A stretch of 64,000 nt of DNA, from positions 1 to 64,000 of the IMG/VR virus record IMGVR_UViG_3300045747_000058; one strand, written 5' to 3'. The notes under the pieces were generated by a model. That model worked only from the letters and a program-made list of their open reading frames with translations. It had not been told where the DNA came from and searched no databases. Position numbers and translations under genes: made by a program. Below, in pieces: positions 1-64,000 of this stretch. The stretch comes from a virus. Numbering within the stretch: the first letter of the stretch is position 1; the number at the start of each line of letters is the position of its first letter.

Positions 1-621
1 CCTTGGATGGACAACGGCGCACGCATGCTGCCCTCCAAGCTGTTCGCTGAGTACAGCGCCGAGCTTCGCAAGATGAAGCAGGAGTACGCCAACTTGGTGA
101 GCAAGTTTGCGCAACTTTATGGCTCACGTTTGGTTCAGGAGGCCCGTCAGCGCCTGGGCACGATGTACGACCCTGAAGACTACCCTGATGCTTCCGAGCT
201 ATATGGGAAGTTTGATGTGGAGTTGGACATCATGCCTGTGCCTGACGGGGCTGATTTTCGAGTGGCTATCTCTGACACTGAGCGGACACGAATATCAGAA
301 GAGATTTCTGCACGAGTGGCTAAACGGCAAGCATCAGCTATGGCTGATGCTTGGGGCCGAATCAGAGAAGCGCTGGGTCGAGTCATCGCTCGCCTCTCTG
401 CGAAGAAAGTCGTCATCCACGACTCCCTCATTGAAAACCTCACAGACCTCAGCCGCATCCTGCCTGGACTCAACATCTCCGACGATCCCGACATGCAGCG
501 TGTCTGCGAACGTGTGGTTGCTGGACTACTTATAGACCCACACCGGCTACGCAATTCAAACTCTGCACGTGTGAAGGTCCTGGGCGAAGCCGAGGCAATC
601 TTGCAGCTATGTCCGGCGTAA
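1..621 (+). CDS. Conserved phage protein, 5' end outside the window (DUF3150-like candidate)
   Basis: The frame is open from base 1 and the first ATG lies at base 7, so the true N-terminus is probably upstream of the window. The visible ~204 residues are mostly charged helix (AEYSAELRKMKQEYANL, then a long amphipathic stretch) with no membrane segment or catalytic motif. It sits just before a metallopeptidase/VWA-like gene. In many phages an AAA (MoxR-type) ATPase, a DUF3150-like protein and a DUF2201-like VWA protein are neighbours, and this gene occupies the middle position. The family assignment rests on gene order and general character, not on a recognised motif. Function unknown. Confidence 0.6.
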   Translation, partial: PWMDNGARMLPSKLFAEYSAELRKMKQEYANLVSKFAQLYGSRLVQEARQRLGTMYDPEDYPDASELYGKFDVELDIMPVPDGADFRVAISDTERTRISEEISARVAKRQASAMADAWGRIREALGRVIARLSAKKVVIHDSLIENLTDLSRILPGLNISDDPDMQRVCERVVAGLLIDPHRLRNSNSARVKVLGEAEAILQLCPA

Positions 622-851
622 CTTCACGCAAATCCGCCGATGGCCGTGCTAAGTACTTCTACAACGGGCACAGTGAGTGCATCGGCCTAGTCCTACGATG
701 CATAACCGACGACCGTTATGAGGCGCGGTGTCAGGAAGCCAACGGCGAGTTTTTGCTTCAGCGTTTCAAGTCCATCAAGAAAGCGGAAGAGTGGGTCATG
801 GCACACATAGCTCTAAGGAGATTACGTGGACAACTTAAGAATACGCTTTGA
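609..851 (+). CDS. Small hypothetical protein (80 aa)
   Basis: Starts 13 bases inside the previous gene and runs into the GTG-initiated gene at 826, the close packing of a translationally coupled chain. The protein is basic, with several Cys (CIGLVLRC) and a C-terminal RRLRGQLK patch. No known domain recognised and no strong Shine-Dalgarno in front of its ATG. Supported by position and by the lack of a better frame here. Confidence 0.55.
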   Translation: MSGVTSRKSADGRAKYFYNGHSECIGLVLRCITDDRYEARCQEANGEFLLQRFKSIKKAEEWVMAHIALRRLRGQLKNTL

Positions 852-1602
852 AGCGCTGAGCGCACGTGATCAGCAGAAGATTCTCGACAAGCACCGCGAC
901 ATCGAGACCGACCACAGGTGGTGGACCAGTATCTATGACCAGTTCATTATGGACGTGAATGAATACGGGTACATGGTGGATGAAACCCACGGCAAAGACA
1001 CACGACACTGCATCTGGTGGAGCGGCTTCAGCAGCCAGGGCGACGGAGCTTGCTTTGATGGCCGTGTCTGGAATTGGTCAGTTGCATTCAAAGATTGGCC
1101 GATACTGACAGAGTATTGCAAGGATGCAAGCGTCGATAAGTGGGTTAGATGGAATTCCAAAGGCAACTACTCACATGAGCACTCGTTGGTGTTCGATTGG
1201 GATATTGATAATAGCAATGTCTACGATGAAAAGACTGATCGACTGCGCTGGCTCGCCATGGACGACATGATCACGCAGGCTACGGCTGAGTGGGAGAAGT
1301 TCACAGCGCATACCGAGACGCAAGTGAAGGAACTGTGCCGCGACCTATACATAAAGCTCGAAGAAGAATACCACTGGCTCACAGATGATGAGCAGGTTCT
1401 TGGGTGTCTTATTGCCAACGGCATGTTAGAAGATGAATTACAGGAGTATGAAGATGACGAAGACGAAGACGACGAACCAGAAAGCACTGGACCAGTTGAT
1501 AGCCGCACGGATCACGCTCTTGCTGGATCACTATTTCTTTGGGAGACTGGCTATGCACTTGCAGCTAGTGGAGGACCTGACGATTCCGACACTGGCAGTT
1601 GA
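826..1602 (+). CDS. Conserved phage hypothetical protein, acidic C-terminus (258 aa)
   Basis: GTG start preceded by a good Shine-Dalgarno (TAAGGAG at 814-820). The N-terminal half is rich in Trp and acidic residues, including IWWSGFSSQGDG, a type of segment I associate with widespread uncharacterised phage proteins. Residues ~205-220 are almost purely acidic (EDDEDEDDE). The last ~50 codons are read in a second frame as the start of the metallopeptidase gene at 1454, an unusually long overlap for this genome. No enzyme motif seen. Place in the cluster suggests an accessory role with the VWA module; function unknown. Confidence 0.7.
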   Translation: MDNLRIRFEALSARDQQKILDKHRDIETDHRWWTSIYDQFIMDVNEYGYMVDETHGKDTRHCIWWSGFSSQGDGACFDGRVWNWSVAFKDWPILTEYCKDASVDKWVRWNSKGNYSHEHSLVFDWDIDNSNVYDEKTDRLRWLAMDDMITQATAEWEKFTAHTETQVKELCRDLYIKLEEEYHWLTDDEQVLGCLIANGMLEDELQEYEDDEDEDDEPESTGPVDSRTDHALAGSLFLWETGYALAASGGPDDSDTGS

Positions 1603-2566
1603 CGGTCGCCATATTTTCTACAACCCCAACTGGGTGCTGCAGCAGTCGGCTCGACGCACACAGTCTGGTTTCGTCCACGAGATCATGCACTGTGTCTGTG
1701 AGCACCATTTGCGTCGCAACGGACGTGAGCCAACCCGCTGGAATTATGCTGGAGACTATGTGATCAACATCGTCATCAAAGACGCTGGCTTCGAGTTGAG
1801 TGAAACCTGGCTCTATGACGAGAAGTACCGCGACATGTCCACTGAGCATGTCTACGATCTGCTCAAGCCTGAAGAGAACGACAAGCGCCCGACATTCGAC
1901 GAGGTGCTCGACGGCGCGACCTCTGCCGGTGATGCAGCCGAGAAGGCGCTGGAGTGGGAGATAGCCGTACAGAGCGCAGCACAGATGGCTAAGGCGTACG
2001 GCAAGCTCCCCAAGGGCATGGAGCGCTTCATGGAAGAGATGGGAGAGCCACAGGTGCCCTGGCAAGCAGTCCTTCAGCGATTTATCAATCAGACCAGTCG
2101 CAACGACTACTCATGGTCTCGCCCTAGCAAACGCATGATTGCCCACGGATACATCATGCCCAGCCTGTACAGCGAAAACATGGGAGTGCTGGCAACGGGC
2201 ATTGACACCTCTGGCTCGATTGACGGCCCGACCCTTACAGCGTTCGGCTCAGAGATTACAGCTGCGTTTAATGCATCACATCCCGAGAAGCTGATCAACA
2301 TTTATTGCGACGCCAAAGTGGCGCATGTAGACGAAGTCGACCAGGGCAGCGGCATGCCGCCCTTCAAGGCACATGGTGGCGGTGGCACAGACTTCCGCCC
2401 ACCGTTCGACTGGCTTGAGGAACACGACGTTACGCCCGCCTGTATGATTTATCTCACTGACGGTTATGGTCCGTTCCCCGAAGAGCAGCCCGACTATCCG
2501 GTGCTGTGGTGCATGACAACACACGTAGTTCCGCCGTGGGGCGAGCACGTAAGGATCAAAGTATGA
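1454..2566 (+). CDS. VWA-like protein with HExxH metallopeptidase motif (DUF2201 type)
   Basis: The N-terminal domain carries HEIMH (~residues 75-79), a zincin HExxH signature. The C-terminal domain carries DTSGS (from ~residue 251), the metal-ion-dependent adhesion site of von Willebrand A folds. This two-part architecture is that of DUF2201 proteins, which often accompany MoxR-type AAA ATPases; by analogy it may act with an ATPase in remodelling or maturation, but the phage role is unknown. I chose the ATG at 1454 because AGGAG (1442-1446) is spaced correctly for it; upstream in-frame ATGs at 1433 and 1448 are poorer fits. The gene overlaps the previous one by 149 bases in another frame. 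Confidence 0.85.
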   Translation: MTKTKTTNQKALDQLIAARITLLLDHYFFGRLAMHLQLVEDLTIPTLAVDGRHIFYNPNWVLQQSARRTQSGFVHEIMHCVCEHHLRRNGREPTRWNYAGDYVINIVIKDAGFELSETWLYDEKYRDMSTEHVYDLLKPEENDKRPTFDEVLDGATSAGDAAEKALEWEIAVQSAAQMAKAYGKLPKGMERFMEEMGEPQVPWQAVLQRFINQTSRNDYSWSRPSKRMIAHGYIMPSLYSENMGVLATGIDTSGSIDGPTLTAFGSEITAAFNASHPEKLINIYCDAKVAHVDEVDQGSGMPPFKAHGGGGTDFRPPFDWLEEHDVTPACMIYLTDGYGPFPEEQPDYPVLWCMTTHVVPPWGEHVRIKV

Positions 2567-2677
2567 AAACATCTGAACTGACAGGCGCTGCCCTTGACTG
2601 GACTGATCAGTTCTGACTATTCCGTTGATCTTTCGAATGATATAAGATCGAAGCTCTAACACCGATCGGAATAAGAT
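2567..2677 (+). promoter_or_regulatory. Intergenic control region with 24-bp repeat R24 (copy 1, 2645-2668)
   Basis: This 110-bp gap holds a 24-base word at 2645-2668 (begins AGATCGAAGCTCTAA, ends CGATCG) that recurs with one mismatch at 57824-57847. GATATAAGAT just upstream looks -10-like, but no well-spaced -35 is evident. The repeat precedes the nuclease/helicase/polymerase genes, so promoter or operator function is the natural inference. Confidence 0.5.
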
Positions 2678-3373
2678 ATGAGCGTACCCTCATGGAGTCA
2701 TTCGAAGTTAACCGACTTCGATAAATGCAAGCACATGTTCTGGCTCAAGCATGACCAGAAAATCCCCGAACCTGACCGCGTCCTACGTCCTGGCCAAACC
2801 GAGTTTGCCAACGACCGTGGCACCCGCGTCCATGACAACTGCGAGGCGTATGTGCGGGGTGACCATGACGCGCTTTGCCCCGAGGCCGAGAAGCACTTTG
2901 GCATCAAGATTGACCTCCTGCGCCACATGTACCAAGACGGCATCGTCAGCATGGAAGGCGAGTGGGGCCACGACAAGGACTGGGAGATCGCCGAGTGGAA
3001 AAAGGCGTGGCTGCGACTGAAGCTCGACGTGATGGTGATGGTGGACTCCACCCACGCCATCGTGATCGACTACAAGACCGGCAAGAAGTGGGGCAACGAA
3101 GTCAAGCACGCTGAGCAACTTCAACTGTACCAACTGTGCGCGTTTCTGCGCCACCCGGAGCTAGAGAAGGTCACCGCCGAGTTGTGGTACCTCGACCAGA
3201 ACGAGGTGACCTCGCAGACCTTCACGCGCCAGCAGGGCCTGCGCTTTCGTCAAGGCTTTGACAAGCGCGGCATCAGCGCCACTACGTGCGAAGTGTTTCC
3301 GCCGAACCCAAATAAATGGAGTTGCCTCTACTGCGCGTTTAAGAACACTGAACATTGCACGGTAGGTGTGTAA
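2678..3373 (+). CDS. PD-(D/E)XK nuclease, RecB/Cas4-like, probable Fe-S cluster
   Basis: 231 aa. The nuclease core is clear: LKLD (Asp ~117), then DYKTGK (Asp ~131, Lys ~133) and a QLQLYQLCAF helix typical of RecB-family nucleases (PDDEXK_1). Cys17 near the N-terminus together with Cys216, Cys219 and Cys227 at the C-terminus matches the split four-cysteine arrangement that holds a 4Fe-4S cluster in AddB- and Cas4-type enzymes. Expected role: 5' or 3' end processing of DNA in replication or recombination. It lies directly upstream of a SNF2-type helicase, which suggests joint action. No cas genes or CRISPR array are nearby, so a CRISPR adaptation role is not supported. Confidence 0.88.
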   Translation: MSVPSWSHSKLTDFDKCKHMFWLKHDQKIPEPDRVLRPGQTEFANDRGTRVHDNCEAYVRGDHDALCPEAEKHFGIKIDLLRHMYQDGIVSMEGEWGHDKDWEIAEWKKAWLRLKLDVMVMVDSTHAIVIDYKTGKKWGNEVKHAEQLQLYQLCAFLRHPELEKVTAELWYLDQNEVTSQTFTRQQGLRFRQGFDKRGISATTCEVFPPNPNKWSCLYCAFKNTEHCTVGV

Positions 3374-3461
3374 ACGCACCACGCAGACTCCATAAAGGAG
3401 CGCCACCTCCTCAAGAAGTGGCACGACCGAATTCTCCAATACCAAGCAAAGGAACGACTCC

Positions 3462-4991
3462 GTGGACGTATCTACCCCAGTGCGCTCAACCTTGCGCGGC
3501 GCTTCGAAACAGAGCAAGGTCTCCAAAGCCAGCACCGCCGTAATCAAGCCCTTCGCGCATCAGGTCAAGTCGCTCAAGCACAACGAGAAGACCGAGATCG
3601 TGTACGACTGCTCGGACCCAGGGACTGGGAAGACATACGTGAGGATCATGGCGTTTCTGGCAAGATTGCGTTCTGGACGTGGGACACAATCGTCGACTCC
3701 TGGGCGAGCTATGCTCGTACTAGCGCCGAAATCATTGCTGAGATCGGTATGGCTCAACGACATCAAGAAGTTCGCCCCGGGCCTAAAAGTCGCAGTAAGC
3801 ACGGCAGGCAAACACGAAAGCGTGTTTGAAGAAGATGCCGATGTCTACGTCACCAACATCGACGCGGTGAAATGGCTGGCTAAGCAGAACAAGAAGTTCT
3901 TCGAGCGATTCAGCGAGTTGGTCATTGATGAGTCCACCGCGTACAAGCATCACTCGTCTCAGCGTTCCAAGGCCGCTGCCAAGGTCAGCAAGTTCTTCCA
4001 GTACCGCTGCTGCATGACCGGCACGCCTAATGGGCGCAGCATCACGGACGTGTGGCACCAGATTTATCTGCTCGATGGCGGCAAGCGCCTCGGCCCGTCC
4101 TTCTTCGCGTTCCGCAACTCTGTGTGCGAGGCCAAACAGGTCGGTCGTAACCAGCATGCCATTCAGTGGACTGACAAGACCGGCGCTGAAGAGGCTGTGT
4201 TCGGATTGCTGAGCGACATCGTGATTCGCCACAAGTTCGAAGACTGCGTGGACATCCCGGCCAACCACCAGTACAGCATCCCCTACGAGTTATCGCCCAA
4301 GCACCGCAAGGCGTACGACGAGATGGAAGCGTTCTGCATGCTGGAGATTCACGGCACGCTCGAAGAGCAGGCTCTGGCCCGCATGCGTGCGACCACCGTG
4401 GCGCAGATGAAGGCCAAGGCCAAGATCGCCCCCAAGGTGATCAGCGCTGTGCATGCCGGCGCGCTGGCCCAAAAGCTCATGCAAATCGCCTCGGGCGCTG
4501 TGTATGAACCCGGCGGGACCTACCACGTGCTGGACACCGGGCGTTACGAGATGATCCTTGATCTGATCGAAGAGCGCCAGCACAGCTTGTGCTTCTTCTA
4601 CTGGAAGCACCAGCGTGACCTGTTGTGCCAGGAGGCCGACAAGCGTGGCATTACCTTCGCAGTGATCGACGGCGATACCGGCGAGACTGAGCGTGAAGAG
4701 ATCGTGGCGCGCTACCAGCGCGGCGCGTACCAGACGCTCTTTGCTCACCCCAAGAGCGCTGCCCATGGCCTGACCCTCACCAAGGGCACGGCCACCATCT
4801 GGCCCTCTCCGACGTACGACTTGGAGTTGTTTAAGCAAGGCTCCAAGCGTCAGCACCGGATGGGTCAGACCAAAAAGACCGAGACCATCATCGTGACCGC
4901 CACGAACACGATGGAGGAGAAGGTCTACAAAATTTTGTCAGACAAAGATGCTCGTATGAGCAACTTGCTTGACTTGTTTTCTACTCTCTAA
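3462..4991 (+). CDS. SNF2-type superfamily 2 DNA helicase/translocase
   Basis: 509 aa from a GTG start with AAAGGA at 3448-3453. Motif I is DPGTGKT (52-58), motif II is DEST (156-159), motif III is TGTP (186-189), and the C-terminal RecA lobe ends with QGSKRQHRMGQTKK (~459 on), the motif VI signature of SNF2 proteins. Both lobes are complete. Phage members of this group are placed among replication genes and are thought to move on dsDNA during replication or recombination. The nuclease at 2678 and the polymerase at 5363 flank it. No additional nuclease or zinc finger is fused to it. Confidence 0.92.
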   Translation: MDVSTPVRSTLRGASKQSKVSKASTAVIKPFAHQVKSLKHNEKTEIVYDCSDPGTGKTYVRIMAFLARLRSGRGTQSSTPGRAMLVLAPKSLLRSVWLNDIKKFAPGLKVAVSTAGKHESVFEEDADVYVTNIDAVKWLAKQNKKFFERFSELVIDESTAYKHHSSQRSKAAAKVSKFFQYRCCMTGTPNGRSITDVWHQIYLLDGGKRLGPSFFAFRNSVCEAKQVGRNQHAIQWTDKTGAEEAVFGLLSDIVIRHKFEDCVDIPANHQYSIPYELSPKHRKAYDEMEAFCMLEIHGTLEEQALARMRATTVAQMKAKAKIAPKVISAVHAGALAQKLMQIASGAVYEPGGTYHVLDTGRYEMILDLIEERQHSLCFFYWKHQRDLLCQEADKRGITFAVIDGDTGETEREEIVARYQRGAYQTLFAHPKSAAHGLTLTKGTATIWPSPTYDLELFKQGSKRQHRMGQTKKTETIIVTATNTMEEKVYKILSDKDARMSNLLDLFSTL

Positions 4992-5001
4992 GAAAGATAG
5001 T

Positions 5002-5157
5002 ATGACGTTCGTAATGATCCAAGGTGCCTTTGCTGCCCGCTACGAAGGGCGCACACAGCAAGAGATTATTGAAGTAAGTAACTGGAACTGGCCCGGGTGG
5101 GACATCTGCCAGTTCATTGAAGACTTCCGCATCAATGGCGAGAAAGCACTGGCATGA
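5002..5157 (+). CDS. Small hypothetical protein (51 aa)
   Basis: Begins 11 bases after the helicase stop and overlaps the next start by four bases (ATGA). An alternative in-frame start at 4969 would lie inside the helicase gene; 5002 has AAGAAAGA upstream and is preferred. Sequence contains Trp-rich NWNWPGWD and no known domain. Similar short link genes are common between phage replication genes. Confidence 0.5.
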   Translation: MTFVMIQGAFAARYEGRTQQEIIEVSNWNWPGWDICQFIEDFRINGEKALA

Positions 5158-5363
5158 CTGAGAATTTCAAACTCAATAAGGACGCATCCGTGGCCGTCGC
5201 TAATGACTACTTCTGGCAAAAGATTAACCCTGACACACCGCGCGGCGTAAAACTTCAGCTGCTCGGTATCGGCGGCGTGGCAGCGTACGGCCACTGGGAT
5301 GGCAAAAACCGCTACTGGACACACTGGGCACCCTGCCCTCGCATGCCCAAGGAGAACGTCTGA
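5154..5363 (+). CDS. Small hypothetical protein (69 aa)
   Basis: ATGA coupling to the gene before, and its TGA overlaps the ATG of the DNA polymerase at 5363. Contains LLGIGGVAAYGHWDGKNRYW, mildly hydrophobic but not a membrane helix. No recognisable family. The tight coupling argues that it is translated. Confidence 0.55.
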   Translation: MTENFKLNKDASVAVANDYFWQKINPDTPRGVKLQLLGIGGVAAYGHWDGKNRYWTHWAPCPRMPKENV

Positions 5364-7489
5364 TGACTGGATGGGGATCACAGCTACGCGAGCGTGCTGA
5401 GTTCATTCTGAACCGCCCAGAAATCGTACCCGGTGCGGTGGACTGGAACCGACTGGTCACTGTTGACTTCGAGACGTTCTACAGCATGGAATACACACTG
5501 TCCAAGCTGAGCACATCGGAGTATGTGCGTGACCCGCGCTTCAAAGCGCAGATGGTGGGTATCAAGATCGGCAACAAACCGACCAAGGTGTACACCGGCA
5601 TGGCTAAGATCAAAGCGGCATTGCTGGGTATCAACTGGGCGACGCACTCGCTGCTGTGCCACAACACAGCCTTCGACGGCTTCATCATGAGCCACGTGTT
5701 CGAGATTATTCCGTTCCAGTATTACGACACGCTGAGCATGGCCCGTGGCCTGCACAGCAATGAAATCGGTGCGAGCCTGGACGAAGTGGCTCAGTTCTAC
5801 GGCAAAGGCTCCAAGCTCGATGGCGTGCTGGAGACCACCAAGGGCATCGAGAACTGGGACGCGAAGCTGGTTAAAGCAGTCACACCCTACTGTGCCCAGG
5901 ACGTGGATTTGACGCATGCCATCTTCAAGGAGATGCACGCCAAGTTCCCCGCCGACGAACTGGACCTCGTGGACATGACGATCCGCATGTTCTGCGACCC
6001 TGTGCTGAAGGTGGACATCCCACGCGTCGAGAAGGAGTATGAGCGTGAGGTCGCCGAGCGCAAGGCCAAGTTCTATGCGGTCGTGGACCCGAAGCCGTTC
6101 TACGATGACAAGACCATCCTGAAGACTGGCAAGGAACGTGCGCTGGAAGGTGAGGAGCGCGACGTGCTCATCATCAAGCGCATCCTCGGCTCCAACGAAA
6201 AGTTCGCCGATCTGTTGCGTGCCGAGGGCATCGAGCCGCCGGTGAAGATCAGCCCTGCGTGGATGAAGCGCAGCAAAGAGGAGCGTGAGGATGAGACGGA
6301 TAAGTGGTCGTACGCGTTTGCCAAGGACGATTTGGAGTTCACCTCATTACCAGACAACATCGACCTCTGGCGTGGTGCGTTTGATCCCAATAAGAAGAAA
6401 GACATCCCGCTTATCTCGGCAAAACAAGATCGTATCCGCGCGCTCGTCGAGGCGCGGTTGGCCACGAAGAGCACCACCAATATCACGCGCGCTGAGCGGT
6501 TCCTGAAGGCTGGTGCCAACGACATGAGCCTGCCGGTTGGGTACGCCTACTACCGCGCCCACACGGGCCGGTGGGGTGGCAACAACAAGATGAACATGCA
6601 GAACCTAAAACGTCCTGAATACGATAAGGCTAAGAACCCTATCCCAGGAACAGGCGAACTGCGACAGTCCATCCTGGCACCCAAGGGCTACCAGATGTGC
6701 GTGGTCGACTCTAGCCAGATTGAGGCCCGCGTAAATGGCTGGCTATGGGGTCAAAACGACCTCATGGCAGCGTTTGCGGCCGCCGACAGGGGTACAGGCT
6801 CAGACGCCTACTGCAACTTCGCTACGCTTATTTACGGCCGTCCGATCACCAAGGACGACAAGACCGAGCGCTTCGTGGGCAAGGTATGCGTTCTGGGCCT
6901 TGGGTACCAAATGGGTGCAGCCAAGTTTCAGATGACCCTGGCCAAGGGTGCTCTTGGCGGTCCCCCGATCTTTTTTGAATTGGACCGCTGCAAAGAGATC
7001 GTCGACACCTACCGCCGCGCAAACTTCAAGATCAGGCAGGGTTGGGACATCTGCGCCAGGATCATCGAAGACATGGCCGCTGGGCGCATGGGTCGGCATG
7101 GCCCGGTCTCTTGGGAAAAAGAAACGATCTGGCTTCCCAATGGAATGTCGCTCAAGTACCCTGAGCTACGCAAGCAGCCTGGAGAAAAGGGCTGGGACGA
7201 ATGGTCGTACAAGTCAGGTGACATCCGCAAGAAGATTTATGGCGGTTTGCTTTGCGAAAACTTGGTTCAGGCTCTGGCACGAATCATCGTGGGTAAGCAG
7301 ATGCTCAACATCCGCAAGAAGTACCGCGTCGTGATGACTACGCACGACGAGGCCGTGGCGCTGCCCAAGACACGTGAAGCAGAGTTCTGCTTCAAGCTCA
7401 TGACGAAGGCTATGAGCACCCCGCTGGACTGGTGCATGGACATCCCGCTGAACTGCGAGGGTGGCTACGCGACCAACTACAGCAAGTAG
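5363..7489 (+). CDS. Family A DNA polymerase with 3'-5' exonuclease domain
   Basis: 708 aa. The N-terminal DnaQ-like domain has the exo I DFE (35-37), an exo II-like segment (HNTAFDGF) and a later DVDLTH. The polymerase domain shows motif A DSSQIEARV (449-457), motif B ending GLGYQMG with Lys507, and motif C HDE (661-663). No 5'-nuclease domain is present, as is usual for phage Pol I-type replicases. With the primase-helicase at 59267, ligase and candidate SSB this would be the genome replicase. It is translationally coupled to the gene before it. Confidence 0.96.
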   Translation: MTGWGSQLRERAEFILNRPEIVPGAVDWNRLVTVDFETFYSMEYTLSKLSTSEYVRDPRFKAQMVGIKIGNKPTKVYTGMAKIKAALLGINWATHSLLCHNTAFDGFIMSHVFEIIPFQYYDTLSMARGLHSNEIGASLDEVAQFYGKGSKLDGVLETTKGIENWDAKLVKAVTPYCAQDVDLTHAIFKEMHAKFPADELDLVDMTIRMFCDPVLKVDIPRVEKEYEREVAERKAKFYAVVDPKPFYDDKTILKTGKERALEGEERDVLIIKRILGSNEKFADLLRAEGIEPPVKISPAWMKRSKEEREDETDKWSYAFAKDDLEFTSLPDNIDLWRGAFDPNKKKDIPLISAKQDRIRALVEARLATKSTTNITRAERFLKAGANDMSLPVGYAYYRAHTGRWGGNNKMNMQNLKRPEYDKAKNPIPGTGELRQSILAPKGYQMCVVDSSQIEARVNGWLWGQNDLMAAFAAADRGTGSDAYCNFATLIYGRPITKDDKTERFVGKVCVLGLGYQMGAAKFQMTLAKGALGGPPIFFELDRCKEIVDTYRRANFKIRQGWDICARIIEDMAAGRMGRHGPVSWEKETIWLPNGMSLKYPELRKQPGEKGWDEWSYKSGDIRKKIYGGLLCENLVQALARIIVGKQMLNIRKKYRVVMTTHDEAVALPKTREAEFCFKLMTKAMSTPLDWCMDIPLNCEGGYATNYSK

Positions 7490-7497
7490 TTATTTAT

Positions 7498-7518
7498 GGG
7501 CGCATAGAGTCTGCGCCC
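7498..7518 (+). terminator. Perfect 7-bp stem-loop after the polymerase gene
   Basis: GGGCGCA and TGCGCCC flank a 7-base loop, nine bases after the polymerase stop. No U-run follows, so it could be a weak terminator, a pause or an RNA-stabilising hairpin. The rest of the gap up to 7614 holds only the Shine-Dalgarno (TTAGGAGAA) of the next gene. Confidence 0.4.
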
Positions 7519-7614
7519 ACCCTTTACGGACGAAAGTGATCGCTGCTTGGCTGACTGTTTCGCACAGTGTCCCCTGCAGGTTCATGAGTAGTCCACCAAT
7601 CTTAGGAGAAATTG

Positions 7615-8370
7615 ATGTTCGCCATCAGTGGAAGAAACTTGCCGGACGTGCGTTCGTACGAAGACGCACTCAAGACGTGGGACGAAGCACACCAGCATGC
7701 CCGCTTTGGAACAGGTTGGCGTGGGTTGAAAGACAAGCGCGATACCAACAAGATCATCCGCAAAGAAGGCGACAAGATTTTCTTTCGCTACCACACGACT
7801 GACCTCGTGACGTGGTTACCTGACCGAATCTGGATCAAACAATACGACAGCCCGAGTTCGTGCATCTTCACCAACTGCTTCACACCTCCCAGTGTCTGGG
7901 CGGTACAGAAGAAAGGTGAGATGTATGTGGCATGCAATGGCGGCTACTACCAGTCGTCGCTCTTGGCTGTCGAGATCGTGAAGGACAAGTTTGGGTGGGC
8001 AGTGACACCTGAGTCTGTTTACCAATTTCCCAAGTACACGCTGGACAAGAGCAAGGCCGCGAAAATCAGGAAGGTGCTCAAGCCGTTCCGTGATTACCGT
8101 GACTCTGTGCTGCGGCTGCGCGGTGGTCGGCATGAAGCAGAGTACTGCGATGAATACCGACTCTGTGTCATCTTGCGCAACCTCTTCGCTTCCCCGCAGA
8201 TGACTGAGGAGATGCAGCGTGATCTGCTCTCCGAGGCAAATGCGTATGACGACAGTCTGCTTCTGAAGAATGCGTACCTCACCGGTGGGGCGGTGAGTGT
8301 GACGCACGTGGCTGGTGAGCTTCGCCCCGAGAACCCGTATGCAGGACGTTCCGGTCTGCACTACATCTAA
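7615..8370 (+). CDS. Conserved phage hypothetical protein (251 aa)
   Basis: ATG at 7615 follows TTAGGAGAA with normal spacing; the TTG three bases earlier is not needed. Residues ~58-72 (FRYHTTDLVTWLPDRIWI) resemble a family of uncharacterised phage proteins with a YHxTxVV...PD pattern. The rest is mixed alpha/beta with a basic RLRGGRH patch near residue 160. No catalytic motif recognised. It follows the polymerase and precedes a separate promoter, so it may end the replication operon. Confidence 0.7.
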   Translation: MFAISGRNLPDVRSYEDALKTWDEAHQHARFGTGWRGLKDKRDTNKIIRKEGDKIFFRYHTTDLVTWLPDRIWIKQYDSPSSCIFTNCFTPPSVWAVQKKGEMYVACNGGYYQSSLLAVEIVKDKFGWAVTPESVYQFPKYTLDKSKAAKIRKVLKPFRDYRDSVLRLRGGRHEAEYCDEYRLCVILRNLFASPQMTEEMQRDLLSEANAYDDSLLLKNAYLTGGAVSVTHVAGELRPENPYAGRSGLHYI

Positions 8371-8406
8371 ACTCTATTTGCGATCTGTTAAAGATTGCAG
8401 TACAAT
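8365..8406 (+). promoter_or_regulatory. Sigma70-type promoter with TCTAA word directly upstream
   Basis: TTGCGA (8378-8383), a 17-base spacer, then TACAAT (8401-8406): the best sigma70-like promoter I found. The word ATCTAAACTCTA (8365-8376) abuts the -35 box and overlaps the stop of the gene before. The same word recurs upstream of genes elsewhere in the window, consistent with an activator or repressor site. The start of transcription would be about 13 bases before the ATG at 8426. Confidence 0.6.
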
Positions 8407-8425
8407 TCATTCACTTAAGGAGAAC

Positions 8426-8842
8426 ATGATGGCAACAGCCACAGCTACCAAAACCATGCCCAAGGTCCGTGAACTCGCGGTGGGCGCAACGATTGACCAA
8501 CTGTGGGGCTACCGCGAGCAGAAGCGTGCTCTGGAGGCCCAGATCAAAGAGGTCGAAGAGAAGGCCAAAGGGATCGAAGAATCCCTCATGGAGCGCTTGG
8601 GCAAGGAGGGTCTGGAGAAGGCTACTGGCACCAAAGCATCTGTGTCCATTACTGCGTCCGTCACTGCCGATGTGCAGGACTGGGACGCGTTCTACCCCTA
8701 CATCGCAAAGAACAAATTCTGGCATTTGCTCCAGCGGCGTGTTTCCGATCCCAGCTATCGTGAATTGCTGGAGCAAGGCAAGAAGGTGCCGGGCGTCGTC
8801 CCGTTCACCAAGAAGCGTATCAATCTCCGTTCCACAACTTAA
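8426..8842 (+). CDS. Coiled-coil phage protein, possibly Gp157/nuclease-inhibitor-like (138 aa)
   Basis: Starts at the first of two adjacent ATGs after TTAAGGAGA. Residues ~25-65 form a charged helix (YREQKRALEAQIKEVEEKAKG). The second half has DWDAFYPYI and a basic tail VPFTKKRINLR, a layout I associate with phage proteins near SSB-like genes and loosely with Siphovirus Gp157. The family link is tentative. First gene behind the promoter at 8378 and followed after eight bases by the SSB candidate, so it is probably early and DNA-metabolism related. Confidence 0.7.
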   Translation: MMATATATKTMPKVRELAVGATIDQLWGYREQKRALEAQIKEVEEKAKGIEESLMERLGKEGLEKATGTKASVSITASVTADVQDWDAFYPYIAKNKFWHLLQRRVSDPSYRELLEQGKKVPGVVPFTKKRINLRSTT

Positions 8843-8850
8843 GGAGCCAT

Positions 8851-9642
8851 ATGGCCACCGCAAAAAAGACTGCAACCGCAGCACCCGCCGCCAAACCGGC
8901 GAAAACCAGCACCAACGTCGTAGCTCTGAAAAAGACTAGCGGCGCTGTTGTCGACATTCGCGCTCAGCTGCAAGCTCAGGCTGCAGCAATGAATGAGCGC
9001 ACAGCCCCTGCCACCGGCATCAACATCCGTACCGCCGGTAAAAAGTTTAGCTTTCCCGACGGCCGCAAAGATGACGGCCCTGTGGAGATGGTCGTCGTTG
9101 ACTTCGTAGCTCGTAATGAGTTCTATGAAGCTGACTTTGACAAGGACAACATTGTCCCGCCTGCATGCTTCGCCATCGGCAACATCCCCACCAAGCTGGT
9201 GGCTTCAGATAACAGCCCGCAGAAGCAGTGCGACGACTGTGCCAGCTGCCCCATGAACGCATTTGGTTCTAAAGGTAAGGGCAAGGCCTGCTCCAACACA
9301 CGCCTTCTGGCCGTGGTGGAACCCGGCTCTGCCGCTGATGCGCCGATCTACTTGCTGAAGGTGTCGCCTACTGGTTTGAAGTCATTCGATGGCTTCGTGC
9401 AGAGCACCAGCCGCACGTTCCAGATGCCGCCTGTCGGTGTGGTCGTGACTGTCGGCTTCGACGACAACGAAGACTACCCCAAGCTGACTTTCAGCGATGC
9501 CAAGCCCAATGAGGACTTGGAAGCGCACTTCAGCCGCCAGGAAGAAGCTCGCCAGCTGCTGAGTCAGGAACCTGATGTGTCGGGTTACGAAACTCCGAAG
9601 CCCAAGGCTGCGAAGGGTCGCCCGACACCGGCTCGCCGTTAA
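8851..9642 (+). CDS. Candidate single-stranded DNA-binding protein with Cys cluster
   Basis: 263 aa. An Ala/Lys/Pro-rich leader (~1-45) precedes a beta-rich core that contains a CDDCASCP cluster and a further Cys (KACSNTR), a possible zinc site, around residues 130-150. The tail is charged (SRQEEARQLLSQEPD) and ends basic. Phage proteins of this layout beside Pol I-type replicases are often annotated as ssDNA-binding proteins. I see no diagnostic OB-fold motif, so this is inference from layout and context. Strong start: TTAAGGAGCCAT before ATG. Confidence 0.6.
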   Translation: MATAKKTATAAPAAKPAKTSTNVVALKKTSGAVVDIRAQLQAQAAAMNERTAPATGINIRTAGKKFSFPDGRKDDGPVEMVVVDFVARNEFYEADFDKDNIVPPACFAIGNIPTKLVASDNSPQKQCDDCASCPMNAFGSKGKGKACSNTRLLAVVEPGSAADAPIYLLKVSPTGLKSFDGFVQSTSRTFQMPPVGVVVTVGFDDNEDYPKLTFSDAKPNEDLEAHFSRQEEARQLLSQEPDVSGYETPKPKAAKGRPTPARR

Positions 9643-9651
9643 AGGCGCGTC

Positions 9652-9867
9652 ATGGCCAGCAAGTACACGCTCGCTACGGCGCTTCGTTCATACGGCGCTC
9701 TCGTGAGTGTCTTGGACACGCTGACCGAGGAAGAAGTGCTGGCCTGTCTCCAACTGGAGGCAGGCTCACAAAGGAGAGAGTCCGTCCTAAACCGACTCAT
9801 ATCACGGGCCGTCCGGCTCAATGAAATCACGTACGCACGCCAACTAAAGGAGAAATACCATGGCTAA
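9652..9867 (+). CDS. Small hypothetical protein (71 aa)
   Basis: Ten bases after the SSB candidate; overlaps the next start by eight bases. Helical and amphipathic (TLTEEEVLACLQLEAGSQRR). No known domain. Its 3' end contains the Shine-Dalgarno (AAAGGAGAA) of the following gene. Confidence 0.6.
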   Translation: MASKYTLATALRSYGALVSVLDTLTEEEVLACLQLEAGSQRRESVLNRLISRAVRLNEITYARQLKEKYHG

Positions 9868-10150
9868 AAAACCCACTCTCACCCCCGCAGAAATCAAGAC
9901 CGCCAAGAAGGGTCTGGTCGAATTGCTCAAGCAGCAGAAGGAAGCGCTGAAGCCCCACATCGAATCGGTGAAGGCTGCTGAGAAGTCTCTCGCTGCCGCC
10001 AAGAAGGAAGCCGACAAGGCTGTGGCATTGGCCCAAAAGGCTCACGCTCTGGCTGCTGCTAAAGCTGCCAAGGCTGAAGCTGCTGCTGCCAAAGGCACCG
10101 AGAAGATCAATGCCAAGCTGGCTGCACTCGAACCCGAGACTGTTGTCTAA
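9860..10150 (+). CDS. Lys/Ala-rich coiled-coil protein, histone H1-like composition (96 aa)
   Basis: Almost entirely Lys, Ala, Glu and Leu, in a continuous predicted coil (residues ~10-85). The composition resembles bacterial histone H1-like tails but the net charge is nearer balanced. Could bind DNA or act as an oligomeric scaffold; no family can be assigned. AAGGAGAAATACC gives a strong start. Last gene of the short operon driven from 8378. Confidence 0.65.
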   Translation: MAKKPTLTPAEIKTAKKGLVELLKQQKEALKPHIESVKAAEKSLAAAKKEADKAVALAQKAHALAAAKAAKAEAAAAKGTEKINAKLAALEPETVV

Positions 10151-10258
10151 GGTCAACCAATTGACAGATACACGAGTGGTGCTGCGAGGTCTCGCAGTAC
10201 TATTCGTGCCCGATCTAGATTAGATCGACCAACAAAACTACTTCAGGAGGATGCGCAA
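10151..10258 (+). promoter_or_regulatory. Intergenic region with two palindromes
   Basis: CTGCGAG-GT-CTCGCAG (10182-10197) and CGATCTA-GAT-TAGATCG (10211-10227) are perfect inverted repeats. A TTGACA at 10161-10166 could be a -35 box but no -10 lies at the right distance. The second palindrome contains the GATCTA/TAGATC core seen in the recurrent TCTAA word. Best read as an operator region for the operon beginning at 10259, whose Shine-Dalgarno is AGGAGG (10245-10250). Confidence 0.5.
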
Positions 10259-10822
10259 ATGCCGCACGTAATGGTTGATAACGAGACTTTAGCAACAACA
10301 GCCGATGCAGTTATTCTGTCTATCGGGGCTGTGAAGTTCGATCTCGCTACCGGCGAGATCGACAACGATGGCTTCTATCGTTCGATCTCAATCGAGTCGA
10401 ACTTGGAAATGAAGCGTCGCATCAGTGAGGACACGTTGCTATGGTGGTTCAAGCAAGACATTGCGGCACAGCAAGTCTTCCATGAGGCCAAAGAGACGCT
10501 GCAGACCGCGCTGATTGAGTTCAGCGACTGGCTGGCCAATAACGACAACACCATGTGGTCGAACGGTGCAGACTTCGACATACCCATGCTCGCCCATGCG
10601 TACACGCAGTTCGGGATGGAAGTGCCATGGAAGTTTTGGAACTCGAAGTGCTTCCGCACTTACAAAAATTTGCCTGGAGCTAAAGACATCCGTGTCCCTG
10701 CCCTAGGAGTTAAGCACAACGCGTTGTCCGACGCGTACCAACAGGCTCAGACAGTTAGCGCGATTCACCGCCAGTTGTTCCTAAACATCCCATTCGCGTC
10801 CCCTAAAAAGGCAAAGACATGA
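10259..10822 (+). CDS. DEDDh 3'-5' exonuclease, Rv2179c-like
   Basis: 187 aa. Exo motifs: VDNETL (Asp7, Glu9), GADFDIP (Asp105) and HNALSDA (His153, Asp158), the DEDDh set. Pattern and length match phage exoribonuclease/exonuclease proteins of the Rv2179c type (PF16473-like). Substrate could be RNA or DNA. ATG has an AGGAGG eight bases upstream. First gene of an overlapping chain running to about 11668. Confidence 0.88.
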   Translation: MPHVMVDNETLATTADAVILSIGAVKFDLATGEIDNDGFYRSISIESNLEMKRRISEDTLLWWFKQDIAAQQVFHEAKETLQTALIEFSDWLANNDNTMWSNGADFDIPMLAHAYTQFGMEVPWKFWNSKCFRTYKNLPGAKDIRVPALGVKHNALSDAYQQAQTVSAIHRQLFLNIPFASPKKAKT

Positions 10823-11124
10823 GCACAATCGACGCAACCCTTGCTGAGCGTGGTTCGCGCTACGGCGCATTCGCTGGGCATGCCCGCATTACCCAAGCCA
10901 TCAAGGCTGCTATGGTCGACACGGCGCGCTGGGAAGAACTCAAGGATGACCAAAAGGAATCCCTGGAAATGGTGGCCCACAAGATCGGTCGCATTCTCAA
11001 CGGCGACCCAAACTATGTCGACTCGTGGACCGACATCATCGGGTACACACGTTTGGTCGAAGTCCGCCTGCTCGCTGCTGAAGAAGCAGCGAAGAAGGTC
11101 GTGCCACTCAAACGCAAAGTATGA
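10819..11124 (+). CDS. DUF6378-type protein
   Basis: 101 aa. Begins LAERGSRYGAF and contains MVAHKIGRILNG and YVDSWTDIIGYTRLV, the pattern I recognise from DUF6378 phage proteins: an all-helical fold with conserved acidic and histidine positions reminiscent of MazG-like enzymes. A nucleotide-related role is plausible but not established. ATGA overlap with both neighbours. Confidence 0.75.
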   Translation: MSTIDATLAERGSRYGAFAGHARITQAIKAAMVDTARWEELKDDQKESLEMVAHKIGRILNGDPNYVDSWTDIIGYTRLVEVRLLAAEEAAKKVVPLKRKV

Positions 11125-11516
11125 GCGCCAAGCCGGAGACTACGTTTTCGGGGAGTGTGAACAAGCACCTTCCGGCCTGGGTGTACCGCATGAAAAACAA
11201 TAACCCCTATCTGGGTGGGTTGCCTGACATGTGGTACTCCGGTCCCGGCGGCGACCTGTGGGTGGAGTTCAAATTCATCATAATGCCCAAGCGCGTAGAC
11301 ACGACCATCAAGTTCGACCTCAGCAAACTCCAACAAGAGTGGTTAAGAGGTCGATACGAAGAAGGACGGAACGTGGGGGTTATCGTCGGCCATAAAGACG
11401 GTGGTGTATGGATGCCGGGAATAGACTGGGATGATACATACGCCGCCGTTGACTTCCTACGTCTGCACCGCACTCGTAAGGAATTAGCATCAATCATTGA
11501 GGCGCATGTCGCATGA
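11121..11516 (+). CDS. VRR-NUC-like PD-(D/E)XK endonuclease
   Basis: 131 aa. GLPDMW (Asp36) followed by WVEFKF (Glu49, Lys51) gives the PD...ExK signature; the Gly before PD and the upstream helix with Asn/Lys match VRR-NUC and resolvase-like phage nucleases. Likely to cut branched or replicative DNA. A downstream helix (LSKLQQEWLRGR) fits the QxxxL element that follows the core in this fold. Couples by ATGA at both ends. Confidence 0.85.
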   Translation: MSAKPETTFSGSVNKHLPAWVYRMKNNNPYLGGLPDMWYSGPGGDLWVEFKFIIMPKRVDTTIKFDLSKLQQEWLRGRYEEGRNVGVIVGHKDGGVWMPGIDWDDTYAAVDFLRLHRTRKELASIIEAHVA

Positions 11517-11668
11517 ATTTCAACAACCTCTTCACTACAGCGAGAGTGCTTCGAGCGATCTACCAAACCGTCTCGACCTCACTCTTGCTCTACTACATGG
11601 CTCGACGAGCCAAACAGGGCAAGCGAGTCACACGCCCCAGCCGTCGGCTTGACGGCTACCAAGACTGA
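11513..11668 (+). CDS. Small basic protein (51 aa)
   Basis: ATG overlaps the TGA of the nuclease gene. It has a mildly hydrophobic centre (SLLLYYMA) followed by a strongly basic tail (RRAKQGKRVTRPSRR), the look of a short membrane-associated or DNA-contacting peptide. No homology recognised. Coupling and lack of competing frames support it. Confidence 0.5.
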   Translation: MNFNNLFTTARVLRAIYQTVSTSLLLYYMARRAKQGKRVTRPSRRLDGYQD

Positions 11669-11704
11669 CGAGCATTTATACTCGCCCGTCGAAAAGGAGT
11701 AAGC

Positions 11705-12079
11705 ATGAGACATTCTGAGAAGGGGCTTCTTCAGACCCTGGAGAAAATTCTTCGTACTACGGGGCAACCAATGGACTGCAACCAGCTGTTCGATATGCCT
11801 GAAGTCAGGGAGTACGCCGCTACAGCAAACCGTGTATCGGACTATCTTGGTGGGTTGTGGCGTAAAGGGCTTGTGACTCGTTTACCGTCAGCAAGCGAAG
11901 GTACCTCTCGCGCTCGTTGGAGCTACCAGTGGAAAGAACTAGCTCCTCTAGGCGTCGGTGTGGAATACGCTCCTCGACTAATCGCGGACCGTCCGAATCT
12001 TGTCATCACTGAAGATGGGACGACGATCCACATAACGCTCCCTCATCTCGTCATCTCCATTCGGCAAACTAAGTCATAA
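11705..12079 (+). CDS. Putative winged-helix protein (124 aa)
   Basis: AAAAGGAGTAAGC precedes the ATG. Residues ~5-60 (GLLQTLEKILRTTGQPMDCNQLF ... VSDYLGGLWRKGLVTRL) follow a helix-turn-helix-wing pattern: two helices, a recognition-like helix and a basic turn. The C-terminal half is beta-rich and unassigned. May be a transcriptional regulator or a DNA-bridging accessory factor. The gap before it contains a short imperfect stem (GACGAG ... CTCGCCCGTC). Confidence 0.55.
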   Translation: MRHSEKGLLQTLEKILRTTGQPMDCNQLFDMPEVREYAATANRVSDYLGGLWRKGLVTRLPSASEGTSRARWSYQWKELAPLGVGVEYAPRLIADRPNLVITEDGTTIHITLPHLVISIRQTKS

Positions 12080-12085
12080 CCCTAA

Positions 12086-12117
12086 TGCCTTCGGGCACTC
12101 CTGAAATCTAAGCTCTA
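12086..12117 (+). promoter_or_regulatory. UUCG hairpin followed by TCTAA word
   Basis: TGCC-TTCG-GGCA forms a tight tetraloop hairpin a few bases after the stop of the gene before. The word AATCTAAGCTCTA (12105-12117) follows and ends on the A of the next ATG. The word therefore lies where a Shine-Dalgarno would be expected and none is seen. Confidence 0.45.
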
Positions 12118-12356
12118 TGCACGACCTAACAAAAGAAGAAAAGAACGAAGCGGCCGCGCAGAACTGGGGACTATTCCATGTCTACGACACCACAAAAGAG
12201 ATGTGGGTGATGACTGTGCTACCCATCAATTTTTCGGACACGGTAGGCGCTATGCAAGCGCTCAACCATGTTGTGAGTCAAGCGAAGTTCAACCACTCTC
12301 TGAGTCTGAAGGTATTGCGCCTGATGGCTCAGTTCAACGCAGGATCGAAAAAGTGA
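12117..12356 (+). CDS. Small hypothetical protein (79 aa)
   Basis: Acidic/basic N-terminal helix (TKEEKNEAAAQNW) and a beta-rich middle (WVMTVLPINFSD). No known domain. No Shine-Dalgarno precedes the ATG; the TCTAA word occupies that position. Its TGA overlaps the GTG of the ligase gene, so translation may matter for ligase expression. Confidence 0.55.
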   Translation: MHDLTKEEKNEAAAQNWGLFHVYDTTKEMWVMTVLPINFSDTVGAMQALNHVVSQAKFNHSLSLKVLRLMAQFNAGSKK

Positions 12357-13246
12357 CAGCAATCAAACCTTTTAAGCCAATGCTCGCTTCCCCTATGGAA
12401 CTTGAACATGTGCGATGGCCTATGTACGCATCTGTCAAGCTCGACGGCATTCGTGCCGTAGTGCGCGACGGCATGCTTCTTAGTCGTTCGCTCAAGCCGA
12501 TCCCCAACTGGATCATCAGCAGCGCACTGAGCAAACCAATTTTTGAGGGCCTCGATGGCGAGTTAATTGTCGGCCCGACCACCAGCCCGACGTGTTATCG
12601 CGACACGGTCTCTGGGGTCATGTCGGAGGACAAGTCACCTGACTGGACGTTCCACGTGTTCGACCAATACAAGCACGGTGAGCCGTTCGATGCACGCATG
12701 GATCGTCTGGAAGCTACGGTGCGCAATATGGGTACCCGTATTGCTCGTCTGGAGCAAAAACTCGTTCACGACATCGAATCTCTAAATGAGTTCGAAGCGA
12801 AAGCACTAGAGGCTGGCCACGAAGGTGTGATTCTGCGTCACCCCAAGTCGCCCTATAAGTTCGGTCGCTCCACAGCTAAGGAGGGCTACTTGCTGAAGGT
12901 GAAGCGCTTCGTGGACGGTGAGGCCGAGATCATTGGTTTTGAAGAGGAGATGTTTAATGGAAACGAAGCGACCACAAACGAACTCGGACGCACTGCCCGA
13001 AGCAGCCACAAGTCAGGACTCATCGGTAAAGGAACTCTCGGCGCACTGCAAGTTAAGGATGCCAAAACTGCTGTTGAGTTCTCTATTGGGACTGGCTTCA
13101 CAGCAGAGCAGCGCCAGCACATCTGGAACAACCGAGACAAGCTCCTCGGCACGCTGCGCAAGTACAAGTCCTTCCCTATCGGAGTGAAGGACAAACCCCG
13201 TCACCCAGTGGACCTCGGCCCACGGGATGTCCGTGACTTGTCATGA
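12353..13246 (+). CDS. ATP-dependent DNA ligase
   Basis: 297 aa from a GTG that overlaps the preceding stop (GTGA). Motif I KLDGIRA (catalytic Lys29), motif III-like LDGEL, motif IV HEGVILR and motif V LLKVKR are all present, followed by a C-terminal OB-type region. Length matches small T7-like phage ligases. Seals nicks in lagging-strand synthesis or repair with the Pol I-type polymerase. An earlier in-frame start would extend far into the neighbour and is rejected. Confidence 0.95.
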   Translation: MTAIKPFKPMLASPMELEHVRWPMYASVKLDGIRAVVRDGMLLSRSLKPIPNWIISSALSKPIFEGLDGELIVGPTTSPTCYRDTVSGVMSEDKSPDWTFHVFDQYKHGEPFDARMDRLEATVRNMGTRIARLEQKLVHDIESLNEFEAKALEAGHEGVILRHPKSPYKFGRSTAKEGYLLKVKRFVDGEAEIIGFEEEMFNGNEATTNELGRTARSSHKSGLIGKGTLGALQVKDAKTAVEFSIGTGFTAEQRQHIWNNRDKLLGTLRKYKSFPIGVKDKPRHPVDLGPRDVRDLS

Positions 13247-13506
13247 GTGATACGCGGGAGTCCTACGGCACGACCATGGTGATCCGAATGGGTCAGAACG
13301 GCGGGGTGAATCTCACAACGACGTACCGCGACTACATGGACATGCAGCAGACCTTGCTGGACGCCATGCCCGTAGCTGAAGCCCTCCAACGCACGTTACC
13401 CCGCATCACTGTGATCAGTACCGAAGAACTCAAATTTCTGGAGGAGTTTATCCAGGCTGAGTGGGATCGTCGCGCCCGACTGCGACTGCAATTATCAAAA
13501 CTTTAG
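13243..13506 (+). CDS. Small hypothetical protein (87 aa)
   Basis: ATGA coupled to the ligase. N-terminal beta-rich portion, C-terminal helix (STEELKFLEEFIQAEWDRR). No known domain. Nine bases separate its stop from the next start. Confidence 0.6.
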   Translation: MSDTRESYGTTMVIRMGQNGGVNLTTTYRDYMDMQQTLLDAMPVAEALQRTLPRITVISTEELKFLEEFIQAEWDRRARLRLQLSKL

Positions 13507-13514
13507 GAAGAACC

Positions 13515-13718
13515 ATGAGACTCTACAAAATCAAAGCATCCGGGCAGGGTGATGTACTCACCAAGATCGTCTGGGTCGGTAGCGCCGCTGAAGGCGTGGC
13601 CGCACGCAAGGTACTTTACGCCGAGGGTTTCGCCCGCAAGGAAGTGACTGAGGTCCAGGTGGATATTCCCACCGACAAAATCAGTCTGCTCGAATACCTG
13701 AACGGGAACATGACATGA
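13515..13718 (+). CDS. Small hypothetical protein (67 aa)
   Basis: I start it at ATG 13515 (TTAGGAAGAACC upstream) and not at the in-frame ATG 54 bases earlier, which lies in the previous gene. It has an alpha/beta pattern (MRLYKIKASG ... KIVWVGSAAEGVAARK ... VTEVQVDIPTDK) consistent with a small ferredoxin-like fold. Function unknown. Its stop overlaps the dUTPase start. Confidence 0.6.
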   Translation: MRLYKIKASGQGDVLTKIVWVGSAAEGVAARKVLYAEGFARKEVTEVQVDIPTDKISLLEYLNGNMT

Positions 13719-14365
13719 ACCCGCAGCACATCTCTACGATGCTGCGCATGCAGGGCCAGATCAACAGCAAGATCGATCCCGACTGGCTGGGGGCTGACTA
13801 CCCATGGCACCGCGCCATGTACGTCGAGGCAGTCGAGGCCTTGGACCTTTTTGGTTGGAAGTGGTGGAAACTCAAGCCCACGGCTGACCAGTACCAGATT
13901 CAACTTGAACTGGTGGACATCTGGCACTTCGCCATGAGCAACATTCTGGCTATCCACGAAGGCGATCTCGTGGCCGCGAGCGTGGCGATCCAGGAATACT
14001 TCGACAAGCTCGAAGAGAACCCTGACTGCTACGGTGAAATTTCCACAGTCCACACGCACACGTTGTTCGACCTGTTGGCTGGGTCTGCCGCCTTGCAGCG
14101 CCAGCTTAACGGCCCAGCGTTCAACGTGCTGATGGGGCGCTTCAATCTCACATGGGATAAGTTGTACGAAATGTATGTCGGCAAGAACGTGCTCAACACG
14201 TTCCGCCAAGACCACGGGTACAAAGACGGCACGTATCAGAAGGAGTGGGGTGGCGTGGAAGATAACACCGTGCTTGAAAGTCTCATGGTGGTCAACCCTG
14301 ACGCTTCGCCAGAGACACTGATGGACCTGTTAGAGCGTCACTATCAGATCGCCTTGACGACATGA
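13715..14365 (+). CDS. Dimeric dUTP diphosphatase (dUTPase_2 / MazG-related)
   Basis: 216 aa, all-helical. Conserved blocks: YVEAVEALDLFGWKWWK, ELVDIWHF and YVGKNVLNTFRQDHGYKDG, which supply the metal-binding Glu/Asp pairs and nucleotide contacts of dimeric dUTPases (PF08761-like). Hydrolyses dUTP to dUMP, keeping uracil out of phage DNA. It belongs functionally with the polymerase and ligase although it sits beside the integration genes. Confidence 0.9.
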   Translation: MNPQHISTMLRMQGQINSKIDPDWLGADYPWHRAMYVEAVEALDLFGWKWWKLKPTADQYQIQLELVDIWHFAMSNILAIHEGDLVAASVAIQEYFDKLEENPDCYGEISTVHTHTLFDLLAGSAALQRQLNGPAFNVLMGRFNLTWDKLYEMYVGKNVLNTFRQDHGYKDGTYQKEWGGVEDNTVLESLMVVNPDASPETLMDLLERHYQIALTT

Positions 14366-14664
14366 CACTCACGTCCACTTCTGCCAAGTTGTCAATTGAC
14401 ACCACGGCCCTGGAGCAGCTGGTCTATGAGGCCATTCTGTCTACCAAGGAACGTGGTGCGATTAGCGACGAGCTACGCCATATGTTTCCGAACCTTGCCT
14501 ACTCGTCGGTGACAGCGCGGTACGCCGCGCTCGAAGCGCAGGGCCGCATCTACCGCCCCGGTGTGACGCGCCAGGGCGACAGTGGCCGAGCGCAGATGGT
14601 GATGTGGGCGGGTAAATATGCCGGTCGTGCTAGTGACCGCCTCCGAAAGGTGCTCGGTCTGTGA
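14362..14664 (+). CDS. Winged-helix DNA-binding protein candidate (100 aa)
   Basis: Contains LVYEAILSTKERGAISDELRHMF followed by SSVTARYAALEAQGRIYR, the helix-turn-helix then wing of a small winged-helix domain. It is coupled by ATGA to the dUTPase before and to the HTH gene after. Position just upstream of the excisionase-like gene and integrase suggests regulation of lysogeny or a recombination accessory role. Confidence 0.7.
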   Translation: MTLTSTSAKLSIDTTALEQLVYEAILSTKERGAISDELRHMFPNLAYSSVTARYAALEAQGRIYRPGVTRQGDSGRAQMVMWAGKYAGRASDRLRKVLGL

Positions 14665-14990
14665 AGTCTCTTGGCCTCGTCGACGCTGCTGCCCTGCTCC
14701 GTATTCACCCGAGTACGTTGCAGGCGCGCGCGAAGGCGGGCCTTATTCCCGGTTCAAAGATTGGCCGCGCATGGGTGTTCTTGGAGGACGACCTTGTCTC
14801 CTACATTCGTGGCGGACAGGAGAACGTATGTCCCTCTACAAACAAACACCAGACGGCCCGTGGTGGGTCAGCATCACTCACCCCAATGCACCACGGGTAC
14901 GTCGCTCAACTGGAACAGTTGATAAAAAAGAAGCGCAACGAATCCACGATGAGATCAAGGCAGAGTTATGGAAAATCACACCCAAGCTAA
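14661..14990 (+). CDS. Excisionase-like / MerR-type HTH protein
   Basis: 109 aa. The first ~55 residues (LVDAAALLRIHPSTLQARAKAG ... GRAWVFLEDDLVSYI) are a typical HTH_17/excisionase winged helix. Residues after ~56 are read from DNA shared with the start of the integrase gene (14828) in another frame, so the tail may be functionally neutral. An Xis-like role in directing excision is the likely function given the integrase next door; a repressor role is the alternative. Confidence 0.75.
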   Translation: MKSLGLVDAAALLRIHPSTLQARAKAGLIPGSKIGRAWVFLEDDLVSYIRGGQENVCPSTNKHQTARGGSASLTPMHHGYVAQLEQLIKKKRNESTMRSRQSYGKSHPS

Positions 14991-15820
14991 GTGGCAAAAC
15001 CTGGGGTATGGCGGTCATGAAGTGGGTCTCAAAAGAGACCCGCAGCGACAGCGAGTTATTGAGTCTAGCCAAGCTCGGACGTATTTATACGGATCGCGCG
15101 CTGACTTCCATGACGCGGGAGAGCATCCACAGTGCCCTAGCGTTCTGCAAGACTGCAGGCACGTACACACGCTACCGCACCATGATCATGGCGATTTTGA
15201 ATGTCGCCAAAGACGAAGGCTGGCTGCGCGAAGTGCCGAAGCTCGCCACCAAGACCGACAAGAAGACCAAGCCGCGTGAGTGGATCACGCAAGAACAATG
15301 GACCAAACTTTATGCAGAACTCCCAGGACACCTCAAGCCCATGGCAGCTTTTGCAATCAGCACAGGACTTCGACAGTCTAATGTCCTTGGACTTCGATGG
15401 GACCGTGTTGACCTCGAACGAAGACTGGTATGGGTTGAAGCGGAAGATACCAAAGCCGATAAAGCTCTCGCCGTACCACTTAATGATGATGCGCTCGAAG
15501 TCCTCACGGCGCGACGTGTCAGGGGTGAGCACGATGAGTGGGTCTTTACGTTCCGAGGCAAGCCGATCAAGGATGTCAAGACGGCATTCATTGCTGCATG
15601 CATACGAGCCGGTGTTGGTCAGTCAACAAAGACTGGATATGTTGGTTTCACGTGGCATGGCTTTAGACACACATGGGCTACGTGGCACATTCAGCATGGA
15701 ACTCCTCTGGAGGTTCTTATGCGGCTTGGCGGCTGGAGTGATATGCGTATGGTTCTTAACTACGCTCAGCACTCACCGGGGCATCTAGCCTCATATGCGA
15801 ATAACGTGAGGAAGAAATGA
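14828..15820 (+). CDS. int: Tyrosine recombinase / phage integrase
   Basis: 330 aa. I use ATG 14828 (GGACAGGAGAACGT upstream) because the longer open frame would run through two other genes. The N-terminus (SLYKQTPDGPWWVSI) resembles small arm-binding domains; the core has Arg182 (GLRQSN), HGFRH (His277, Arg280) and nucleophile Tyr312 (NYAQ). The usual second His is Trp303 (GGW), a common substitution. Catalyses site-specific integration and excision. A tRNA-Val-like attP core lies ~620 bp downstream. Confidence 0.95.
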   Translation: MSLYKQTPDGPWWVSITHPNAPRVRRSTGTVDKKEAQRIHDEIKAELWKITPKLSGKTWGMAVMKWVSKETRSDSELLSLAKLGRIYTDRALTSMTRESIHSALAFCKTAGTYTRYRTMIMAILNVAKDEGWLREVPKLATKTDKKTKPREWITQEQWTKLYAELPGHLKPMAAFAISTGLRQSNVLGLRWDRVDLERRLVWVEAEDTKADKALAVPLNDDALEVLTARRVRGEHDEWVFTFRGKPIKDVKTAFIAACIRAGVGQSTKTGYVGFTWHGFRHTWATWHIQHGTPLEVLMRLGGWSDMRMVLNYAQHSPGHLASYANNVRKK

Positions 15821-16029
15821 TCAATCTCGACGCGGTCATCCACACCGAAGTGGTCACGCTACGCAGCATCCTTAACGAGACGCTGAAGGATAAGACCTGT
15901 ATTGAAAAGCTTCGGAGTTTGAAACTCAACGAAACACTAACCGTTAACCACCAGCATGGGAACTGCTCATTGACCTATGACGAGTGCCAGGACATCTTGG
16001 CCCTATGGCGCATGCGAGGCAAGCTATGA
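15817..16029 (+). CDS. Small hypothetical protein (70 aa)
   Basis: ATGA coupled to the integrase. Mostly helical, containing LRSILNETLKDKTCIEKLRSLKL. No known domain. Could be an integrase accessory or simply a downstream early gene. Confidence 0.55.
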   Translation: MINLDAVIHTEVVTLRSILNETLKDKTCIEKLRSLKLNETLTVNHQHGNCSLTYDECQDILALWRMRGKL

Positions 16030-16337
16030 AAGTCATTGTCGCTGACCTTGAGGACAATGGTGACTACCTCGACCTCAACGTCTACATCCAGACCGGCGGT
16101 AAGAATGATCCAGAGTACCAATGGCGTCCGTATAGAGACAACCAGACTGGTCACTTCGGGTTCAGCGACTTCCGGTTAGCTGAGAACACGAGAAAGCTTT
16201 TTGACGACTGTAATGATCCGCCTCGGGCGGTGTATGCAGCGATCTTGCCGTACGCCCGTGAAGTAGCCGCGAGGCTTGGTGTATCAACGAGCCGTGTGGC
16301 CGCTGCGGTCCAGATGAAGTATGACAAATCGTTATGA
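16026..16337 (+). CDS. Small hypothetical protein (103 aa)
   Basis: Starts at ATG 16026, overlapping the previous stop. The first half is acidic and beta-rich (KVIVADLEDNGDYLDLNVYI). The last third (PYAREVAARLGVSTSRVAAAVQMKY) looks like a helix-turn-helix. Last plus-strand gene before the convergence point; might be a regulator, but the evidence is only the HTH-like pattern. Confidence 0.6.
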   Translation: MKVIVADLEDNGDYLDLNVYIQTGGKNDPEYQWRPYRDNQTGHFGFSDFRLAENTRKLFDDCNDPPRAVYAAILPYAREVAARLGVSTSRVAAAVQMKYDKSL

Positions 16338-16368
16338 CCTGACTAGGCTTTTTGAGGCTGGTTCTAAC

Positions 16369-16400
16369 GGTTTAGACCCTCTCTGTTTCGAGGTCTAACC
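16369..16400. repeat. Inverted repeat between the integrase operon and attP
   Basis: GGTTTAGACC (16369-16378) and GGTCTAACC (16392-16400) form an imperfect inverted repeat with a 13-base spacer. The arms contain TTAGA/TCTAA, the same core as the recurrent regulatory word. Could be an integrase or Xis arm site near attP, an operator, or part of a terminator for the plus-strand operon. Confidence 0.4.
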
Positions 16401-16407
16401 AATGAAA

Positions 16408-16436
16408 AAGCCCCTTCTCCAGAGGAGAAAGGGCTT
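16408..16436 (-). terminator. Rho-independent terminator for the leftward lysis/virion transcript
   Basis: AAGCCC and TTCTCC pair with GGAGAA and GGGCTT across a 3-base loop with one internal mismatch (13 positions per arm). Read on the minus strand the stem is followed by TTTTTC, as expected for an intrinsic terminator. It lies ~130 bases past the last minus-strand gene and between the two converging transcription units. Confidence 0.75.
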
Positions 16437-16442
16437 CGTGTT

Positions 16443-16491
16443 TGGTAGGCGCAATTGGACTCGAACCAACGACCCCCACCATGTCAAGGTG
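16443..16491 (-). other. attP core candidate: 3' half of a tRNA-Val(GAC) gene
   Basis: Read on the minus strand, these 49 bases give an anticodon arm with loop TTGACAT (anticodon GAC), the variable region, the T-arm GTTGG-TTCGAGT-CCAAT, an acceptor 3' strand, discriminator A and CCA. From memory it closely matches E. coli tRNA-Val(GAC). The 5' half does not follow: no sequence pairing with the acceptor strand occurs where it should. A half tRNA close to a tyrosine integrase is the classic attP identity segment that rebuilds the host tRNA on integration. Confidence 0.8.
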
Positions 16492-16568
16492 CGCTGCCCC
16501 AGGTGCAAGGCCCTAGGCATGCGGGTTCTGGGGCGTTATGACATTTCACTATGACCAGAACGGCTAAG

Positions 16569-17117
16569 CTACTTCAAAGGCGCTGAGTTGGCCAGCATTT
16601 CTGTTTTGCGTGCGCTATCTTTATTTGAGCCGTACCAGTAAACGAGCACCATCATCGTAACGGCGTCCATGAGGCCCAGGATGCGGCCAACGACCATTTC
16701 GGACGTTGTAGCTGGGTAGCCAAGGAATAGCACCGCAATCTCGCAGCCTAGGGTGACTATCAACAGCACCAGACTGAGGTAGAACAGCGGCATCTGAGCG
16801 CCGCCCGACACGTTTGCTTTGCGGGCGTCCGCCCTGTCGCCAACAGCCAAGGCGTCTTGCTTGAAAGCAAGGTCGGCGTACTTGTAGCCCATCTCGGATT
16901 CGTGGGTCTTGAACTCAATCTCAAGTTGCTTGATCTTCACCATGTCCTCGGGCCTGATCTGACCGTCAGCGAAAGCCTTAGCGATCTTGTCGGTGGTCGG
17001 CTCACTCATGCCAAGCACGTTGCCGATTGCAGCGATGGCGACCCCGGCAAGTGGCGTACCCAATGCCGTGGCCACGGTAGGCGCGAGGCCCATGATTGTC
17101 TTGATCCAGTCGTTCAT
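16569..17117 (-). CDS. Holin, 3-TM type
   Basis: 182 aa with a hydrophobic N-terminal segment (~5-35, IMGLAPTVATALGTPLAGVAIAAIG) and two strong membrane helices near the C-terminus (MPLFYLSLVLLIVTLGCEIAVL and a second at ~145-165). This matches the 'holin of 3TMs' family (PF11351-like). It would form inner-membrane holes that release the M15 endolysin encoded at 17709. Last gene of the leftward transcript. Confidence 0.82.
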   Translation of the reverse strand: MNDWIKTIMGLAPTVATALGTPLAGVAIAAIGNVLGMSEPTTDKIAKAFADGQIRPEDMVKIKQLEIEFKTHESEMGYKYADLAFKQDALAVGDRADARKANVSGGAQMPLFYLSLVLLIVTLGCEIAVLFLGYPATTSEMVVGRILGLMDAVTMMVLVYWYGSNKDSARKTEMLANSAPLK

Positions 17118-17332
17118 AGTTCACCCCATCCTGTATCGACATCTGGAACTTCCAGAAAACACTGCCACATAATTCTCAGCGCCAACTTGCAGCCCTGCGC
17201 CTCATTCACAAAACCTTTAGCGATATAACGTTCGTACTTGTCGCGCACCATGATCAGCGCCACAGCTTGAGACTTGATGAGCCTACGGTCGTAGGGGTCG
17301 ATGTCATTGATGTCGATGCCGTTCATGGACAC
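17114..17332 (-). CDS. Small hypothetical protein of the lysis cassette (72 aa)
   Basis: Coupled by ATGA to the holin and overlapping the exported HNH-like gene by ten bases. N-terminus acidic (DINDIDPYDRR), remainder helical (QAVALIMVRDKYERYIAKGF) with no membrane segment or signal peptide. Unlike an Rz/Rz1 spanin in having no anchor. Role unknown. Confidence 0.6.
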   Translation of the reverse strand: MSMNGIDINDIDPYDRRLIKSQAVALIMVRDKYERYIAKGFVNEAQGCKLALRIMWQCFLEVPDVDTGWGEL

Positions 17333-17712
17333 CCCGGACCCATATCGTTGCCGCCGTACACCTTGCGCTCGTAGCGGTCTTTGCAGTAATCAGCGGGGCA
17401 GGACTTGCCATCGTCAGGCATCCACGACATATTGAAAACAGCATCGCGGCCACCGCAGGCAAGTGGGATAACGTGGTCGATTGACCAGCCGGGGCAGGCA
17501 CCTTTGTGCAGCCCAGTGCTGGGACAGGCCCATACTTTTTTGAAAGCGTTGATGACCTTTGTGCTTCGGTGGATGCTGCCGTCCGCATCGCGCACGACTT
17601 CACCGGCATAGCGGTAGTCAACGATAGGGTCGAGGGTCTGCGAATGCACAGTCATCGTCACTAGCCACAGAGTCAGTAGCAAAAAGATGTAGACGTAGAT
17701 CAGGTTTCTCAT
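17323..17712 (-). CDS. Exported HNH-endonuclease-like protein
   Basis: 129 aa. Residues 1-24 are a strong signal peptide or anchor (LIYVYIFLLLTLWLVTMTV). The body has a beta-beta-alpha-metal pattern: IDHVIPLACGG (Asp79, His80) followed by Asn94 in VFNMSW, as in HNH nucleases. Seven or so Cys (CPST, ACP, ACGG, SCPADYC, GC) suggest disulfides in the periplasm. It sits between the holin and endolysin genes and is coupled to both sides. Possible roles: degrading host DNA at lysis or blocking incoming DNA. A classic final catalytic His is not obvious, so activity is uncertain. Confidence 0.75.
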   Translation of the reverse strand: MRNLIYVYIFLLLTLWLVTMTVHSQTLDPIVDYRYAGEVVRDADGSIHRSTKVINAFKKVWACPSTGLHKGACPGWSIDHVIPLACGGRDAVFNMSWMPDDGKSCPADYCKDRYERKVYGGNDMGPGCP

Positions 17713-18137
17713 ACGAAATCCCGGGTGCCTTGGTTGTCGATCACAAGTGTTTGCCGGTCGTCACCATTGAATGCGATATGCACCCAAGTCCCAAACTCAT
17801 GGATGACCTGCTGGAAGGGCACCTTGGACTTGATGAGCGCACGCACGATCTGCTCTGGCGTACCAGCAGTGGGGCATGTGAAATCGATAGCCATCCCGGT
17901 CACATGCGCAGATGTGGGTTTGCTTCCAACCGCTTTATTCAAGTCTGGGCACCGATACCAGGACGAAACGATGATTGCGTTGCTGTTCAACTCAAGACGG
18001 ACTAGCTCCATTCCCAATGCAGCTTTCTTGACGTTCTGCATCAACTCAATCGGCAGGTCGTTATTGATTCCGAGGCGCGCTGCCGTTTGGCTATGGACGC
18101 ATTCTTCTAGCGAAAAGTGGGCGGATAAAGGCGTCAT
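17709..18137 (-). CDS. Endolysin, peptidase M15 (D-Ala-D-Ala carboxypeptidase-like)
   Basis: 142 aa from ATG 18137; a longer open frame upstream has no Shine-Dalgarno and overlaps the neighbour fully. SAHVTGMAIDF supplies zinc ligands His78 and Asp85, and WVHIAF supplies His120: the M15A signature (SxHxxGxAxD ... H). No signal peptide, so export depends on the holin. Cleaves peptide cross-links in peptidoglycan. The ATGA overlap couples it to the gene before. Confidence 0.92.
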   Translation of the reverse strand: MTPLSAHFSLEECVHSQTAARLGINNDLPIELMQNVKKAALGMELVRLELNSNAIIVSSWYRCPDLNKAVGSKPTSAHVTGMAIDFTCPTAGTPEQIVRALIKSKVPFQQVIHEFGTWVHIAFNGDDRQTLVIDNQGTRDFV

Positions 18138-18532
18138 GATGTTGGTCCCTTCAAAAACTGTTGCCACGCTGAGCCAGCAAGGAATGTGAGTACGCCAAGC
18201 CCTAGCCACTTTGCGGCTGCGACTCTCATCTCTTGCCAAAACTTAACCCTAGCCTCGGCTTGCTCGATCACAAGCTCATGATGTCTACGGTGCCCGTCTG
18301 GGTCGCCTTCGGGGAAGGCTTGGCCCATCAGCTTGCTAATCGCTTCTGCAAGCTCGGATGTCTCCAGTTTCATGTGCTCCGACAACTTCTCATCTAACTT
18401 GATCTGATTTCGATCTATCCGCTTCACGAGCGCAAGCAATTGCATCGGACTGCCCTTACGACGGTCGGCGTAGTCAGGTGCAAGCTCTATAAAGCTGCTG
18501 CTTTGGTGCTCGCCTAGGTCGGTGTCATTCAT
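18134..18532 (-). CDS. Tail-anchored coiled-coil protein of the lysis cassette
   Basis: 132 aa. Helical from ~30 to 60 (LVKRIDRNQIKLDEKLSEHMK), then FPEGDPDGHRRHHE, then one membrane helix close to the C-terminus (WLGLGVLTFLAGSAWQQFL). Phage proteins of this pattern are frequent neighbours of endolysins. Possible roles are antiholin or a second membrane-active factor. No spanin hallmark such as a lipobox or periplasmic coil. Confidence 0.7.
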   Translation of the reverse strand: MNDTDLGEHQSSSFIELAPDYADRRKGSPMQLLALVKRIDRNQIKLDEKLSEHMKLETSELAEAISKLMGQAFPEGDPDGHRRHHELVIEQAEARVKFWQEMRVAAAKWLGLGVLTFLAGSAWQQFLKGPTS

Positions 18533-18720
18533 GGTTTTAGTTCTAAGTTAGAGGTTAGATTCCGTGGGGCAATTATGCCATCACGCCTATGACTTTTATT
18601 AAGTCGTTTCCTTTTGGAACCGGCTGCGTACAGCCCCAAATTATTCCTGTTTCTCAACAGACCTCGCCGCGCTTTTTCACGACCACTTTGCTCGACCACG
18701 TTATTCACGCTCAATTCCAC
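18529..18720 (-). CDS. Doubtful small ORF (63 aa)
   Basis: A GTG-initiated frame without a Shine-Dalgarno, basic (KARRGLLRNRN, SKRKRLNKSHRR), ending with an ATGA-type overlap onto the next gene. It runs through a regulatory word (18541-18563). It lies just downstream of control element A, so it may be untranslated leader. Confidence 0.25.
   Translation of the reverse strand: MELSVNNVVEQSGREKARRGLLRNRNNLGLYAAGSKRKRLNKSHRRDGIIAPRNLTSNLELKP
18541..18563 (-). promoter_or_regulatory. TCTAA word upstream of the lysis cassette
   Basis: On the minus strand: AATCTAACCTCTAACTTAGAA, i.e. TCTAA repeated at a 7-base interval and followed by TAGAA. It lies 9 bases before the start of the gene at 18532. 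Nearly the same string occurs on the minus strand at 38122-38143. Confidence 0.5.
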
Positions 18721-18732
18721 AAGTCATAAGCA

Positions 18733-18861
18733 CAGATCAAAAGACCATATCCTCTCTGTAACCTATCTATTCTTATACTCTTATACTTATAAACTTAAAT
18801 TATTAGAATTGAATTTTAAATTAAGTAAGTAAGTAATAGAGTATTTTCCTATATAGAGGTA
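18733..18861 (-). promoter_or_regulatory. AT-rich control element, copy A
   Basis: Read on the minus strand: TACCTCTATA, ~54 bases of AT-rich DNA, a 26-base block at 18797-18772 that is identical to 59135-59160 and contains three TATAAG units, then TTACAGAG and finally GGTCTTTTGATCTG. The same order and spacing (64 versus 65 bases between the first and third blocks) occur in copy B at 59070-59199. It separates the giant virion gene from the lysis cassette and faces the latter, so a promoter is the first hypothesis; the iterons also allow an origin. This accounts for most of the ~350-base gap. Confidence 0.7.
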
Positions 18862-18881
18862 GGCGACGGTTCATAACGTAA

Positions 18882-21800
18882 TTAGTCAGCTTGCGCTTCT
18901 CGCACTCGATCTCCAGAATTTACCCAGTTCGCATAGAGCGCGTTTGCTGGCATCGCGTGCAGCGCCACGCTGCCGAACTGTTTACGCCCACCCGCGAGCT
19001 GCGCTACTTCAGCCAACTGCTCAATCGTCGGGCCAAGCAGTCGGCCGATGCCAGTGCCACCTTCCTTCATGTCATTCATTGCATCCACACTGAACTGACC
19101 TACTCCTAGCAAGCCCGCGCGTTGCGTTTCATACCCAATGTGATCAGCCAAGCTCCAACCATTCTTCCAATCAGGTTCCAAGGAACCGGAGGTCACGAGG
19201 CTCTTAGCCGCGTCTGCCGCGAACATCACAGGGATGTACGAGGCCACCGCCAGCATGGGCGTGTAGTTGCCGTGCGCGGCCTCATGGGTGATGCGTTTGA
19301 GTATGGTCTCTTGGAACGCGAAGGCAAACTGTTTGAGGTGGCCAATGAGCGCGTAGTGCGGGTCGTTCATCCACACTGGTTTGTCCGCAGCGTCTGGTCG
19401 CAGCACAGCGCCGTCCACCCAGCGGTTCAGAGCCATCTTGGTCTTAAGGTTCTTCGGGTCCATCAGCAGTTCACCCTGTGAGTCCTTCAGCACGTCTTTG
19501 GCCGTGAGACCTAACTCACGCAAGTATCGCTCGGAGTGGGCAGTGGGGTGATCTACGTGTCGCACGATGAAGCGTTTGGCCGCTTCCATTGCGCTCACAC
19601 GCATTGACTGGTTTACCTGTTCGGCAAAGTTGTATTTGAAAAATGCGTTGTTGATCTTTTCAGCGGTGCCTCCGCTCAGTCCTCCACCGAACGTAGCACC
19701 CATTGTGTGGGACAGGTTGGCGTTGTCGATGATGCCCATGGTGGTGGCCATCTCGGTCTGGTGGTCAAACGTCGGGTGGTCCTTCCATGCGCTAAACAAT
19801 TCTTTAGCGCCACGCTTGTATGCCCCCCATGCGTCGCCGAGCTTGCCGCCGCGCACCATAATGCCCAGCGGGTCGACCATGCTGCTGAACAGCATCATGG
19901 GTAGCAGCCGCACATTCTGGTACACCATCATGTTGCTCATCAGGCGGCGAGCGTCTGGGCTGATGTCCGCCCCCAGGTGGCCGTTGATGCCGTCCACGTA
20001 GTCCTGCGCCAGAGCTATATGCTCCTTGGTCGCGCCCTGCCCTTTGGCTTTGTCCAGCAGTTTATACAGCCCACTGCTGTCGTCGTTAAAGCGTCGCGCC
20101 CACTCAGCCCGCTTGGTGGCCTGCGCCACGTAGTTGGACATGACACCGTGGAAGTCCTTCTTCATGAACGGAGCCAACTCACTGTCAGGGATGAACGACA
20201 GCTTGCGCTCCTTACGTGCCTGCATCCCTGGGATGTCTGTCAGCACGCCATCCATGGAGCCGTCACCGGCGATGATGCGGTGCATGGTGTCCTCACCCAC
20301 ACCGTACTTACTCAGCACTGCGTTGAACTCGTCCTGATGTGAGGAGATGTAGTACGCATCGTAGACGCGAGGGAAGTAGTCCGCCCCCAGGTCATTGAGC
20401 TTTACACCAGCCCGTGTGACGTAGTCCCGCATGTCCTTTAGAAAGCCCTTCACTGCAGTCTGTGCAGCGCGCCCCTCGGCGGTGGTGGCAGTCCGCCCTT
20501 CTTGTAGCGCCTCGAAGGCATCCTGCATGTGTGCCTCGTTGGCGGTGCCCAGTGCTTTGCTCAGCGCATCCATGCGGGTTGATGCTTCGGCGCGAGCCGT
20601 GGGCAGGTAGCCCGCGTCGCTGCTCTCCTCCGTGTGCTGAGCTTTGACCAGTTTGGCCAGCTTGATCAGCGCAGGGTTGCCAGTGTCATGCAGCCGCTCA
20701 CTGCCTGTGGAGACCAGCGCGTCACGCAGGTTCACCAGCGGCTTGCCGATGCTCTTGATTGTCTCCAGCGTGTCGTTCTTGCCCACGTCCATCAGGTCAC
20801 GGCCCAGGATGTGGTCGCTCTTGCCCACATACTTGCCGTCGTTGAAGTACTTCAGGATGTGCTCGGCACGCTGGTCGTTGGTCCATATGCCCATGATGTT
20901 GCGGAAGAACTGCTTGATGCGGTTGAACACACCGACCTGTGGGCCTTGCAGTTTGAAGTTCTTGTCGTGCGCCCAGAACTGGTACGCATAAGCTGCGGCC
21001 TCCTCGGGGTCACGCAGTTGGCGCAGTGCCTCGGGGCTGTGAGCCAGCCGCTCACGAAGCTGGGCCTGGATGTGCGGGGACATTGCCATGCGCTCAATCA
21101 CGTTGCTAATCTCAGGGTGTCCCTTGTCACGAAGCTGCTGGAAGAATCCGTGCAGCGCCTCATGGTGCGCCACGCTCATCGGGTTCAGACTGTGGACCGA
21201 CACGCGGATGATGTCGCCCATCTGCTCCCGGGAGAACTCACCGGCGTGGAGGATGTTGGCCATCTCTAAGCTGACGGTGTTGCCCAGCACCTTGTGCAGG
21301 TAGTCGAGGATGTCCTTGTGTGAAGAGGTCTTGGGGCCGGTGGCGTTGGGGGCCATACGTTGGGCGCTGAGACGGTCAATGCGGTGTTGACTCCAGGTAT
21401 TTTCTTTGCCTGGGTTAGCGCCGGTGTCACGGTGCGAGCCGATGTCACCGGAGGGATCATGGAAGTCCTTGACGTGTTCGTTGAACGAGCGCAACAGCAT
21501 TCGCATCTCGGTCGTCGAGTAGTTACCTTCGCGGAATTTGGAGTATGTGCCGTCGGGGGACTGACCGTCGCCCTTGGTCTCACGTTCCTCTTTGGGGTTC
21601 AGTTCACGCAGGAGGTGCGCGTACTTGTCGTGAGCGAGGGTTCCATCCTTTGGGCCGTCGATGGAGACCCCATGTCCTGGGGCGTCGTCCCATCTGAACT
21701 TGTTGATCGTCAGCACGGTGGCCGCGTCGGGGTCGGGCACCTCGGCTTTCTCCATCACGTCGTGGTCCAGCACACGCATGATGTAACCACTTTCGCCGTC

Positions 21801-24800
21801 GCGGGTCGTCCACAGCGTCGCACGCTTGATGGGGCCGAACGCACCGATGTGTGCGAGCTTATCTATGTTGTCTGAGGTCTCACGGTTAATACCCCAGTAT
21901 TTTTTGCCGGTGCTTTCCAAGCTGTACTTCTTCGTCAGCAGGCCGTATGCCACGGTGGGGTCGGCCTTGATCAGCTCAGCGATACGTGCGTTGGCAGCGT
22001 CCAAGACCTTCACGACCTCGGGCGTAGCCTCTTGCCCGTTCAGCGCCTCCACCGCACGCTGCAAGCCCTTTGCATCCGTGCTCTCCGACATTTCCTTGAT
22101 CAGTGCCTTGTCACCAGAGGCTGCTTTCTCCAGAAACGCCGCCTTCTTGGCGGCTACTGCTTTTGGGTCGGGGGTGCCCTCCACCTTCGCAGCCTTCTCC
22201 GTCGGTGGGTGCGCCTCTCGGAAGTCCTTCGTACGGATTGCTTCCTTGGACCCCATCACCAGTGCGTCGAGCGCAGCCTTGGCGTCCGTCGGAGAGGCGA
22301 TCTTGCCGTCATGCCCCTTGGCGAAGTTCATCAGCTTGTCGCGCATGGCGGGGGCCAGCACATCAGCGTACGTCGCCAGCTTGGTCGCACGCTCTGCGAG
22401 GCTGCGCATCATCGCCAGCTTGGGTGCCGCCACACCGAGCTTCTGCTCAGCCGTAGCACCCTTCTTCGGGAAAGCATTCCCCAGGTTGCGCCACTCGTCG
22501 AGGAACGTGCCCAGACGCTTGTTGAACGTCTCTTGGTACGCGGTATGGCCCACATCCGTGAGCATTCCGTTCTGCGTGGCGAGCCGGTCCTTTTCGGTGT
22601 GGAAGCCTGCGATGTCTTTCTTGATCTTCTCGATGGCCTTGGCATTCGGGCCGACAAACTTCTCGCTGTCCTTCAGCGACGCGCCCTCGTTCTCCTTGAC
22701 GAACTGTTCACGGGCAGCGGCATCTTCCTTCTCCAACCCACGCATGCGTGCGGACAGGTTGGTGATGTTGCCCTTGAGTTCGTTGATCGCGCTATTGTGC
22801 TCATGGACGTTCGGGTTCTTCACCTTGCTGAAGTCGTCGCGAAACGAGCCGTCACCGGCGTTGGTGCGGATTCTTAGATCGTCTTCAGAGAGTAGAGATG
22901 AGGTCGTACCAATGTCACCGAACGGGTCCACCTCACGCTTACCAGAGCCAGTGCCGCCGTACGGGTCACCACTTCGGTAGATGCGCTCCTGGGTCAGTTC
23001 GGTCAGTTGGTCGTGAGCACGTTCCAATTCATGGGCCACATTTTTGCCGTCCGCAGCTTGGCGCTCCAAATCTTCGATGTGGCTGCGCTGCTTGGCAACA
23101 GCGGCGTTGATCTCCGCTGCCTTGGGCGCATCACGCATGTTCTGCTCCATGTGCGCCACACGATCCTTCAGGTCCCTCAGGCTGTCCATAGGCTTGCCGT
23201 TGCCGCCAATAGGTAGCTGCCCCTTGTCGTCGGGGAACATGCGGTGCCCATTGTTCAGTTCGTCGATCTGGTTACGGATGTAGCTGGCCTTGTCTTTGCT
23301 CGTCTCGCCCTCCAGTGTGCGCTCCAGACGAGCAATGCGGCTCTCGCGGTCAGCGATCTCGGACTTCACTCCTTCGATGCGCAGGCGGTGATGACCGGCG
23401 ATAGCGTCACGGTCGTGGGCACCGGTGGCGTTGTCGGAGCGAATCTGCGTACGAAGCTCTTCGATCTGTGCGCTGATCTGCTTACGCGTCTCAGGCTTGG
23501 ACGTACCTTCTAGCTTCGTCTCCAGCGTTTCGAGTTTGGACTGCAACTTACGCTGCGCAGCTTCGTGGACCACACCGCGTGCTGGCTTGGCGCTGGCACC
23601 TTCGTCTTTTGCACCTATCTGCCCAGTCCGTTGTGGCGAGCCGTACTCGGTGCCCAGGATTTCTTCCTGGCGTCCACGGTCTTTTTCCATCGCACGCTTC
23701 AGTGCGTTCGTCCATGCCTCGCGCTCGGGGATGCGGAAGTCTGGGTCGCTGAGGTGCTCTTGCTTCCACTTTGCCAGCGCTAGGTTGTAATCCTTACCCT
23801 TGAGGAATTTCCCTTCCAGCGCCTCGATGCCAGCCTTGTGCAGCTTGTCACGCGCAACATCCTCACCTACCCACGCCTTCTTGTGAGCGCTCACCAGTTG
23901 ATCACGTGTGAGTTCGTCCACGTGGGCCAACTGCTTCTGCATCTCAGGTGAGAGATTCTTCGGCTCAGGGAAACGCGAACCCAGATCACCACGCAGATCA
24001 CCCACGGTGATCTTGCGGCCCTTGCGGTACGCCACCACGGTGTCAGGGTCGATGTTGCCCAGCATGCGGTCTGTACCGCCCTTGGGTGCCTTCACCACTT
24101 GGTCGTGGCTCAGCGTTTCACCGTTCTCATTGTTGAATCCGTTGCCTTTGCTCTCGTGCTGCAACACCGCTGCGTAGCCGTTGGTGAATGCCTCCTTGAT
24201 ACGCTGCATGTCAGTGGCGTCGTTGCCACTGGTATGGTCGTAGCCCATCTTCTTGGAGAACTCGCTGGTCAGGCGCACTGCGTCGTATGCCCTGTCACCC
24301 ACGTTGAACCGTGCTGGCGAGCGGCCATGGTTCTTGGCGTCCAGCTGCACGCGGCGCAACTCGTATGGTGCGATGCCCTCAGCGTCGCGGTCCTTGCCTT
24401 GGAGCTTGATGTAGCCCACGTTACCCGCGTGCTTTTCGTCCATCCCCACCATGTGCGGGAACTGCTCCTGCACCGTGCCCCACGACTTGCCGGAGGACTT
24501 CATGTAGTCCTTTGCAGTCACGAAGCTCACGTTGTAGCCGGGGTACTGGTTGCGCAGTTCACGGATGCGGCTCTCTGTGGAGCTTTGCGCGTCGGCCATG
24601 CCGGTGGACTGTTCGTGCGCAGGAGAGCGGAACAGGCCATTGAGCTTGCCAGTGCCACGCTTCACAGTGCCTACCTTGTCGCCCTTGCCGATGTACAACT
24701 CGCCTTGTCCGGTCTCCTTGTTCACGCCGCGCACATACCCGTGGGTGTCCCACTCATGCTCGGGCACCTCAGCCAGATCGGGAAAGTTCTTGTCGATGTC

Positions 24801-27398
24801 CGCGATCACGTCGCGGTCCTTCATGCCGCCCTGTGCCAACCGATCAGCGTGCTCGCGCATGGAGACGAACTCCCACTTGTGGTTGGGCCGGTTCTTCTCC
24901 ATCTGGCCCATCACGTGTTGGGTGTAGCTCTTGGCAGACTTGAACTTACCCTTCTGTACGTCGGGGTGGTCCATCATGCCGCCGATGCCCTGCATGCCCT
25001 CGGAGTCGCCTGAGGCATGCACCGTGGCTACTGACTGCCGACCTGCCTTGTCGCCTTCGCCTACGAACAGGTCACGGATGCTGCCGTCCTCATTCTTGTG
25101 GTAACCCTCTTGGAAGTCGTGCTCCAGTTCTGCGTTGTCGCGTTGCAGACCTTCCTTCGCGGCCTGCGCTGCCACGGCGGACTCATCGGTCTCGCCCACG
25201 GACTTGCCGACCTTCTGGTCGGTGCCGGTGATGTTGCTCGGGCGGTCACGCTCCACCATGGCAGCGTTCTCAAGCAGTGCGTAGGCCTTGTCAGCCTTCT
25301 TGCCGAAGATCGCCTGCATCTGGCGGTGCATCTCTTTGTTGTACAGCGTGGACTCTTCGCTCTGCTGCTTGTCGTTGCCGCGCACCCAGTTCATCAGGTG
25401 CTTAGCTGTCTGTGGGTCGTTGACGACGCTGTAGTGCTCGCTGCCGCGAGGCAGCATGGCGACGAGGCCCTTCTGCACCGTGTCGTATTGATCATGCGTG
25501 TCCACCGCGCCATTGATGTGGCCGAACACATTGTTGACTTCCTCGGGGTCCTTGCCACGGATGGCGTTGTACACCCTCGTAAGCGCGGGGCCAGTGTCCG
25601 GCCCGAGGATGCTCACGAGGTTGTCGAACATCGCTTCCTTCTTGTTCTCGAAGCGGAACTTGCCGAGGTTTTCGTATCGGCCGTCTTTGCCCTTCTGGAT
25701 ATTGGCTTCTCTACCGGCGAGGCTCATCCATTTGCGGATGCCGGAGACAAGCTCGGTCTGCATGGGTCGGCTGCTGACGAGCGCACTCTTCAGACGCTCA
25801 TCAGTGATCGCGGGCAGTAGCTCCTTGGCGATGATGTCGTGCGCTGCGCTGAAGTCCTCAGACTTCTTGGCCCCACCCTTGTCACCGCCCATGGCCTCGT
25901 TCATACCCTTCGTGAACGAACTGACCTTGCCCATCAGGGTGTCGAGGAACCCCTTGTCCTCAGCGGCCTTGGCTATCGTGGCACGATTCTCTGGGACGTT
26001 CAGGTCTCGGCTGGCGGCCTGCACCTCGTCGGTGGCGTGACCACTACCCTCCATTTCCCGAAACAGGTCGTTGGCGCGGCGGTTCGCCTCAGCCTCAGAC
26101 GCGTCGGCCATGCTCTTGGCCTGTTCGGGGTTGGCCTTGCGCATGGCCTCGGGGTCACCAAAAAAGCCGTTGTTCTTCAGGTCGTCGAGTTTCTTGTCCG
26201 CCTTGCCTTTGGCTACGCCGAGGTAGTCCAGCGCGGTCTGGGCTGCGCCCTTTTCTGCCAAGTCCTTTTTGATCGGTTCGAACGTCTCGCGGATGCTCTT
26301 GGCTGCTGCCACATATGCGTCATACGCTTTGTCGCCCACACCCTTGGCACCGGCTGCTACCTGCTCCTTTACGTCGGGAGGCACGTTGGTGTCGGATAAG
26401 AGGTCCGAGATGTCCTGCTTGGTGGCCTTGTAGGTCTCGGCCGCGCCCTTGCCGAGCTTGCTCTCGGACACTCCGTCGTATAGACCCTGGGCGATCTCCC
26501 CCAGGTTGTCCCAGACGCCTGTAGCGGCCTTTCCGGGCCTGGACTGGGCAACGTCCTCCTTAGCCACAGAAAACGCGTCTCCGACCCCTTTTAGGGCTTT
26601 ACGAGGCATTCCGTGCACCATGTCTCCAGCCATACCCGCCATACCGAAGGCACCACCCAGCACCGCGTTGTCCACGCCAGCTTCCTTGATGGCGTTCGGG
26701 TCGGTCACCTGACCGCTGGTAGCCAGTTGGCGGATGCCCTCACCACCTGCACCGGCCACACCCTGGCCCAGGACGCCCGCACCCATGTTGTGCATGAAAC
26801 TCTGGCCGATGGTGCGGCCAGCGGCCTGCTCTGCTCCTGCCCCCAGCATGCGCCCAGCCATAGTGCCGGGGACGATGTTCAGCGCTGCGGACGAAGCCAA
26901 ACCACCCAGCGCGGCACGGCCGAAGTTCTCCTGTGGGCTGCGCAGCTGGGCTTCAGGGTCCTGCTGCTGACGAAGGGAGATGTCACCGGCTTCGAGCGGA
27001 GCGAACAGGGCCGTGGGCGCAGCGATGGCACCCCCCTTGACTTTGGTCAGCCCGCCGAGCAGGCCAGCGCCCATGCCGCCCACGAGCGCGGGCGTAAGCT
27101 GACCGGCCTTGTAGCCCAACCAGTTTGCCCCGCCACGCAGATCGTGCACGCTGGCCCACGTCGGGTTTGCTGCTGCTTGCTCTGCTTGCTGGGCCTCTAG
27201 TAGCTGCTGTTGCAGTGCCTGGGTTGCTTCGGGCGAGACACTGCCGCCAAAAGCTCGGGTAGCACCCTGGCCGAGCGCAGAGAGTTGCGCCCCCATGCCA
27301 GCACCGGCACCGCGCAGGCCCTTGGAAAACTCGGACTCGCTGTTTGGACGTTTGCTGGTAGGTTCCGCGTCGGCGTAATACTGGTCGTAGAGGCTCAT
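18882..27398 (-). CDS. Giant polyvalent virion/ejection protein (2838 aa) with HExxH motif
   Basis: The N-terminal ~250 residues alternate Gly/Ala-rich hydrophobic stretches (PALVGGMGAGLLGGL, AALGGLASSAALNIVPG), a feature of internal proteins that enter membranes during DNA ejection. A very long charged middle (~300-1900) is mostly coiled coil. Around residue 2078 it has AHHEALHGFF, an HExxH zincin motif, followed ~40 residues later by EEAAAYAYQFW, which could give the third ligand. The C-terminal ~500 residues contain another Gly-rich segment and end in GDRVREAQAD. Phage 'large polyvalent proteins' combine ejection and enzymatic modules in this way. It lies at the end of the virion operon, where podoviruses keep ejection proteins. 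No RNA polymerase motifs seen, so it is not an N4-type vRNAP. Confidence 0.85.
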   Translation of the reverse strand: MSLYDQYYADAEPTSKRPNSESEFSKGLRGAGAGMGAQLSALGQGATRAFGGSVSPEATQALQQQLLEAQQAEQAAANPTWASVHDLRGGANWLGYKAGQLTPALVGGMGAGLLGGLTKVKGGAIAAPTALFAPLEAGDISLRQQQDPEAQLRSPQENFGRAALGGLASSAALNIVPGTMAGRMLGAGAEQAAGRTIGQSFMHNMGAGVLGQGVAGAGGEGIRQLATSGQVTDPNAIKEAGVDNAVLGGAFGMAGMAGDMVHGMPRKALKGVGDAFSVAKEDVAQSRPGKAATGVWDNLGEIAQGLYDGVSESKLGKGAAETYKATKQDISDLLSDTNVPPDVKEQVAAGAKGVGDKAYDAYVAAAKSIRETFEPIKKDLAEKGAAQTALDYLGVAKGKADKKLDDLKNNGFFGDPEAMRKANPEQAKSMADASEAEANRRANDLFREMEGSGHATDEVQAASRDLNVPENRATIAKAAEDKGFLDTLMGKVSSFTKGMNEAMGGDKGGAKKSEDFSAAHDIIAKELLPAITDERLKSALVSSRPMQTELVSGIRKWMSLAGREANIQKGKDGRYENLGKFRFENKKEAMFDNLVSILGPDTGPALTRVYNAIRGKDPEEVNNVFGHINGAVDTHDQYDTVQKGLVAMLPRGSEHYSVVNDPQTAKHLMNWVRGNDKQQSEESTLYNKEMHRQMQAIFGKKADKAYALLENAAMVERDRPSNITGTDQKVGKSVGETDESAVAAQAAKEGLQRDNAELEHDFQEGYHKNEDGSIRDLFVGEGDKAGRQSVATVHASGDSEGMQGIGGMMDHPDVQKGKFKSAKSYTQHVMGQMEKNRPNHKWEFVSMREHADRLAQGGMKDRDVIADIDKNFPDLAEVPEHEWDTHGYVRGVNKETGQGELYIGKGDKVGTVKRGTGKLNGLFRSPAHEQSTGMADAQSSTESRIRELRNQYPGYNVSFVTAKDYMKSSGKSWGTVQEQFPHMVGMDEKHAGNVGYIKLQGKDRDAEGIAPYELRRVQLDAKNHGRSPARFNVGDRAYDAVRLTSEFSKKMGYDHTSGNDATDMQRIKEAFTNGYAAVLQHESKGNGFNNENGETLSHDQVVKAPKGGTDRMLGNIDPDTVVAYRKGRKITVGDLRGDLGSRFPEPKNLSPEMQKQLAHVDELTRDQLVSAHKKAWVGEDVARDKLHKAGIEALEGKFLKGKDYNLALAKWKQEHLSDPDFRIPEREAWTNALKRAMEKDRGRQEEILGTEYGSPQRTGQIGAKDEGASAKPARGVVHEAAQRKLQSKLETLETKLEGTSKPETRKQISAQIEELRTQIRSDNATGAHDRDAIAGHHRLRIEGVKSEIADRESRIARLERTLEGETSKDKASYIRNQIDELNNGHRMFPDDKGQLPIGGNGKPMDSLRDLKDRVAHMEQNMRDAPKAAEINAAVAKQRSHIEDLERQAADGKNVAHELERAHDQLTELTQERIYRSGDPYGGTGSGKREVDPFGDIGTTSSLLSEDDLRIRTNAGDGSFRDDFSKVKNPNVHEHNSAINELKGNITNLSARMRGLEKEDAAAREQFVKENEGASLKDSEKFVGPNAKAIEKIKKDIAGFHTEKDRLATQNGMLTDVGHTAYQETFNKRLGTFLDEWRNLGNAFPKKGATAEQKLGVAAPKLAMMRSLAERATKLATYADVLAPAMRDKLMNFAKGHDGKIASPTDAKAALDALVMGSKEAIRTKDFREAHPPTEKAAKVEGTPDPKAVAAKKAAFLEKAASGDKALIKEMSESTDAKGLQRAVEALNGQEATPEVVKVLDAANARIAELIKADPTVAYGLLTKKYSLESTGKKYWGINRETSDNIDKLAHIGAFGPIKRATLWTTRDGESGYIMRVLDHDVMEKAEVPDPDAATVLTINKFRWDDAPGHGVSIDGPKDGTLAHDKYAHLLRELNPKEERETKGDGQSPDGTYSKFREGNYSTTEMRMLLRSFNEHVKDFHDPSGDIGSHRDTGANPGKENTWSQHRIDRLSAQRMAPNATGPKTSSHKDILDYLHKVLGNTVSLEMANILHAGEFSREQMGDIIRVSVHSLNPMSVAHHEALHGFFQQLRDKGHPEISNVIERMAMSPHIQAQLRERLAHSPEALRQLRDPEEAAAYAYQFWAHDKNFKLQGPQVGVFNRIKQFFRNIMGIWTNDQRAEHILKYFNDGKYVGKSDHILGRDLMDVGKNDTLETIKSIGKPLVNLRDALVSTGSERLHDTGNPALIKLAKLVKAQHTEESSDAGYLPTARAEASTRMDALSKALGTANEAHMQDAFEALQEGRTATTAEGRAAQTAVKGFLKDMRDYVTRAGVKLNDLGADYFPRVYDAYYISSHQDEFNAVLSKYGVGEDTMHRIIAGDGSMDGVLTDIPGMQARKERKLSFIPDSELAPFMKKDFHGVMSNYVAQATKRAEWARRFNDDSSGLYKLLDKAKGQGATKEHIALAQDYVDGINGHLGADISPDARRLMSNMMVYQNVRLLPMMLFSSMVDPLGIMVRGGKLGDAWGAYKRGAKELFSAWKDHPTFDHQTEMATTMGIIDNANLSHTMGATFGGGLSGGTAEKINNAFFKYNFAEQVNQSMRVSAMEAAKRFIVRHVDHPTAHSERYLRELGLTAKDVLKDSQGELLMDPKNLKTKMALNRWVDGAVLRPDAADKPVWMNDPHYALIGHLKQFAFAFQETILKRITHEAAHGNYTPMLAVASYIPVMFAADAAKSLVTSGSLEPDWKNGWSLADHIGYETQRAGLLGVGQFSVDAMNDMKEGGTGIGRLLGPTIEQLAEVAQLAGGRKQFGSVALHAMPANALYANWVNSGDRVREAQAD

Positions 27399-27412
27399 GG
27401 GGTTTCCTTGTC

Positions 27413-30400
27413 TTACTGGCCGATGCTGGTGAAGTTGCGGCTCTCGGGGGCGCCGATGGAGCTAAACGGGTGGCGGAAGGTGAAGCCCCCGTCCACAGCA
27501 GAGCGAGGTATTTTTGAGCCGTTGCGCAAGACATAGTGGCTGTCGGTGCTGCGTTTGAGGTCAATGGCGTAGTCCGCAGGGTTGGGGCTATCCACCATCG
27601 TGCCCGCCCACGGCGCCACACCTTTGTTCTGGGCCACGAGGCGCTTCATCGCCATGCCTTGATCAATCACGGACTTGTCCTGCTCGGTCAGGTGGGCAAA
27701 GCCACCCTTCTCAATCCTGGCCGCGCCTTGGTGGTCCCCCATGTCACGAGCACGTTTGGCTGCGCCTTCGAGGTACGCCTGTGCACCGGACATGTGTTCG
27801 GATACGGCTTTCTGGTCTGGGCCTTGTTTGCCGTCCACATCGGTGACGTATTTCGAGCCAAGCTGATCGGCGTAGTTCTTCGCAGCTGTCTGTCCGTTGT
27901 CGAACGTCTGTTTGTCCTTGGTGTTGCCGAACTCTTCGCGGCGCAACTGGTAGTCACGGTCCTTGGACATCCATTCCATACGTGCATTGGCACGCGCTGC
28001 TTGGTTGCTCAGCTGGTGACCCAGGACCGCTGCATCCGCTGTGATCTGGTGAGCGCGGAGGTTTGTCGTGTTCGTGGCTGCACCGCGTAGGGTCTCGCCG
28101 CGCTGCCGTAAACCCTCAAGGTCCTGCTGCCTGTATCCTTCGAGCGCAGCCTCGCCGCGCGCTGATTCTCGTAGGTCAGTCTTGGAGCTTGCTTCTATAC
28201 GTGCAGCCTGGATACCTTTCTCACGGTCCCACCGAGCCTGTGCATCCAGTGCGACTTGCCCTTGGGCTGCTTGGTCCACTCGGCCCTGGGCTGCTTGTTG
28301 TAGGCGCTCTTGCCCCATGCTGTCGCCAAGGCGGCGGTCTTTTTCGGTGTTTGCGAGGCGCTGCTGCACGTCCTCTTCCGAAGGTGTGAAGGCGCTGCCG
28401 CGTAGGGCGGGTTGCGGAGTGCCGCTGGCTGCAGCTTGTACAGCAGGTGTCGCAGGTGCGGTCTGCGCGGCAGTAGCGGACTCTTTGGCTGGGTCACCGC
28501 TCATGAGTCGCCCAATGATGTTCTGCTCAGGGTTCATATGATGGCTCGTCAGAATCTCGTCGCCGTGGAACAGCGCGTTGGCACCTTTGTGCGCGTACTT
28601 GTCGCCCAGATATGCACCACCCGCAGTACCCGCAAAAGTGCCGACTGGGCCTGTTGCTGTCCCGACACCACCCCCGAACGCACCTCCAAGAGCAGTACCG
28701 CCGACGCGCAGCACGTCTTGGCCGAGGAGCTTAGCCTGCTCTCCTATGGAGAGAGGGCTGTTTGGGCCGTATGCGTCGTAGTGGCCCAACACACCGAACA
28801 AGTTGCTGGCGGGGCCTGCGATCTTGCCTGCGTTGGCGCGAACGTACTTCCCAGCGTTTGCTGCTGCATCGGTTGCAGCGACACCGGCGTTGCCGACGGT
28901 AATCCCGCCGCCTTTGGCTGCGGCAAACGGGTTCTTCCAGTTCACACCCTCGGGCACGAGGCCTTGCGCACCTGTCTTGACTTTGTCCCACATGCTGTTG
29001 GTCTTGGCCCCATCGCGCAGGCCGTCCACTGTCGCACCCCATGCACTGCCGCCGTTTGTCGGGGGTGCTGCGGTGTTCCCACGCAGGCCGTCCACTGTCG
29101 CGCCCCATGCACCCGAAGGCTTAGGCGATGCGCCGCCGTTACCGCCAACTGCACCGGGAGACCCAGGCTTGTCATAGAAGTCGTAGCCGCCAGTGCGTCC
29201 TGTGCCCGCCACTGGCACGACGGCGCGAGAGGCGTTGGTGTGGTATGCCTGATTTGCCCGCATAGCTGCGTCGTCAGCCGCCGAGGCCATGGCAGGTTCA
29301 GGCTGCGGGGGCGGGCTGTACGAACCCGTCTTTTCGTCATAGATCAAGTCTTCAATGCCACCGCTGAACGAGCCTTGTGCATGCAGCACAGGGCCGTGAA
29401 GCGCTTCCTTCGTTGCACCGGCCACGGTCTTGCCCTGCGACGCCAGCGTTACCTTTTGGACTTTCTTCAGGTGTCCGCGCAGGCTCGGGTCCTTCTTCAT
29501 CATGGCGTTGGACACCACGAACTCTCCTGGCTCGTACATGGCCGGAATCTTGTCACCTGTACCGTGACCTGGGACCGTGCCGCCGTTGCGCAGGCCGAGC
29601 GCTTGCATCTTCGCTGCCGTGCTCGCGCCGCTACTGTAGTTGGTGATGTTGTTTACCGGGGCAGCTACTTGCGTGGGGGCCTGTGCGGGGGCTGGTGCTC
29701 TGGCCGCAGCGTCTTGGGCTGCGTACTTGGCGTTCACGCGAGCCATTTGCTGCTCGGGCGATTCCTTGAATAAGCCCTTGATGGAATCCAGCATGCCGCC
29801 GTCTTTGAAGTGGACCATGTTGCCTTGATTGGCGACATTGCCGATCCTGGCCTGCTGCAACTGGTACCCATCCTGATGAGAGGCGAGGTTGCTCATGGTC
29901 TGGTCCACCGCTGCCGTGGGGTGTCCAGGCGTGCCGCCAGCTGTCATGCCGAGGCTGGGTTGAGACGTCGAGGCTGCTCGGCCGGCCGCATTGCTAAATG
30001 TGTTCGTGGTCTTGTCGAACTGAATGTCCTGGCTTGGGTTGCCAGGGGCAGACGAGTTGTACTGCGGGCCGGACACGTTGCCGACCTGATGGGTGCGCAG
30101 GCCTTCGGCCGTGGGCGCGGCAAAACTATGCGCGGCGGGCAGGCCGACCTGATGGGTGCGCAGGCCTTCGGCCGTGGGCGCGGCAAAACTATGCGCGGCG
30201 GGCAGGCCCACGTTGGCATCGGGTGCCGTGGTCGGTGCTGGCACGCCAGTCGGCGCGGCGGGGGCCGCTGGAGGCGTCAGTACCGACTTGACGCCAGCGT
30301 TGTGCGCCGCGAGGTCCTGTGCCCATGTGCCGCCACCTGTGGGCGGGTTCACCATCTCGACTGCTGGGGCGCTCTCAGGGACTAGAGAATTGAAGGGTTG

Positions 30401-30577
30401 GCCGCCCTGGCTGCGAGAGAAGTTGACGGTTGGGCGGGGCTTTGATGCTTGGGGGTCGAAATCCTGCCACGACCGTTGGGTTGGCAGCAAGGTGTTCGGG
30501 TCGATGCCCATCTTGCGGGCAATACGGTCATCCCCCGTAGAACGCTGCGGGCGAAGGGAAGTCGGAAAATCGGCCAT
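27413..30577 (-). CDS. Internal virion protein (1054 aa), Pro/Ala-rich N-terminus
   Basis: ATG 30577 has AAGGAG six bases upstream; the GTG two codons earlier is too close to it. Residues ~100-170 are Pro/Ala-rich and hold two identical 21-residue repeats (63-bp tandem copy at 30083-30208). Near residue 330 the block GGTVPGHGTGDKIPAMYEPG, followed by EFVVS, is a motif seen in many phage minor tail and ejection proteins. A Gly/Ala-rich part (~560-660) and a long charged coil (~790-960) follow. Together with the giant downstream gene it probably forms the ejection apparatus. Confidence 0.78.
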   Translation of the reverse strand: MADFPTSLRPQRSTGDDRIARKMGIDPNTLLPTQRSWQDFDPQASKPRPTVNFSRSQGGQPFNSLVPESAPAVEMVNPPTGGGTWAQDLAAHNAGVKSVLTPPAAPAAPTGVPAPTTAPDANVGLPAAHSFAAPTAEGLRTHQVGLPAAHSFAAPTAEGLRTHQVGNVSGPQYNSSAPGNPSQDIQFDKTTNTFSNAAGRAASTSQPSLGMTAGGTPGHPTAAVDQTMSNLASHQDGYQLQQARIGNVANQGNMVHFKDGGMLDSIKGLFKESPEQQMARVNAKYAAQDAAARAPAPAQAPTQVAAPVNNITNYSSGASTAAKMQALGLRNGGTVPGHGTGDKIPAMYEPGEFVVSNAMMKKDPSLRGHLKKVQKVTLASQGKTVAGATKEALHGPVLHAQGSFSGGIEDLIYDEKTGSYSPPPQPEPAMASAADDAAMRANQAYHTNASRAVVPVAGTGRTGGYDFYDKPGSPGAVGGNGGASPKPSGAWGATVDGLRGNTAAPPTNGGSAWGATVDGLRDGAKTNSMWDKVKTGAQGLVPEGVNWKNPFAAAKGGGITVGNAGVAATDAAANAGKYVRANAGKIAGPASNLFGVLGHYDAYGPNSPLSIGEQAKLLGQDVLRVGGTALGGAFGGGVGTATGPVGTFAGTAGGAYLGDKYAHKGANALFHGDEILTSHHMNPEQNIIGRLMSGDPAKESATAAQTAPATPAVQAAASGTPQPALRGSAFTPSEEDVQQRLANTEKDRRLGDSMGQERLQQAAQGRVDQAAQGQVALDAQARWDREKGIQAARIEASSKTDLRESARGEAALEGYRQQDLEGLRQRGETLRGAATNTTNLRAHQITADAAVLGHQLSNQAARANARMEWMSKDRDYQLRREEFGNTKDKQTFDNGQTAAKNYADQLGSKYVTDVDGKQGPDQKAVSEHMSGAQAYLEGAAKRARDMGDHQGAARIEKGGFAHLTEQDKSVIDQGMAMKRLVAQNKGVAPWAGTMVDSPNPADYAIDLKRSTDSHYVLRNGSKIPRSAVDGGFTFRHPFSSIGAPESRNFTSIGQ
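30083..30208. repeat. Perfect 63-bp tandem duplication inside a virion gene
   Basis: Two adjacent identical 63-base units (30083-30145 and 30146-30208) encode the 21-residue repeat beginning VGLPAAHSF. Identity at every base, including third positions, implies recent duplication. Confidence 0.9.
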
Positions 30578-30654
30578 GGGCACTCCTTGAGGAAGTGCCT
30601 TCGCAGCCTGTCGGCTCCAGCGGATTACGGCATTTTAATGCCTACGCCGGTAAG

Positions 30655-30831
30655 TCACCAGCCCCGCACTGCCCCGGTGTAAAGGATGTACCCGCCGACA
30701 CATGCCATGATGAACATCGTCCTCTTGAACTGCCCCCACTGATACTTCACAAATTTCTTAGGGTGTCGAAGGTCGGTACCCTCAAGGTATTCCTTGAAAA
30801 CTTCTTTGGTCGCATCTTTGAGTTTCGTCAT
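30655..30831 (-). CDS. Small single-TM protein (58 aa)
   Basis: ATG 30831 is preceded on the minus strand by CTGGAGTGGAAC. It has a charged N-terminus (TKLKDATKEVFKEYLEG, HPKKFVKY) and one membrane helix near the end (MFIMACVGGYILYTGAV). It lies in an otherwise empty 275-base gap between two large virion genes. GGCATT-TT-AATGCC (30629-30642) behind it could be a weak terminator. Function unknown. Confidence 0.6.
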   Translation of the reverse strand: MTKLKDATKEVFKEYLEGTDLRHPKKFVKYQWGQFKRTMFIMACVGGYILYTGAVRGW

Positions 30832-30859
30832 GTTCCACTCCAGTTGGTTTGTAAGTACT

Positions 30860-32881
30860 TTACGGTGATAGGACGCTGCCCGGCATAGTGGCCACTTGGG
30901 CTACCGGCGCATTGTAGTTGTAGCTGGTGGAGTCAGAGCCGCTGATGGATGCTTGAGCATGCATCATCGCATATGCTGAAGAGGTCCACTGTGCGTATAC
31001 CTGAGCGCCGACCTTGGCGGCGTCAGCACGGGCGGTGTTCGTGGCGATGAGGGAGTCCGCAGAAGCTCGTGCTGTCTGAAGTGTTATGGTCTGCTGCGCC
31101 TCGTACTGCTTGATGCCAGCCTCCCAAACGCGGGCATGCATGTTGGCCTTTGCCTCAGCCGCTGCTATGGAGGCCCGGTCTGCGTCTAGCAGTGCGGAGT
31201 TTTGCATTGCTTGTGCCTTCGCTGTTTCGGAAGCAACGACGCCCCTGGCACGGTAGCCTTCCCACTCCACGCTTTTCGCTTGGGCTATGGCACTGAACCG
31301 ACTTATCTCTGCTCGCGCTTTCTCGCCCTGCGCTGAGGCCACCGCAGCGTGAGCCGATGCGTTGGCTTTGTACGCTTCGAGTTTCAGCCCTTCTGCCTGC
31401 ACGCCATATTTGTACACCTCAGTTTTGGCGACCTCAGCCCCGACCAGCGCGGAGTAGGCGCGAACCTGTTCGCCAGCTGCGCCAATTTTGGCTTGGCCGA
31501 GTTGTACCTGGGATTGGACAGCGCTGATCTGGGCTTTGAACACTTCGATTTTGGAGGTCTCTGCGTTGACCTGGGCCACGTACGCCCTGATCTGCTCACC
31601 CGCGATGCCGATCTTGGCCTGCTCTAGTTGGACCAGCACTTGCGCAGCGCCGACCTGAGCTTTGTAAATCTCCACATGGGACATGCTCGCGTCCACCTCA
31701 GTCTTGTACTGCTGGACCATGTTGGTGTTGATCTGGGCTTTAGTCTGTTCGCCGGAGATTTGCGCTTTGAAGGCTTCGACCTTTGTCATCTCTGCCTGGA
31801 TCAAGGTTCTGTAAGCCTCACTGTATGTGCTATATGCCGCCAGCAGTGTTTTGAAGTTGTCCGTCTGCGCGTTGTAGATGCTGATGGCATTGTCTGCGTA
31901 CGTTTTGGCTGTCTCGAATGCCAGCTGCTCCATCTTGTATGCCTGATCAATCAGCTGGCCCTCAAGTTGGATGCCCAAGGTGATAGCCTGCTTCAGGTTC
32001 TCCTGCTCCATCTCGGCTTGCTTCACAGAGACATCGCGGGACAGTTCGGACAGTTTGTCGTAGTACGCTTGTTCAGCTTCACGCATCTGGGCACTCAGCG
32101 CGCCGGTGGGCAGCACAAACCCAAGCGATTCGGATTTGCGCATTACCTCACTTACGTTTGCTTGAGCGATCTTGGTCTCGCGGTCGCGGCTTCGGTCCCA
32201 GATTGCCTGTTCAACCGCAGCGGATAGACCCGTGCCCCCAGCCAGCCGTGTCTGGAGATAAGCCAGCATCTGCGTCTGGTACCCGTCGCCCTGGGCGTAA
32301 GAGTACGGTGTCGGGGCGGCCAGCATCATCGTGGGCATGTCGGACAGCTTGGTCAGCCAGTCCTCGTGCATGTTCACGCCAGTGAAGGTCACCGTGTCGA
32401 TAGCGAGGTACGCCGGTAGTGTCGGAAGCGTGATCTCCGGGGCGCTCGGTACCAGCACGGTCGACACTGCTGGAAGCGAGGGGATTGTCGGCAGTGTGAT
32501 CAGCGGCGCGTCGGGCAAAGTCACCGCGTCGAGCGATGGGATTACTGGTATAGCCCCAGTCGAGATAGTCGGTAGACTGGGCAGGTTCATCGTCGGAGCG
32601 AGGTCCGTGAACGGGGTTATGTCGATTGCTGGAATGAGTTCCGATATGTCCATCGGTGTGGTCCCTGTTGAGGGGATGGTGATGGGGGTCAGCGGGGAGA
32701 TTGGCGGGAGGTCTATGGTCGGCACTGGGGGCAGATTGCTCGCAGCCACTGTGATCGGCGGCAGGTCGAAGTTGATGGCGTTCAGCGCGGTGATCATCTC
32801 CTTCGTCGCCAGTTGCGCATCCTTTGCATAGTTCTGCGCGTTGGTGAATATTGTGCTGACTTGTGTTGATGCTCCGGGCAT
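30860..32881 (-). CDS. Virion protein with long helical repeats (673 aa)
   Basis: The first ~190 residues are Pro/Thr/Ile-rich (LPTIPSLPAVSTVLVPSAPEI-like strings), probably extended. From ~370 to 520 there are four or so degenerate ~37-residue helical repeats built round KxEVFKAQISAxQxQxQL and AGEQIRAYxAxVxAE. The helix continues, Ala-rich, to ~640. A rod or fibre-like structural component of the tail or an internal core protein is likely. Translationally coupled to the gene before. Confidence 0.7.
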   Translation of the reverse strand: MPGASTQVSTIFTNAQNYAKDAQLATKEMITALNAINFDLPPITVAASNLPPVPTIDLPPISPLTPITIPSTGTTPMDISELIPAIDITPFTDLAPTMNLPSLPTISTGAIPVIPSLDAVTLPDAPLITLPTIPSLPAVSTVLVPSAPEITLPTLPAYLAIDTVTFTGVNMHEDWLTKLSDMPTMMLAAPTPYSYAQGDGYQTQMLAYLQTRLAGGTGLSAAVEQAIWDRSRDRETKIAQANVSEVMRKSESLGFVLPTGALSAQMREAEQAYYDKLSELSRDVSVKQAEMEQENLKQAITLGIQLEGQLIDQAYKMEQLAFETAKTYADNAISIYNAQTDNFKTLLAAYSTYSEAYRTLIQAEMTKVEAFKAQISGEQTKAQINTNMVQQYKTEVDASMSHVEIYKAQVGAAQVLVQLEQAKIGIAGEQIRAYVAQVNAETSKIEVFKAQISAVQSQVQLGQAKIGAAGEQVRAYSALVGAEVAKTEVYKYGVQAEGLKLEAYKANASAHAAVASAQGEKARAEISRFSAIAQAKSVEWEGYRARGVVASETAKAQAMQNSALLDADRASIAAAEAKANMHARVWEAGIKQYEAQQTITLQTARASADSLIATNTARADAAKVGAQVYAQWTSSAYAMMHAQASISGSDSTSYNYNAPVAQVATMPGSVLSP

Positions 32882-33321
32882 TATGAAGTCCTCCGAGTGG
32901 TGGATTGGACGACCGCGATCTCGATTGCGTCCAGTTGAAAGTCCCCACCGTCGGCGTTGGAGTAACCGAATGCGAGGTAGTTCTCTCGGATTCCTCGCCC
33001 TGGCTTGCAGCGCGATTCACCACCCGTGTCGACCGGGAAATTGTACTGGTACGCGGCGGATTCTCCTATCACCTCCAGCATGCCGGTACCCGCGCCTTTC
33101 AGTGCGAAGTACACCATATCGATGAATTTGTTCAGTGAAGTGCCCCACAGCTTCTTCCCCGAGATGACGTGACTCACGATTGGCGTCGTAGCGTCCGTAT
33201 CCCCGACCAAGTTGTACAGCCCGCTGGGACCTCCAGCCTGCGTGGCGGTGAGGCCGTCGAACGCGAAGTTGGTGTACTCCGACACTGCGCCCGTGAGAGT
33301 GTTGACGATGATGGTGTTCAT
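32881..33321 (-). CDS. Virion-associated protein (146 aa)
   Basis: Beta-rich, starts NTIIVNTLTGAVSEYTNFAFDGL and includes FIDMVYFALKGAGTGMLEVIGES. Coupled to the 806-residue gene upstream and the helical-repeat protein downstream. No known family; probably a tail accessory. Confidence 0.6.
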   Translation of the reverse strand: MNTIIVNTLTGAVSEYTNFAFDGLTATQAGGPSGLYNLVGDTDATTPIVSHVISGKKLWGTSLNKFIDMVYFALKGAGTGMLEVIGESAAYQYNFPVDTGGESRCKPGRGIRENYLAFGYSNADGGDFQLDAIEIAVVQSTTRRTS

Positions 33322-35738
33322 ATGGATACCGGTGAGTTGAGGGACGCTTCTTTCCAGCTTTTGAGGTCCATGGTCGTGTTGACCGCAGTGATCGTGTTGT
33401 TCTCGTTGAGGATGTCGTGCAGCGTCTTAACATTCTTCTCCGTTGCGGCATACCAGAGACTGCGCTCTGCGCCGGTCGTGGGGGTGACCCGGACGTTCAC
33501 TAACACCGCCAGCGTCACTGGGTCACGAGCGTAGTAGACATTCGTGGCGGAAATAAGTTGAGTGGTACTCCCGACGGCCGAGACGCCTTGCATACCTTTC
33601 CATGTTATTCCGTTCTCCACACCGGACTGGACTGCCCAAGCATTCCCTGTGAACTCGTAGTGAGATGCGTCGACACCGGCGGTGTACGCTACTGTTTGGT
33701 CGGGGCACTGTAGTGACCCAGTGATTCCGACTAAGTTGAACGGGGTATATGTGAAGTTCTCCATTGCGTCGAAGCCAGCATACTGGGCGTACAAGAAGTC
33801 CCCTAGAACTATCGATGACGCACTTATGTACCCGGTATTCGTAGATGGCGGGCCAGGGGGAGCCGGGAAGCCCGACGGGTCTTTGAATATCGCCAATCCA
33901 CTGGCGGTGTCGGTGGCGACCAGTGTTCGACGGGTGAACCCTCCTGCCCCCACAACGCTAATGTAGATGTTGCGCTCTCCGGGTAGTCCGGCGTAGCTGG
34001 TGGAGTACGCCTGCCCTACAGGGTCGGGACCAGTGCCAGCGCCAGTGACCGCCGTCGTGGCGTCGTCGTCGAGGGTTACCAGCAAGTCAGTCACGTGGTC
34101 GTAGAACAGAATTTTGCTGGTGCTAGTCTTTGCGGTTCCAGCGTAACTGGATGTGCCATCGACTGTCACAAATGATGTGAACTCGGTAGTTTCTGTGGGT
34201 ATCGCTCTTTTTGGGAATACCGTCGAGACTGTGAGCGAGGCATGGTGCGTGCTTGTTTTTGTCCCGGTAGACGTCTCGGAAGAGGAGAGGACCCCTCCGT
34301 TGGGGGCAAGAGCTACGGAGATGATGGTGCTGGCTGAGTTGCTGCTGACCGCGTTGGAAATGCTGGTCTGGACTGTCGACCAGGGGACCTTGTCTCCGTT
34401 GGCCGCGTACATCATCCCCCCGAATGAGGTCGAGGTAGAGTTGTTCCAGTTATGGTGGTTGCCCGTAGCGTAGCTGGTGAAGTTCGACCCGGAAACGTAC
34501 TCCCACCCAGTTGTTCCCCCTGCGCAGTCCGATACAAAGTATCCGCCGATTGCCCTAGACAGGGTCTTGGTAGCCCCGCCGGAACCGCTGAGCACGGTGC
34601 CAAAATCACTTGTGGTCGCGTCGTTAGCTATGACCCCCTGCGTGTATGTGAACGCCGCCTCCACGAACTCAGTCTTCTCGACCATTGAGAGTTCGATGAA
34701 GTCGTCGTACCACGCGCTGACGCTGTTCGTAGGGGAAGTCCTGAACCGCTGCGTCCGCAGAATCGCCTTCTTCCCCGACGGGTGGATAGTTACCGCGCTC
34801 CCGGCATTTTGAGTTGGGGCGAGTGTGATCGTGAGGGTCGACGATGGCGTGAAGTACGCGCTGCTTAGGGCGCTGCTCGCAGAGTCCAGATCGGGGGTGC
34901 TGAGCGGCGCAGGGCCTTGGTGCAATCGCAGCGTGCTGGGGTCCACAATTTGGATGTATGCCAAGTTGCTACCGAGCATGAACATCGGCGTGTCGGAGAG
35001 ACCGTCGGCACTTGTGCGAAGGAAATTGACTCGGTTCTGTGACATGATGCACGCCGCGCGGTACACCGCAGTCTCCCCGTCTACCGTGAGCGCGTCGTAC
35101 CCCCCGACCAGACTGACCCAGGCTACATACGGCTTGCTTTTCCCAGGTCCTGGGTTAATCCCGGTAAGAACTTCGCCCGAGCCGATAGGGGACCTGAAGT
35201 TGGAAAACCACTTGGTCCGGTCCTCGGAGACCCACAGTTGCTGCCCACCAATGAGTTTTTTCTGGTGGACTATGTCCCATTCGCCCGAGGCAACAGGGGG
35301 GATGGACTTGGGCACTATCCTGGGCACTAGGACTATGGGCTGTGGTTCGGTCAGGTTGTACGCGACTTGTATCAGCCACCCGAGGACTGCGTTGTCGCTC
35401 ATGTCGGTGAATGCCACGCCTATACCGTGGTACGGAATGGGGTATCCCGTCGGGTTTGGTACGGTCACCATCACGCGCCTTGTGGGTCCGTTTGAGTAGA
35501 TCGACACCTGGGTCCCATCCGGCAGTACGTGGTCCGCAGAATGGAAGCCGTTGGGAAACGCGGACATCGTCACAGATACGAGGAACGCCCGCGTTATTCG
35601 CTCGACCATACTATTTTGGTAGCTGTTCATCACGCTACCACTACCGTCCGGGGCGCACACCACGAGTTTTACCGGCAGTCTTCCAGTGACTATCTGCCCA
35701 TTGATCCCGAAGAATGATTCACCGCCCCCGACGCTCAT
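33318..35738 (-). CDS. Large beta-rich virion protein (806 aa), tail component candidate
   Basis: No coiled coil or membrane segment; Ser/Thr/Gly-rich throughout with frequent Tyr and Trp, typical of beta-structured tail proteins. The first ~200 residues (GIGVAFTDMSDNAVLGWL) look globular; later parts are low-complexity Ser/Thr. It lies between the nozzle candidate and internal proteins, so a tail hub, needle or fibre role is possible. No specific homology recognised. Confidence 0.65.
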   Translation of the reverse strand: MSVGGGESFFGINGQIVTGRLPVKLVVCAPDGSGSVMNSYQNSMVERITRAFLVSVTMSAFPNGFHSADHVLPDGTQVSIYSNGPTRRVMVTVPNPTGYPIPYHGIGVAFTDMSDNAVLGWLIQVAYNLTEPQPIVLVPRIVPKSIPPVASGEWDIVHQKKLIGGQQLWVSEDRTKWFSNFRSPIGSGEVLTGINPGPGKSKPYVAWVSLVGGYDALTVDGETAVYRAACIMSQNRVNFLRTSADGLSDTPMFMLGSNLAYIQIVDPSTLRLHQGPAPLSTPDLDSASSALSSAYFTPSSTLTITLAPTQNAGSAVTIHPSGKKAILRTQRFRTSPTNSVSAWYDDFIELSMVEKTEFVEAAFTYTQGVIANDATTSDFGTVLSGSGGATKTLSRAIGGYFVSDCAGGTTGWEYVSGSNFTSYATGNHHNWNNSTSTSFGGMMYAANGDKVPWSTVQTSISNAVSSNSASTIISVALAPNGGVLSSSETSTGTKTSTHHASLTVSTVFPKRAIPTETTEFTSFVTVDGTSSYAGTAKTSTSKILFYDHVTDLLVTLDDDATTAVTGAGTGPDPVGQAYSTSYAGLPGERNIYISVVGAGGFTRRTLVATDTASGLAIFKDPSGFPAPPGPPSTNTGYISASSIVLGDFLYAQYAGFDAMENFTYTPFNLVGITGSLQCPDQTVAYTAGVDASHYEFTGNAWAVQSGVENGITWKGMQGVSAVGSTTQLISATNVYYARDPVTLAVLVNVRVTPTTGAERSLWYAATEKNVKTLHDILNENNTITAVNTTMDLKSWKEASLNSPVSI

Positions 35739-36898
35739 ACCGGTATCGCCACGTACTGGGGCACTGCCCCATTCATGCGGAAGGCGGACACGACTTCGGT
35801 CACTGCGGTCTTGTACCGGCCCTCAGTCATGCGCGTGATTTCGCCACCTCGGAAACCAGCGGCGACGATGCCGTCAGCGATGCAGAGCATGGCGATGCCC
35901 TGCCCCGTGCTGTCGCCTCGCTTGATGCGCTCACCGGCGGCGAACACGCCAGAGCCGAGCACTACTGCACCGTCGAGCTTCTTGGCGTACGTCAGGCCGA
36001 CGAACTCGTTGCCGGACAGGAACGCCAACTCGGTCGTCGTGCCCACGAAGATACCGTCCTCGACAGGCTGAACCAGGGTGATGGGGGAGCCGAACTGTTT
36101 GAAGCTGGTACGCATGTCGCACAGTTCTGGTCGGTGCAACTCAGACGCCCACAGTACGTTGTCCTTGGCCACAAGCACGCGCCCGCGCCACTCGACTGGC
36201 AGGATGCCGACAGGCATGGGGTGAAGGAACTCAGTGCGGCAGGGCATTGTCAGGCTGCTGTTCTTTCCTAGGTAGCTGAAAGAACTTGTCACTGTCATGC
36301 CCGCGTAGAACATCTGCCCGCCATTCACGCTGCTTAGGTACACGTTGATGCGGTACCCAGGCTCTACCGGCAGACCCGTCAGCAGCACGCCACCGTCAGG
36401 CACCGGTACTGGGTTGGAGTACGACGGTGCGCCTTCCAGGCCATCAGAGTTTCGGACGTAGGTGATGGCGTACTGGTAGTCGCCCTGGTACAGGTCACCA
36501 GCCACGAAGGTCAGCGCGCCAATACCGGGCGGCAGAGGGATGCCCCAGGGGGTCGTACTGGTGCCGTTGGTGACGCCACTGATCAGGCCGTTGGAGAATG
36601 CTGTGCGCCCGTCGGGTAGGTCGCAGTACCAGACACGACTTGCACCCAGCGAGGGGAGCAGTACCGTCGGGGTCGTGCCATCCAAGATCAGATCGCCGTT
36701 TTGGACGGCCAGCGTGCGTCCGTTGCCGGCGTGCACGAACCGGTGACTGGCGGCGCTGACGCGAGTGAAGCCTTTGCGGCGGTACACCTCACCGGACATG
36801 CCAATGTCCACGTCTGTCGCTGTTGCCAGTTCGCTGTTACCCAGCCGGTGCCCTGGCAAGACATTGTTTATGCCGGTGAATTTTGAGAGCTTGATCAT
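35735..36898 (-). CDS. Tail nozzle/stopper candidate (P22 gp10-like)
   Basis: 387 aa from ATG 36898 with GGACTCTTCC upstream; a longer frame would overlap the next gene for over 400 bases. It begins KLSKFTGINNV and continues with DVDIGMSGEVYRRKGF, the opening pattern of gp10/nozzle-like proteins in podoviruses, followed by regularly spaced beta repeats (GNGRTLAVQNGDLIL, LPDGRTAFSNGL) suggesting a propeller. Would close the portal-adaptor channel. Assignment from pattern and neighbourhood, not from a diagnostic motif. Confidence 0.6.
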   Translation of the reverse strand: MIKLSKFTGINNVLPGHRLGNSELATATDVDIGMSGEVYRRKGFTRVSAASHRFVHAGNGRTLAVQNGDLILDGTTPTVLLPSLGASRVWYCDLPDGRTAFSNGLISGVTNGTSTTPWGIPLPPGIGALTFVAGDLYQGDYQYAITYVRNSDGLEGAPSYSNPVPVPDGGVLLTGLPVEPGYRINVYLSSVNGGQMFYAGMTVTSSFSYLGKNSSLTMPCRTEFLHPMPVGILPVEWRGRVLVAKDNVLWASELHRPELCDMRTSFKQFGSPITLVQPVEDGIFVGTTTELAFLSGNEFVGLTYAKKLDGAVVLGSGVFAAGERIKRGDSTGQGIAMLCIADGIVAAGFRGGEITRMTEGRYKTAVTEVVSAFRMNGAVPQYVAIPV

Positions 36899-37671
36899 GG
36901 AAGAGTCCTGGCCGAGGTGGGGTGCCCGACAGTGAGGGTGGGCGCTATATGCATCGCGCGCTTTATCGGGCGGAACGACCCAGTGCCGTGGGCTGTAGAC
37001 GTCCATCCGCTGGCGTGGTAACTGAACCGTTCGGCGGTGCTCCTCGGGTTGCCGAGATGGCCGCAGTGGATTCCGAAAGTGTTGTGCACAGGGGCTACTG
37101 CCAGGGTGCGCGATCCGAACCGCGTACCGGCAAATCCACTTGCGAGTTTGGGCGGCAGTACCTTGCTCCGTGGCGTCCCGAGCCTCGTAGGCATGAACCC
37201 TGCCGTCCATGTGTAGACGACGTGCGGTGGCTCTGGGATGAGCGTGGAGCAGAAGCCGCTTGCGTATGTCGTGAACTTGGATGTGCCGGTGCCCGTGGCC
37301 CACTCGGGGGCGGGCGCGGGCTGCGCGGCGAACGCGCAGCCTAGTGTGGCTGTGCCTAGGGCGGTCTCTGGCAGGCCTGACGCTTGAAGGCCGCTGACGG
37401 TAGTGCTCGTTGTCGGAGTCGGGAACACAGTGTCGCTGCTACCCTGCGTCAGGGTTGTCGTGTTCTGTGGCGGAAGCGGCGTGCTACGGATGCCGATACC
37501 GTACGTGAAGTAGGTCGTCGTGAACCCTTCCGCGAGGGCAGTTTGCAGCGAAGGGAAATACGCCGTCGAGACCGTTGAGGTAGGGCCGAAACTCGTTGCC
37601 GCGAACAATGCGATCAGGCTGGGGGAACCGAGTGCGGTCGAGACCACACCCGTTGCGACGTAGACCGTCAT
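36895..37671 (-). CDS. Repeat protein with GF-xx-T-xx-G units (258 aa), fibre-like
   Basis: Ten or so degenerate ~22-residue units of the form ASGFxxTRFGTP, e.g. AGFMPTRLGTPRSKVLPP, SGFAGTRFGSRTLAVAP and SGLPETALGTATL. Regular Thr/Gly beta repeats point to a fibrous or beta-helical structure on the virion surface. Starts right after the gene at 37687 (stop-start gap ~15 bases) and overlaps the nozzle candidate by four bases. Confidence 0.6.
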   Translation of the reverse strand: MTVYVATGVVSTALGSPSLIALFAATSFGPTSTVSTAYFPSLQTALAEGFTTTYFTYGIGIRSTPLPPQNTTTLTQGSSDTVFPTPTTSTTVSGLQASGLPETALGTATLGCAFAAQPAPAPEWATGTGTSKFTTYASGFCSTLIPEPPHVVYTWTAGFMPTRLGTPRSKVLPPKLASGFAGTRFGSRTLAVAPVHNTFGIHCGHLGNPRSTAERFSYHASGWTSTAHGTGSFRPIKRAMHIAPTLTVGHPTSARTLP

Positions 37672-37686
37672 GTGTCCCCCTTGCGG

Positions 37687-38097
37687 TTACAGACTGAAGA
37701 TTTTGTAGACGCCGTTGTCCCACTGCACAGTGATGTCACCGCCGTTGGTAGCCAACGGGAACCCTACGATGGTGTCGATGAACGCCAACAGTGGGGAGGT
37801 CGCGGCAGAGCCGGTGTCCTTGTAGATCACCACGCCTTTGAGCGTGTCACCGGACGCTACGGTAGGCCATGTCGGGTCGGCGGCGTCGAAGATTCCGCTC
37901 GTAATCGCCTTAGACGCAAGGGTCTGCGGAGTGCCCACCACGTAGGCTGAAAGCTGGGAGTAGAACTCGTCAGTCGTCAGGATTGGCGTGTAGGTGCTCT
38001 TCACCAGCGCCACTCGAATAGTGTCGGTGTCGAGGGAAATCGAGTTGGAAGAACTGAGCAGTTTTTCCTTACCTTTTGCGTATAGGGCGTTGGCCAT
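37687..38097 (-). CDS. Conserved phage structural protein (136 aa)
   Basis: Strong start (GAAGGAGTTCCC before ATG). It begins ANALYAKGKEKLLSSSNSISL and contains DTIRVALVKSTYTP and VIYKDTGSAATSPLLAFID, a pattern widespread among phage and prophage structural proteins. Precise virion location unknown. The regulatory word at 38122-38143 precedes it, hinting at a separate promoter. Confidence 0.7.
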   Translation of the reverse strand: MANALYAKGKEKLLSSSNSISLDTDTIRVALVKSTYTPILTTDEFYSQLSAYVVGTPQTLASKAITSGIFDAADPTWPTVASGDTLKGVVIYKDTGSAATSPLLAFIDTIVGFPLATNGGDITVQWDNGVYKIFSL

Positions 38098-38121
38098 GGG
38101 AACTCCTTCGGTGTGGGGCTA

Positions 38122-38143
38122 TTCTAACTTAGAGCTTAGATTC
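38122..38143 (-). promoter_or_regulatory. TCTAA word in the gap between two virion genes
   Basis: On the minus strand AATCTAAGCTCTAAGTTAGAA: TCTAA twice at 7-base spacing, then TAGAA. Located 25-46 bases before the ATG at 38097, compatible with a promoter or operator. The terminal TAGAAT could serve as a -10 box. Confidence 0.5.
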
Positions 38144-38148
38144 GGCAA

Positions 38149-41100
38149 TTACCCAGTGATCGACGCGAGGGTGCGGTGCTCACTAGTGATTGCCGAGAGA
38201 GTGCGGTGCTCGGGCGCGACTTCGATGCGGGTCGTGAGGGCGGGTACGACCAGGGTGGTGGACTCAGCGTTGACAATGATTACTCGGCGAGGGTCTCGGC
38301 CCTGCCCGCTCACACCCATCAGCGGCGTGAGCGCAGCCACAGCCAGGGCGCTGGATGCCATCGCCTTGCCGATGGCGACCACCGTCCCGACGGAGGACAC
38401 GGCCACTGCGGTGGTGTCCATCAATACTTGGATGAACGCGGCAGCAGCGCTGCTTGATTGGGCGCTACCCTGCCCCGTCATTGCCACACCTTTGGTCATG
38501 GATGTGTCCACGGTGGATGTGGCGGATGGCGATGCGGCGAGCGAATGGACCACACCCTTGTTCACGTCACCAGTAGCTGCTGCTTGAGACAGCATCGCAG
38601 CCGCGAGTGTCGACGCGAGTTTCAGCGACGATGAGGCCGCACTGGCAACTGCGGCCGGTGCGGCCAGCATGTTGACCTTCTGGTTGACCGCCGCCACGGA
38701 AGTAGCGGTGGCGGTGGCGGTGGCGGTCAGCGCGGTCGAGCTTGCAGCAGTACCAGTCACAGTAGCCGTCGATACCATAGCCGCAGCCAGCGGCACCACG
38801 CCGTGGTTATCCATCGGCGCATCCACCGTAGAGGTGGCTTGCGCGGTAGCTGACAGCCCCACCGTCAGCGCAGTTGCGCTAGTCGCTGAAGCCACCGCTG
38901 CAATGTCGGCGGCGAGTTGGTCTAGGTGCGGGCCAGCAGCCAGCGGCGCGGTCAGGGTGGCGACCGAGAATGCGGATGAGGCGAAGGTACCCAAGCTGCC
39001 CGACAAGGTCATCGTGCCAGTGGAGACGGACGTGATGTCGGACGCCAGGAAGATCGGGCGCGCTATGGTCGGCGCAAACGCCGAGACTGCGGCAGCGTCA
39101 GCCGCGAGCGGTTTCCCGAAGGCACCAGTGGTCGGGGTGAGGGAGGCAGAGGCACCAGCGGCCGCAGTGAGCCTCGGGTCTCGGAGGAGTGAGGCGGTCG
39201 CCGTACTGGATGCAGTTGCGTCGGACGCGATGACCTGGGCGGTACCGGCCACAGACGACAGGTCCGATGTGGACGTCGCCACAGCAGAAGCGCCTGATGC
39301 AAGTACTGGGTCGCGCAATAGGGTGGCTGAGAGGGCGGACGATGCTGCCGATACGGCGGCCACGGTAACCGCTGCGATACCTGCGAGACCGCTTACTGCG
39401 GTAAGCGCGGAAGAAGCGGCCGCTGCTAGTGGCGTATCAGAGCGCAGCGGGGTGAGTAGCCGGGTGGGATCGAAGCTGGCGATGAACCGGGGTACGCCAG
39501 TCGTGACGCGGGCGGCTGAGAACGTGGCACCCTGGAAGCTAAAGTACGGCCCGCCGAAGGTCACATATGCATTGCCAGTGACGCCCGACTTCACAGAGTC
39601 AGTGCCTGTCGCGTCCAGTGCACCGCCGACGAATATTCTGATCGTTGTGCCCGCGCGCGTCACAGCGACGTGGGACGGGCGGTCAATCGAGACCGGGGTC
39701 GTGCCGGTCAGCGAGAGGCCGGAACTCGTGTAGGTGATGAAACCGTCCAGCGAGGTCGCGATGGTGATGTCCCGGCCCGACATGACCGGCTGAGCGCCCA
39801 ACGCGAGGAGGTCCGATCGGTACCAGAAGTCGATTGCAAAGTCGCCAGTCTGGACGTCAAGCGTGGTATCGATGAGGGCGGCGATACCGTGCACAGTCCC
39901 GTCCGCAGACGCAGGCACGACGATCGCGTTGCCCATGCCCGCGACGAGTTCTGTACCGACCCCGAAGGGTCCGCCGAACGTCGTAAGGGTCCGCGCGTAG
40001 TCGCTGCTGTCGTATATGCTGCCCGAGTTCTTTATGAACAGCGTCACGTACTTAGCAAACGGGTCGCCCACGAAGGTCGAACTGGCAGCGGGTGCTGTGG
40101 ACAGTAGGAACTTTGACGCTGCCGCTGCGGACGCTTGCGCGGACCCAAGGATATTTACGTCCAGTACAACCCCATAGGCCACCCCGCCGGTGGCGCTTGC
40201 TGCCGAGCTTGCCGCCGTGGCCAGCGCGACAACAGGGACCACGCCACCACTCACGGTGCTCGTGGCCACGGCCGTGGCGGCGAGTTTCACCCCTATGGAC
40301 AGGGAGCCGATAGAGACGGACTCGGCCAGCGCATTGATGGACATGCTCAGCGTGCTGGCAGTCGTGAGTGCGGCCGTGAACGCTGACACCGCACCCGAGG
40401 TAGCCGTCAGGGGGACACTCTGCCCCAGGTTAGCTGTGGCAGTGGCTGTGGCGACCGCCGTCACCGCCATAGCGGACGGTATGCTCAGGTCTGCTGTTGT
40501 CGTGGCGCTCGCAGCAGCGTTTGCCGCCAGCACAGTGAACCCCGACACCGGTAACGGATAAATTTCTGCTGGCGTAGTTTCAGCCAGGAAGAACGGCCCG
40601 CCCAGCACGGGGGTAGCCCGGTCGATTAGCGCATTGAGGGTGAACGTCAGCCCGCGCATGCCCGCGAAGGCGGATGCGGCGAGGAAGATCGGGAACTTGA
40701 TGTCAGAGTTAACGGAGGCTACCGCCTGCGCATTAGCGCCCAGCCGTTTAGATGTAGTCCCGAAGTTCTCAAGCGCGGCGGCGAGCGTAGTGCGGGAGTT
40801 CGAGACCCCCACGGCGGCTGCTAGATTGTTAACTCCGATGCTCGTCGGGAACGTCGCTGTCGGGACCGCAAACGCACCGGTGTAGCGGGCGATGCCCTTG
40901 GTGATTCGGAACTCGTCGATGTTGCCGACGAAGGTTGTGGTGGTGGTCCCTGGGCCAGCGCCAATGTAGAAGTTGTTGCCGTCGAAGCCGGTCTGAAGCC
41001 AGTTAATGTCCCCGGAAAAACCATAGCTCTGTGCGCCGTTGACATACATGAACAGTCCCGGCGACGTTGCCGTACGGTTCACTACTAGCGCGACGTGGGT

Positions 41101-41859
41101 CCACACATTCAGGGGGACGGTGCCGCCTGTGCTTACGTTGACTGTGGCTGCTGCGTCGTTGATCTGCAGGGACCACGTCAGCACACCTGTCGAACTCATC
41201 ACGAGGGAGTTCGATTCCTTCGAGCTAAACGACCCGAACCGCTGGAAGATGTAGTTGTTGGCGTTCGCGTACGAAGTCGGGCGAATCCAGAATTCAATGG
41301 TGTAGCTGTCTGACCCGATCTCATAGTCGGGACTCGACGGGAACGTGATGCCTGTACCCGCCGCACCCGAAGCGAGGGCGATGGACGATGCGCCGAACTG
41401 GAACTGCGCTACCGAGGTCGTCGCATTCGTCTGGGATATTGCAGTCTTGTTGTACGGGCTGGAGTCCGTGAACGTGGTGCCAGCATCGGTGCCCTCACCT
41501 TTGAGGAGCATGACCACGTATGGCCAGTACGAGTCCCCGGAATCTACGCCACGCGCAAGCTGAATGTCCGCTGTGACCGTGGCGGATGAGGCGAGGTCAA
41601 TGCTGAGCGGCAGGTATCCAGGCCATGCCATCGGCACCGACGCCGACGCCACTGCGCTTGCTGCCAGGGTGATGTTGCCTCGGGTGGTCAGTCCAGCGGT
41701 CGCTGTCGAGGTCGCCTGCGGTGAAGCCTTCAGCGACCCGTTCACCGACACGGAGAAGAACGCGTCCGCCGCTACGACCGAGGACTGGCTGGCCTTGGTA
41801 TGCTTTACAAGGTCGGTTGGATGTATCCGGCCTGACGGTTTGGCGCGCCAGATACCCAT
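38149..41859 (-). CDS. Large adhesin-like virion protein with two LamG-type domains (1236 aa)
   Basis: Two jelly-roll (laminin G/concanavalin-like) domains are visible: ~130-335 (SDSYTIEFWIRP ... WTHVALVVNRT ... FVGNIDEFRITKG) and ~610-800 (TGDFAIDFWYRS ... PSHVAVTRAGT). They are embedded in degenerate Ala/Ser/Thr/Val repeats (LAASAVASAS, LTATATATATSVAAV) of ~25-30 residues. The C-terminus has EHRTL repeated twice. LamG folds in phage tails bind carbohydrates, so this is the leading receptor-binding candidate in this part of the operon. Confidence 0.78.
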   Translation of the reverse strand: MGIWRAKPSGRIHPTDLVKHTKASQSSVVAADAFFSVSVNGSLKASPQATSTATAGLTTRGNITLAASAVASASVPMAWPGYLPLSIDLASSATVTADIQLARGVDSGDSYWPYVVMLLKGEGTDAGTTFTDSSPYNKTAISQTNATTSVAQFQFGASSIALASGAAGTGITFPSSPDYEIGSDSYTIEFWIRPTSYANANNYIFQRFGSFSSKESNSLVMSSTGVLTWSLQINDAAATVNVSTGGTVPLNVWTHVALVVNRTATSPGLFMYVNGAQSYGFSGDINWLQTGFDGNNFYIGAGPGTTTTTFVGNIDEFRITKGIARYTGAFAVPTATFPTSIGVNNLAAAVGVSNSRTTLAAALENFGTTSKRLGANAQAVASVNSDIKFPIFLAASAFAGMRGLTFTLNALIDRATPVLGGPFFLAETTPAEIYPLPVSGFTVLAANAAASATTTADLSIPSAMAVTAVATATATANLGQSVPLTATSGAVSAFTAALTTASTLSMSINALAESVSIGSLSIGVKLAATAVATSTVSGGVVPVVALATAASSAASATGGVAYGVVLDVNILGSAQASAAAASKFLLSTAPAASSTFVGDPFAKYVTLFIKNSGSIYDSSDYARTLTTFGGPFGVGTELVAGMGNAIVVPASADGTVHGIAALIDTTLDVQTGDFAIDFWYRSDLLALGAQPVMSGRDITIATSLDGFITYTSSGLSLTGTTPVSIDRPSHVAVTRAGTTIRIFVGGALDATGTDSVKSGVTGNAYVTFGGPYFSFQGATFSAARVTTGVPRFIASFDPTRLLTPLRSDTPLAAAASSALTAVSGLAGIAAVTVAAVSAASSALSATLLRDPVLASGASAVATSTSDLSSVAGTAQVIASDATASSTATASLLRDPRLTAAAGASASLTPTTGAFGKPLAADAAAVSAFAPTIARPIFLASDITSVSTGTMTLSGSLGTFASSAFSVATLTAPLAAGPHLDQLAADIAAVASATSATALTVGLSATAQATSTVDAPMDNHGVVPLAAAMVSTATVTGTAASSTALTATATATATSVAAVNQKVNMLAAPAAVASAASSSLKLASTLAAAMLSQAAATGDVNKGVVHSLAASPSATSTVDTSMTKGVAMTGQGSAQSSSAAAAFIQVLMDTTAVAVSSVGTVVAIGKAMASSALAVAALTPLMGVSGQGRDPRRVIIVNAESTTLVVPALTTRIEVAPEHRTLSAITSEHRTLASITG

Positions 41860-41864
41860 GGCGC

Positions 41865-42662
41865 TTATCCGTTCACGACTTCAAATTGCAGTTCGAAGAG
41901 ACCGGTGGCTGTGGAGTCGGGTTGCACGATCGGCATGATCGCCGAGGTCTGGAAAATCTGCGGCATACCAGTTTTCAGGAAGTCGTGGACGTCGCCCATA
42001 TTCGCAACGATCACGCGACCCTCCCAAATGCGCCGCAACACCAGTACGTTGAACGTACCCACCGTGCTGACACTGGACGTGACCGACTCAATTTTCTGAA
42101 CACCTGTATCGCCCGCCGCCAACGGTAGCTGCAACATACGGCCCACGATGGGCGCTACTGCGGTAGCGATCACGCCGGTAGTGTGTGCGGCTACACCCGC
42201 CTGATTGGTATACGTCACTGCGATACTCTGGTTACCAGTGAATGCCGTTACCGCTTCAATCCAGATTTCAGTGTTCGTGAAGTCTGTTCCGCCAAGCACG
42301 CGACCGGCGTAGCTAGGTTGGGCCGCAAGAGTGATCGCAGCATTGAACGCAAATGCTCCTGCTTTGAATAGGCAGTCAAACAACTTTATGCGCGCTGGTA
42401 CCGTACCGCCGAAGGTGACACCACCCATGTAGTAGTTGCCTGCGCCCAGGTTGTTGATGACCGGAAAACCGGCGTCTGTCCCGCCGACGGGTACGATCCC
42501 AGCAGCGGTAGATGTACCGGCCAACACACCAGCACCAGGGTTACCCGCTGCTTGTAACACCTGCGTGTTCATAAGCGCGATGGCGGTTACCGAAGCAGTT
42601 TTGTTGATGCTGACACGCTGCGCGGGCGCTGCGATGAAGCCATCCAAAGTGGTGATAGCCAT
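41865..42662 (-). CDS. Virion structural protein (265 aa)
   Basis: Starts MAITTLDGFIAAPAQRV and is rich in Gly, Ala, Thr and Val with evenly spaced beta segments. The closing segment, WEGRVIVANMGDV and LFELQFEVVNG, is globular. No known domain. It lies one gene away from the LamG protein and is probably a tail or head-tail component. Confidence 0.6.
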   Translation of the reverse strand: MAITTLDGFIAAPAQRVSINKTASVTAIALMNTQVLQAAGNPGAGVLAGTSTAAGIVPVGGTDAGFPVINNLGAGNYYMGGVTFGGTVPARIKLFDCLFKAGAFAFNAAITLAAQPSYAGRVLGGTDFTNTEIWIEAVTAFTGNQSIAVTYTNQAGVAAHTTGVIATAVAPIVGRMLQLPLAAGDTGVQKIESVTSSVSTVGTFNVLVLRRIWEGRVIVANMGDVHDFLKTGMPQIFQTSAIMPIVQPDSTATGLFELQFEVVNG

Positions 42663-42862
42663 TACACAACTCCCCCGTTATCCAGTAGCCAAGCGTTGGC
42701 GGTATTCAGCGTCGCCACGATGGCCTCCACCCTGTGGTATGGGTGCCAGTCGGGCGTCTTCTCTATCACGATGCCGCGCGCATCCGTGTCAGCAGTGATG
42801 CTGATCTGGGTCGCCCCCGTCGCGTCATCAATTACCGTCCACGTGTTGCGCATACGATCCAC
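42662..42862 (-). CDS. Small hypothetical protein in the virion operon (66 aa)
   Basis: Begins MDRMRNTWTVIDDATGATQI and ends one base inside the gene that follows it on the transcript. Beta-rich, no known domain. The regulatory word at 42863-42879 lies directly in front of its ATG, and no good Shine-Dalgarno is visible. Confidence 0.55.
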   Translation of the reverse strand: MDRMRNTWTVIDDATGATQISITADTDARGIVIEKTPDWHPYHRVEAIVATLNTANAWLLDNGGVV

Positions 42863-42879
42863 CTTAGAGAATAGATTAG
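42863..42879 (-). promoter_or_regulatory. TCTAA-like word overlapping a stop codon
   Basis: On the minus strand CTAATCTATTCTCTAAGG: TCTAT and TCTAA at 7-base spacing. It overlaps the stop of the gene at 42876 and abuts the start at 42862. A weaker match than those at 38122 and 18541. Confidence 0.35.
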
Positions 42880-43346
42880 TTGTCGATCTGGAACGTCAAG
42901 CTGTTTGCAGGGAACGTCACGCTGTCACCCACGTTGATCGTCTTGGAGACAGTCAGCGCAGAGTAGATCAGCAGGTTACCGGCGGCGGCGGCGTCATAGA
43001 TGCCCACACCGGTCACTGTGCCCCAGCCAGCTGGCGTGGGTGTCGGGAAGGTGATGATTGCTTGGTTGCGGGTTGTGCCGGTCACGCCGGAAGACGCAGC
43101 AGTAGTGCTGGCCTGCTGGGTGTTGTCCCATGCCGTCGTGGAGCTTGCCACGGCTACGCGCGCGTAGGCGTTACCTGTCACTTCGGTACCTGCGGTGGAG
43201 TCCGTCGGTGTCGTGGTCAGCAGTCCGATGTACAGGTTGGCGGGGCCAGTACCTGCGGCAGCGGTTGCGCCAGTGATGTTGATTGCTTGGGCGCGAAAGA
43301 ACCAATCAATCAGTTTATTTTCCAGAAAGTCCGACATAGCTGCCAT
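42876..43346 (-). CDS. Conserved phage structural protein, tail-fibre-associated type (156 aa)
   Basis: Begins with a helix (SDFLENKLIDWFFRAQAI), then beta-rich blocks including LYIGLLTTTPTDSTAGTEV and ARVAVASSTTAWDNTQ, a pattern shared by many phage and prophage proteins. The conserved end is WGTVTGVGIYDAAAAGNLL. Members usually lie beside head-tail joining genes. Exact role unknown. Confidence 0.7.
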   Translation of the reverse strand: MAAMSDFLENKLIDWFFRAQAINITGATAAAGTGPANLYIGLLTTTPTDSTAGTEVTGNAYARVAVASSTTAWDNTQQASTTAASSGVTGTTRNQAIITFPTPTPAGWGTVTGVGIYDAAAAGNLLIYSALTVSKTINVGDSVTFPANSLTFQIDN

Positions 43347-43357
43347 GATTAGCTCCT

Positions 43358-43630
43358 TTAGCGTTCAACGATTTTGAGGGTGATCGACCGGTCATCAACT
43401 CTGCCGCCGTTGGTCGTGATCCGGCAAGTCAGTGTCTCAGTGGTGCCTACGACACCACCGGAAACAAAAGCAGTCGCGTTCGTCGTGCCAAACGACGAGG
43501 AGACTTTGGTAAGTCCCGCAGACACTACCCACTCAACCGTGAGGATCGTGTCGTTGAGGGGTAGGAGGTACGGTGCCCAGTCGAACGTGTAGTCGAGGAC
43601 AGCGTTGGGGTCTTTTTTATATACGGCCAT
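43358..43630 (-). CDS. Fibre-tail adaptor-like protein (Ig-like fold)
   Basis: 90 aa from ATG 43630 (GGAGGTCTTTG upstream; TGATG overlap with the previous stop). Contains LDYTFDWAPYLLPLNDTI, TVEWVVSAGL and TETLTCRITTNGGRVDDRSI, a combination I recognise from phage 'Gp77-like' fibre-tail adaptor proteins. A single Ig-like beta domain. Expected to bridge tail and fibres. Confidence 0.7.
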   Translation of the reverse strand: MAVYKKDPNAVLDYTFDWAPYLLPLNDTILTVEWVVSAGLTKVSSSFGTTNATAFVSGGVVGTTETLTCRITTNGGRVDDRSITLKIVER

Positions 43631-44271
43631 CAAAGACCTCCATACGAAACAGCACCGACTGGTCGGCGTAGGCGGCTCTGCTCAACCTTCGCAGCTGCAC
43701 AGTAGGCGACAAACGCGGCCTCGTGCTTCGCCGATTTCTGAGGGTCTTGCCCATCGGTATCAGGGATGCTGTACGCCCGCTTCTTCACCCAGTCGAGGAG
43801 GTTGATATGGTGCTGGGCGTCGATCTCAAAGTCGTCACCGGCGACTACGTCGACGGGCAGACGGAAAGTACGAAGCTCGACCACGCACGCAGTGTTGGGC
43901 TTTGGGTGCGCGCGGACGTACCCTTTTTCCATCCCAGTGATAAGCGCGCGAAGGGGTCCTTCGCGGCCGTCGAACTTCATGCCCTTTTCTCGCATCTTCT
44001 CGACGGCGACCAGGGGGACGTCGTTGCCCGTCGCAGAGTCGATGGCGTCACGCAGTTTCAAGATCGCGGGGTCGATGGCGTACCACTCAGTGCCGTCGGC
44101 CTTGATCATGAGCTTGAAACTGCGGGCATCTTCGATGCCGTAGGTCCACCGGCAGAACTGTTTCTGAGCGTCGTCGATGTACGTGTAGATCAGCGCATCG
44201 CTCCACAGATATGGAGCGGCGGTGTCAAACACCTCCGAACGAAACTGGTCCTTCAGTTCTGTCGTGTTCAT
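43630..44271 (-). CDS. Head-tail adaptor (SU10/P22 gp4-like)
   Basis: 213 aa, largely helical. Begins NTTELKDQFRSEVFDTAAPYLW and continues DALIYTYIDDAQKQFCRW, the pattern of adaptor proteins that form a ring under the portal in SU10- and P22-like viruses. A beta insert (VVELRTFRLPVDVV) precedes the C-terminal helices. Located between capsid and tail genes as expected. Confidence 0.78.
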   Translation of the reverse strand: MNTTELKDQFRSEVFDTAAPYLWSDALIYTYIDDAQKQFCRWTYGIEDARSFKLMIKADGTEWYAIDPAILKLRDAIDSATGNDVPLVAVEKMREKGMKFDGREGPLRALITGMEKGYVRAHPKPNTACVVELRTFRLPVDVVAGDDFEIDAQHHINLLDWVKKRAYSIPDTDGQDPQKSAKHEAAFVAYCAAAKVEQSRLRRPVGAVSYGGL

Positions 44272-44274
44272 GGT

Positions 44275-44649
44275 TTAGTCGTTGTCTTTGATCTTGAACG
44301 CGGTCCAGGCTGCATCGCGTTCTTTGTTCTGGACAGTCCAGCCAAGGATCGTAGAAAGCACCTTGGCATGCGGAGAGCCTGCGGCGGTGAAATCCTCGCG
44401 CTTACCGCGCAGAGTTATGGTCTCGAAGGCTTCGGAGATGGCCTGCTGGCGAACAGAGGGGTCTGTCGGTTCGAGGGCTTCAGGGTTGGTCGCGGGGTCC
44501 ATGTCCAACTCTTCCTCCGGCACAGCGCCTGCTGCCATGACCTCTTCGTACATATTTGGAGGGACGTGCGTAAGCTCACCCTTTTTGAATTCGATGGCGT
44601 GGCCACTGGTGGACACGATGGTGCGATTGCGATGCATCACAAATTTCAT
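44275..44649 (-). CDS. Conserved virion-cluster protein (124 aa)
   Basis: The N-terminal beta unit (HRNRTIVSTSGHAIEFKKGE, LTHVPPNM) and C-terminal helix (HAKVLSTILGWTVQNKERD) are a pattern common in N4-gp56-type podovirus head clusters between the capsid and adaptor genes. Function not established. Confidence 0.65.
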   Translation of the reverse strand: MKFVMHRNRTIVSTSGHAIEFKKGELTHVPPNMYEEVMAAGAVPEEELDMDPATNPEALEPTDPSVRQQAISEAFETITLRGKREDFTAAGSPHAKVLSTILGWTVQNKERDAAWTAFKIKDND

Positions 44650-44677
44650 TTTTAGTTTCTCCGTGCGGTTAGTAGAA

Positions 44678-44699
44678 GGACGGGGCCGAGGCCCCGTCC
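44678..44699 (-). terminator. Perfect 10-bp GC hairpin between virion genes
   Basis: GGACGGGGCC and GGCCCCGTCC pair around a two-base centre, 12 bases after the stop of the gene at 44711. On the minus strand it is followed by TTCTAC, a poor U-run, so partial termination or mRNA processing that sets the capsid:tail ratio is more likely than full termination. Confidence 0.6.
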
Positions 44700-44710
44700 A
44701 CTCAGGTCAT

Positions 44711-45217
44711 TTATGCAATGACAGTTTCGTCGGCCTTGCCGTCGATGGTGTAGTTCACGCGGACGCGAACCTTTCCGGCGGTAGCAGTGGCAGTCAGACC
44801 GGCCGTGGTCAAGCGGATGTTGACGCCAGCGTTGCACAGCAGGGGCGCGGTCAGCAGCAATGCGGTGCGCGAGCCAGCAGCGGCAGCGTCCAAGTCCAGG
44901 GCGGATACCAGGGCAGCGGTGTTGCCAGCGACGCCCAGGTTCAGTGTCGCGCCAGCGCCGATGCCGACGAATGCGGTCTCGACGATGACTTCACCACCGG
45001 TGATCACTGCGCCGATAGGCATAGGGACCGCGTCGAGTACGACACCAGTGCCAGCGGTCAGGCCGGACACAACGGACGAAGGGTCGGCCAGGGCAACGGT
45101 GGAGCCGAAGGTAGTCTTCACTTGCGAGACGGAGTCGATGGCCCAGTCGTTGTAGTTGAAGACAAACTCGGCTGTCAGCTGACGCTGGACCGTACGGGTT
45201 GCGAGTAGTTTGCTCAT
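44711..45217 (-). CDS. Capsid-associated (decoration-like) protein candidate (168 aa)
   Basis: Directly downstream of the major capsid gene. Beta-rich with a C-terminal VRVRVNYTIDGKADETVIA and conserved Gly turns (AVITGGEVIVETAFVG). The size and place fit a capsid decoration or head-completion protein. No diagnostic motif. It ends in front of a strong hairpin, consistent with high expression together with the capsid. Confidence 0.6.
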   Translation of the reverse strand: MSKLLATRTVQRQLTAEFVFNYNDWAIDSVSQVKTTFGSTVALADPSSVVSGLTAGTGVVLDAVPMPIGAVITGGEVIVETAFVGIGAGATLNLGVAGNTAALVSALDLDAAAAGSRTALLLTAPLLCNAGVNIRLTTAGLTATATAGKVRVRVNYTIDGKADETVIA

Positions 45218-45231
45218 GGTGTGTTACCTCC

Positions 45232-46344
45232 TTATTGAGCGACGTAGCAAGACAGCACGCCGAAGTCTTCGACAGCGCCGTTCTCGTAGATGTTTCCGAA
45301 TTTAGGCTTCAGGAAACCGGCGATCTTGCCAACAGAGATGCCTTGCTGGTTGTCGTAGTCAAAGCCCTTTTCGTTCCATTCGGGTGCGCCGATGTCGGCC
45401 ATGCCCATGGCTTGAGCGCCACAGAACAGGATTTGCGCGCCGTCGATGGTGCCGGTGCCGCCGTACTTGGAGCCGCTGGCAGCGCCAGTGGTGTTGGGCA
45501 CGTGGCGGAACTCGTGCAGGTAGATGCCGTCGATCTTCACGGTGGAGCCGCTGAAGAGCTTGTCATTTACGCTGGAGTTCTGGCTGTAGCGCAAGTTGGC
45601 CATGTAGTCAGGGTCCATCTTCAGCTTGGCCATCGCCTGCGGTGTCAGGAACGCATGGTAGGTTTCCTCGCCGCCCTCGCCGGTCACGCCACGGACGTAG
45701 CGGTCTTTGGCGTAAGCCTTGAGTTGCACGAACATGTTCCAGCTTGGGGTGTCACCGGCGATGATGGCAGACGAAGCGGCCGCAGGCACCAGGGTCTTTG
45801 CCACGCTATCCCAACGCAAGCGGCGGGCGTTCGAGGGGGCGGTCACATCACCGGCGAACTCCAGAAACTGGAGATCAGAGCCAATGCGGGCAGCGCCGTT
45901 GTTCTTAAACGCGTAGCTGCGGCCAGCCAAGGTCAGGAACGCCATCTGGTCAATGCGGTCAGCCAGCCAGTAGGCGAGCACATCGCGGCTGTTGCCACGG
46001 AACTCGACGACGGACTTCTGGTCAGCCATACGGCCTTCGTGACGGTTGGCATGACGCAGCTGGTCGATGCGAATCACTTGGTCGAAGGTTTGCATGCCCT
46101 CTTCGTTACCTTCCAGGGTGCGGTCGCCAGCGACGCCGTCACCAGTCAGGTCAGCCAGCAAAGTGATTACGGCGCGTGCGCCCTTCTCAGTCTTTTTCAG
46201 TTCAGTGATGTGCTGAACCATGCTGTTGGGACCCTTGCCCAGGAACTTGTTCACGAACGACATGTTGCGGGCCTGTTTCCACAAGTCCATAGACCAGACG
46301 GTCTTTTGCTCGCTTGTCAGCAAGCCGAAGTTGGTTAGTGCCAT
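45232..46344 (-). CDS. Major capsid protein, N4-gp56 family
   Basis: 370 aa. Diagnostic features: SEQKTVWSMDLWKQARNMSF at the N-terminus, FLGKGPNSMVQHIT, LKKTEKGARAVITLLADL, and QVIRIDQLRHANRHEGRM-type E-loop sequence, all typical of N4-gp56 family HK97-fold capsids. The start has a strong AAGGAGG. A 147-base control region lies upstream and a probable decoration gene downstream. Confidence 0.92.
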   Translation of the reverse strand: MALTNFGLLTSEQKTVWSMDLWKQARNMSFVNKFLGKGPNSMVQHITELKKTEKGARAVITLLADLTGDGVAGDRTLEGNEEGMQTFDQVIRIDQLRHANRHEGRMADQKSVVEFRGNSRDVLAYWLADRIDQMAFLTLAGRSYAFKNNGAARIGSDLQFLEFAGDVTAPSNARRLRWDSVAKTLVPAAASSAIIAGDTPSWNMFVQLKAYAKDRYVRGVTGEGGEETYHAFLTPQAMAKLKMDPDYMANLRYSQNSSVNDKLFSGSTVKIDGIYLHEFRHVPNTTGAASGSKYGGTGTIDGAQILFCGAQAMGMADIGAPEWNEKGFDYDNQQGISVGKIAGFLKPKFGNIYENGAVEDFGVLSCYVAQ

Positions 46345-46491
46345 GTGGCACCTCCTTTTAGATCGAAGTTAGAGATAAGAAATCACAACGTCGAATATCG
46401 CCCCGACAAGCGAGAGTGGTAGGTGCTATCGTGACCTTACCTGAACCGTATGTTGCGCATTCTAATCTAAATTAGAACGGCGTTCGATCTA
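46345..46491 (-). promoter_or_regulatory. Capsid-gene control region with two TCTAA-type sites
   Basis: Site 1 at 46359-46375 is CTCTAACTTCGATCTAA on the minus strand, 5 bases before the Shine-Dalgarno. Site 2 at 46460-46477 is a perfect inverted repeat, TTCTAA ... TTAGAA. AGATCGAA occurs near both. No clear -35/-10 pair found. It is the longest untranslated gap within the head operon, so an extra promoter for capsid is likely. Confidence 0.55.
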
Positions 46492-47637
46492 CTATGCGAC
46501 GGTTGCCCCGCGTGGCACAAAAACATCCACGGATAGCCCGTTAATACCGGCACCGCCGTTGCCTGCGGCGAATATGCGGCCGTCGCTCATCAGCTTCACG
46601 GTGGGCGTCTCGGACGGCACCGGGACGCCAGTGATCGCAGAAAACGTGTTCACGACCGTGCCGTTCCCGCTGACGATCAGCGCGCGGTAGTACGTGGTGC
46701 TGTAGATGTACAGGAGCAGTGCGCTGGTTCCTGATGTCTGGCACATGGACATGAACTGCGCAAAAGTGCCAGAGACAAATGTCTTCGCTGTACCGAGGGT
46801 GAACACTCCAGCTGCAACGGACCACGGCACCACGCCAAACACAGAAGTAGTCTGGTTGTAGTACGCGATCAGTCCGCCAGTGGCCGACGTCGCAATGAAC
46901 GCCGCAGGGGTGCCGAGCGTGAACGCAGCCGACGCCGTCCCAAATGCGGGGGTTGTGCCCGTGAGGGTTATGTCCACCATCTGGAAGCTGTTGGTCCCTG
47001 TGGTGGCGACGCACACGACCTCGGTCGCGGACAGCTGCGCCAAAAATAGCTGGCTTGATGCGACGAGGAACGCGCTCACCACGCCGACGCCGGGAGTGAT
47101 GACGGAGGTCGTGTGGGCGATGTGTTTTGCGGCCAGGACGTTCCCCGCCGTGTGATACACGCATAAGGATGCGGCGGCGGAAAGGCCAACTGTGTATATG
47201 CCGTTGCCAGGGGCGACCAACGTGATCACTTCAGGCCCTACACTGATCCGGTCGTTGGTGAGGTCGATGATTACCCCGCCCCCGTAATTGGCCGTAGTTA
47301 CGGTGTACGTCACCCGGTACCCGACGAACACATGCGTGGCGTCGATCACGGTCTCGGTACAGACCAAGTTCCCCCCAGTACCGGGGGTAGGGAATGCGAC
47401 GATGCGACAGGATACGAGTTTTACGCGCGTGCCGTCGACTGCGAATAAGTAAGCGGCGTACCACTTACTTGTTGTACGCGCGGAGAGCACAAGCACTCTG
47501 GTGGGGGACAGCACGGAGACCACGGTGTTCTGGCACGGCAGCGCGACCTCGTGGAATGCATGCTGGGCGTAGGCGTGGTCGGACCCGACTTCGGCGCGAG
47601 CCTCCCCCGTGATCAGGTGAAAGTTCGCATTGAACAT
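46492..47637 (-). CDS. Propeller-like virion protein (381 aa), host-recognition candidate
   Basis: Regular ~50-residue beta units with small residues (LSPTRVLVLSARTTSKWYAA, AATEVVCVATTGTNSFQM-like, LMSDGRIFAAGNGGAG) suggest a beta-propeller of about seven blades. No coil or signal peptide. It lies between the terminator at 48308 and the capsid control region and is coupled to the gene before it, so the pair resembles a separately controlled insertion. Confidence 0.6.
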   Translation of the reverse strand: MFNANFHLITGEARAEVGSDHAYAQHAFHEVALPCQNTVVSVLSPTRVLVLSARTTSKWYAAYLFAVDGTRVKLVSCRIVAFPTPGTGGNLVCTETVIDATHVFVGYRVTYTVTTANYGGGVIIDLTNDRISVGPEVITLVAPGNGIYTVGLSAAASLCVYHTAGNVLAAKHIAHTTSVITPGVGVVSAFLVASSQLFLAQLSATEVVCVATTGTNSFQMVDITLTGTTPAFGTASAAFTLGTPAAFIATSATGGLIAYYNQTTSVFGVVPWSVAAGVFTLGTAKTFVSGTFAQFMSMCQTSGTSALLLYIYSTTYYRALIVSGNGTVVNTFSAITGVPVPSETPTVKLMSDGRIFAAGNGGAGINGLSVDVFVPRGATVA

Positions 47638-48296
47638 TATGCGTATGCCTTAGAGAAGTTCGCGTACCACGCGCTCTGCGCGGAGTAGTAAATCGCGCTG
47701 AGCATGTCGACCGCGTTGGCACCCACAGATAGCACAGGCACCACGCCGCCGGGGAACTTGAACGACGTGCTAAAGGTCATCGTGCTGCCGTTGGTCGCGC
47801 CCTGCTTGATCAGCAGCGTGATTGTCTGACCGTTGGTCGGGGTGGTAGGCGTCTGAAGGACGCACGTGACGCTGTCGGCGGTGAATATGAAGTTGTTTGA
47901 GGTGCTGGCGTCAATCGTGAGGGAGGTCGTAGTGGCAAGGGTCACTGGTGTAACGGCCTGCGCTTTGGTAAAGGCGTTTGCGTCGCTCAGGTTCACTTTG
48001 CCGTCAATGGACTCTGCGGTGACAAAGTTCACTACCGTGGCGCCTGCACTCCAGGCACGCGCTGCGGTGCCCCCCTGGGCACGGACGATGACTGTGAAGC
48101 CGTCGGTGACGCGGGTGGTCACCTTCACGATCTCAGGGATGTTGGCCGAGTCCACAATCGTGGCGTAGAAGAAGTCCGCCGCGCTTGTGACGGGGAACTT
48201 TACCCCGTCGCCCGAGGTGACGGACATCGAGGTAGCGATATCGGTGATGCTGGCGGATAAGGCCGAGCGGGCAAGGTTCGTGTGTTTGACACCCAT
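47637..48296 (-). CDS. Fibre-like virion protein (219 aa)
   Basis: N-terminus (HTNLARSALSASITDIATSMSV, then GFTVIVRAQGGTAARAW) resembles the attachment region of phage tail fibre or baseplate-linked proteins; the rest is Thr/Ala-rich beta. Likely works with the propeller-like protein to which it is coupled. Starts after AGGAAGTAGTC, only 12 bases past a strong terminator hairpin. Confidence 0.6.
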   Translation of the reverse strand: MGVKHTNLARSALSASITDIATSMSVTSGDGVKFPVTSAADFFYATIVDSANIPEIVKVTTRVTDGFTVIVRAQGGTAARAWSAGATVVNFVTAESIDGKVNLSDANAFTKAQAVTPVTLATTTSLTIDASTSNNFIFTADSVTCVLQTPTTPTNGQTITLLIKQGATNGSTMTFSTSFKFPGGVVPVLSVGANAVDMLSAIYYSAQSAWYANFSKAYA

Positions 48297-48307
48297 GACT
48301 ACTTCCT

Positions 48308-48340
48308 CAAAAAGGCCCCGGCCTTTGTGGGGCCGGGGCT
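48308..48340 (-). terminator. Rho-independent terminator inside the head cluster
   Basis: A nine-base perfect GC stem (GCCCCGGCC / GGCCGGGGC) with a 7-base loop, followed on the minus strand by CCTTTTTG. It lies between the RyR-domain gene and the fibre-like gene, so it should cut or lower transcription from terminase/portal genes into the genes below. Confidence 0.75.
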
Positions 48341-48378
48341 AACATGACGCACCGCATAGGGAGATTGCTACGCGGCTC

Positions 48379-48738
48379 TCAGCGCGCCATTTCGCGCGCG
48401 ATGGCGTGGACGACACCGCGAAAAATAAAGTCCTTGGCTTTCTGTTCAGCTGGAAGGTCTGCGTATGGGACGTAGCAAGGGTGCAGCTTGTTCGCTGGGT
48501 CCTTGTGCGCACCGTAGCTCCAACCGTCTTTGCGCTTCTGCTCCATCCATGCTTGATGGCTGGCGTCAACACCCAGGTCCGGGTTTGCAAGGTGAAGCTC
48601 AACGCCTGCGATGGCGCTGTCCTTCTGCCACTGCGGTGCTTCTTCCCAGAGAGTCTGGGTCTTGTCGCCGAGGGCTGCACAGTAGGCCGCGTTCACCTCA
48701 TGGCACACGCGGGCGATGGAGTGGGCCATGGATTTCAT
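48379..48738 (-). CDS. RyR-domain protein (119 aa)
   Basis: Contains the RyR repeat signature: LWEEAPQWQKDSAIAGVELH, then HQAWMEQKRKDGWSYGAHKD and HPCYVPYADLPAEQKAKD. This matches PF02026-type single RyR domains found in phages and bacteria. Such domains bind nucleotide-like or other small ligands in some systems, but no phage role is established. It lies in the head operon, coupled to the gene before. Confidence 0.85.
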   Translation of the reverse strand: MKSMAHSIARVCHEVNAAYCAALGDKTQTLWEEAPQWQKDSAIAGVELHLANPDLGVDASHQAWMEQKRKDGWSYGAHKDPANKLHPCYVPYADLPAEQKAKDFIFRGVVHAIAREMAR

Positions 48739-49046
48739 TGCGCCACCGCCGGACCGACGACATGCTTAGCCTGCCCCTGCTGGTAGGGCATCCATTCGGC
48801 GTAACCGCCACTCGCGGGGGCGGCATCATCGTCTTGCAGCAACTTCACGCTGGTGCGGTTGAAGCTGTTACCGTAGTGGTCCATGATGTGGAGGTTGACC
48901 ATGCGGTCGTCCCAGACGTACACGACAGTTGCGTCCATCGGCTGATCAGAAATCTGCGAGGGGTGTAGGTAGTTGTTGTTCCCGAGAGATACGGGCGAGT
49001 TGTCGTGGCGATACCAGACCTTGCGGCCTACTGTTGGCTTGATCAT
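48735..49046 (-). CDS. Hypothetical protein of the head cluster (103 aa)
   Basis: Starts KPTVGRKVWYRHDN and contains ATVVYVWDDRMVNLHIMDHYGN, a small SH3/OB-like beta barrel pattern seen in many uncharacterised phage head-cluster proteins. The C-terminal ~25 residues (DDDAAPASGGYAEWMPYQQG) are acidic and flexible. ATGA coupling to the RyR gene. Confidence 0.65.
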   Translation of the reverse strand: MIKPTVGRKVWYRHDNSPVSLGNNNYLHPSQISDQPMDATVVYVWDDRMVNLHIMDHYGNSFNRTSVKLLQDDDAAPASGGYAEWMPYQQGQAKHVVGPAVAQ

Positions 49047-49061
49047 TTTGGTTCTCCTGGG

Positions 49062-50078
49062 TTAAACAAACTCGTCGCCGCGCATACGTGCGAGCACGTC
49101 GTCGGGCAGTTTCTTGAAGTCGTCCTGGCTCATCTTCATCACGTCCTTGGCGGACAGTGAGCCACCGGCCTTGTCGCTGTCCATGCCGACCTTCGCGGTG
49201 CTGGCAGGCGTCTTGGATGCGGCGTCCACGTTCTTAGCCACAGCGGCCTTCTTGCGCTCCTTAGCTACGTCCTTGGCGACCTCTTCAGCGTCTACCTTGG
49301 GCGCGATGGTGGTGGCTTTCTCCTGGGCCTTGTCCTCAATGTCCACGACCTTTTTAACCGCCGCTTGCAGGGCCTTCGTCGGGGTCATGTTGCGCTGGCG
49401 CTCGTAGAAAATCTTCCACTCCACCACCTCACCCAGCACAGCTTTGTCGAAGTCGTCATGGTCAGGGTTCAGCGTGGGGAAGCTGGACTCGATGCGCTCC
49501 AGTGCCACGTCGTACCGGGCCTGCTCTGTGGCCTGGGCGATAGCGATCTGGGTCTTGTAGTCGTTCTTGGCGTCGTTGATCTGGCGCTCGACAGCACGAA
49601 TCTCGCGCATTTTCAGCGTGGCCTGATCAATCTCGCCGTCGGCCAGCAGCTTGGTGTACTCCTTCTCCAACGCCAGGACACCGTTCTCCAGATGGGTCAG
49701 GTCTTGGTTAATGTCCGCGACCTGACGGCCCTTCTCGTACTGGGCTAGGCGCTCCTCGGCCGCTTCGCGCTGAGCACGCTCCTTGGCCAGGATGTCCTTG
49801 TGGCGACTCAGCGGGATGCGTGAGTCCTTCTTCTTCGGTTCCTCTAGGGAAGCGTCAGGGTCCTCGGGGTCCAGGTCCTCGTCGTCCTTGCCCGCGAGCT
49901 TGACCAACTCAGCTTCAGCAGCTTTCGCCTCGGCTGCGCGCTCGGCTTTGGACAGTTCGTCCTGCGCGCCGTCGGCATCCTCACCGGTGGCAGTGAAGTT
50001 GTCACCCCGGTCAGCGCCGCCGCCGTCGGCCTCGCCTGCGGGTTTCATATAACGCTTGAGAAAGTTTTTCAGTATCAT
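49062..50078 (-). CDS. Scaffolding protein (338 aa)
   Basis: Highly charged and helical, with Asp/Glu-rich N-terminus (~15-85), coiled coils (~95-200), a conserved TLNPDHDDFD segment and a Lys/Ala-rich tail ending DDFKKLPDDVLARMRGDEFV. Composition, size and position between portal and capsid genes fit P22-like scaffolding proteins. Starts four bases inside the portal gene end. Confidence 0.8.
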   Translation of the reverse strand: MILKNFLKRYMKPAGEADGGGADRGDNFTATGEDADGAQDELSKAERAAEAKAAEAELVKLAGKDDEDLDPEDPDASLEEPKKKDSRIPLSRHKDILAKERAQREAAEERLAQYEKGRQVADINQDLTHLENGVLALEKEYTKLLADGEIDQATLKMREIRAVERQINDAKNDYKTQIAIAQATEQARYDVALERIESSFPTLNPDHDDFDKAVLGEVVEWKIFYERQRNMTPTKALQAAVKKVVDIEDKAQEKATTIAPKVDAEEVAKDVAKERKKAAVAKNVDAASKTPASTAKVGMDSDKAGGSLSAKDVMKMSQDDFKKLPDDVLARMRGDEFV

Positions 50079-52231
50079 TTTGGTGCTCCAGTTTGCGAAG
50101 TGGGTCTCTCGACAGCTGCCGCTGCCATCCGTGCCGACTCCACGCGTTGCATCTCGCGCTTCTGTGCCATGTCCTGCTCCTGCAGGGCCATCTTGTTCTG
50201 GGACTCCTCACGGCGAAGCCCCATCTCCATGTACTTCAGCTGGGTGTCTCGTTGGAACTCCTGCTCCTTCAGCCCCATGTCATGTTCTGCGGACTGGGCC
50301 TTCACCTGCGCCTCAGCCATCTTGGCCTGCCCGCTGCCGTCGTCCGGCTCGCCCTGGGCGGCGATCTGGGTGTTCACCTGGGTCTCCTGAGTCTTGGCAC
50401 CCTTCAGGCCTGCGTCGGCGTGCTTCACGGCGGCCTCGCCCTCAGTCTTGGTGACCTCAGCCTGAAGCTGGCGCTGTTGCATCTGCTTCTGGGCCTGCGC
50501 CTCGGGGCCATTTGTGATGGCTTGCATCTGCTTGATGATGTCTTTCTTGTTCATCAAGCGACTTGCGTCGATCAGCACAGAGTCAGGCAACTGGATGCCA
50601 GCGTCGCGCATGGCAATGGCCTGCTCAAACTGGCTGTCCTCCAACGACTCACGGGCCGGGACGGACGTGATGGTGATGTCGTACTCGCCCAGGGTCAGGT
50701 CGTTGACCACCTCGCCGGTTGGCGACATCTCATTAATCCCAAACGACTCACTCTCGCCGGTAGTCTGGTCATGGGTGATCGTCATGATCCGCTGCTCGGT
50801 GTAGAACTCTTGTACGAGGTCCAACACGTTGCGCGCCAGGATGTAGTCAGTGCGGGTCAGGTTGTCCAGCGGCTTAACCAAGTTTGTGGAACCTGCCTGA
50901 CGCTTTTGTTGGATGGCTTTAGCGGCAACGTCGGCTCGGTCCATGCCCTGCATGGAGTCGGAGACTCCACTGATGGTCTTGACGTGCTCTTCGGCTTTGT
51001 AGCTGATCCGATCCAGTCCTTGGGGTACTTGATTCGGTGCAATCTTCTGGACATCTTTGTCTGGGTCTCCGTTAACCTCAATCACAAGGCCGGTCTGAGC
51101 GCCCTTCTCTTCCAGCTCCTCCACGGTCATGTTGGACAGTGCGCCAGCCTTCACCTTGTAGCCTGAGTTCGCCGTGGTGTTCACCACATGAAGCTCCTGG
51201 CTCGTGACCTTGTTCAGTAGCTCCTGGGAACCCAGCAAGTTCTCGACGAGGCCGATGGTCGAGCCACGGCGGAAGTGGGGGAAGAACGGCACGATGGTGA
51301 AGTGCTTGTAGGGCGACCAGTCGTCATGCAGCATCACGTTGTCTGCGATCACTGTCCAGCGGATGCGGCGCACAAGTTTGGTGGTGACCTTGAAGCCGAA
51401 CCGTTCGACGAACAGGGCGATGCGGTTGCGGTCAAACTCGGTGGGGACCGGGCGCATGTCGCCGTCCTGGCTTACGAAGTGCTTCTGCCGGTCCAGCATG
51501 CGGTACTGGCGGTCGATGATGCGGATGTTACGCATCACCGACGAGTTGTCGTAGTCGCCCGTGTACATCGGGTTGAACCGGTCGCCGAAGCGGTCGCGGA
51601 ACGCCTGAATGGAGTCATACCCGTATGGGAAGTAGCTCTGCTCGCGGTTGCGCAGCAGTTCCGCGTCCTCGGGGTTGTACAGGACGGCGATGTCGTCGGC
51701 CGTGACCCATTTCGTGGTGAACACTTCGTTCCACGTGTCAGGGTCGTACTCCTCGCCGTCGGGGTCGATGATCACGTTCTTCGGATTCATCGGGTCGATA
51801 CGGACCTCGCCCTCCATGGAGTCGTTGTAGTCGATCCGCACGTCGAGGAAGCCACGGCTGGTGATGATCCCGTCGGCGAACATGTCGCTGCGCTTCCAGG
51901 CCATCTGGTTGTTGTCCATGATCTGCTTGTAGACCTTGTTCAGCACATCGGCGGTCTCAGCAGGTGCCCCGGAGCGGGGGCGGAAGGACGTTTCGGCGCG
52001 GGCCTGAATCTGCTCGCCCATAATGTTGGACACCGTCGGCAAAATCTTGTTGATCGTCAGGGCTGGGCGGCGCACCAACTCCAGGCGGGCCTTATCAGTG
52101 GGGTCCCACTGGTCACCTAGGAAGAACCGGTCGCACTTTTCGGCCTTTTCCACGTACTTCGCATGGCCGTTGTCCCTACACCAAGCGTACCGGGTCCAGA
52201 TTTTCTTAGCGATTTCGGTGTTTATAGGCAT
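50075..52231 (-). CDS. Portal protein (P22-like)
   Basis: 718 aa from ATG 52231; a GTG nine codons earlier is possible but has no better Shine-Dalgarno. Conserved blocks: AEKCDRFFLGDQWDP, RRPALTINKILPTVSNIMGE, NPKNVIIDPDGEEYDPDTW, and VSDSMQGMDRADVAAKAIQQ with a long Gln/Glu-rich C-terminal coil (MQQRQLQAEVTKTEGEAAVKH). These fit P22-type portals of N4-gp56-type phages. Forms the dodecameric DNA gate and docks terminase. Confidence 0.9.
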   Translation of the reverse strand: MPINTEIAKKIWTRYAWCRDNGHAKYVEKAEKCDRFFLGDQWDPTDKARLELVRRPALTINKILPTVSNIMGEQIQARAETSFRPRSGAPAETADVLNKVYKQIMDNNQMAWKRSDMFADGIITSRGFLDVRIDYNDSMEGEVRIDPMNPKNVIIDPDGEEYDPDTWNEVFTTKWVTADDIAVLYNPEDAELLRNREQSYFPYGYDSIQAFRDRFGDRFNPMYTGDYDNSSVMRNIRIIDRQYRMLDRQKHFVSQDGDMRPVPTEFDRNRIALFVERFGFKVTTKLVRRIRWTVIADNVMLHDDWSPYKHFTIVPFFPHFRRGSTIGLVENLLGSQELLNKVTSQELHVVNTTANSGYKVKAGALSNMTVEELEEKGAQTGLVIEVNGDPDKDVQKIAPNQVPQGLDRISYKAEEHVKTISGVSDSMQGMDRADVAAKAIQQKRQAGSTNLVKPLDNLTRTDYILARNVLDLVQEFYTEQRIMTITHDQTTGESESFGINEMSPTGEVVNDLTLGEYDITITSVPARESLEDSQFEQAIAMRDAGIQLPDSVLIDASRLMNKKDIIKQMQAITNGPEAQAQKQMQQRQLQAEVTKTEGEAAVKHADAGLKGAKTQETQVNTQIAAQGEPDDGSGQAKMAEAQVKAQSAEHDMGLKEQEFQRDTQLKYMEMGLRREESQNKMALQEQDMAQKREMQRVESARMAAAAVERPTSQTGAPK

Positions 52232-52309
52232 GGTGTGCTCGGCTTGTGTCTGGTACACAAAGTCCGAGCGGCATGCTCTTCATCCTTTGGGGTGGAAGGG
52301 TGCGGGAGG

Positions 52310-52678
52310 TCACTTCAGGTTCCGCAGCTTGTAGAGGGTCTGCGCGGTCAGTTCCTCCATCTCAGCCAGGATGTTCAGTAACGACTGGCGGTCGCTGTCC
52401 TCATCCTCTTCTTCCTCGATGTCTTCCAAGAACTCCTCCAACATAGATACCGGCGTGCCGGTCGGGGTGTCGACGGCTGGCCACTTACTAAGCGGCACCT
52501 GACCCTCAAGGCCCATGTACACCTCGGCGTACTTGTCAGTGAGCGTGAGCAGGGTGTCGTAGAAGTCGCCGAGAGCGATGTGCTCGCTGTACGACTTGGA
52601 GGAGAGATGGGCGAAGTGGACCGCTGTGCGCAGTGCGAAGCACTCGGCGACGAAGGTGGAGCAGGAGTCCTTGGCCAT
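52310..52678 (-). CDS. Ferritin-like (DUF5856-type) protein in the packaging cluster (122 aa)
   Basis: ECFALRTAVHFAHLSSKSYSEHIALGDFYDTL, read in parts, gives HFAHL, SEH and DFYD, the His/Glu/Asp spacing of Dps/ferritin-like helices; DKYAEVYMG follows. A very acidic segment (EDIEEEEDEDSD) precedes the final helix. Resembles DUF5856 proteins. Some phages encode this between terminase and portal genes; role unknown. Confidence 0.75.
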   Translation of the reverse strand: MAKDSCSTFVAECFALRTAVHFAHLSSKSYSEHIALGDFYDTLLTLTDKYAEVYMGLEGQVPLSKWPAVDTPTGTPVSMLEEFLEDIEEEEDEDSDRQSLLNILAEMEELTAQTLYKLRNLK

Positions 52679-52681
52679 AGG

Positions 52682-54265
52682 TTACGCGGCCATGGCTGAG
52701 CCAGAGGAGTTCGAAACTCGGAGTTTGTCGCGCCAGGATTTCATGGGTTTCACCTCTGTTTTACGTGGCGCTTCGCGCCCAATCACCATCTGTGCCATCC
52801 AGGCCAACGAGTCCACTTGGTCGTCGTGTGCCCCGGCCGGAAAACGTAGCATTTCTGCGCGAAGGGACTCGTACCACTCGCCACTCGTGTTGAAACTGAC
52901 CATCCCTTGCTGCATCCGACCCTGAAGGGGTCTAGCGCGGGCCATTTTGTCGGTGATGGGCTTCAGAACCACGATGGATGGGTAGAACTTCCTCTCTCGC
53001 ATCCGTTTCTTAAGTAGAGCTTCGATTGCGCGCCAAATCTGGCCGTCCTCGAAGCCCAGTATCAGGGTCGGACTATACCATTTCGTCGCTAGATTCAGAA
53101 TAGATTCAACGATGAAGAACGCGTTCCCGCTTTTGAACCGCACTTGATCCACCACGTGCAGCACGTCGTCCTGATCCTGCAGCCCCACGGTGCCCACGGT
53201 GTAATCGGACTGTTTCTTCTCACTGATGGCAAAGTCCCAAGCCATGTAGACATAGGACCTCTGGAGGTGCGGGGGCTGGGACCGCCGAAACTGGTCCTTC
53301 ATGAAATACGAGCCGTCCGATGGCACTGGGTTCTGTTGGTACAGGGCGCTCCACCACCGACTGCCCTTGTTCTGTGCCCGAATACGGTTCAGCTTGTCCA
53401 AATCGTACCGGTCGGGGTGCAGCGCCTCACCCTTGCAACGCAGGAGAGTGTGCGGGGTGTCTGGAGGCGCGTCGTACTCAATCAGGTCGGTCTCATGGTT
53501 CAGGTACTCGTCCGCCTCAGCGATGGCCGGGTACTTGATCACTTCAAACTGATCCACAAACTCGTCGTCGCTGCCCTCCTTCATCATCAGCTGAAGGCGA
53601 CCGGCGAGATCGTCATCGTGCCACCACGTCTGGATAATCAGCACCCCGCCGCCTGGGGCTAGACGGGAGTACGCGGTGGATAGGTACCACTCCCAAATTT
53701 TTTCTCGCGTATCAGCCGAATCTGCTTCCTCAGCATTCTTGATTGGGTCATCAATAACGAGGCAATGCGCGCCTTTTCCGGTGATCGCTCCACCGATGCC
53801 CGCAGCCACGTACCCCCCACGCTGGCCATGGACCCCCCAAGACTCTGTCGACTGATTATTGGGGTCCAGACGGGTCTCGTATAGGTTCTCATACAGGGGG
53901 TCGGCGATGATCTGCTTAACCTTGCGGGAGAAATCCATAGCCAGAGAGACGTTATAAGAGCACGCAATGAATTCATGGTCAGGGTGCTGGCCGAGGTGCC
54001 AAGCAGGGAAGTTACGGGAAACCAGTTCGGACTTACCGTGGCGCGGGGGCATGAGCAGCATCAGGCGCGGGGACTTCCCGTCCGCTACATCACGGGAGAA
54101 CCGCTCCAGGCGGCGGCAGATGTCACGGTGGACCCAGCCATCCTTGTACTTGTTGTTGAACCGCTTCACGAACGGCATCAGGGTGCGCTTGGCAAGCACG
54201 CGCTGGGCCATTTCGGCCTGCGCTTTGAGGAGAACGGGGCTAGGAGCCTGATTCTTCGTCGCCAT
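52682..54265 (-). CDS. terL: Terminase large subunit
   Basis: 527 aa. The ATPase domain has PPRHGKS (Lys78), HCLVIDDPIK as Walker B (~168-173) and a downstream coupling segment. The nuclease domain has AWDFAIS (~342), GFEDGQIW and HDDQVDSLAW (~478), giving the acidic metal-binding triad of the RNase H-like fold. Complete at both ends. It pumps DNA into the prohead and cuts concatemers. Overlaps the small subunit gene by 26 bases. Confidence 0.95.
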   Translation of the reverse strand: MATKNQAPSPVLLKAQAEMAQRVLAKRTLMPFVKRFNNKYKDGWVHRDICRRLERFSRDVADGKSPRLMLLMPPRHGKSELVSRNFPAWHLGQHPDHEFIACSYNVSLAMDFSRKVKQIIADPLYENLYETRLDPNNQSTESWGVHGQRGGYVAAGIGGAITGKGAHCLVIDDPIKNAEEADSADTREKIWEWYLSTAYSRLAPGGGVLIIQTWWHDDDLAGRLQLMMKEGSDDEFVDQFEVIKYPAIAEADEYLNHETDLIEYDAPPDTPHTLLRCKGEALHPDRYDLDKLNRIRAQNKGSRWWSALYQQNPVPSDGSYFMKDQFRRSQPPHLQRSYVYMAWDFAISEKKQSDYTVGTVGLQDQDDVLHVVDQVRFKSGNAFFIVESILNLATKWYSPTLILGFEDGQIWRAIEALLKKRMRERKFYPSIVVLKPITDKMARARPLQGRMQQGMVSFNTSGEWYESLRAEMLRFPAGAHDDQVDSLAWMAQMVIGREAPRKTEVKPMKSWRDKLRVSNSSGSAMAA

Positions 54266-54782
54266 CGTCGTGGTCCTGCCCGATCAGGGCCTGATCCACG
54301 CCGGTGAGGGACGCTTCTTCGATGATTTTGAGGAGTTCGGCGTCTGACATCTTATTCATCCGCTCAATGGCGACGCTGCCGTTCACATTCACATTCACGT
54401 CGATCTTTTTCGGCTCGTAGAAGCCGCACATCTTCCCGATCTCGCGCCAGCCAGCAATCATCGTGGCCGGTTCGCTCATGAGGCGAGCCATCTCAATGGA
54501 ATCTTTCAGCCCTTCGAGCACGTCGGCGCGGGTGATCTGCGACTCCCGCTGAAACGCATCCACTTGGAGACGGTAGGCCTTCTGGATGTGGGGCATGGTC
54601 CGCAGTTTGTGCCCGTAGTTCGCTTTTTCGTCGAACCCGGCGCGCAGGGCAGCGTTGTGGATGCTGTCGCCCCCGGCCCACAAACTCACAAACTCCTGCT
54701 GGCGCAGGGTCAAGGGCTGGTCTTCACGGGCCTCGCGCAAGGCCGCGAAGGTCTTGGGGCGGGGATTCTTGATGGTTGCCAT
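54240..54782 (-). CDS. terS: Terminase small subunit
   Basis: 180 aa. The N-terminal helix-turn-helix (TLRQQEFVSLWAGGDSIHNA, ALRAGFDEKANYGHKL) binds DNA. The middle helices (ITRADVLEGLKDSIEMARL) match Terminase_2-like oligomerisation regions, and the C-terminus is acidic. First gene of the long leftward operon; TTCGATCTAAAATCG lies immediately upstream. Confidence 0.88.
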   Translation of the reverse strand: MATIKNPRPKTFAALREAREDQPLTLRQQEFVSLWAGGDSIHNAALRAGFDEKANYGHKLRTMPHIQKAYRLQVDAFQRESQITRADVLEGLKDSIEMARLMSEPATMIAGWREIGKMCGFYEPKKIDVNVNVNGSVAIERMNKMSDAELLKIIEEASLTGVDQALIGQDHDDGDEESGS

Positions 54783-54840
54783 GGGTCGATTTTAGATCGA
54801 AAAAATTTTTTCTAAAAATTTTGGATTTAGAGCGACGTGT
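54783..54840 (-). promoter_or_regulatory. Leftward control region of the terminase/virion operon
   Basis: On the minus strand GCTCTAAATCC, an A/T-only stretch with runs of A and T, then TTCGATCTAAAATCG immediately before the start of terS. Two halves of the recurrent word are thus separated by ~25 bases of AT-rich DNA. A -10/-35 pair is not clear. No Shine-Dalgarno stronger than CGACCC is visible for terS. Confidence 0.5.
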
Positions 54841-54846
54841 GAGGCT

Positions 54847-54907
54847 CTTATCCCCGTGTCCCGAATCGCACCCCTGGTTCGGATTCGTCTTCAGACACGC
54901 GGATAAG
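54847..54907. other. Long imperfect hairpin in the divergent intergenic region
   Basis: CTTATCCCCGTGTC and GACACGCGGATAAG form a 14-base arm pair with one mismatch. Inside, CCGAA and TTCGG (and CGAATC with GATTCG) can form a second stem. Placed between the leftward terminase operon and the rightward small-gene operon. Could be structured leader RNA, a processing site or a packaging/replication site. Confidence 0.55.
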
Positions 54908-54939
54908 GAGTCTCTTTGCCCCCACGGCACCTGAAGTCA

Positions 54940-54995
54940 ACTTCGCATCGGCTTTCAGCCTCAGGCGAAGTCATTCGGCTGTTTATGTCTTTAAC
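54940..54995 (+). promoter_or_regulatory. Leader element L1: stem-loop plus boxA-like word
   Basis: ACTTCGC (54940-54946) pairs with GCGAAGT (54965-54971), with GGCT/AGCC inside. TGTCTTTAAC follows at 54986-54995, then AACAAGGAG and the ATG at 55019. First of five such leaders. The word resembles the boxA core (CTCTTTAA) of rRNA and lambdoid antitermination sites. Confidence 0.55.
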
Positions 54996-55018
54996 CCGTT
55001 CAACAAGGAGCTAACGCC

Positions 55019-55345
55019 ATGAACACCACCGACACCACCTGCACTCAGGCTCAAGTAGATGCATTGCTTGGTCGCAAGATCGTGAACTACGTCATCGCCA
55101 TCACAGTGCAGTGCATCTCACTCACCCTGGCCTTCTGCTGCTCCAGCTTCTGGCTGGGCTTTCTGGTCTACATCGTTGTAGGCCTGCTCATCGGGCTGCT
55201 CGCAGTCGTGGGCATGCTCTACCTCGCGATGTTCGTCTCGGACGATTCGTTCGAGGCCCTCGGCGCCAAGGCTGGCTCACTCGTGAGCACTGTCACTGGC
55301 TGGTTCTCTAAGCAGCCTTCGCCTTCGGCTCAGTCTGCATCTTGA
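55019..55345 (+). CDS. Small two-TM membrane protein (108 aa)
   Basis: Two adjacent hydrophobic segments, ~23-45 (VNYVIAITVQCISLTLAFCC) and ~47-72 (WLGFLVYIVVGLLIGLLAVVG), followed by a soluble ~35-residue tail. Strong AAGGAG. First gene of the rightward small-gene operon. No known family. Its last nine codons and stop fall in a 28-base segment duplicated at 57226. Confidence 0.65.
   Translation: MNTTDTTCTQAQVDALLGRKIVNYVIAITVQCISLTLAFCCSSFWLGFLVYIVVGLLIGLLAVVGMLYLAMFVSDDSFEALGAKAGSLVSTVTGWFSKQPSPSAQSAS
55311..55338 (+). repeat. 28-bp direct repeat, copy 1 (coding)
   Basis: Identical at every base to 57226-57253. Here it encodes the Ser/Pro/Gln-rich end of the membrane protein at 55019; in copy 2 it is untranslated leader. 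Contains GCC-TTCGCCTTC-GGC, able to fold as a small hairpin. Confidence 0.85.
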
Positions 55346-55364
55346 TGCCTAGTTTGTCTTTTAC
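55337..55364 (+). promoter_or_regulatory. Leader element L2: stem-loop plus boxA-like word
   Basis: GCATC-TT-GATGC (55337-55348), then TGTCTTTTAC at 55355-55364, then CTAAAGGAGATCGTA and ATG 55389. It has one substitution relative to TGTCTTTAAC. Confidence 0.5.
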
Positions 55365-55388
55365 CTCGTAACTCTAAAGGAGATCGTA

Positions 55389-55751
55389 ATGTCTGATTCC
55401 AAGATCGCTGCTTTGCTCGCTGTCAAAGCTAATTCCCGTCCCGTGCTCGCGGCTGCGCTCGTCGCTGCCAACACGGAACTCGTGGCTCTGCGTGCGAAGC
55501 ACCTTGACGTTGTCGATATGCGCTTGGAGGTCGCTGATCTCCGCGCTCAGATCGTGTCGCTGGAAGCTGCGCCTGTCGCGCCCAAGACTCCAGCACCTAA
55601 GCCCTTCGTGCGCCGCGACTTCGCGGCTGAGACCAAAGCCCGTCATGCCCGCAACCGCGCAATGACTGATACGTACTTCGCAGCTTTCCCGCAAGAACGT
55701 AGCTGTACTACGTATCAATTGGAGCAGTTTATTGCGAAGTCTGCCCACTGA
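55389..55751 (+). CDS. Hypothetical protein, coiled coil then basic tail (120 aa)
   Basis: Residues ~1-55 form an Ala/Leu-rich helix (LAAALVAANTELVALRAKH, then MRLEVADLRAQIVSLEA), followed by a Pro/Lys linker and a basic segment (ETKARHARNRAM). The C-terminus (CTTYQLEQFIAKSAH) may be a small HTH-like unit. No known family. Strong AAAGGAG start. Confidence 0.65.
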   Translation: MSDSKIAALLAVKANSRPVLAAALVAANTELVALRAKHLDVVDMRLEVADLRAQIVSLEAAPVAPKTPAPKPFVRRDFAAETKARHARNRAMTDTYFAAFPQERSCTTYQLEQFIAKSAH

Positions 55752-55816
55752 GGTAGACCATTAGGCACGCTAATACACCATTAGTAAAACTTATGCATAA
55801 AGGCTAACTCCTTCGG

Positions 55817-55869
55817 ACTGGGTGGCGTGCTACCCAGTACGAAGCATTTCGCTTCAATCTGTCTTTAAC
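55817..55869 (+). promoter_or_regulatory. Leader element L3: two stem-loops plus boxA-like word
   Basis: ACTGGGT ... ACCCAGT (55817-55838) and GAAGC ... GCTTC (55841-55855) precede TGTCTTTAAC (55860-55869), then TTTTGGAGAAC and the ATG at 55886. The 134-base gap before this gene otherwise holds only AT-rich spacer (55752-55800). Confidence 0.55.
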
Positions 55870-55885
55870 TTTTGGAGAACATCTC

Positions 55886-56320
55886 ATGGCTACTCATAAA
55901 TCCACCAAGACCGCAACTGCCAAGGCTGTTGAGGAACAAGCAGCGCCAGCTGCTACTCCCTCATTCATGAATGAGGAAATGTGGTCTCAGTTCATGCAAG
56001 ACCACGCTATCAAGCACCCCTGGCTAGGTCTTCTAGCCCAAATCGGCACGATTGCCATTGGCTTCTCTGCTTCGATCATCATCGCAAGCACCATTGCCAA
56101 TCTGATACTCGTTGGCTCAACCTCCATGTTCATGGTGGGTCTGGGCCTTGCGTTGTATTACTTCATTAGCTTCATCGGATGCATCCTGAGTTTCAGGGCT
56201 GCGTCCTTCGTTGGTGACTACGTTGCCAACGGCAAGTTCGAAGAGCACTACCAAGACGCCAAGTCTTGGGTCAAGGGCTTGTTCGGTTCTAACGACGTTG
56301 CACCAGCAACTGTCCACTAA
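55886..56320 (+). CDS. Two-TM membrane protein with soluble N-terminus (144 aa)
   Basis: An Ala/Thr/Lys-rich N-terminal ~45 residues, then two membrane helices at ~50-75 (LLAQIGTIAIGFSASIIIAS) and ~80-105 (STSMFMVGLGLALYYFISF), and an amphipathic C-terminal helix. No family recognised. Belongs to the membrane-protein group of the rightward operon. Confidence 0.65.
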   Translation: MATHKSTKTATAKAVEEQAAPAATPSFMNEEMWSQFMQDHAIKHPWLGLLAQIGTIAIGFSASIIIASTIANLILVGSTSMFMVGLGLALYYFISFIGCILSFRAASFVGDYVANGKFEEHYQDAKSWVKGLFGSNDVAPATVH

Positions 56321-56330
56321 GGAGATCGGC

Positions 56331-56453
56331 ATGACCAAAGCAATTGCTCGTGCCGCTGCCATCCTGGCTGTCGGCATCTTCGTCGCTCACATGCAACCTG
56401 ATTGCTCTGAGTTCTCCGTAACACCTCAACTCTGTATTGGAGTATCCAAATGA
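56331..56453 (+). CDS. Small exported or membrane peptide (40 aa)
   Basis: ATG 56331 follows AAGGAGATCGGC. Residues ~4-19 are hydrophobic with a Lys/Arg-bearing start (TKAIARAAAILAVGIFVAH), like a signal peptide; the remaining ~20 residues include two Cys. Its TGA overlaps the next ATG. A longer in-frame extension lies within the gene before and is rejected. Confidence 0.55.
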   Translation: MTKAIARAAAILAVGIFVAHMQPDCSEFSVTPQLCIGVSK

Positions 56454-56740
56454 TTGAGTCTGGAATCATCGTAGGCATTGCCCTGCTCATGTCCCTGTCC
56501 AAGTTCTCTTGGCCCTGGCGCATGCGCATCCTGTCTAACCCCGTGATCATTGACGCTATCGTCTTCATCGGTCTGTGCATCTTGCACTGGGGAACATTCT
56601 CCGGCGTCATGGCAGCAACAGTTGGCGCGTTCATCGTGTCCCTGGTGCTGTCACTTGGTCGCTGGTTGTTCGGCTACATGGACAAAGGTGTGTACATCCC
56701 TGGTCGCATGGACATTGGAGGATTGCTCCATGTCGCGTAA
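56450..56740 (+). CDS. Three-segment membrane protein (96 aa)
   Basis: Hydrophobic segments at ~3-17, ~32-48 (VIIDAIVFIGLCILHWG) and ~50-70 (GVMAATVGAFIVSLVLSLG). ATGA coupled to the previous peptide and overlapping the next gene by 11 bases. Could be holin-like or a superinfection-exclusion factor; the sequence alone does not decide. Confidence 0.65.
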   Translation: MIESGIIVGIALLMSLSKFSWPWRMRILSNPVIIDAIVFIGLCILHWGTFSGVMAATVGAFIVSLVLSLGRWLFGYMDKGVYIPGRMDIGGLLHVA

Positions 56741-56942
56741 ATGCTATGAGTGCGATCTCATTACATGCACCTTTGCTGGTTATAACCGGCCAGCGTGCGC
56801 GTGGTTCGAGGAGTACAGCGACGATGCTGAGGAACTCTATCAAGAGGAATGTGTTCCCCACACAGTCATCGACAAACCTGTTGATCCTGACCAAGCACTG
56901 CGCGGTCACTTGATCAAACTGCTGCGGAGTGATCATGCATAA
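56730..56942 (+). CDS. Cys-rich acidic small protein (70 aa)
   Basis: CYECDLITC, then ACAWF and ECVPH: five Cys in the first ~45 residues suggest a small zinc-binding or disulfide-bonded unit, followed by an acidic helix. No known family. Overlaps both neighbours. Confidence 0.6.
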   Translation: MSRKCYECDLITCTFAGYNRPACAWFEEYSDDAEELYQEECVPHTVIDKPVDPDQALRGHLIKLLRSDHA

Positions 56943-57018
56943 GCACGACGCAATCGTGGTGAATGGCTGCATCGTTGCAGCCATTTTTCTTTGCATCATC
57001 CTGATGGTGCTGCCATGA
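56935..57018 (+). CDS. Tiny single-TM peptide (27 aa)
   Basis: Overlaps the previous gene by eight bases and the next by four (ATGA). Almost all of it is one membrane helix (NGCIVAAIFLCIILMVLP) after a short charged N-terminus (HKHD). Such mini-ORFs are easily missed; the overlaps on both sides support translation. Confidence 0.45.
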   Translation: MHKHDAIVVNGCIVAAIFLCIILMVLP

Positions 57019-57227
57019 AACTCAGCTACGTGCTTGAGGTGAGTGGCCCCACCGTAGGTAATTACGACCGCATCTCGTTTGATTCATTCGAGTCAATGAA
57101 CGATGCGTTCCGCAATCGTGCTCATGATGGTCTGAACTACACGTTCGAGATCATTGAAGACGACTTCTACTGGAGACTGCCTGCGGCCTCCAGTGTCTAC
57201 CGTCCTGTCGCTGAGACACCTGTCTAG
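57015..57227 (+). CDS. Small hypothetical protein (70 aa)
   Basis: ATGA coupled to the membrane peptide. Beta/alpha pattern (KLSYVLEVSGPTVGNY, FESMNDAFRNRAHDGL, YTFEIIEDDFYW), no known family. Its TAG lies at the very start of the second copy of the 28-base repeat. Confidence 0.6.
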   Translation: MKLSYVLEVSGPTVGNYDRISFDSFESMNDAFRNRAHDGLNYTFEIIEDDFYWRLPAASSVYRPVAETPV

Positions 57228-57279
57228 CAGCCTTCGCCTTCGGCTCAGTCTGCTTCATTCCGCTTTCTTTGTCTTTAAC
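57226..57279 (+). promoter_or_regulatory. Leader element L4: 28-bp repeat (copy 2) plus boxA-like word
   Basis: 57226-57253 is identical to 55311-55338 and can fold through AGCAGCC and GGCT/CTGCT. TGTCTTTAAC follows at 57270-57279, then TTAAGGAGAAACC and the ATG at 57302. Confidence 0.55.
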
Positions 57280-57301
57280 CCTTTCCCTTAAGGAGAAACC
57301 T

Positions 57302-57571
57302 ATGGCACGTACGTGCATTACCTCAGATGATGGCTCTCTCACCATCAACGGCTCAGTCATCAGCCCCACGCTCATCCAACTGGTGCGTGTGTTCATGGAG
57401 TGCGACCGCAAAGTCCACGCCATCAAGCTGGTGCGTTATGACACCAATCTTGGCTTGGCTGAAGCCAAAGACTTCGTGGACTTCCTCTACGACGTGCGTG
57501 ACGGTCAGACACGCATGTACTCCCACACGACGGAAGCGCGTGATCTCGCTTCCAAGAACCTGCACTACTAG
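57302..57571 (+). CDS. Protein with bL12 (L7/L12) C-terminal-domain-like motif (89 aa)
   Basis: Residues ~39-62 read KVHAIKLVRYDTNLGLAEAK then DFVD, nearly superimposable on the KVAVIKAVR..T.LGLKEAKDLVE helix-loop-helix of ribosomal bL12. The N-terminal half (SDDGSLTINGSVISPTLIQL) and the lack of the dimerisation and hinge regions differ from a true bL12. In the ribosome that motif recruits translational GTPases, so contact with the host translation machinery is a possible role. Preceded by leader L4. Confidence 0.7.
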   Translation: MARTCITSDDGSLTINGSVISPTLIQLVRVFMECDRKVHAIKLVRYDTNLGLAEAKDFVDFLYDVRDGQTRMYSHTTEARDLASKNLHY

Positions 57572-57583
57572 GAGAAAGAAACC

Positions 57584-57838
57584 ATGGCTAATGCCCAACG
57601 TCAACCCAAGATCACCGTGCTGCCCTACATGGGCAAACACCGCGAGAAGCCTGAGGTCGTAGACGACGAGGTGCTGTTCGATCCGCACGGTCCTATGGGT
57701 CAGATGCTTGCAGAAACCACCGAGTGCGTCGGTAGCGACCCGCTAGACGTGTTGCTCAAGTACGAGTCCTGGCTCAAGAAGCACTTCGACATGACCTTGA
57801 TCGAAGCTGCCATCTTTGGTGTGAGATCGAAGCTCTAA
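57584..57838 (+). CDS. Small hypothetical protein (84 aa)
   Basis: AGGAGAAAGAAACC before ATG. Acidic middle, helical C-terminus (DPLDVLLKYESWLKKHFDMTL). The last codons and stop lie inside the second copy of the 24-bp repeat. No known family. Confidence 0.6.
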   Translation: MANAQRQPKITVLPYMGKHREKPEVVDDEVLFDPHGPMGQMLAETTECVGSDPLDVLLKYESWLKKHFDMTLIEAAIFGVRSKL

Positions 57839-57847
57839 CACAGATCG
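57824..57847 (+). repeat. 24-bp repeat R24, copy 2
   Basis: Differs from 2645-2668 at one position. Here its first 15 bases also encode the end of the gene at 57584 (RSKL and stop). Contains AGATCGAAGCTCTAA. Confidence 0.8.
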
Positions 57848-57852
57848 TAGCT

Positions 57853-57916
57853 AACAGGCGTTTATGAGACGCCTGTTGGATACGCACATTCCGTGTGTAT
57901 CAACCTGTCTATCAAC
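57853..57916 (+). promoter_or_regulatory. Leader element L5: two stem-loops plus boxA-like word
   Basis: AACAGGCGT ... ACGCCTGTT (57853-57877) is a 9-bp stem that may end the previous transcript. GATACGCAC ... GTGTGTATC (57879-57901) follows, then TGTCTATCAAC (57906-57916), TTTTGGAGAAATCAA and the ATG at 57932. The boxA-like word is the most divergent of the five. Confidence 0.45.
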
Positions 57917-57931
57917 TTTTGGAGAAATCAA

Positions 57932-58939
57932 ATGAACGAACAAGCTATCGCCGTCCTGGCCTCTATCCAAGCTGCAACCAACAGCAAGGTCAAAACCGAC
58001 TTGGCAGAACGCATCGAAGACCGTGTCGACGAGACCGGTATGAACAAGAACGGAAACATCATCTTTGAAGGACAAATCATGCATCGTGACGAAGTAGCTC
58101 AACTCATGGACAAGCGCGAGATCACAGCACGCGCATCCGCACTGTTCGATGTGCAAGACGTAATCCAAGACCAAGTGGTAGCTAACCACGCGCGCTTGGT
58201 CCTGCGTCGCAACATCTTGTGGGCAATCAATGCCCGCATCATCGGCAGTCTCAGGGACGTGCTCATTGGCATGGGCAAGACTGCGGTCGAGACCGGAAAC
58301 ATTGACAACTGGAACGAGTTCATGTCCGGTATCTCTGCAGCTGAGTCTTCTAGCCAGTATGCGGAAGACCTTGGCTACGCACACTACGGTAGCCAGATGT
58401 CCAAGGCACGTGCACTCATTGACATCGCACAGACATGGACTGACCACGCAGCCCGTGATGCAAAGGCAGCACGCGAAAAGCTGGACGCGCCTAACCTCAT
58501 CGAGATGATGGCTAGTCCCCAGGACATGGACACTGCCAAAGCAGACAAGATGGCAATCGCCGTGCGTCTGCAGATGGAAGACGAGTTCACTGAGGACGAG
58601 ATCAAAGAGTCTGAACAGTTCGCACGCAAGAAAGCTGTGAACGACCATCTGCGTCGTCAGGCTCTCAACAAAGAGCAGGCACCGATTTTGGAGAGGCTGT
58701 ATCACGTGGCTCTTGAAGGCATGACACGGGTTGAGCCTGTTCAGTTCTGGCAGCTGCCCATTGAGACACAAGCCTCGCTGACTGAGTCGGTTATCCGTTC
58801 AGCCAAGAAGCTGCCGGAGCAACTGGCCAAGATGAACAGCGTGGACATCATTGAGTTGTCTATGGCTGTGCCTCAGCTGAAGCGCTTGGTGAAGAAGCTG
58901 GACGCTGTGTTGGAAAGCGATAAGTTCGCGGGTGTGTGA
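57932..58939 (+). CDS. Hypothetical helical protein (335 aa), end of operon
   Basis: Nearly all helical and charged, e.g. AERIEDRVDETGMNKNG, ARASALFDVQDVIQDQVV and KRLVKKLDAVLESDKF. No transmembrane segment and no catalytic motif recognised. It is the largest gene of the small-gene operon and is followed by a strong terminator. Abundant expression from leader L5 is plausible. Unknown function. Confidence 0.7.
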   Translation: MNEQAIAVLASIQAATNSKVKTDLAERIEDRVDETGMNKNGNIIFEGQIMHRDEVAQLMDKREITARASALFDVQDVIQDQVVANHARLVLRRNILWAINARIIGSLRDVLIGMGKTAVETGNIDNWNEFMSGISAAESSSQYAEDLGYAHYGSQMSKARALIDIAQTWTDHAARDAKAAREKLDAPNLIEMMASPQDMDTAKADKMAIAVRLQMEDEFTEDEIKESEQFARKKAVNDHLRRQALNKEQAPILERLYHVALEGMTRVEPVQFWQLPIETQASLTESVIRSAKKLPEQLAKMNSVDIIELSMAVPQLKRLVKKLDAVLESDKFAGV

Positions 58940-58950
58940 ACTGTAGGTTG

Positions 58951-58983
58951 AAAGAGTGGGAGCTTCGGCTCCTACTCTTTTTT
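58951..58983 (+). terminator. Rho-independent terminator with UUCG tetraloop
   Basis: A 13-position stem (AAAGAGT-G-GGAGC / GCTCC-T-ACTCTTT, one G-T pair) capped by TTCG and followed by six T. Eleven bases after the stop of the gene at 57932. It closes the rightward small-gene operon. Confidence 0.9.
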
Positions 58984-59069
58984 GTGTGGCGATGAGTGAC
59001 TGCGTAAAAGTCTGTCTACCCGGTCGAGACTAAAAGACCATCCTTACGGTTTATGCTTTCGATCGTCCC

Positions 59070-59199
59070 TACCTCTATAGAGAATAATATTTACTTTCTA
59101 CTACTAATATACTTTATTTTCTTTATTGATAAGATAAGTTTATAAGTATAAGAGTATAAGGTATATAGAATTACAGAGGAGAACAGGTCTTTTGATCTG
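59070..59199 (+). promoter_or_regulatory. AT-rich control element, copy B
   Basis: Same layout as copy A but on the plus strand: TACCTCTATA, ~55 AT-rich bases, the 26-base identical block (59135-59160; three TATAAG units), TTACAGAG and GGTCTTTTGATCTG. It lies in the 327-base gap before the primase-helicase gene. Part of the gap upstream (58984-59069) contains ACTAAAAGACC, an inverted partial copy of GGTCTTTT. Promoter or origin function is inferred. Confidence 0.7.
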
Positions 59200-59206
59200 A
59201 CCTTAC

Positions 59207-59237
59207 GTCTTTTGATCTAAGCTCTGCTTTAGATCGC
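59207..59237 (+). promoter_or_regulatory. TCTAA word and second CTTTTGATCT copy
   Basis: TCTTTTGATCT repeats the end of element B after ~10 bases, and is fused to GATCTAAGCTCTGCTTTAGATCG (in parts: GATCTAAGCTCTG at 59214-59226 and TTTAGATCG), an imperfect palindrome. It lies ~30-50 bases before the primase-helicase ATG, the usual place for an operator. Confidence 0.55.
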
Positions 59238-59266
59238 ATACACTCTACCCCTTCTGAAAGGCAAAC

Positions 59267-61645
59267 ATGAACGTCGTTTTTCTTCAAGCATCTGAGCCGT
59301 TGACCAAACAATATTCGAAAGTCAACGGTGACCTGACAAAGACTCCCTACCCTATGACGTGGGAGTTCACTTCGCACAAAGAAGTGGTCAACAACCTCCC
59401 CCAGTTCGAAGCCCTTCTGATCAAACACTCTGCACGTGGTAACTGCGTGCTCAAGGGTCTGATCGTTCGCGACCTCGTGAAAGAGTCGCGTGCGGGCAGC
59501 ACCACTTCCAATGACACCACGGAGTGGTTGGTGTTAGACCTGGACGGATTACCTGAGCACATCACCATTCAGACCCCTGGTGGTCAAGCCCTCAGCACCC
59601 CAATGACCATTGACTTGTTTCTTGGCGAGATGGGTCTAGCCGACATCTCTTACATCGTGCAGTGGTCTGCCTCATACGGTGTGTCTGACAAGAAGATACG
59701 CGCGCACGTGTTCATGATGCTCGACCGCGCCTACACCGCACCACTGATTAAGCAGTGGCTGATCCAGAAGAACCATGAGGTGCCGCTCCTGCGTGACTCC
59801 ATGGGTCTGACCAAGACTGGCAACTCCTTGCTCTGGCCCTTGGATGTGAGCGCATGTCAAAACGACAAGTTAATCTACATTGCCCCACCCATCCTCAAGG
59901 GCATCAAAGACCCGATGGGCAAGACGCCACGCATCAAGCTGGAGAAACGCAAGCACGAAGTACTTGCGTTGACCTCGACCATCAACACCACAGATAAAAA
60001 CAAAAAGCTCACGCACGACCGTGTTAACGAGTTGCGCGACATCGGTGGACTGCCTAAGCGTAAGTTCACCTACAAAGTCGTCGGCAGTGCTGAGGTCATG
60101 CTCAAACCAGATGAAGCCACCATCTCTGAAATGAAAACTGAACGTGGGTTCGTGTATTTCAACTTGAATGGTGGAGACTCCTGGGCGTACTACCACCCAG
60201 AGGATCGCCCGGACTACCTGCACAACTTCAAAGGGGAACCAAGTTACCTCACCAAAGAAATTCTCCCCGAGTACTGGGCACAGATCACCTCGTCAGGAAA
60301 TCTTCGCACGTCAAGTTCGGGCATTACTTACCTGGCTTTTTGTGACCGTAAGTCTGGGGTGTATTACCGCGGTACCTACGACAATGCTGCTGACCTCTTG
60401 GACATCACCCCCGCCAAGAACGAAACACAACTGCGTCACTTTGCGCTCCAGTACGGCGTGCCGCTCGGAGATTACATCCCCGAATGGGACCTAGCCTTCG
60501 ACCCTATGGACAACGTCCGTGTGGACGTGGCTAACAAAACGATCAACAAATTCGTGCCCAGCTGCTACATGAAGACAGTGGCTAAGAAGGTCACCAAGTG
60601 CCCGCCCACTGTCTTCAAAGTCCTTCACCACGCACTAGGCTTGGACGTGGACATCACAGAGCACTTCCTGAACTGGACTGCTTACGTCCTCCAGAAGCGT
60701 GACCGTACCAAGACCGCATGGGTCATGCATGGCACCCAAGGCACTGGCAAAGGAATTCTCACCAATAACATCCTCAGACCCATCTTCGGTGCTCCGCACG
60801 TAGCTAGTCGCCGAATGGAGGAACTGGCCGACAAATACAACCAGTTCATGGAAAACAGCTTACTGGTGTTTGTCGATGAGGTGCAGATCAAGGCCTTACA
60901 GAATGAAGGCGGCATCATGGCGAAGCTGAAGAACTTCATCACTGAAGAGAATGTACCTATGCGCGCCATGTACAGCAACGCGCAAGAGGCGCGCAATTAC
61001 ACCAACTGGATTTTCATGTCCAACATGGCTGACCCAATCCTGATCGACAAGAATGATCGTCGCTTCAACGTAGGCAAATACCAGCCTGACAAACTGGTAC
61101 TGACTGACAAAGAGTTGGACACCATCGACAAAGAGCTTCAAACATTCCACGACTTCCTACTGTCCTATCCCCTGGATGAGCAGAGAGCAGGTGAAGTGAT
61201 CCATACCACGGACCGCGACACCATGATCTCTATCTCCGAGTCTTCAATTGATACGGTGGCCTCTGCCCTGCTCGAAGGAAACTTTGGATTCTTTGTAGAG
61301 CAGCTTCCGACAGACATGGCCTACCAGCGCAACGCCATGATCAATGGAAAGGTCGAAGATTACCGTGAAGTGTTGATCTCCCTGCTTGGCCGCACAAACT
61401 CAGCTGGTGCATGCAACATCGCCCGTGATGAGCTACGCGCCATGTTGGAGTATGTGGTGGGGAACATCCCTGTCTCGCCCAACAAGTTCACCTCCATGCT
61501 CAAGCACCACCGCGTGCACACAAAAGTAGTGTGGGTGAACAACAAGTCTGTCAACGGAATCACCGTGCAATGGCAGGACACGAGGAACTTTAGCAAGTAC
61601 ATCGCTGACCACTTCGCACCGAAAGGAAAGGTTAAGACCAAATGA
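59267..61645 (+). CDS. Primase / SF3 helicase (PrimPol-like N-terminus, DUF5906-type C-terminus)
   Basis: 792 aa. The N-terminal region carries WLVLDLDG (Asp91, Asp93), consistent with the catalytic acidic pair of archaeo-eukaryotic primases. The C-terminal helicase has GTQGTGKG (489-496), LLVFVDEV (Asp537, Glu538) and a sensor-type FMSN (Asn586), the three SF3/D5-like motifs, with an arginine-rich DRRF shortly after. It would unwind and prime phage DNA for the Pol I-type polymerase. AT-rich element B lies immediately upstream, consistent with an origin or strong promoter. Confidence 0.9.
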   Translation: MNVVFLQASEPLTKQYSKVNGDLTKTPYPMTWEFTSHKEVVNNLPQFEALLIKHSARGNCVLKGLIVRDLVKESRAGSTTSNDTTEWLVLDLDGLPEHITIQTPGGQALSTPMTIDLFLGEMGLADISYIVQWSASYGVSDKKIRAHVFMMLDRAYTAPLIKQWLIQKNHEVPLLRDSMGLTKTGNSLLWPLDVSACQNDKLIYIAPPILKGIKDPMGKTPRIKLEKRKHEVLALTSTINTTDKNKKLTHDRVNELRDIGGLPKRKFTYKVVGSAEVMLKPDEATISEMKTERGFVYFNLNGGDSWAYYHPEDRPDYLHNFKGEPSYLTKEILPEYWAQITSSGNLRTSSSGITYLAFCDRKSGVYYRGTYDNAADLLDITPAKNETQLRHFALQYGVPLGDYIPEWDLAFDPMDNVRVDVANKTINKFVPSCYMKTVAKKVTKCPPTVFKVLHHALGLDVDITEHFLNWTAYVLQKRDRTKTAWVMHGTQGTGKGILTNNILRPIFGAPHVASRRMEELADKYNQFMENSLLVFVDEVQIKALQNEGGIMAKLKNFITEENVPMRAMYSNAQEARNYTNWIFMSNMADPILIDKNDRRFNVGKYQPDKLVLTDKELDTIDKELQTFHDFLLSYPLDEQRAGEVIHTTDRDTMISISESSIDTVASALLEGNFGFFVEQLPTDMAYQRNAMINGKVEDYREVLISLLGRTNSAGACNIARDELRAMLEYVVGNIPVSPNKFTSMLKHHRVHTKVVWVNNKSVNGITVQWQDTRNFSKYIADHFAPKGKVKTK

Positions 61646-61788
61646 AAAAGCTCAAAGCATTCGTCATAGGCATGGTGGAATTTCGCTCAGACTTCACCAT
61701 GTACTACACCTCCTATGAACTCAAGATGGCTTACGACCGTGGCCGTGAGTTCGCTCACAAGATCACACTGAGAAAGTTCGAGCAATGA
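61642..61788 (+). CDS. Small conserved phage protein (48 aa)
   Basis: ATG overlaps the stop of the primase gene (ATGA) and its TGA overlaps the next ATG. Contains FRSDFTMYYTSYELKMAYDRG, a pattern I have seen in other short phage proteins of replication clusters. Function unknown. Confidence 0.6.
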   Translation: MKKLKAFVIGMVEFRSDFTMYYTSYELKMAYDRGREFAHKITLRKFEQ

Positions 61789-61973
61789 GCAGCGGACCCG
61801 GCAAGCACCTGCGCTTCTTAGAGCGCCGTATGAAGTGGCTCAAAGAACGTGTAGCGAAATCCACTGATACTGAGTTCACTTTCGACAAATCCGAAATCGC
61901 AGCCCTTGAGTGGGCTATCACGAATCTTCAACACACCCGCGTCATCGCACACAGAGTAGAGGTAGCCAAATGA
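61785..61973 (+). CDS. Small helical protein (62 aa)
   Basis: Basic N-terminal helix (GKHLRFLERRMKWLKERVAK) then an acidic/hydrophobic helix. ATGA coupling on both sides. No known family. Confidence 0.6.
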   Translation: MSSGPGKHLRFLERRMKWLKERVAKSTDTEFTFDKSEIAALEWAITNLQHTRVIAHRVEVAK

Positions 61974-62278
61974 AACAGTACACAGAAGACGAAATCACCG
62001 AAGAAGTGCGCCGCATTTACCGGAACATGCATGGAGAATTCAAGCACATGCACATCACCGAGCTAATGGTTGAGGTCGCCACCAACACGCCTGAGTCTGT
62101 GCGCATCAAGATCAGCGCTATGTACGATGCACCGCCCATGAATACCCAGCTGCTGTTCCCGATGTGCGAGTTTTTTGAAACGAAGCACATCAACGACGTA
62201 GACCGTTGGGACAAAGAAGGCTGTGAAACATGCAACTGGGGCAGTAGCTATGGCTTCGAGTTGGAAGTGTTGCCGTGA
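61970..62278 (+). CDS. Small hypothetical protein (102 aa)
   Basis: I start at ATG 61970, which overlaps the previous stop; an in-frame extension upstream is rejected. Helical start (YTEDEITEEVRRIYRNM), beta middle (RIKISAMYDAPP), and a CETCNW motif near the end that could bind metal. Unknown family. Confidence 0.6.
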   Translation: MKQYTEDEITEEVRRIYRNMHGEFKHMHITELMVEVATNTPESVRIKISAMYDAPPMNTQLLFPMCEFFETKHINDVDRWDKEGCETCNWGSSYGFELEVLP

Positions 62279-62796
62279 GTATCTTCTTCGTCTCTGACAC
62301 CCACTTTGGGCACGCCAACATCATCGACTACTGCAATCGCCCTTACGTGAATGTGGAGGAGATGAACGACGCCATGGTGAGGAACTGGAACGGTGTTGTC
62401 AGTCCAAAGGACACCGTCTATCACCTGGGCGACGTGGCCTTCAACAACTACGAGCACATCGAGCGCTTGAACGGCAAGATCAAGCTCGTTCCTGGCAACC
62501 ATGACCTGCAACGCGAGAAGAAAGTGTTCTATCTCTTCGATGAGGTGCTGCCGGAACTGACCTACCTGAAGCTCGACAAGCTGCGCCGCTTCGTGCTCTG
62601 CCACTACCCATTAGAGTCGTGGCGTCGTGAGTACACCTACCACCTCCACGGCCACGCACACGGCACAGCCGGTGTGAAGCACAACCGTTTGGATATGGGT
62701 GTGGATGCCACGAAACTGATGCGCCCCGAGCACATCGACGACGTGATGCAGCGCATGCTGATAAACAACCTGTGGGCACAGGAGAGGAACAAATGA
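62275..62796 (+). CDS. Calcineurin-like metallophosphoesterase
   Basis: 173 aa from a GTG overlapping the previous TGA. Motifs: SDTHFGH (Asp8, His10), GDV, PGNHD, LCHYP and HGHAHG, the complete five-block set of binuclear metallophosphoesterases. Phage members hydrolyse phosphoesters in nucleotides or RNA ends; the substrate here is unknown. Size fits the small MJ0936-like group. Confidence 0.92.
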   Translation: MSIFFVSDTHFGHANIIDYCNRPYVNVEEMNDAMVRNWNGVVSPKDTVYHLGDVAFNNYEHIERLNGKIKLVPGNHDLQREKKVFYLFDEVLPELTYLKLDKLRRFVLCHYPLESWRREYTYHLHGHAHGTAGVKHNRLDMGVDATKLMRPEHIDDVMQRMLINNLWAQERNK

Positions 62797-63068
62797 GCCA
62801 CAAGAGCCTGATCAAGCTGCGTCGGTGTACCTGCTGCCATGAGGACCTGCCTACGTCCTCATTCACGCACAACCCCAAGCGTGGCACCTACACACCTACC
62901 TACCGCGAGTGCAATGTGTGGCTGACCCTCTTCAGACAGGCGTTCGGCCCTACACGCAACATGCGCTATGTACGCCAGTATTCACACGACTACTACCAGC
63001 GCATGAAGCGCTCAACAACTGCTGCCAACGACCTGTACGCAGCGTGGGGAATAAGGAGCGTCGCATGA
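62793..63068 (+). CDS. Small zinc-ribbon-like protein (91 aa)
   Basis: RRCTCCHEDLPTSSF, then YRECN: CxxC followed ~27 residues later by Cys and nearby His/Asn, a zinc-ribbon or truncated HNH-like pattern. Basic C-terminal half with several Tyr. ATGA coupling to both sides. No enzymatic claim supported. Confidence 0.6.
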   Translation: MSHKSLIKLRRCTCCHEDLPTSSFTHNPKRGTYTPTYRECNVWLTLFRQAFGPTRNMRYVRQYSHDYYQRMKRSTTAANDLYAAWGIRSVA

Positions 63069-63226
63069 AGCGCATTACCATCCCCGTGGTTGGGAATATT
63101 GATGCAATCAAGAGTCAGTTGCGGGAACAGCTTGGAATCGATATGAGCTATTCGCAGGTGATTGACTTCCTGATTAAGCACTATCGAAACAGTGTGAAAC
63201 ATACAACCGTGTGGAGAGAGAAATGA
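63065..63226 (+). CDS. Ribbon-helix-helix DNA-binding protein candidate (53 aa)
   Basis: Short beta strand at the N-terminus (KRITIPVVGN) followed by two helices, the second being MSYSQVIDFLIKHYR: the MetJ/Arc/CopG pattern and size. Likely autoregulator of this operon. ATGA coupling to both neighbours; a longer in-frame extension lies in the previous gene and is rejected. Confidence 0.65.
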   Translation: MKRITIPVVGNIDAIKSQLREQLGIDMSYSQVIDFLIKHYRNSVKHTTVWREK

Positions 63227-63429
63227 GCCACACAACTACCCAACTCAACTGGCATCTGAAATACAAAGAAGTGTATGAAGAACTGCACGACTACAAAGTG
63301 GATAACAAACGCCTGCAAGCCGCTGTGCTGACTTTGCGCAGCGACAACATTTTGATGTCCGAAAAGATCAGTTCGGTACGGACATCGCTATCTGAGATTA
63401 CCCAACTTTTAACCAAGGAAATGAAATGA
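63223..63429 (+). CDS. Small coiled-coil protein (68 aa)
   Basis: Charged helix over nearly all its length (YKEVYEELHDYKVDNKRLQA, then RTSLSEITQLLTKEMK). Start placed at ATG 63223 because it overlaps the previous stop; the GTG 12 bases earlier is less likely. No known family. Confidence 0.6.
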   Translation: MSHTTTQLNWHLKYKEVYEELHDYKVDNKRLQAAVLTLRSDNILMSEKISSVRTSLSEITQLLTKEMK

Positions 63430-63806
63430 ACATTGATCAAATGACTTACGGCGAACTCCGCCAAATCTCGGCCCTGTTTAACAGCATTCAATCAGTGCCA
63501 GCTATTCAGAATACGCAGGCCCATCCGTTTGTTGGGAAGTATGTGATTGCACGTTGCTATGCAGCGGGCGTACATGCTGGTGAAGTAGTGAGTGTTGACG
63601 GTGAAAACGTCATCTTGAAAGATTCCCGCCGACTTTGGAGTTGGAAAGCTAAAGACGGAGTGGCACTGTCGGGCGTCGCTCAAACCGGCGTGAAATCCGG
63701 ATGCAAGATCGACGTAGTGAACCCTGAGATTGCACTGATGGGAGTGTGCGAGCTTATCCCCGCGTCTGCCGTAGCGAAGGAGTCAATCAATGACTTTAAG
63801 AAATAA
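63426..63806 (+). CDS. DUF6948-type protein (126 aa)
   Basis: A helical ~30-residue start, then a beta-rich domain: FVGKYVIARCYAAGVHAGEV, VILKDSRRLWSWKAKDGVAL, SGCKIDVVNP and VCELIPAS. This matches a conserved phage/prophage domain I associate with DUF6948. No known activity. Couples by ATGA to the gene before. Confidence 0.7.
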   Translation: MNIDQMTYGELRQISALFNSIQSVPAIQNTQAHPFVGKYVIARCYAAGVHAGEVVSVDGENVILKDSRRLWSWKAKDGVALSGVAQTGVKSGCKIDVVNPEIALMGVCELIPASAVAKESINDFKK

Positions 63807-64000
63807 AACATTTAACACTGGCAACGGCTACGGCTACGGCGACGGCAACGGCAGCGGCGACAGCAACGGCAGCGGCAGCGGCGACGGCAGCGGCGACAGC
63901 AGCGGCAACGGCAACGGCTACGGCGACGGCAACGGCAGCGGCGACAGCAGCGGCGACAGCAGCGGCGACAGCAGCGGCTACGGCAGCGGCAGCGGCTACG
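63790..64000 (+). CDS. Gly-rich hexanucleotide-repeat ORF, cut by the window end
   Basis: ATG 63790 has AAGGAG (63777-63782) at the right spacing and the frame stays open to the last base. After ~10 normal residues (TLRNKTFNTG) every second codon is GGC (Gly), alternating with AAC, TAC, GAC or AGC: strings such as GNGYGYGDGNGSGDS. At DNA level this is a ~190-base tract of GGC-NAC/GGC-AGC units. Gly/Asn/Asp/Ser/Tyr composition suggests a flexible or surface protein; function and true length unknown. It overlaps the previous gene by 17 bases. Confidence 0.7.
   Translation, partial: MTLRNKTFNTGNGYGYGDGNGSGDSNGSGSGDGSGDSSGNGNGYGDGNGSGDSSGDSSGDSSGYGSGSGY

Follow-up and report, generated by a model that had tools for sequence, protein, structure and literature searches.

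Two distant AT-rich iteron elements as candidate replication origins in a tailed phage and its relatives

The stretch of viral DNA analyzed here (64,000 nt, hereafter the window) belongs to a tailed phage whose early genes lie on the plus strand and encode the primase, an exonuclease, an SNF2-type helicase, DNA polymerase A, a ligase, and an integrase, and whose late genes lie on the minus strand and comprise terminase, portal, and tail genes, a giant 2838-aa virion protein, and then the lysis genes. Its nearest cultured phages are the Pseudomonas phages KPP25 and phiR18, with 41% identity in the primase and 33% in the giant protein. Two AT-rich elements stand out in intergenic positions (Table 1): element A is bordered by the stop codon of the giant virion gene on one side and by the lysis genes on the other, and element B lies between a terminator-like hairpin and the primase start. 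The terminator rule of the prediction tool did not flag this hairpin. Elsewhere on the map, a tRNA-Val(gac) gene (16443-16520, minus strand) is found close to the integrase gene (14618-15820, plus strand) and may mark an attachment site.

Table 1. Coordinates of elements A and B, their parts, and neighboring landmarks in the window
Feature	Coordinates	Strand	Basis
Primase-helicase gene, candidate initiator	59267..61645	+	PHROG and Pfam matches; PDB 6k9c by sequence and fold
Giant virion structural protein gene, ends beside A (landmark)	18882..27398	-	phrog_30152
Terminator-like hairpin with T tail, parts the upstream operon from B	58950..58986	+	-22 kcal/mol, folded stretch
Element B, putative replication origin 5' of the primase-helicase gene	59070..59199	+	Second AT-richest 80 bp of the window (0.82)
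B left boundary block TACCTCTATA	59070..59079	+	Common to A; CCTCTATATAG-like block in relatives
B AT-rich tract, putative DNA-unwinding element	59080..59134	+	AT maximum; composition kept, sequence drifts
B iteron array, three TATAAG units, 26-mer TAAGTTTATAAGTATAAGAGTATAAG	59135..59160	+	Identical 26-mer in A
B right boundary block TTACAGAGGAG	59171..59181	+	Common to A; AGAGG-like block in relatives
Two GTCTTTTGATCT boxes around the inverted flanking iteron CCTTACG (59201-59207) of B	59186..59218	+	
B upstream inverted iterons CCTTACGG/TTTATG	59042..59055	+	Sequence; analogous upstream repeats in relatives
Element A, putative second origin, flanked by the giant virion-protein gene and the lysis genes	18733..18861	-	
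A left boundary block TACCTCTATA	18852..18861	-	
A AT-rich tract	18798..18851	-	AT content
A iteron array, 26-mer TAAGTTTATAAGTATAAGAGTATAAG	18772..18797	-	Identical to that of B
A right boundary block TTACAGAG	18754..18761	-	B counterpart 59171-59178
A GGTCTTTTGATCTG box and inverted flanking iteron GCTTATGAC	18723..18746	-	Sequence

The initial annotation had reported both elements with the coordinates and strands of Table 1, and alignment bore out its description: A and B share, in the same order, TACCTCTATA, the 26-mer TAAGTTTATAAGTATAAGAGTATAAG, TTACAGAG, and GGTCTTTTGATCTG (18746-18733 in A, 59186-59199 in B), the start-to-start distance from the first block to the 26-mer is 64 versus 65 nt, and the AT-rich spacer between these blocks has indeed drifted. 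A third occurrence of GTCTTTTGATCT in the window maps to 59207-59218, and inverted iterons (CTTACG/CTTATG) lie on the flanks of both elements. A 25-mer core, that is, 25 of the 26 identical bases, found two matches at ≤3 mismatches in the window against 0.00 expected from shuffled sequences, and the full 64,565-base record contained no more than these two, whereas the 10-mer and 12-mer blocks alone were not clearly above chance in the window. Tandem TATAAG repeats are likewise confined to A and B. When 80-bp segments of the window were ranked by AT content, A came first (0.85) and B second, with the next segment at 0.66.

Scanning with the primase yielded 40 viral loci (34-88% identical) and four loci in genome assemblies, including those of Variovorax and Polaromonas. 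The position of element B above the primase is kept in these relatives, and most loci display the same layout: an CCTCTATA-like block comes first, followed by a pyrimidine/AT-rich tract with two to four iterons in tandem after it, and then by an AGAGG-like block and inverted iterons. This arrangement is retained above primases down to 48% identity. In 39 of 41 related loci, no 80-bp segment of the locus is richer in AT than this block. The iteron itself varies among phages (TATAAG, GTGTAAG, GTGTAAT, TTGGAAG, TTAGAAC, and, in KPP25, CGTAACA). Because of this divergence, a blastn search with element B matched none of the named phages, and the KPP25 pair was located by its AT content instead. Two local features of these leaders deserve mention on their own. 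At one locus (L023, genome G012, ~44870) a run of 13 C replaces the AT-rich tract 5' of the primase, possibly as an assembly fault or as an odd tract beside the iterons. Further, a TCTAA..TTAGATC-like motif, present in the window at 59222-59250 and 18530-18560, recurs before the primase and lysis start codons of several relatives as a possible shared promoter or operator.

Searches for copy A through relatives of the lysis genes yielded four loci only, but those through relatives of the giant gene succeeded: ten complete or long genomes, including that of the window (WIN, G004, G008, G009, G010, G012, G013, G017, G019, and G029), carry a second copy directly or shortly 3' of this gene, in either orientation. 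Comparison with related phages, a check that the initial annotation had proposed, finds the element layout both above the primase and after the giant gene. Most of these genomes were assembled as metagenome contigs, but the pair is also present in isolates, namely KPP25 and its kin. In most complete relatives with the pair, its members are the two AT maxima of the genome, the exceptions being G017, where other sites also rank among the maxima, and G019, where copy A is no outlier. The two AT maxima of KPP25 (0.80 and 0.79 at 26.5 and 58.4 kb; next 0.61) are copies of each other that have CTGTAGTGGAATAAAG and ATCGTAACATCGTAACA in common, with the iteron array CGTAACATCGTAACA, and these two clusters contain 13 of the 14 CGTAACA sites of the genome. 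The leader of the KPP25 primase is devoid of the element, and the early copy lies far upstream of the primase gene. CRPAP1904 likewise has two such AT maxima. Tandem iteron arrays number exactly two per genome in all eight genomes tested and, with records taken as circular, the shorter path between the copies measures 24-33 kb, or 0.37-0.50 of the genome. Among distant relatives, G016 and phiA008 each have one such element and none was found in G018. The element of the Aeromonas phage phiA008 (L117:2783-3103) is a lone AT-rich block (0.85) in the early region, with no second copy.

Both copies in a genome share the iteron type. For 9 of 11 genomes, the highest-scoring match to a copy was its own partner (permutation p = 1e-5), and in the remaining two it was a copy from a relative. 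In G017, 93 bases around the array are identical between copies despite differing flanks, which points to recent exchange. The downstream inverted iterons also track the array class, with TTCC accompanying GGAA arrays and TTAC/TTAT accompanying TAA arrays (TTCC versus TTAY, Fisher p = 6e-5, a statistic that ignores kinship). The initial annotation had reasoned that preserved blocks around a drifted spacer imply selection; this is reasonable, but the copies evolve in concert within a genome and part of their identity may stem from exchange between them. The inverted orientation that it noted applies to this genome but varies among relatives: A and B are inverted in seven genomes (WIN, G008, G009, G010, G013, G017, and G029) and direct in four (G004, G012, G019, and KPP25). 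In G004, G012, and G019, it is copy A that is flipped relative to the neighboring genes. The layout of marker genes is identical in all genomes, whatever the orientation of the copies.

These comparisons bear differently on the three functions put forward in the initial annotation, that is, paired phage-specific promoters, replication origins with TATAAG iterons, and sites for inversion of the 40-kb segment. As promoter or operator modules, B would serve the primase operon and A the lysis operon, with TATAAG as -10-like boxes or regulator sites. The location of B between the terminator-like hairpin and the primase start implies that the primase needs a promoter in this interval, and A does precede the lysis genes in the window genome. 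However, in three relatives (G004, G012, and G019) copy A does not face the lysis genes, which argues strongly against a strand-bound signal, be it a promoter or a leader RNA, at this site; moreover, neither element contains a sigma-70-like site (-35/-10 hexamers at 16-18 nt), and a promoter leaves the genome-wide AT maximum unexplained. We consider such modules very improbable on these grounds, although a promoter could overlap B or lie between B and the start codon. An RNA or cruciform element, in which boundary blocks and arms form a long hairpin akin to the stem-loop origin of plasmid pRN1, would accommodate the rough complementarity of the boundary blocks (CCTCTATA/TATAGAGG), the left-right complementarity that is slightly higher within than between genomes (p = 0.011; direct-repeat control 0.65), and the folding of some relatives beyond their shuffles (L042, z = -3.2 as DNA). 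Yet the window copies fold not clearly better than shuffled sequences, as DNA or as RNA, no Rfam match was obtained, and the orientation of A varies, all of which makes a hairpin very improbable.

Recombination or segregation sites fare worst. The inverted copies of the window genome, the likely exchange between copies evidenced by the 93-base identity in G017, and the presence of an integrase gene would fit a role in inverting the 40-kb segment, in attachment, or in centromere-like partition. Nonetheless, four genomes (G004, G012, G019, and KPP25) have the copies in direct orientation and the marker-gene layout never differs, which together exclude a general role as segment-inversion sites. 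The integrase gene is kilobases from A and about 20 kb from B, and no partition gene was recognized among the proteins scanned, which cover part of the genes. Even in its broadest form, we regard this explanation as the least probable of all. Of the three functions proposed at the outset, replication origins with TATAAG iterons are the best supported, and the evidence is comparative: recurrence, AT maxima, pairing, and a common iteron type within each genome. We thus favor the reading, probable in our judgment from sequence comparison, that A and B represent a duplicated replication origin of the iteron type, at which the phage's own primase-helicase acts. Iteron origins combine an AT-rich tract with adjoining short repeats in tandem, as seen here, and a copy A that is fixed in place and free in orientation may be compatible with such a function.

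The candidate initiator carries an SF3/D5-like helicase core (DUF5906, residues 487-599) followed by a predicted C-terminal winged helix (residues 690-782). It matches the NrS-1 helicase by sequence (E = 1e-28) and by fold; the next fold matches are poxvirus D5/E5 and the SaPI PriRep (7pds, 7ola), so that a D5-like helicase joined to a C-terminal DNA-binding domain, as in PICI/SaPI initiators, is predicted here as well. Modeling of the C-terminal 120 residues alone predicted the winged helix with a pLDDT of 91 and a pTM of 0.81, and the domain is also present in the full model. A fold search with the winged helix alone gave no match at E 0.001, its weak best ones being mostly winged-helix DNA-binding proteins. 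Some relatives encode proteins with inserts. Two primases (L028:6147-9353 and L031:10001-13240) are interrupted in frame at the Walker A region by an insert matching the Pfam intein splicing domain, and long inserts occur in the terminase (G006, L021, L028, and L029), the DNA polymerase (G005, G008, and G013), and the helicase (G013), with the frame open throughout where checked, as expected of inteins. In addition, the frame of the L015/G008 primase at 770 stops after 163 residues while homology runs on to the end, reflecting either a frameshift or a sequencing error.

The repeat class is specific to the replicon, and its link to the primase through residue 754 is suggestive. The iteron class (GGAA versus TAA) changed at least four times on a primase tree built with the C-terminus left out. 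Among primases that share one C-terminal type, residue 754, where the strand following the recognition helix begins, is K/R in all eight of the GGAA/AGAA class and V/A/P in 14 of 15 of the TAA class; in four independent contrasts, three agree with this rule, none opposes it, and one shows no difference, which is not significant after correction for kinship. When columns of the primase were scanned against the iteron class, the top ones fell mostly within residues 642-754, with other C-terminal columns likewise following the class and the columns compared having been picked after looking. A primase group with GTGTAAG/GTGTAAT arrays has the recognition helix FLGHRQI instead of LLKHHRI.

We infer that the repeats bind the initiator primase and propose how an origin of this kind would operate. 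Each copy would have two boundary blocks that enclose a meltable AT-rich tract and a tandem iteron array, with inverse iterons on the outside. Binding to the iterons most likely falls to the C-terminal winged helix of the primase-helicase, whose gene follows B directly; the protein would then assemble its ring-shaped SF3/D5-type helicase on the melted tract and prime DNA synthesis. One such site would precede the replication genes, and the other would lie past the end of the virion genes. The two copies presumably keep the same iteron type because both must be matched by one initiator and because sequence is exchanged between them. The extremes of GC skew lie off the elements: the maximum is located 2.6-10 kb away from B, close to the point where early and late genes diverge, and the minimum 6-15 kb away from A. 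As these extremes follow the divergence point, the skew is uninformative on origins. DnaA boxes (TTATNCACA) were absent from A and B at ≤1 mismatch, with one weak match just outside A (18701-18709). A bolder and rather unlikely version of the origin reading is that A and B form one split replicator, in which primase-helicase rings at both sites pair across about a third to half of the genome, and both sites are required for initiation or set its timing. If true, it would separate the arc of replication genes from that of virion genes, and the concerted evolution of the copies would be a signature of their coupling.

In a limited literature search, we found no replication origin described for KPP25-like phages. 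The pair would offer a concrete map of predicted replication start sites, together with the protein predicted to be responsible, for a diverse uncultivated clade and for cultured Pseudomonas phages. Together with their matching primase C-termini, the many iteron types found in nature amount to a data set on the co-evolution of a winged helix with its DNA site, and the paired, distant, and orientation-free layout raises the question of why there should be two origins and whether they are coupled.

Several characterized replicons offer a frame for these elements. The genome of NrS-1 contains two copies of an 8-nt recognition sequence, one per strand, that have been proposed as origins (PMC7102993). 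The helicase part is homologous to ours by sequence and fold, but the NrS-1 sites are templates for primer synthesis, both in the genome center, rather than AT-rich iteron arrays, and the NrS-1-like N-terminal part has no sequence match in the window primase. A single protein of plasmid pRN1 likewise unites a primase with an SF3 helicase and a winged helix, and a cis site is located near its gene (PMC4234260); the putative origin of the plasmid is, however, a stem-loop downstream of the gene, without iterons. Closer parallels come from PICI/SaPI elements, whose origins, like that of SCCmec Cch2, consist of short iterons around an AT-rich melting region beside the initiator gene, and whose initiators Rep/Pri-Rep are D5-like self-loading helicases, primase-fused in SaPI5, that bind the iterons through the C-terminal domain (PMC7581432, PMC6092414). 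The likeness lies in the iterons and AT-rich region near the gene of a D5-like helicase. The differences are that those origins are described as lying directly downstream of rep, whereas B is upstream of the primase gene with a second copy 24-33 kb away, and that they belong to satellites rather than to a full tailed phage. In PICI/SaPI origins, the iterons form two sets around the AT-rich region; in A and B, the array is on one side of it, with inverted degenerate iterons on both outer sides. P4 needs two separate iteron-bearing cis sites, ori and crr, which are only a few kilobases apart. Two putative cis sites of the same repeat type are likewise found in 11 genomes here, at far greater distance. 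The P4 alpha protein unites primase, helicase, and a winged helix that binds the origin repeats, as predicted for our primase-helicase, but its primase is of the Toprim (DnaG) type (PMC4234260). By analogy, A and B would work like the PICI/SaPI and P4 origins, but as two distant, co-evolving copies.
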